A stretch of 21,054 nt of DNA, taken from a virus. This document shows positions 1 to 21,054 of the stretch, piece after piece. Within the stretch, counting starts at the first letter, position 1. Every line of letters begins with the position of its first letter. The translations under genes were made by a program, and so were the position numbers. The notes beneath the pieces were generated by a model. It saw only the letters and a program-made list of their open reading frames with translations, was not told the origin of the DNA and searched no databases. The stretch covers positions 1 through 21,054 of IMG/VR virus record IMGVR_UViG_3300031857_001660; one strand, written 5' to 3'.

Positions 1-113
1 CTTGAGGCATTGGAAGCAATACGACGCTGACGAGTCGATCCGGCGAACACCTGCCCACCGATCAGATTGATCGGCTTCAAGCCATAAGGCTTGTCAACGG
101 AAGGATAAGCCAT
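1..113 (-). CDS. Probable virion structural protein, N-terminal fragment (runs off left edge)
   Basis: Only the first 37 codons are present, read leftward from the ATG at 113. The protein begins MAYPSVDKPYGLKPINLIGG and continues with a QVFAGSTRQRRIASNA segment. A GGAG Shine-Dalgarno sits about 7 nt upstream of the start. It is the most downstream gene of the leftward head operon, after the scaffold-like gene and a small gene. That is where a coat or other abundant virion protein is expected. I recall similar 'YGLKP-NLIGGQ-FAGSTR' N-termini from uncultured aquatic phages, but this is memory, not a search. Assignment as structural is an inference from position. Confidence 0.6.
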   Translation of the reverse strand, partial: MAYPSVDKPYGLKPINLIGGQVFAGSTRQRRIASNAS

Positions 114-134
114 TTGTTACTCCAAAAAAGAAAG

Positions 135-584
135 TTATTTACCTTTACCGAACGAGGTACTGGACTTGCGTTCATTGAACAGCGGCATCCGTTCGTCGTT
201 CAGTCTCATAAAGTTATTGTCTACGGACTGGATCTGAGCCTTTGCTTGCTGAGCGTAATAATCATCACGCTGCTTCATTAGCTCTTCCGGTGCCTTACAC
301 AACAACAATCCGCCAATCTCAATGTTTCCTTTAAATTTGGAATTGGGATCGGCAACGTGCATCAACTCCGGATGATCTTCAGCCTTCACAGGCTCCCAAC
401 CTTCGCGGAATTTTGCTGCGGTATTCGATGGGTCTGCATTACCCATAATCGAAGTCCGGATGTAGCGGAACACCCAACCCGGCTTCGGCTCAGGGGCCGG
501 TAGCGTCTGGGGTGGAGTCCACTGCTGCTTGCGCTGTGTGGATTCTCTACTTTCAATCTCACGAGCAAGACGATTATCAGCCAT
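135..584 (-). CDS. Conserved phage protein of unknown function, probable virion-associated (149 aa)
   Basis: Soluble, charged protein of 149 residues with no membrane segment and no catalytic motif I recognise. Its middle (about residues 40-105) is hydrophobic and probably folded. The C-terminal third is rich in Gln, Arg and Asn and ends in a basic Ser/Lys tail. Two in-frame ATGs are available. The ATG at 584 is preferred because a GGAG lies 7 nt upstream; the ATG at 590 would have only one base between GGAG and the start. It overlaps the end of the scaffold-like gene by 8 bases, so translation is probably coupled. Its place between scaffold and putative coat genes suggests a head role, unproven. 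Confidence 0.75.
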   Translation of the reverse strand: MADNRLAREIESRESTQRKQQWTPPQTLPAPEPKPGWVFRYIRTSIMGNADPSNTAAKFREGWEPVKAEDHPELMHVADPNSKFKGNIEIGGLLLCKAPEELMKQRDDYYAQQAKAQIQSVDNNFMRLNDERMPLFNERKSSTSFGKGK

Positions 585-1557
585 TGTCATTCTCCAGTTT
601 CATAAGTTCACGTGCGTACTGTTCGTTGCTAAGACCAAGCTTTTTGGCAAGAGCAACTTGAGTCGGTGTCAGGCGTACCTGACGAGGCGCGGTGGACCGC
701 GTTACCGGAGCTACGACAGTAGCCTGTTTTGTGCGAGCAGGCTTTTCAGCCTCCTTCGTTTGAGGAACTTCTTCCTGTTCTACTTCAAAGTAGTCTGGGA
801 ATCGCTTCCTCATCGTCGAGTCGATTTGCTTGTAGTAGTCGTCACTACGCAGATCAACACCGGACCTCTCTAACTTAGCGTGCAAGCCCAGAGCGAGGGC
901 GGTCATCTCCTCGTCTACACCAAACCAAGGGTTCTTCTGCTTCCAGCTTTCGGCTTTTGGGTCAATGACTGGAGCGGCAGGAACCTGTGGTGCCTGTGCT
1001 TGTTGTGTTTGTTGTACACCTGATTCTTGGCTTTGTAAAGCAGGTTGAAATCTAGCGTATTGTTGGATACGAATCTTAGCGTCAGTCATAGCCTCCTGAG
1101 CTTCAGCGATTTTCTCGGCATCGCCTGACTCATAGGCCATCTTCAACTTCTCTTTGGCGACCACTAGTTCGGTATTAGCCGACTTCGTGACCTCTTGGAT
1201 ATAAGCCTTTTCACCATTACCAAGACGTTGCTTCAGCCTCTGGTTCTCTTGGTACTGGGCTTGGGCAAACTTAAGAGCCTCGTCCTTCTCACGGGCGGCG
1301 GCTTCTTTAGCACGACGCTCGTCGTGCCAAACCTTCTTCATCTGGGAGAGGCGCTTCTTAACCTTCTCCGAGTACTCTTCAAGGTCGTCTTTATCAAGCT
1401 CGTCCACTACATCCTTCGGCAGCGGCACGCGACCCCGATCTTCCGGTGGGGTATCGTCGATAACCTCGACCTTAAAGCCGTCATCGGCTTCAGCCTTCTG
1501 GCTGGCCTGCTCCTGCTCTATTTCATCAGGAAACTTAAATTCTTCCTTATCAGCCAT
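577..1557 (-). CDS. Scaffold-like capsid assembly protein (326 aa)
   Basis: The 326-residue protein is very rich in Glu, Lys, Ala and Gln. Residues 1-60 are acidic and probably disordered. About 60-170 is a long predicted coiled coil (the EKVKKRLSQMKKVWHDERRA stretch and its continuation). A Gln/Ala/Pro linker follows near 170-200. The C-terminus is a short helix-turn-helix-like basic end (KKLGLSNEQYARELMKLE). An acidic N-terminus, central coiled coil and basic C-terminal helices are typical of phage scaffolds such as those of T7 and P22. The portal-to-coat position agrees. An AGGAG lies about 8 nt before the ATG. No protease motif is visible. Function is inferred from composition and synteny. 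Confidence 0.7.
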   Translation of the reverse strand: MADKEEFKFPDEIEQEQASQKAEADDGFKVEVIDDTPPEDRGRVPLPKDVVDELDKDDLEEYSEKVKKRLSQMKKVWHDERRAKEAAAREKDEALKFAQAQYQENQRLKQRLGNGEKAYIQEVTKSANTELVVAKEKLKMAYESGDAEKIAEAQEAMTDAKIRIQQYARFQPALQSQESGVQQTQQAQAPQVPAAPVIDPKAESWKQKNPWFGVDEEMTALALGLHAKLERSGVDLRSDDYYKQIDSTMRKRFPDYFEVEQEEVPQTKEAEKPARTKQATVVAPVTRSTAPRQVRLTPTQVALAKKLGLSNEQYARELMKLENDNG

Positions 1558-1569
1558 AACTATCTCTCC

Positions 1570-1947
1570 TTATGCGCGACGGATTCCACGGGGATCTTCG
1601 ACCACCGCTTCTACCGTGTCGTCATTGATGATGCGGAACTCACGACCGTGGATAACCACGCGAGTGCCTGAATACGGACGGGTAAGGACAAAATCGCCTT
1701 CCTTACACCATGGGCCGGTGGGGAACCGGTCCTTGTCTTTGTAGCAGAGGTCTCCCATCTTCACGACGAAGAGCACGACCGTAGTCAGTTCTTCCGTGCG
1801 TTTGGTGTCGTCTGATTTGATGATGCCACCCTCAAACTCCTCTTCTACGTGCGGTACCGCACACAGGATTCGGTAGCCTTTGGGTTCTGGCAGGAGCTTG
1901 GCCTTGGCGGCTTCCTCCTGAGTCTTCTCGATATCAATACTGCTCAT
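1570..1947 (-). CDS. GroES-like co-chaperonin (Cpn10 fold) encoded by the phage (125 aa)
   Basis: After about 20 charged residues, the protein reads KGYRILCAVPHVEEEFEGGI, followed by a hydrophilic stretch. It then has a beta-rich core (VGDL-like MGDLCYKDKDRF, GDFVLTRPYSGTRV, HGREFRIINDDTVEAVV). This matches the order of a Cpn10 barrel. The GGII at 40-43 and the following polar stretch lie where the GroES mobile loop binds GroEL. Phage GroES-like proteins such as T4 gp31 help the host chaperonin fold the coat protein, which fits a gene between portal and scaffold. I chose the ATG at 1947 over a longer upstream frame: it overlaps the previous stop as ATGA and has GAGGA upstream. No large chaperonin subunit is in the window. 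Confidence 0.75.
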   Translation of the reverse strand: MSSIDIEKTQEEAAKAKLLPEPKGYRILCAVPHVEEEFEGGIIKSDDTKRTEELTTVVLFVVKMGDLCYKDKDRFPTGPWCKEGDFVLTRPYSGTRVVIHGREFRIINDDTVEAVVEDPRGIRRA

Positions 1948-2132
1948 TCTTCGTCCATCCTCTTTGCAAGGTCTTTGATGTAGCCAATAGCGAGGTCGAG
2001 ACCCTGTAACGCCCCACATAGCCTTTTGTACTCACCTTCATCCAATTTGCCTTGGATGAGGTTTTCCACGATCAACGTGCGCTCCTCCTTGAGTTTGGTC
2101 TCAAGGTATTCCAGAGCGTTTGAATAGCTCAC
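1944..2132 (-). CDS. Small helical protein of unknown function in the head operon (62 aa)
   Basis: A 62-residue, mostly helical, charged protein (MSYSNALEYLETKLKEERTL at the start, KDLAKRMDEE at the end). It has no cysteine pair, membrane segment or recognised motif. It starts with GTG at 2132, directly after the portal stop codon, with AGGAGG five bases upstream inside the end of the portal gene. It ends in an ATGA overlap with the GroES-like gene. The tight packing and strong ribosome site make it a real gene. A role as a head assembly accessory is only a guess from position. Confidence 0.75.
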   Translation of the reverse strand: MSYSNALEYLETKLKEERTLIVENLIQGKLDEGEYKRLCGALQGLDLAIGYIKDLAKRMDEE

Positions 2133-4679
2133 TTAGTCCTCCTTCTTCTTTGCACCTTTCGGCGGTTGTACTACGGCGCGTGCCGAAGCATCTCTGGTCT
2201 TGGCAATGTCAATTCCCATCCGCAACCCTTCTGCCTGCTGCTTGGCAGACAAGTTGGTTTTGTGCTTTTGGATATCCACGCCAAGTCGCGCAGCATCAAG
2301 CTGCGTTCGGTTCTCAATCTCCTGTTTGCGAAGATCAAGTTCGTCTGCTCTGGCAGCCGCTTCGATCTGCATCTCTTGAGTCTTACGCTGCAACTCAGCC
2401 TGTCGGACTTGAGCATCCAACTGCATCTGCTGAGCTTTAAGCTGCAACTCTTGTTGACGGAATTGAAGTTCCATTTGCTGCATTTGCAGAACCGGGTCCT
2501 GCATCTGCTGTTGTGCCTGCTGCATTTGAGCTTCTTGTTGATCTTTCTGAAGCAACTTGGCAGCGGCTTGTGCGGCAAGGCGCGAGATCTGCAACTCGAC
2601 CTCTTCGGGCAAGTAAGTCTCGTCCTTCTCCGGATCTGGGATAGGCGGCAAAGACGCACCCAGTTGGTTCTCGATTTCTTTGCGATACTGGAACGCCACG
2701 TGCTCCATGATGTGAGCAGCGGCAGCGGCCATGATCTCGTTGGCTTTTGGGTTCTGCCCGACCATCTGTCGAATCTTCGGGTCTTGCATAGCAGCCATGT
2801 GAATCTGCAAATGCGCCTCGTGATCTTGGTAGTAGAACGCCTTGACCGGCTTGCCGTTCAGGATGTCCATGTTCTCCGTGACAGGATCAATCGGCTTCAT
2901 GTCGTCCTTCGACGGCACGATCTTGTTGGCGTTTCGGATGCCAAGCGTCTCAATCATCTGGCGATGCAGATATGGCATGTCATAGATATCAGGTGACTGC
3001 TGCGCCAACTGAAGCACCGCTTGGTACTGCACGATCTTCTGCGACATTGTTGCCGCGTTTGGATCACTGACCGGGATCACATCGACGTTGTCGTAGTCAG
3101 CCTTCTTCGCACTTGGGCTGCCGACTTCCGGCTCGTAGCTGTACTCGTCTGGCGTGTTGTCACGAATGATCGCAGCGAGGAGTTTGAACTCCTGCTTCAT
3201 CGTGTAATAGATGCGAGCCTGCACAGCCGACATCACTTTCAGCACGCGCTCCAAGATGGCGAGCGTCGTACCGACCGGAGCCTGCGAGGACATGTCCGAG
3301 ATTTTGAGGTCCGACACCGCAGCGAAGCGACGTCCTTCTTCAACGACCTTGTCCATCAACATGGCAAGAGTCTGACTCGGCTCCTTGTACGGCAGCGGGA
3401 GGATGTTGTCGCGGATCGCACCAGATGGGATATCTACGTCTCGGAACTCGCCCGGAGCAATAGGCGTATCGTCTCCCTTAATTCGCAACCCGCGCGACTT
3501 GAGACCACCCGGAAGGTTGCTGAGTGTTCCTGCGTCGATAAGCTGGCGAAGAAGTGATGTAGCTGCCTTAGAGTGTCCACCGATAAGGTGGATGAGACCA
3601 AAGTAGTAGAACCCGAAGCCGGGGATGTAACCATAATGAACAAAGTGCTGTCGTTTGGCTTTGAGCTTGTCATCTTCTCTCCAGTTCCTGCGAATCGCTA
3701 GAACCGTTCCAGTTCCCTTCTCGATAGTGACCACATAAGGTAGTGCTATACCGGTCTCGTGATTGTCCTTGTCCACATCCGGATAACCCGGCAGGTCAAT
3801 GCTCACGTGCATCTCAAGCAACTGGAACCTATCGTCCATGCTTGCGCTGAAGCCTTGATCTTCGGCCTTCTGCTTCTCTACCTCATCCATGACGCGCATC
3901 GGCTCACCCAGATCAATGTCTCGGTAGAACCCTGCGTACTGAAGTTTGATTAGTTCATTCTTCGTCTTACGCATGCGGTGCGTAACACGCTCAGCCGTTT
4001 CGATGTTGGCAGCGCCATACGGCACAACGATGTCTTCAGCCGGAATGTAAACAGCTGTTTGTCGATCCAACGATGGGTCGAAGTAGACCTTCTTGAACGC
4101 GTTACCCGCGAGGGCCAGCGAGAGCAGGAGTCGCTCATGCTCAGGCCGATACTCCTTCATCACCTCGGTCAGTTGGTAGTTCATGTCATCTGCAACGCGA
4201 ATGGCAGAATCCTTCTTCTCCGGGGTCTCCTTGCCGATGATCTTGGTCTTGACCGGACCCATCGCTGGGAAGGTCTCCATGATCGTCTCGGACTGGAACT
4301 TGACCGCGCTCTCCATGAGAAGCGGGTGGAACACACCACACGCACCCGGCCACGGCTCGGTACGATCCTCATAGCGAATGCCAAGGATCTTCAAACCTTT
4401 GACGTACGTATCCAACCAGTCCTTGCGCGAAGCCAAGTCCTGCTCGTACTGACCGATCAGGTCGCCAGCGAGACTCTGCAACTCGTTCTCGCTCATGAAG
4501 TCTGCGAGGTTGGCGTCGAAGTCTTCGGCACGGGGACGATCCTTCTGTAAGCTAATCATCATCCCATCAATGCCGATATTGACCTCTTCCGGGTCAACGA
4601 TCTCGATCTCTACCGGCTCCGGGGGAGCAAGTGCTTCCAAACCCAACGGAGCTTCCATCAAACTTTTATCAACGGCCAT
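2133..4679 (-). CDS. Portal protein, large P22-like type (848 aa)
   Basis: 848 residues, the size of the largest podovirus portals. The N-terminal ~45 residues are acidic and proline-rich. Residues ~60-690 form the mixed alpha/beta portal core, with recognisable stretches such as DWLDTYVKGLKILGIRYEDR, WPGACGVFHPLLMESAVKFQ and LPLPYKEPSQTLAMLMDKVV. From about 693 to 820 it becomes a Gln-rich helix, probably a long coiled coil or barrel reaching into the capsid, then ends in a Lys/Glu tail. P22 gp1 has a comparable long C-terminal barrel. The portal is the dodecameric vertex for packaging, and its place directly after the large terminase is classical. An AGGAGA lies 8 nt before the ATG. Assignment rests on size, architecture and synteny. 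Confidence 0.85.
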   Translation of the reverse strand: MAVDKSLMEAPLGLEALAPPEPVEIEIVDPEEVNIGIDGMMISLQKDRPRAEDFDANLADFMSENELQSLAGDLIGQYEQDLASRKDWLDTYVKGLKILGIRYEDRTEPWPGACGVFHPLLMESAVKFQSETIMETFPAMGPVKTKIIGKETPEKKDSAIRVADDMNYQLTEVMKEYRPEHERLLLSLALAGNAFKKVYFDPSLDRQTAVYIPAEDIVVPYGAANIETAERVTHRMRKTKNELIKLQYAGFYRDIDLGEPMRVMDEVEKQKAEDQGFSASMDDRFQLLEMHVSIDLPGYPDVDKDNHETGIALPYVVTIEKGTGTVLAIRRNWREDDKLKAKRQHFVHYGYIPGFGFYYFGLIHLIGGHSKAATSLLRQLIDAGTLSNLPGGLKSRGLRIKGDDTPIAPGEFRDVDIPSGAIRDNILPLPYKEPSQTLAMLMDKVVEEGRRFAAVSDLKISDMSSQAPVGTTLAILERVLKVMSAVQARIYYTMKQEFKLLAAIIRDNTPDEYSYEPEVGSPSAKKADYDNVDVIPVSDPNAATMSQKIVQYQAVLQLAQQSPDIYDMPYLHRQMIETLGIRNANKIVPSKDDMKPIDPVTENMDILNGKPVKAFYYQDHEAHLQIHMAAMQDPKIRQMVGQNPKANEIMAAAAAHIMEHVAFQYRKEIENQLGASLPPIPDPEKDETYLPEEVELQISRLAAQAAAKLLQKDQQEAQMQQAQQQMQDPVLQMQQMELQFRQQELQLKAQQMQLDAQVRQAELQRKTQEMQIEAAARADELDLRKQEIENRTQLDAARLGVDIQKHKTNLSAKQQAEGLRMGIDIAKTRDASARAVVQPPKGAKKKED

Positions 4680-4689
4680 CTAAGTTCTC

Positions 4690-6204
4690 CTAGTAATACC
4701 CTTCACGACGGTGGCTCTTGAACCATTTCGTAGGCTCTGGCTCGTCAGTCGGAAGACGAATAAAACCACCTTGGCGAAAGCGAAGGAGGGCTAGAGTGGT
4801 AGAGTCAACCAAGTCGTCGTTGCTACCGGACGGGAAATCGTTGCACTCCTCAACGACCTCCCATGCCCACCTGCGGTCGGGCACCCAGACTATACCCGCA
4901 GCAAATAGGTCTGATACAGCATTTACTCTGCTGATCTTGTCTTGACCCTTACCCGGCGTGAACTCACTAATCGGCACGCCCATGCGCCGCATCTCTTGAT
5001 ACAGCGCCGCACCGTTGGATTTCTTCTCCACGATGAATGTGTCCGGGTTCCACTCCTTGTACTCCTCCAGCACGAGCGCCTTTAACTCTGGGAACTCCAG
5101 CCGCTGCTTGATCGAGTTCAGGAGGACGATGTTGTAGTTCTTAGTCTCCTCGTTGAAGAAAACCCCCCAAGTCGTCAAGGCGTTGTAGTCCGAGCGGTTA
5201 GTCTTCTCCTGAGCGGCGTCGAGCGACATGATGATGTGTTCGCACTGGGGCGGACTCTCTGCCTCCCACACCTGCCACCACTCACGTTTGATCAGCGCAC
5301 CCTCTTCCGAGGTCGGCTGCTGCATGTACTGAGCCTGCCAGTACCGCACATCCATGCCTGCCTTCTTAGCCAGTAGTTCTTCAATCGTCCAGAAGTCCGG
5401 CCAGAGCGGTTTCTCATTAAGAATCGCCGGGAACTCGACCACTTCCCACTGATCGGCACCTTCTTCACGCAGCATGTGATCTACGATCTTGCCGGTGAGG
5501 TCAGATTTGCTCCACCGCGTCATCACTACGATGATCGCGCCACCCGGCATTAGTCGTTGGACCGGTCCCGACTGGAACCATTCCCAAGCCGGTTCAAAAA
5601 CGTTTGCGCGACCTTGTTTAGCTTCCTGTTCTGAGTGGGGATCATCAATAATGAACAGATCAGCGCCTCGACCAGCAAGAGCACCGCCAACACCGATAGC
5701 AAAATACTCGCCGTTAAAATTAGTACCCCATCGAGAAGCAGATTTAGAGTCGGCCTGAAGCTCAACTTGAGGAAAAACATCATGGTAAAGCTCCGATCCC
5801 ACTAAGTTACGCACGCGCCGACCGAAGTTCACCGCAAGATCCGCAGTGTGAGACGCCATAATGACTTTTTTCTGCGGAAATTTGCCTAAAAACCACGCAG
5901 GAGCGAGGTAACTGATCATCTCTGACTTGCCATGACGCGGGGCGATGTTGACGATCACCCTTTTCTTCACGCCGTTAGCAATATCTTCAAAGATTGCAGC
6001 TAATTTCCGGTGATGGGGGCCAACTTTGTATCCCGGATACACATGATTGATGAAGTCTAAGAAGGAATCCTTGCCAACGGTACGAGTACGCTCGGCCTGA
6101 TACGTCTTTAGTAGCTCTAATGTGCGCCGTTTCTGCTCATCTGGCATGTTCGGCAGCGCCATACGCAGCGCCTTAAGCTTTTCAGGTGTAAGTTGGACGT
6201 TCAT
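4690..6204 (-). CDS. terL: Terminase large subunit (504 aa)
   Basis: ATP-driven DNA packaging motor and headful or cohesive-end nuclease. The ATPase domain has an atypical Walker A, APRHGKSE at residues 88-95, and Walker B LFIIDDPH with acidic D187/D188. A coupling motif VMTRW follows at 227-231. The RNase H-like nuclease domain shows the three acidic sites: SLDAAQ (D329), IVEKKSNG (E393) and NDDLVDS (D463, D464, D467). Length is normal for the family. I prefer the ATG at 6204 to a longer frame because it overlaps the upstream stop codon (ATGA). No good Shine-Dalgarno is seen, so translation is probably coupled to the zinc-ribbon gene. The portal gene follows after 10 bases. Confidence 0.96.
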   Translation of the reverse strand: MNVQLTPEKLKALRMALPNMPDEQKRRTLELLKTYQAERTRTVGKDSFLDFINHVYPGYKVGPHHRKLAAIFEDIANGVKKRVIVNIAPRHGKSEMISYLAPAWFLGKFPQKKVIMASHTADLAVNFGRRVRNLVGSELYHDVFPQVELQADSKSASRWGTNFNGEYFAIGVGGALAGRGADLFIIDDPHSEQEAKQGRANVFEPAWEWFQSGPVQRLMPGGAIIVVMTRWSKSDLTGKIVDHMLREEGADQWEVVEFPAILNEKPLWPDFWTIEELLAKKAGMDVRYWQAQYMQQPTSEEGALIKREWWQVWEAESPPQCEHIIMSLDAAQEKTNRSDYNALTTWGVFFNEETKNYNIVLLNSIKQRLEFPELKALVLEEYKEWNPDTFIVEKKSNGAALYQEMRRMGVPISEFTPGKGQDKISRVNAVSDLFAAGIVWVPDRRWAWEVVEECNDFPSGSNDDLVDSTTLALLRFRQGGFIRLPTDEPEPTKWFKSHRREGYY

Positions 6205-6398
6205 GCGGCAGGAATGTCGTCTATCGGAGCCCAAACTCCCGCTACTGGGAACAAACACTCTTCACAAAAAAGTCTGCCGTCTACCGCGAGATAAAAATTA
6301 GGCTGCTGGCAGTTACCGCAAGCCATGATTGCTACTTCTTCTTCAACTTCAACAGCCTTTTTACTCTTCTTGCCTTTAAATCCAACTATGTCACCCAT
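6201..6398 (-). CDS. Small zinc-ribbon protein between the terminase genes (65 aa)
   Basis: A basic/acidic N-terminal half (GFKGKKSKKAVEVEEEVA) is followed by CGNC and, 15 residues later, CEEC. This is a classic single zinc ribbon that binds nucleic acid or protein. It overlaps the upstream gene by 8 bases and terL by 4, so it is co-translated with the packaging genes. Only a weak GGGG ribosome-site candidate precedes the start. A packaging role is inferred from position alone; a transcription-related zinc ribbon cannot be excluded. Confidence 0.8.
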   Translation of the reverse strand: MGDIVGFKGKKSKKAVEVEEEVAIMACGNCQQPNFYLAVDGRLFCEECLFPVAGVWAPIDDIPAA

Positions 6399-6984
6399 TT
6401 GTTGCCCCGTTCTGATCCGGTAAGAGGTAGTCGTCGGGGTTAATTTCAGGCGTTTCGCTGTCTACTACGCTGTATTCGATGCCTTCCAGCACCTGCATAA
6501 GCTCCTTTTCGACCTCTTCGATGGGCTTAACTTGGTGCGTGATCTCGCTACGCTTCTTAAAGGCGTCTACACCATCGATCTCACCCAACTTTGTAACCGA
6601 TTGGATACGCAACTTAGGGTCTTTAGTCGTCTCAATCTCTACTACGAGCTTATTGATGACGTAGTTTTTTAAGTCAGACAACTCTTTAACGATGGCACCG
6701 TTGGAACGGTAGACCAAACCAGACAAGTAAGCAGTGAATTCGTCCGAGTGCATCGAGTATTCAGGCCGCAACTCGGGATCTTCCATCATTTTTCTAGCCA
6801 TTTCCTCGGCAGCATCCCTGTCTTTCTCAGTTGGGATGATGGGCTGGCTGGTCAGATCGGATATCAACTTAATAGTCCTGACCCTCATATTGAGTTCTTC
6901 TACAGGAGTGAGGTCAGGCAAGGCTTCTGCCGCGTTAGCGGGAAGCGGTATGGTCTCGTCGATGTATGGAACAAGTGTCTGCAT
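6391..6984 (-). CDS. Probable terminase small subunit / packaging protein (197 aa)
   Basis: First gene of the leftward operon, 197 residues from the ATG at 6984. A TTG nine bases upstream could extend it by three residues but has no ribosome site. The sequence is mostly helical: N-terminal LTPVEELNMRVRTIKLISDL, a middle with SMHSDEFTAYLSGLVYRSNG, then a coiled segment VEEVEKELMQVLEG-like near residue 165 and a loose acidic C-terminus. Small terminases are commonly helical, oligomeric, of this size, and located just before terL. I do not see a clear helix-turn-helix, so the assignment depends mainly on synteny. It could be another packaging accessory. Confidence 0.55.
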   Translation of the reverse strand: MQTLVPYIDETIPLPANAAEALPDLTPVEELNMRVRTIKLISDLTSQPIIPTEKDRDAAEEMARKMMEDPELRPEYSMHSDEFTAYLSGLVYRSNGAIVKELSDLKNYVINKLVVEIETTKDPKLRIQSVTKLGEIDGVDAFKKRSEITHQVKPIEEVEKELMQVLEGIEYSVVDSETPEINPDDYLLPDQNGATNG

Positions 6985-7008
6985 GGGCCTCAACCCAAGT
7001 AATAGCCG

Positions 7009-7039
7009 ATTATATAAAGGAATCTTTAGGTTCCATCAA
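7009..7039 (-). promoter_or_regulatory. Candidate promoter for the leftward structural operon
   Basis: Read on the minus strand, TTGATG (7039-7034) is followed after 17 bases by TATATA (7016-7011), overlapping a perfect TATAAT (7014-7009). Transcription would start near 7003, about 20 nt before the first ATG at 6984. The TTGAT -35 core resembles those of the two rightward promoters at 8864 and 9992. No CTGACNNNGTCAG site is nearby, so late and early regions may be controlled differently. Confidence 0.5.
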
Positions 7040-7173
7040 GGGGGGTGTTTCTATACGAAGGGGGTGGGGTCCGAACATTGGAAAAATGTGAAGTGATTTG
7101 TGCGGATTAGATTGTATAAGTTGTTGGTCGGGACTCCTAACGCTGGCGAGGGGGGTGGGATACGGTGGGGTCG
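7039..7173 (+). repeat. Two G-rich blocks in the divergent control region
   Basis: Runs of G lie at 7040-7045, 7060-7064 and 7066-7069, and again at 7150-7155, 7157-7159 and 7167-7170. The nonamer AGGGGGGTG occurs at 7039-7047 and 7149-7157, each time followed a few bases later by ATACG. The rest of 6985-7250 holds no credible gene. The blocks could fold as G-quadruplexes or act as protein sites upstream of the structural promoter. Function unknown. Confidence 0.45.
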
Positions 7174-7251
7174 GCTAGATCTGACTCTGGCTGCTATGCC
7201 TAGAACTTGTCCTTACGATTTTTCTGCCTGCCATCCTGCTTTGACCGCGCT

Positions 7252-7264
7252 CTGACACTGTCAG
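7252..7264. promoter_or_regulatory. Dyad operator site 1, CTGACACTGTCAG, overlapping a promoter -35
   Basis: Exact match to the window-wide motif CTGACNNNGTCAG with T and A flanks. It covers the expected -35 position of the promoter whose -10 box is at 7277-7282. A protein bound here would compete directly with RNA polymerase, or activate it by contact. Confidence 0.75.
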
Positions 7265-7282
7265 ACTCGAGTGTGGTATAAT
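7252..7282 (+). promoter_or_regulatory. Rightward promoter with extended -10 (TGGTATAAT)
   Basis: A consensus TATAAT at 7277-7282 is preceded by TGG, giving an extended -10 that can work with a weak -35. The -35 zone is occupied by the dyad operator; its CTGACA is 19 bases from the -10, one mismatch from TTGACA. Transcription is expected to start near 7289, at the foot of a leader hairpin, 66 nt before the ATG at 7355. Confidence 0.6.
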
Positions 7283-7288
7283 GGAATC

Positions 7289-7337
7289 ATGTTGGACGTA
7301 CCAACATCGTGTTACCCGCCACGGTCTGCGGGGTTTT
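7289..7337 (+). promoter_or_regulatory. Structured 5' leader: two hairpins, the second attenuator-like
   Basis: Right at the predicted transcription start, ATGTTGG (7289-7295) pairs perfectly with CCAACAT (7301-7307) around a 5-base loop. A second hairpin pairs CCCGC (7315-7319) with GCGGG (7328-7332) and is followed by GTTTT, as in a weak intrinsic terminator. The gene's Shine-Dalgarno follows at once. Attenuation or RNA protection are plausible. A start codon within the leader (ATG at 7289, in frame with the gene) is less likely because it would sit at the very 5' end. Confidence 0.4.
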
Positions 7338-7354
7338 GTGGAGATGTCACTACC

Positions 7355-8026
7355 ATGTCGAATGTATCTGAAAACGTTAAGTCTGTCCTCGCGTCGTCGG
7401 TCGTCGAGGGGTTCCGTTCTCTTGCCAAGGACGTCGGCGGCCACGTTCGCAGCGACCGCACCAAGTGGGCGAAGTATCGCGCCACGTTTGCGAAGTTGTC
7501 CGCAGACTTCCCGAGGTTGGATAACGGCGCGATCGACCGCGAGTCCGAGGCCTGTGAGGCTGCTCGTGAGGTGTTCATCGCTAACGCGATCCTGTCGCTG
7601 ACCGAGGGTTCGGAGTACAACCGAGAGTTGCATAGTGGTGCGGACGATATGTTCTACACCCCGAGCGAGGATCGACCGGCGAATTTCACCCTGACCGGAC
7701 GGAATGCCGTCTCGATGGATAAGGGCAGCCTCGCCAAGTTGCCTAACCTTGTGGACAACCCATTCAGCCTTCGTCGGTACGTCGAGGCCACGCGCAAGAC
7801 CGTGGACAACACTGCGACCAAGGCTTGGGGCCGGTTCTTTGAGGCTGACTTTGCCGAGAGCAAAGGCGGTCGCGGTGCTACCGCGTCGGTCGATGAGTGG
7901 TTGGATGGTCTCGCCAAACCGATGATCGCCAAACTGGGTGCGGCTCGGAAAGAGCAACGCAAGGTCGCCACGAACGACCGCGCGAAAAAGGCACTCGCCA
8001 ACTTCCGCAAGGAGTTGCTTGGTTGA
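7355..8026 (+). CDS. Early protein of unknown function (223 aa)
   Basis: A 223-residue, soluble, basic and alanine-rich protein starting MSNVSENVKSVLASSVVEGF. Most of it is predicted helical. The C-terminus (AARKEQRKVATNDRAKKALA) is strongly basic, which would suit nucleic-acid binding. No helix-turn-helix, zinc site or catalytic motif is recognised. I chose the ATG at 7355, with GGAG 11 bases upstream. Longer in-frame starts would begin upstream of, or exactly at, the predicted transcription start. It is the first rightward gene, under the operator-overlapped promoter, and its transcript ends at the terminator at 8131. Position alone makes it a candidate regulator or takeover protein. Confidence 0.8.
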   Translation: MSNVSENVKSVLASSVVEGFRSLAKDVGGHVRSDRTKWAKYRATFAKLSADFPRLDNGAIDRESEACEAAREVFIANAILSLTEGSEYNRELHSGADDMFYTPSEDRPANFTLTGRNAVSMDKGSLAKLPNLVDNPFSLRRYVEATRKTVDNTATKAWGRFFEADFAESKGGRGATASVDEWLDGLAKPMIAKLGAARKEQRKVATNDRAKKALANFRKELLG

Positions 8027-8061
8027 ACCCAACGGACGGGGCGGCGCAAGCCGCCCTAGTC

Positions 8062-8074
8062 CTGACACTGTCAG
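8062..8074. promoter_or_regulatory. Dyad operator site 2, CTGACACTGTCAG
   Basis: Exact motif copy lying 13 nt upstream of the ATG of the 12-codon ORF at 8088, directly before its GAGGA ribosome site. This is the same geometry as at 8940, 9476, 10095 and 14958. Confidence 0.75.
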
Positions 8075-8087
8075 CGAGGATAGTTTT

Positions 8088-8126
8088 ATGAGATGCGATC
8101 CTGAACAACTAGAATTCCCGTTCTAG
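8088..8126 (+). CDS. Candidate 12-residue peptide MRCDPEQLEFPF
   Basis: ATG at 8088, stop TAG at 8124-8126, immediately before the terminator. A GAGGA ribosome site lies 7 nt upstream of the ATG, and a dyad operator lies upstream of that. This operator / Shine-Dalgarno / ATG layout recurs at four undoubted genes, which is the main reason to take so short an ORF seriously. The acidic-aromatic end (EQLEFPF) faintly resembles short linear motifs that dock on the bacterial sliding clamp, but it does not fit the usual QL(S/D)LF consensus. It could also be only a leader that carries the operator. Function unknown. Confidence 0.45.
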   Translation: MRCDPEQLEFPF

Positions 8127-8130
8127 TCAC

Positions 8131-8165
8131 AGCCCCATCAGGCTCACGCTTGGTGGGGCTTTTTT
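8131..8165 (+). terminator. Strong rho-independent terminator
   Basis: AGCCCCATCA (8131-8140) pairs with TGGTGGGGCT (8151-8160), a 10-bp stem with one G-U pair and a 10-base loop. Six T residues follow (8160-8165). It closes the first rightward unit (7355-8126) and isolates it from the repeat-rich region beyond. Confidence 0.9.
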
Positions 8166-8179
8166 GCGTCCGCGCGAGA

Positions 8180-8228
8180 CCAGTTACTACGAAGCCAGTT
8201 CTCGATACCAGTTCTATGGAAACCAGTT
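8180..8228 (+). repeat. Four CCAGTT direct repeats (iteron-like)
   Basis: CCAGTT occurs at 8180-8185, 8195-8200, 8208-8213 and 8223-8228, with periods of 15, 13 and 15 bases, just after the terminator. Three of the four are followed by C or CT. The near-regular spacing suggests protein binding sites rather than coding repeats. Confidence 0.55.
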
Positions 8229-8239
8229 CCTAGGAAGAA

Positions 8240-8261
8240 GGGCTACGCGAATGGGCTACGC
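8240..8261 (+). repeat. Tandem GGGCTACGC repeat
   Basis: The nonamer GGGCTACGC is present at 8240-8248 and 8253-8261, a period of 13 bases. It lies between the CCAGTT repeats and the TGTTCCA cluster. Confidence 0.5.
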
Positions 8262-8301
8262 CAAAGCCCGAAGTCCAAAGGGAAAGGACAAGGTGCAAGC
8301 C

Positions 8302-8393
8302 TGTTCCAGACTTGTTCCACACGTGTTCCAAGAGCGTGGAACACGCAAGTCATTGAAGGACAAGGCAAAAACACCATTTGTTCCAATGTTCCA
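8302..8393 (+). repeat. TGTTCCA heptamer cluster, left part
   Basis: TGTTCCA occurs at 8302, 8313, 8324, 8379 and 8387, the first three exactly 11 bases apart, about one DNA turn. The third forms a 9-bp perfect inverted repeat (CGTGTTCCA, 8322-8330) with TGGAACACG at 8337-8345. This is the left half of an array continued in opposite orientation at 8502-8679. Confidence 0.7.
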
Positions 8394-8415
8394 CAGTTTC
8401 CGGAAGTGTACCAAT

Positions 8416-8428
8416 CTGACATTGTCAG
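8416..8428. promoter_or_regulatory. Dyad operator site 3, CTGACATTGTCAG, inside the repeat region
   Basis: Exact motif copy with T and A flanks. It lies between the two halves of the TGTTCCA/TGGAACA array, and no gene start is near. Its location argues for recognition as DNA rather than as a translational signal. Confidence 0.7.
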
Positions 8429-8501
8429 AACCATTCAAGGCAATCCGCAAGTTTGTAAACCTCGTTCTTCCAATCCCGCCATATATACTTTGGCAAAATC
8501 G

Positions 8502-8679
8502 TGGAACATGGAACTTCTTATATTATTATCTCTTTATAAAATAACTACTACTACTACGTTTTCTAGCAAAATCAAGCACTTGCAATTCCCCCTTACACAA
8601 TCAAACCTCGTTCCGCTGAAGAATAATACAAGTTTGATTTGTGGAACACGCTGGAACATCGGAACAATTTTGTGGAACA
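8502..8679 (-). repeat. TGGAACA heptamer cluster, right part (inverted copies)
   Basis: TGGAACA, the reverse complement of the left-part heptamer, occurs at 8502, 8642, 8652 and 8673, as well as at 8337. Near-matches lie at 8509 (TGGAACT) and 8660 (CGGAACA). Spacings of 10 and 21 bases at 8642-8673 again follow the helix turn. An AT-rich segment with a CTA trinucleotide run lies between 8512 and 8560. Confidence 0.7.
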
Positions 8680-8686
8680 CGCCGCT

Positions 8687-8699
8687 CTGACACTGTCAG
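8687..8699. promoter_or_regulatory. Dyad operator site 4, CTGACACTGTCAG, at the edge of the repeat array
   Basis: Exact motif copy with T and A flanks, 8 bases beyond the last TGGAACA heptamer. No start codon with a ribosome site follows it. Confidence 0.7.
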
Positions 8700-8788
8700 A
8701 CACAGCCAGAACTTACACAATCGTGACACGATTAAATTCTATCCCATCTTGTCACTGGACCAGCAAGACCATCAAAATCCAAAAAGTC

Positions 8789-8812
8789 TTTCACGCTTTT
8801 CACGCTTTCACG
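8789..8812 (+). repeat. Three TTTCACG repeats
   Basis: TTTCACG occurs at 8789-8795, 8798-8804 and 8806-8812, periods of 9 and 8 bases. It lies about 50 bases upstream of the promoter at 8864, where an upstream activator or initiator could bind. No coding explanation fits. Confidence 0.45.
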
Positions 8813-8863
8813 TATCGGCATTGAGTATCCCGCCGCACAAAGTCATCGCCAGCCCGTATCGCC

Positions 8864-8892
8864 TTGATTTATTTGTCAAGTTAGGTTATAAT
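8864..8892 (+). promoter_or_regulatory. Rightward promoter TTGATT-N17-TATAAT
   Basis: TTGATT at 8864-8869, a 17-base spacer and a perfect TATAAT at 8887-8892. Transcription should start near 8899, with a dyad operator about 40 nt downstream and the first ATG at 8966. It drives the cluster of small genes starting at 8966. The same -35 hexamer and spacing recur at 9992. Confidence 0.75.
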
Positions 8893-8939
8893 ATCTACTA
8901 GACTGAAAGAAGCGACGAAGCAAATACATCCACAACGTT

Positions 8940-8952
8940 CTGACACTGTCAG
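8940..8952. promoter_or_regulatory. Dyad operator site 5, CTGACACTGTCAG, in a 5' leader
   Basis: Exact motif copy with T and A flanks. It lies downstream of the predicted start of transcription and 13 nt before the ATG at 8966, directly against an AAGGAGG ribosome site. As RNA it could form a 5-bp stem with a 3-base loop; as DNA it could act as a roadblock operator. Confidence 0.75.
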
Positions 8953-8965
8953 AAGGAGGCGAGCG

Positions 8966-9175
8966 ATGATTAAGAAGTTGTGTAACCGATGCCATGCCGA
9001 GTTCGTCGAGGACGAGCGGGTAGTGCTTGGCTATTTGTCCTGTATGCCGTGTGGCGAGGAGCAGGCAAGGAAGAAGAAACACACGGTCGTCCCGTTGCAC
9101 AAGAGCAACTACATCGTTCCTGCCAACGCTGACGAGATCAGAGGCATCAACAACAAGGGAGGGTTTTACAGATGA
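8966..9175 (+). CDS. Small zinc-ribbon protein (69 aa)
   Basis: CNRC at residues 6-9 and CMPC at 26-29 form a clear four-cysteine zinc ribbon with a 16-residue connector. A Lys-rich patch (ARKKKHTVV) and a polar tail with NADEIRGINNKGG follow. Such ribbons in phages often bind nucleic acid or RNA polymerase, but no specific function is visible. AGGAGG lies 6 nt upstream of the ATG. It is the first gene behind the promoter at 8864 and ends in an ATGA overlap with the next gene. Confidence 0.85.
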   Translation: MIKKLCNRCHAEFVEDERVVLGYLSCMPCGEEQARKKKHTVVPLHKSNYIVPANADEIRGINNKGGFYR

Positions 9176-9372
9176 GTAAGTATGCGTATGTGCTGATGAA
9201 GGTGGATGAGGACAACGATGGGTATGACGTTGATTACCCAATCGAGGCAGCGTTCACCACGCTAGAAGCGGCAGAGAAGTATCGGGTGGAGTTGTATATC
9301 GACGACGAAGAGTCGGTGTACGAGATCATCAAGGTTCCGTTGATAAGCGCATTTGGTGAGGAGGTTGCATGA
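9172..9372 (+). CDS. Small acidic protein of unknown function (66 aa)
   Basis: An acidic 66-residue protein, KYAYVLMKVDEDNDGYDVDY then EAAFTTLEAAEKYRVELYID, with an alternating beta-alpha-beta look. The segment 'YPIEAAFTTLEAAEKY' resembles small proteins that decode a numeric input, but no family is recognised. The ATG overlaps the previous stop (ATGA), and the stop overlaps the next start (ATGA), so the three small genes are translationally coupled. Confidence 0.8.
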   Translation: MSKYAYVLMKVDEDNDGYDVDYPIEAAFTTLEAAEKYRVELYIDDEESVYEIIKVPLISAFGEEVA

Positions 9373-9479
9373 ACGAGCAGGAACTAAACCAAGCGGTGCG
9401 GCGTATCTATTTCTCCGCATTCCGTCACGGTTTCATGGCAGCCATGGTTGGATCAATCATCTATTACTTTTTTATCTGA
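9369..9479 (+). CDS. 36-residue single-pass membrane microprotein
   Basis: An ATG overlapping the previous stop (ATGA), preceded by AGGAGG with a 5-base gap, opens a 36-codon frame. The frame begins MNEQELNQAVRRIYFSAFRH and is followed by GFMAAMVGSIIYYFFI. The N-terminal half is polar with paired arginines; the C-terminal 16 residues are a hydrophobic membrane segment. The stop codon TGA is part of the dyad operator at 9476. Short phage proteins of this build can act as membrane toxins, pinholins, superinfection-exclusion factors or regulators of host membrane enzymes. None is indicated specifically. Too short for ordinary ORF cut-offs. Confidence 0.7.
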   Translation: MNEQELNQAVRRIYFSAFRHGFMAAMVGSIIYYFFI

Positions 9480-9488
9480 CATTGTCAG
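9476..9488. promoter_or_regulatory. Dyad operator site 6, CTGACATTGTCAG, containing the previous stop codon
   Basis: Exact motif copy with T and A flanks. The TGA within it terminates the 36-codon gene. It ends 11 nt before the ATG at 9500, abutting the AGGAGG ribosome site. Confidence 0.75.
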
Positions 9489-9499
9489 AGGAGGCGAAG

Positions 9500-9973
9500 A
9501 TGGACACGAACATTCAAGACGACATGAACGACTGGTGGGCTGAACACAAGCGCCAAGAGGAAGAGATTCAACAGTTAGAACTTAAACTAACCACGATACG
9601 AGAGGAGATCGCACGCATGAAGGTGACAAGGCAGGATGGTTTTACTCTGTCTGACGGCACGTGCCTGCAAGGCTACGTCAAGGCTGACTTCAATGAGTTA
9701 GTCGAGACATTCGGTGAGCCGCTAGAAGGTGATGGCTACAAGACTCAGGCTGAATGGGTATTGCTGTTCTCGCTGCCTGATGGTGACGAGGTCATCGCTA
9801 CGATCTACGACTGGAAGAAGGATTGCTCCATCTACGAGGTCGAGGAGTGGAACATCGGCGGGCATGACCCACGTGCGCCTGAACTGGTGATTGATTACCT
9901 GAACTACGCTCGTGACATGGAGGAGCGGCAGGTGACAGTGTGGAACGAGAACGTACACGGCAAGATTGCCTAA
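9500..9973 (+). CDS. Conserved phage protein of unknown function with N-terminal coiled coil (157 aa)
   Basis: Residues ~15-42 (KRQEEEIQQLELKLTTIREE) form a short coiled coil. The rest is a compact alpha/beta domain with phrases FNELVETFGEPLEGDGYKTQ and AEWVLLFSLPDGDEVIATIY. I recall this second part as a recurrent small domain in viral and plasmid hypothetical proteins, without known function. The ATG at 9500 is chosen because AGGAGG lies 6 nt upstream. A longer open frame from 9353 would overlap the microprotein and the operator and reads as non-protein-like. Confidence 0.75.
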   Translation: MDTNIQDDMNDWWAEHKRQEEEIQQLELKLTTIREEIARMKVTRQDGFTLSDGTCLQGYVKADFNELVETFGEPLEGDGYKTQAEWVLLFSLPDGDEVIATIYDWKKDCSIYEVEEWNIGGHDPRAPELVIDYLNYARDMEERQVTVWNENVHGKIA

Positions 9974-9991
9974 CGCGGATAGGCCAAGCCA

Positions 9992-10020
9992 TTGATTAAG
10001 TTGTTAAGTTGTGTTATACT
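9992..10020 (+). promoter_or_regulatory. Rightward promoter TTGATT-N17-TATACT
   Basis: TTGATT at 9992-9997, a 17-base spacer and TATACT at 10015-10020. It has the same -35 and spacing as the promoter at 8864. Start of transcription is expected near 10027. It heads the MoxR/VWA cassette (10120 onward). Confidence 0.7.
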
Positions 10021-10024
10021 ATTC

Positions 10025-10066
10025 TTGTCATGTGGTAGTGACAAAGGGCGGGACTGCCAACCGCCC
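10025..10066 (+). promoter_or_regulatory. Leader with two inverted repeats upstream of the MoxR/VWA cassette
   Basis: TTGTCA (10025-10030) and TGACAA (10039-10044) form an inverted repeat around the predicted start of transcription. Next, GGGCGG (10046-10051) pairs with CCGCCC (10061-10066) as a 6-bp GC stem with a 9-base loop. No T run follows, so it is not a terminator. The segment GGTAGTGACA (10034-10043) also occurs on the opposite strand in the leader at 7344-7353. A regulator site or RNA-stabilising structure is possible. Confidence 0.4.
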
Positions 10067-10094
10067 ATCTATCAAGCAATCAATACACAAGACG

Positions 10095-10107
10095 CTGACA
10101 GCGTCAG
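10095..10107. promoter_or_regulatory. Dyad operator site 7, CTGACAGCGTCAG, fused to the ribosome site
   Basis: Exact motif arms with a different centre (AGC). The last bases of the operator form part of AGGAGG, and the ATG at 10120 follows after 12 nt. Confidence 0.75.
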
Positions 10108-10119
10108 GAGGCTAGTCGA

Positions 10120-11031
10120 ATGAACGAGTCAACGAATCCAATCTTGAAGAAACCCGATCACGTGGTGTCGCTTGCAACGTCAGGCATCCTCGTGAACGTC
10201 GAGGTCAGTGTGTGGACTGGTACGAAACAGGATAGAGAAATCTCTGACGAGGTCACACAAGCCAAGAAGGCAGATCGTGACGCAGGTCGGTTCGTTAAGA
10301 AGTTGCTTGCCGGTGTGGCCGAACACAAGGCTGTGCTGAATGATCGCCAAACTTGGTACAACTTTGTGGAGCGTGAGACTTATCCGTGGTCGGGTCGGTG
10401 GCGGTTCCTGCCAACGCAGCGCATCGTGGGCTTCATGAAGCAGGTCGAGGAGCGGCAAGCCAATACGCAGAATCTCAAGGACAAGTTCAGTCAGGTGTAC
10501 GCGACTGCCGTAGCCAACGAGGCGTTCGTGCAGGGTGACATGTTCAAAGAGAGTGATTACCCACCCGTCGATGAGGTCATGTCTTGTTTCAAAGTCCGTG
10601 TGTTCACGGCTGAAGTCCCTGTCGGTGACTTCCGTTGTCAGATAAGCAACGACCTAGCCAACGATCTGGCGCGGCACTACGAGAACCAAGCCAAGGAATT
10701 GGTGCAGGACATTTACCAGAAGCAGGTTGAGCAGATGGTTGATGTAATGAAGTCGCTTTCGCATTGTTGCGACACTGAAACTGTCATGGAGGACGGGCAA
10801 CTGAAGGTCAAGCGGCGCAAGTTGTACGACACCACACTGCAACGAGCGCAAGAACTGTGTGAGACATTCAAGGAATTCAATGTGACGCAGGACACTCGAT
10901 TGGAACAAGCTCGTGCTGAACTTGAACGTGTGGTATCGGGATTGAGTATTGAAACTCTACGCAACAGCGACACCACCCGTGTCGTCGTCAAAGAGAGCGT
11001 CGATGACATCATGAAGAAGTTTGGCTTCTGA
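10120..11031 (+). CDS. Helical protein of unknown function, first gene of the MoxR/VWA cassette (303 aa)
   Basis: A soluble 303-residue protein. Residues 1-35 look beta-rich (VSLATSGILVNVEVSVWTGT). About 45-110 is basic and helical, with a WYNFVERETYPWSGRWRFLP stretch. From 180 onward it is almost all helix with coiled-coil character (ENQAKELVQDIYQKQVEQMV, RLEQARAELERVV). No enzyme motif is seen. It lies directly upstream of a MoxR-type ATPase and a VWA/metallopeptidase, an arrangement in which the third partner is often a substrate or adaptor of the ATPase. Its stop codon lies inside the operator at 11028. Function unknown. Confidence 0.8.
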   Translation: MNESTNPILKKPDHVVSLATSGILVNVEVSVWTGTKQDREISDEVTQAKKADRDAGRFVKKLLAGVAEHKAVLNDRQTWYNFVERETYPWSGRWRFLPTQRIVGFMKQVEERQANTQNLKDKFSQVYATAVANEAFVQGDMFKESDYPPVDEVMSCFKVRVFTAEVPVGDFRCQISNDLANDLARHYENQAKELVQDIYQKQVEQMVDVMKSLSHCCDTETVMEDGQLKVKRRKLYDTTLQRAQELCETFKEFNVTQDTRLEQARAELERVVSGLSIETLRNSDTTRVVVKESVDDIMKKFGF

Positions 11032-11040
11032 CACTGTCAG
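11028..11040. promoter_or_regulatory. Dyad operator site 8, CTGACACTGTCAG, overlapping a stop codon
   Basis: Exact motif copy. Its TGA is the stop codon of the 303-residue gene. It lies 43 nt before the ATG of the MoxR ATPase, farther than at the other gene starts. An AT-rich perfect inverted repeat TTTAAT-TC-ATTAAA (11053-11066) lies between. Confidence 0.75.
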
Positions 11041-11052
11041 AGTTTGGTTTTA

Positions 11053-11066
11053 TTTAATTCATTAAA
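11053..11066. repeat. AT-rich 14-bp inverted repeat before the MoxR gene
   Basis: TTTAAT and ATTAAA are perfect complements around TC, placed 3 bases before the GGAGG site region of the gene at 11084. It could be a second small operator or simply keep the ribosome site unstructured. Confidence 0.35.
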
Positions 11067-11083
11067 CGTGGAGGCTGAGTGTT

Positions 11084-12181
11084 ATGGCTATCAAACGTGA
11101 AACTGTGAACTTCAACAACGCGATCAGCGTGATGGAAGCGTTCCGTCTGGTCATGGTCAATGGCGACAGGAAGACTTATTACTTCCAAGGCGAACCCGGC
11201 ATCGGCAAATCGTCTATTCATTACATGCTACGTGATGCACTAGGTGATGATGAGTATGACCACATCTATCTTGACTGGTCGCTGATCGAGTACGGCGAGA
11301 TTAGTTTACGTGCGCCGAATCGTGACACTGGCGAGTTGGAGTTATACATCTCGTCGTTGCTCAAGCCGAAGTCCAACAAGAAGAAACTGATCATGATCGA
11401 CGAGTTGGACAAGGGCGACAAGTTGCTACAGAAGTTGGGTACGCGGTTGTTGCTTGATCATGTTGTCGGCAGTTGGAAGTTACCGGCTGGCTCTCGTGTC
11501 TTTGCAACGGGTAATTTAGTTACGGATGGTGTGGGCAATTCGATCCTCGCTCATACATCCAATCGCATCACGACGATGAACATCCGCAAGCCCACGGTGG
11601 ACGAGTGGTTGGCATGGGCAAGCAACGCAGGGCTGTCGTCTGAGTTGAGAACATTCGTAGCGATGACACCGTCAGTCATGGCGAGTTACACGGATGGCAT
11701 CCGTCCTGAAGACAACGCGCATGTGTTCTTCCCTGTTCATCGGACGAAGCAGTTCGCATCACCACGTTCATTGGCAGCGTGTGATCCTGACATTATCAAT
11801 CGTCACAAGTTGGGAACCTCGCTCACCATGGCGGCATTGGCCGGTACGGTAGGTGCTGCGACTGCACATCTGATGTCGGCTGTACTTTCGCTGAGCGATG
11901 AGATCGTGCTGACGGCGGATGTTCTTGCTGATCCTGACGGTGTCAGAGTGCCAGAGAAACAGGCTGCACTGTTACAGATGATGTTCAATGCGATTGATAC
12001 GCTGCAAACGCAGGACGAGTTGAGCAAGTTCATGCGGTTCCTTGATCGCACGAAGTCGGCCGAGTTGCAGTCGGTGTTCTTCACCATGGCGATGGCAAGC
12101 AAGCGACTGTCACCTATTGCAACAAAGAATCAGAAGGTGGCCGAGTGGCTTGCGGCAGGTAACTACAAGTTGCTGACTTGA
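11084..12181 (+). CDS. MoxR-type AAA+ ATPase (365 aa)
   Basis: Walker A GEPGIGKS at residues 36-43, Walker B LIMIDE at 102-107, sensor-1 ATGN at 141-144 and an SNR at 159-161 as probable arginine finger. This order and spacing are those of MoxR/RavA-like AAA+ proteins, which work as chaperone-like remodelers with a VWA-domain partner. The C-terminal ~190 residues are helical and less typical. GGAGG lies 8 nt before the ATG. The gene carries an exact copy of the dyad operator at 11934 and a one-mismatch copy at 11663. Its partner is probably the VWA protein encoded next. Confidence 0.88.
   Translation: MAIKRETVNFNNAISVMEAFRLVMVNGDRKTYYFQGEPGIGKSSIHYMLRDALGDDEYDHIYLDWSLIEYGEISLRAPNRDTGELELYISSLLKPKSNKKKLIMIDELDKGDKLLQKLGTRLLLDHVVGSWKLPAGSRVFATGNLVTDGVGNSILAHTSNRITTMNIRKPTVDEWLAWASNAGLSSELRTFVAMTPSVMASYTDGIRPEDNAHVFFPVHRTKQFASPRSLAACDPDIINRHKLGTSLTMAALAGTVGAATAHLMSAVLSLSDEIVLTADVLADPDGVRVPEKQAALLQMMFNAIDTLQTQDELSKFMRFLDRTKSAELQSVFFTMAMASKRLSPIATKNQKVAEWLAAGNYKLLT
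11934..11946. promoter_or_regulatory. Dyad operator site 9, CTGACGGTGTCAG, inside the MoxR gene
   Basis: Exact arms with centre GGT. It encodes D-G-V-R in frame (codons GAC GGT GTC AGA). An additional imperfect copy, ATGACACCGTCAG, lies at 11663-11675 in another reading frame. Confidence 0.65.
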
Positions 12182-12194
12182 TTGGTCTAATCAA
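12178..12194 (+). repeat. Small inverted repeat between the MoxR and VWA genes
   Basis: TTGATT pairs with AATCAA around GGTCT, overlapping the MoxR stop codon. There is no T run, and the distance to the following TATAC is too short for a promoter. It may be a weak RNA processing or spacing hairpin. Confidence 0.3.
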
Positions 12195-12215
12195 ATCTTA
12201 TACGGAGGCATAGTC

Positions 12216-19141: not shown

Positions 19142-19809
19142 TGAAAGTCTTTATCGGTTGGGACAGTCGTGAGGACATTGCATATCAGGTGTGCAGGGAG
19201 TCATTGGCTAGGAACTCTTCCGAATGGCTCGACATCAAGCCGATCAAGCAGCAGGAGATGCGTGAGCGTGGTTTGTATTGGCGTGAGCATGACCCTCTAT
19301 CTTCTACCGAGTTTTCGTTCACTCGTTTCCTGACACCGTATCTAGTTGGATACAAAGGGTGGGCGTTGTTCATGGACTGTGATTTTCTCTGGCGAGGAGA
19401 TGTGGCAGGGATCATGGACTACGCTGATCCGAATGTCCCGGTCATGGTGGTGCAGCACAGGTACGAGCCGAAGGAGACGACCAAGATGGACGGTGCGGTA
19501 CAACACCAATACCCGAGAAAGAATTGGTCGAGCCTGATGCTGTTCAACTGCGGTCACGAAAGCGTGAAGCATGGGCTGACACTAGAGCAAGTCAACATCG
19601 GCACTGGGATGTACTTGCATCAACTGAAGTGGGCGGGGACGCACATCGGTGCACTACCGATTGCATACAACTACTTGGAAGGGTGGCATACGAAGAACGA
19701 TTGCCCGAACCCCGTGGCTGTTCACTTCACCCGTGGCGGTCCTTGGTTCAAAGACTGGGGCAACGTGGAATATGCCGACGAATGGTTAGCAGTAGCGAAG
19801 GAGATGTGA
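19141..19809 (+). CDS. Glycosyltransferase, GT-A type (222 aa)
   Basis: A small GT-A enzyme starting MKVFIGWDSREDIAYQVCRE. The metal-binding DxD is DCD in ALFMDCDFLW, at about residues 79-81. A late HFTRGGPWF supplies the usual C-terminal histidine. It is typical of a family seen in aquatic phages. The ATG at 19141 shares its first base with the last base of the previous stop and has GAGG seven bases upstream. A GTG three bases earlier is possible. It resembles the C-terminal domain of its upstream neighbour in general plan, so the two may build one glycan. Acceptor unknown. Confidence 0.87.
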   Translation: MKVFIGWDSREDIAYQVCRESLARNSSEWLDIKPIKQQEMRERGLYWREHDPLSSTEFSFTRFLTPYLVGYKGWALFMDCDFLWRGDVAGIMDYADPNVPVMVVQHRYEPKETTKMDGAVQHQYPRKNWSSLMLFNCGHESVKHGLTLEQVNIGTGMYLHQLKWAGTHIGALPIAYNYLEGWHTKNDCPNPVAVHFTRGGPWFKDWGNVEYADEWLAVAKEM

Positions 19810-19810
19810 C

Positions 19811-20083
19811 ATGGCAAGAGTAGAAGCAGCGGTGAAGCCGCCGAAGGACGCAGAGTACGCCGAGTTGATCGTGGACAAGACCCACGTGAAGGCTGTGCCG
19901 AGCGAAACGGTGTGGGCAAAGATTGGTGACAACGGTGGTCTTGAAGTCATCCGGTGGGACATCATCGAGATGTATGCCAAGCAGTATGACATCGATAACA
20001 AGAATCGTTCGCAGTCGCACGTGATGTGCAAGTTACTAGTGTTGGTGCGAGATGAGACGAGAAAGCAGTTTACCGAGGTATAA
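19811..20083 (+). CDS. Conserved small phage protein of unknown function (90 aa)
   Basis: A 90-residue soluble protein. Residues ~18-50 (ELIVDKTHVKAVPSETVWAK then GDNGGLEVIRWDIIEMYAK) look like a small beta-alpha fold, followed by a basic QSHVMCKLLVLVRDET strand. No family is recognised. AAGGAG is seven bases before the ATG. It follows the glycosyltransferase by one base, so it is part of the same operon, but whether it belongs to the sugar pathway cannot be told. Confidence 0.72.
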   Translation: MARVEAAVKPPKDAEYAELIVDKTHVKAVPSETVWAKIGDNGGLEVIRWDIIEMYAKQYDIDNKNRSQSHVMCKLLVLVRDETRKQFTEV

Positions 20084-20089
20084 GACAAT

Positions 20090-20341
20090 ATGACCAACGA
20101 ATCAAAGCCGAAGGTGGCGTCGGAAACATCAATGATTGTAGACAATCTGTCCCCACCCGGCGCTTGGAAAGACGAGATGAGTGCTGCCCCTTGGGGCTAT
20201 GGTCAAAGTCAACAGAAACTCGTAGAGCGATCCTTAGAGAATATACGGAGAGCGGGACTATTCGACGAGGCTACAGTCCTCTCATTAGAGTTGAGTACTT
20301 TGAAGACTGAACTGGAGCATCTGCGAGGGCTAAAAGGATAG
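20090..20341 (+). CDS. Small helical protein of unknown function (83 aa)
   Basis: The N-terminal 45 residues are polar and proline/glycine-containing (PPGAWKDEMSAAPWGYGQSQ). The rest is a helix with heptad character ending LSTLKTELEHLRGLKG, likely a short coiled coil for oligomerisation. GAGG is 11 nt upstream. No recognised motif, cysteines or membrane segment. Confidence 0.68.
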   Translation: MTNESKPKVASETSMIVDNLSPPGAWKDEMSAAPWGYGQSQQKLVERSLENIRRAGLFDEATVLSLELSTLKTELEHLRGLKG

Positions 20342-20357
20342 GGTAAAATTGTGCCGT

Positions 20358-20783
20358 ATGAAGATCACTTACGGCCAAGTCGATGCTTCAGATCCGGGGG
20401 TCAAGCGGCAACTGAAGGTGCTGCAAAAGGCCTGTCTCCCGGCGGATGATCTGTACTTTCCTGAAGACGGGGTGTGGTGGATGGCGCATCACAAAGTTAC
20501 CCCGATAGGATTTAGTTGTCTGTCGCCATCACAGCAAATGGAGGATGGTATCTATCTGGGTCGCTGCGGTGTGCTGAGTGCTTACCGGGGGTACGGCATT
20601 CAACGGCAGATGATCCGACTACGAGTTCAGTGGGCTAGAAGGCATGGGTATAGATGGGCTGTGTCGGATACAACTGACAACATACCGAGTGCCAACAACC
20701 TGATCTCGTGCGGCTTCAGACTTTATACCCCCAAGATCACGTACTCGTTCGCAAGAGCGTTGTACTGGAGGAAACGACTCTGA
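20358..20783 (+). CDS. GNAT-family acetyltransferase (141 aa)
   Basis: The core GIYLGRCGVLSAYRGYGIQR, with R-G-Y-G as the acetyl-CoA-binding R/Q-x-x-G-x-G/A motif, is followed by a helix and by AVSDTTDNIPSANNLISCGF. Both are standard GNAT motifs A and B, and the length is normal. The ATG at 20358 is used. An in-frame TTG at 20349, with AGGG five bases upstream, would add three residues and cannot be excluded. Substrate unknown. Phage GNATs may modify host proteins, toxins or sugars, and the upstream glycosyltransferases make a sugar target possible. Confidence 0.85.
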   Translation: MKITYGQVDASDPGVKRQLKVLQKACLPADDLYFPEDGVWWMAHHKVTPIGFSCLSPSQQMEDGIYLGRCGVLSAYRGYGIQRQMIRLRVQWARRHGYRWAVSDTTDNIPSANNLISCGFRLYTPKITYSFARALYWRKRL

Positions 20784-20792
20784 GGGGGGTTC

Positions 20793-21054
20793 ATGCCATT
20801 CAAGGACGAGGCCATACGCAAGGCCAAGCAGAAGGTGTACGCACGGAAGTGGTACGAAGGGAACAGACAAGAGGTTATCAAGAGAGCAAGGAAGGGTAGA
20901 GATAAAAACAGAGTAGAGTGGATCGCGTACAAGTCGAAGCAGCGGTGTAGTCACTGTCGGAAAAAACACCCGGCTATCATTGACTTTCACCATGTCATCA
21001 AAGAAGGTAAGCGATCTGTTAACTACTTGGCTGTGAGACAAAGAAACATAGCCG
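20793..21054 (+). CDS. HNH endonuclease, N-terminal part (runs off right edge)
   Basis: The ATG at 20793 has a GAGGGGGG ribosome site a few bases upstream. The visible 87 residues are strongly basic: MPFKDEAIRKAKQKVYARKW, then a helical stretch, then CSHCRKKHPAIIDFHHVIKE. The CxxC plus DFHH is the first half of an HNH/zinc-finger nuclease. The second zinc CxxC and final histidine would be past the edge. It could be a free-standing homing endonuclease or a replication or packaging nuclease. It is the last gene seen and may be partial only because the window ends. Confidence 0.85.
   Translation, partial: MPFKDEAIRKAKQKVYARKWYEGNRQEVIKRARKGRDKNRVEWIAYKSKQRCSHCRKKHPAIIDFHHVIKEGKRSVNYLAVRQRNIA

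Follow-up and report, generated by a model that had tools for sequence, protein, structure and literature searches.

Why should ten copies of one heptamer crowd into the gap between two divergent phage operons, and what reads them? The window, by which we mean the whole 21,054-bp virus record analysed here, carries such a gap: leftward lie genes for terminase, portal and other structural proteins, and rightward those for a 303-aa protein, a MoxR ATPase, a VWA/metallopeptidase-like protein and DUF3310. The block at 8166–8900 is likely gene-free, the long open reading frames there being mechanical listings. An initial annotation had called it a candidate origin read by a phage initiator or a segregation protein, and its inventory is exact: TGTTCCA starts at 8302, 8313, 8324, 8379 and 8387 and TGGAACA at 8337, 8502, 8642, 8652 and 8673, all ten inside the block and spanning 378 bp, with the first three exactly 11 bp apart. 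Composition predicts 0.047 heptamers in 378 bp, in agreement with the earlier figure of about 0.05, and 2000 dinucleotide shuffles of the block gave a mean of 0.13 and a maximum of only 3. Overlapping registers of TGTTCCA/TGGAACA aside, no other 7-mer of the window clusters comparably. The near-matches TGGAACT (8509) and CGGAACA (8660) complete the arrays, and such variants recur in relatives. The element and its surroundings are laid out as follows.

4690–6258, minus strand: terminase large subunit (protein search); the structural operon runs left from the element.
8131–8160, plus strand: terminator-like hairpin, the left boundary of the element, present in the related genome G001 too.
8302–8330, plus strand: left array, three TGTTCCA at exact 11-bp spacing; most relatives have 2–4 direct copies.
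8337–8343, minus strand: inverted heptamer closing the left array; convergent spacings of 13 and 22–23 bp are preferred in 93 elements.
8346–8358, minus strand: degenerate IHF-like site CAAGTCATTGAAG (alignment and IHF scan), which in close relatives is a perfect YAANNNNTTGATW.
8379–8393, plus strand: core left pair TGTTCCAATGTTCCA, its copies 8 bp apart; no relative in the alignment deviates from it.
8394–8501, no strand: inner 108-bp loop between the inverted pairs, its length in the 103–109 class, containing a conserved CGCA-rich motif, here CCGCAAGTTTGTAAA.
8502–8515, minus strand: core right pair TGGAACA TGGAACT, the second copy with one mismatch (exact search and alignment).
8517–8560, no strand: AT-rich candidate unwinding element, 80% AT at 8520–8559, ending in (CTA)4 at 8545–8556, which reads as TAG repeats on the other strand.
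8570–8582, plus strand: IHF consensus site AATCAAGCACTTG (IHF scan), its position conserved in the alignment.
8642–8679, minus strand: right array, TGGAACA at 8642, 8652 and 8673 plus the variant CGGAACA at 8660 (exact search and alignment).
8864–8892, plus strand: promoter-like TTGATT-17-TATAAT directed into the early operon and retained in close relatives.
10120–12181, plus strand: first long rightward early genes (303-aa protein, MoxR-like ATPase), which served as queries for relatives.

The two orientations had been described as largely segregating to opposite sides of the AT-rich segment. This holds in part: the copy at 8337 is inverted within the left array, and that at 8502 lies to the left of the AT-rich segment. 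Two dyad operators had also been seen interleaved with the heptamers, and two copies of the palindrome TCTGACAnTGTCAGA (CTGACAnTGTCAG, CTGAC dyads) do lie in the block. They belong to a separate repeat, with 12 copies at 7252–14958, which is missing in more distant relatives that retain the heptamers. Copies often stand directly upstream of Shine-Dalgarno sequences and start codons, or of a TATAAT box (7252), and G001 has 11, all in one 9-kb segment of its 60-kb genome, whereas the more distant G008 has none. The palindrome looks like the operator of a regional regulator. Between the terminator and the heptamers, at 8175–8229, are four imperfect copies of CCAGTTCTA with a 14–15 bp period, a repeat also found in G001 and as a single copy in the distant clade; its variability may be responsible for assembly breaks nearby. 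A 33-bp stretch at 8381–8413 matches a site near the integrase gene of many enterobacterial F-type plasmids (E 8e-4). This match is not conserved in relatives, and we set the plasmid matches aside because they amount to a single stretch at a site that lacks the heptamer array.

If the repeats form a functional element, they should be kept in related phages, as the initial annotation had also held for an origin. A near match to the window was absent from 50,697 phage records; by terminase, the nearest were phage 023Pt_psg01, DSL-LC04 and the pelagiphages HTVC027P and HTVC023P, at 47–53% identity. Cultured relatives by terminase lack TGTTCCA arrays, and some have other repeat clusters in comparable gaps. 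Clustered 7-mers near the terminase/early boundary include TGGCACA (023Pt_psg01), GTCATAC (Planktothrix phage Pag-Yong1) and AAGCTTG (HTVC027P), with coordinates in complete terminase relatives of L141 13575–13790, L144 26126–26480 and L140 16872–17210; possibly they are equivalent origins with changed iterons.

The picture differs among relatives identified through the protein encoded at 10120–11031. At about 90% and at 53% identity in this protein, relatives retain both the array and its spacing wherever the region is covered, and the pair TGTTCCAATGTTCCA is invariant in their alignment, although the 53% group has no CTGAC dyads. We assembled a locus set from these earlier loci, a scan with the 15-mer TGTTCCAATGTTCCA, many of whose matches (about 80, on a rough estimate) may be due to chance, and a stricter inverted-pair pattern. 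Real arrays are present in at least 162 loci, and 150 of the 162 share proteins with the window's phage family. The strict pattern has at least 120 matches in IMG/VR as against six in 84,980 bacterial species genomes, where the estimated chance expectation is below 0.001. The loci follow a common layout: a left array, the direct pair TGTTCCAATGTTCCA, 95–128 bp, the inverted pair TGGAACATTGGAACA, an AT-rich or trinucleotide tract, and a right array. The ten repeats belong to an element of about 400 bases that is nearly unchanged over some 80 phage lineages, and both heptamers and phasing are conserved. In the part of the literature covered, we found nothing relevant on the heptamer TGTTCCA.

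Spacing statistics from 93 non-redundant elements, with 943 heptamers, define a syntax for this layout. Between neighbours on one strand the commonest distance is 8 bp (197 cases), followed by 9–12 and 19–21 bp; convergent neighbours peak at 13, 22–23, 33–35 and 42 bp, and divergent ones at 42–44 bp. The heptamer flanks are low in information, and the variants most often tolerated are TGTTCCG, CGTTCCA and TGTTCTA. The inner gap between the inverted pairs falls into classes of about 95–100, 103–109 and 113–120 bp, the window's being 108 bp, with a periodicity of about 10.5–11 bp (R = 0.46, nominal p ~1e-7 in a circular test over 78 lineages that ignores their relatedness). Such helical quantisation points to proteins that sit on duplex DNA and have to face one another. 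It also argues against an RNA element, for which Rfam gave nothing above chance; the long stem seen on folding arises from the inverted pair. Alphaproteobacterial LexA recognises GTTC-N7-GTTC, and we rejected it as the reader because this site would explain the 11-bp triple but leave the prevailing 8-bp spacing unexplained. Many elements carry, within the loop and about 65 bp from the left pair, a conserved motif, TTTTcGCAgTGyAA. Multiple short iterons, helically phased in a defined arrangement, are what origins of the P4/SaPI type contain.

We then compared 82 oriented non-redundant elements with the rest of the same loci, a comparison that ignores phylogeny. IHF consensus sites number 76 in 57 of the 82 elements, against 3.5±1.8 in shuffles, and their density is 2.42/kb inside and 0.087/kb outside (28-fold). 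Perfect trinucleotide tracts (43, in 36 of 82) are about 80-fold enriched, at 1.37/kb versus 0.017/kb in the flanks, and in 22 of 23 cases the C-containing units (CTA, CTT) are on one strand with TAG/AAG opposite, a bias that forms a DnaA-trio-like pattern (DnaA-trio per PMC10797057). Exact DnaA boxes are 9-fold enriched (0.159/kb versus 0.018/kb), with ten in eight of the 82 elements, one or two each. The window has the IHF site at 8570 and the (CTA)4 at 8545, and an AT-rich candidate unwinding region lies beside its iterons, as in P4/SaPI-type origins. It has no exact DnaA box TTATCCACA, let alone the cluster of a DnaA-type oriC, and we agree with the initial annotation that the heptamer is not a DnaA box. 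GC skew, named there as a check, does not place the origin elsewhere: in the near-complete genomes G001, G008 and G025 the cumulative minimum is offset from the element by +0.5 to +2.0 kb. Because operons diverge at the element, gene orientation confounds this measure, and the skew agrees with an origin without proving one.

Which protein might act at the element? The window is a fragment without initiator genes, and the data on initiators come from relatives. A self-loading initiator helicase (DUF927/D5/VapE) is encoded in G001, G008, G025, G034 and the prophages described below. G001 encodes DNA polymerase A, an SNF2 helicase, a PD-(D/E)XK nuclease and a 942-aa DUF927 protein, whose family matches SCCmec Cch (5dgk, E 3e-14) and SaPIbov1 Rep (8tch, E 2e-11) in profile searches. 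The predicted model of the 942-aa protein, with a mean pLDDT of 70 and usable at the domain level only, has a primase-polymerase-like N-terminus and a C-terminal winged-helix-like fold, and a fold search with it returned the same two proteins as best solved folds (1e-15 to 1e-17). Pseudomonas phage Rollin encodes a DUF927 primase-helicase homologue (L250 32945–35917; 27% identity, 95% coverage) and has no TGTTCCA arrays.

A second candidate is HTH103, a 103-aa helix-turn-helix protein whose gene precedes the DUF927 gene by about 70 bp in those relatives that were checked and which weakly matches XRE-type regulators. Records that bear its gene and cover the divergent gap carry heptamer arrays (G001, G008, G025, G031), while the G034 contig breaks there. 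The helix-turn-helix of HTH103 is 87% conserved, and the C-terminus (residues 831–942) is the helicase's least conserved domain, while the heptamer is invariant. Judging from these sequences, the heptamer reader may be either the helicase C-terminus or HTH103.

The distance between element and helicase gene varies among replicons. In the window's family it is about 16–20 kb. In three related Acidobacteria prophages, the element begins about 5–15 bp after a TOPRIM-VapE gene (~914–921 aa); in a Pseudoruegeria prophage it lies about 80 bp after a Prim-Pol-DUF5906 gene, near a tyrosine integrase; and in virus contig L078 it is about 26 bp downstream of a VapE-domain gene. In L235, a D5_N/DUF5906 gene is 1.8 kb away. 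Prophages in Bryobacterales and a related Acidobacteria MAG (L244, L246, L248) carry the same origin-like element, and their genes include serine recombinase-like, ParB-N6-methyltransferase and terminase-like ones. HTH103 was not found in the Acidobacteria and Pseudoruegeria prophages, even by profile. Since the heptamer stays the same while the helicases that go with it belong to different families, it is not obvious that one helicase could be the sole reader. We tentatively raise the possibility, which we think somewhat doubtful, that phages and prophages from several bacterial phyla share a single origin code, in which TGTTCCA arrays keep their inverted-pair core and phasing whether the replicon's primase-helicase is of the DUF927, TOPRIM-VapE or Prim-Pol-DUF5906 family. 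If true, it would be a portable origin module, or would have a common reader apart from the helicase; candidates would be a conserved host protein or, for the window's family, HTH103.

The proposal of a candidate origin read by a phage initiator is supported by the conservation, spacing syntax and helical phasing of the arrays, the enrichment of IHF sites, trinucleotide tracts and DnaA boxes, the skew minimum and the linkage to initiator-type helicases. We consider it very probable that an aquatic tailed phage of about 60 kb has its replication origin at 8302–8679, a segment that includes the AT-rich and IHF sites, and that this origin works like those of P4 and the SaPIs; its replication activity and its melting site are what we infer. 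In such an origin the heptamers would serve as iterons on which initiator protomers line up in two arrays of opposite orientation, with the direct pair at 8379 and the inverted pair at 8502 as anchors. IHF would bend the DNA, and the fixed helical phasing would join the two arrays. The phage's self-loading primase-helicase, made up of an AEP-like primase, a DUF927 helicase and a winged-helix C-terminus, could then form two rings on the arrays and melt the adjacent AT-rich/trinucleotide tract, with forks starting in both directions.

Two other readings of the locus are improbable, to a similar degree. The heptamers could be sites for the terminase small subunit, with IHF bending, in a cos/pac packaging site beside the terminase genes; in lambda cosB, R sites occur together with IHF. 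The element does lie between the packaging and replication modules, and a number of contigs, L007, L010, L014 and G034, have an end no more than a few hundred bp away. These ends vary among near-identical phages, however, most loci span the element, and the CCAGTTCTA repeats just to its left could break assemblies. We dropped the idea that contig ends are genome ends, as the pattern scan yields loci whose edges are set by storage (L073 versus L008) and G008 is short of about 775 bp at its break. Moreover, the element follows a primase/helicase gene in the prophages and L078, several kb from terminase in the Acidobacteria prophages, and enrichment of trinucleotide tracts and DnaA boxes is unexpected at a packaging site. 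In the second reading, the heptamers would be operators through which a master regulator controls both divergent operons, late and early. The divergent position, the conserved promoter at 8864 and terminator at 8131, and the weak resemblance of HTH103 to XRE-type regulators suit such a central control region. Repression, however, needs no pairs about 10 helical turns apart, no IHF sites and no AT/trinucleotide tracts; the prophage elements lie at the 3′ end of a helicase gene rather than at a divergent promoter, and the promoter here is about 200 bp outside the arrays.

An attachment site, with the heptamers as integrase arm sites and IHF sites around a core, is highly improbable. Arm-like arrays do flank a core with IHF sites, and the 33-bp plasmid match lies next to an integrase gene, but that match is specific to this window, no integrase was recognised among the ORFs of near-complete G001, and chromosomal elements are intact, not split into attL and attR, and beside primase rather than integrase. 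Equally remote is a parC/parS-like partition centromere, for despite helically phased iteron arrays and a heptamer that equals half of a Pseudomonas-type parS, the 16-bp parS palindrome is absent, and neither ParM, ParA or TubZ, in a non-exhaustive look at the G001 ORFs, nor a plasmid-like maintenance module was noticed, which also leaves the segregation protein once suggested as reader unsupported.

The element is most probably a P4/SaPI-type iteron origin, belonging to a large phage family of which most is uncultured. As the origins of most environmental tailed phages are unknown, it would give this family an origin searchable by pattern, and it ties the family to the SaPI/SCCmec-type initiator helicase, hitherto known from islands. 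The occurrence of one iteron with different primase-helicases raises the question of how origin specificity moves between replicons.

How does the element compare with known origins? Like iteron plasmid and oriC-type origins, it has an IHF site between repeats and AT-rich tract, and its TAG/AAG repeats fit a DnaA-trio-like pattern (PMC10797057); unlike them, the window has no DnaA box, the heptamer is a different sequence, and no plasmid Rep protein was found. The likeness to SaPI Rep and SCCmec Cch is one of helicase type and iteron layout: a DUF927 self-loading helicase and an origin of several short iterons. SaPI Rep, to which Cch (DUF927) is related, binds iterons directly downstream of its own gene through its C-terminal domain, apparently as two hexamers (PMC7581432), and in the prophages and L078 the element likewise lies directly behind the helicase gene. 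SaPI and SCCmec, by contrast, are Gram-positive islands, whereas the element belongs to tailed phages known mostly from metagenomes, its primase is fused to the helicase, and in the window's family the helicase gene is far from the element.

The annotated repeats of P4 are TGTTCACC and close variants. In ori they are spaced by 10, 11, 22, 43 and 10 bp; crr, which unlike ori lies just 3′ of alpha, has a direct pair with 9-bp spacing. P4 ori/crr and the element share short iterons with a TGTTC core, direct spacing of 9–11 bp, and inverted copies about two and four helical turns away, and P4 alpha is also a fused primase-helicase with a winged-helix DNA-binding domain (PMC4234260). The P4 type 1 repeat TGTTCACC itself is not matched, as the core alone is shared and the repeat ends in CACC in P4 and in CCA here. 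P4 has separate ori and crr instead of a single element of about 400 bp, the order of its 22/43-bp junctions is mirrored, the helicase of the relatives here is of the DUF927 type, and the scan applied to the elements found neither IHF consensus sites nor trinucleotide tracts in P4. Because the TGTTC core and the two- and four-turn spacings recur, but mirrored, our claim is that P4 and the element probably work in the same way, rather than that their common descent is proven.
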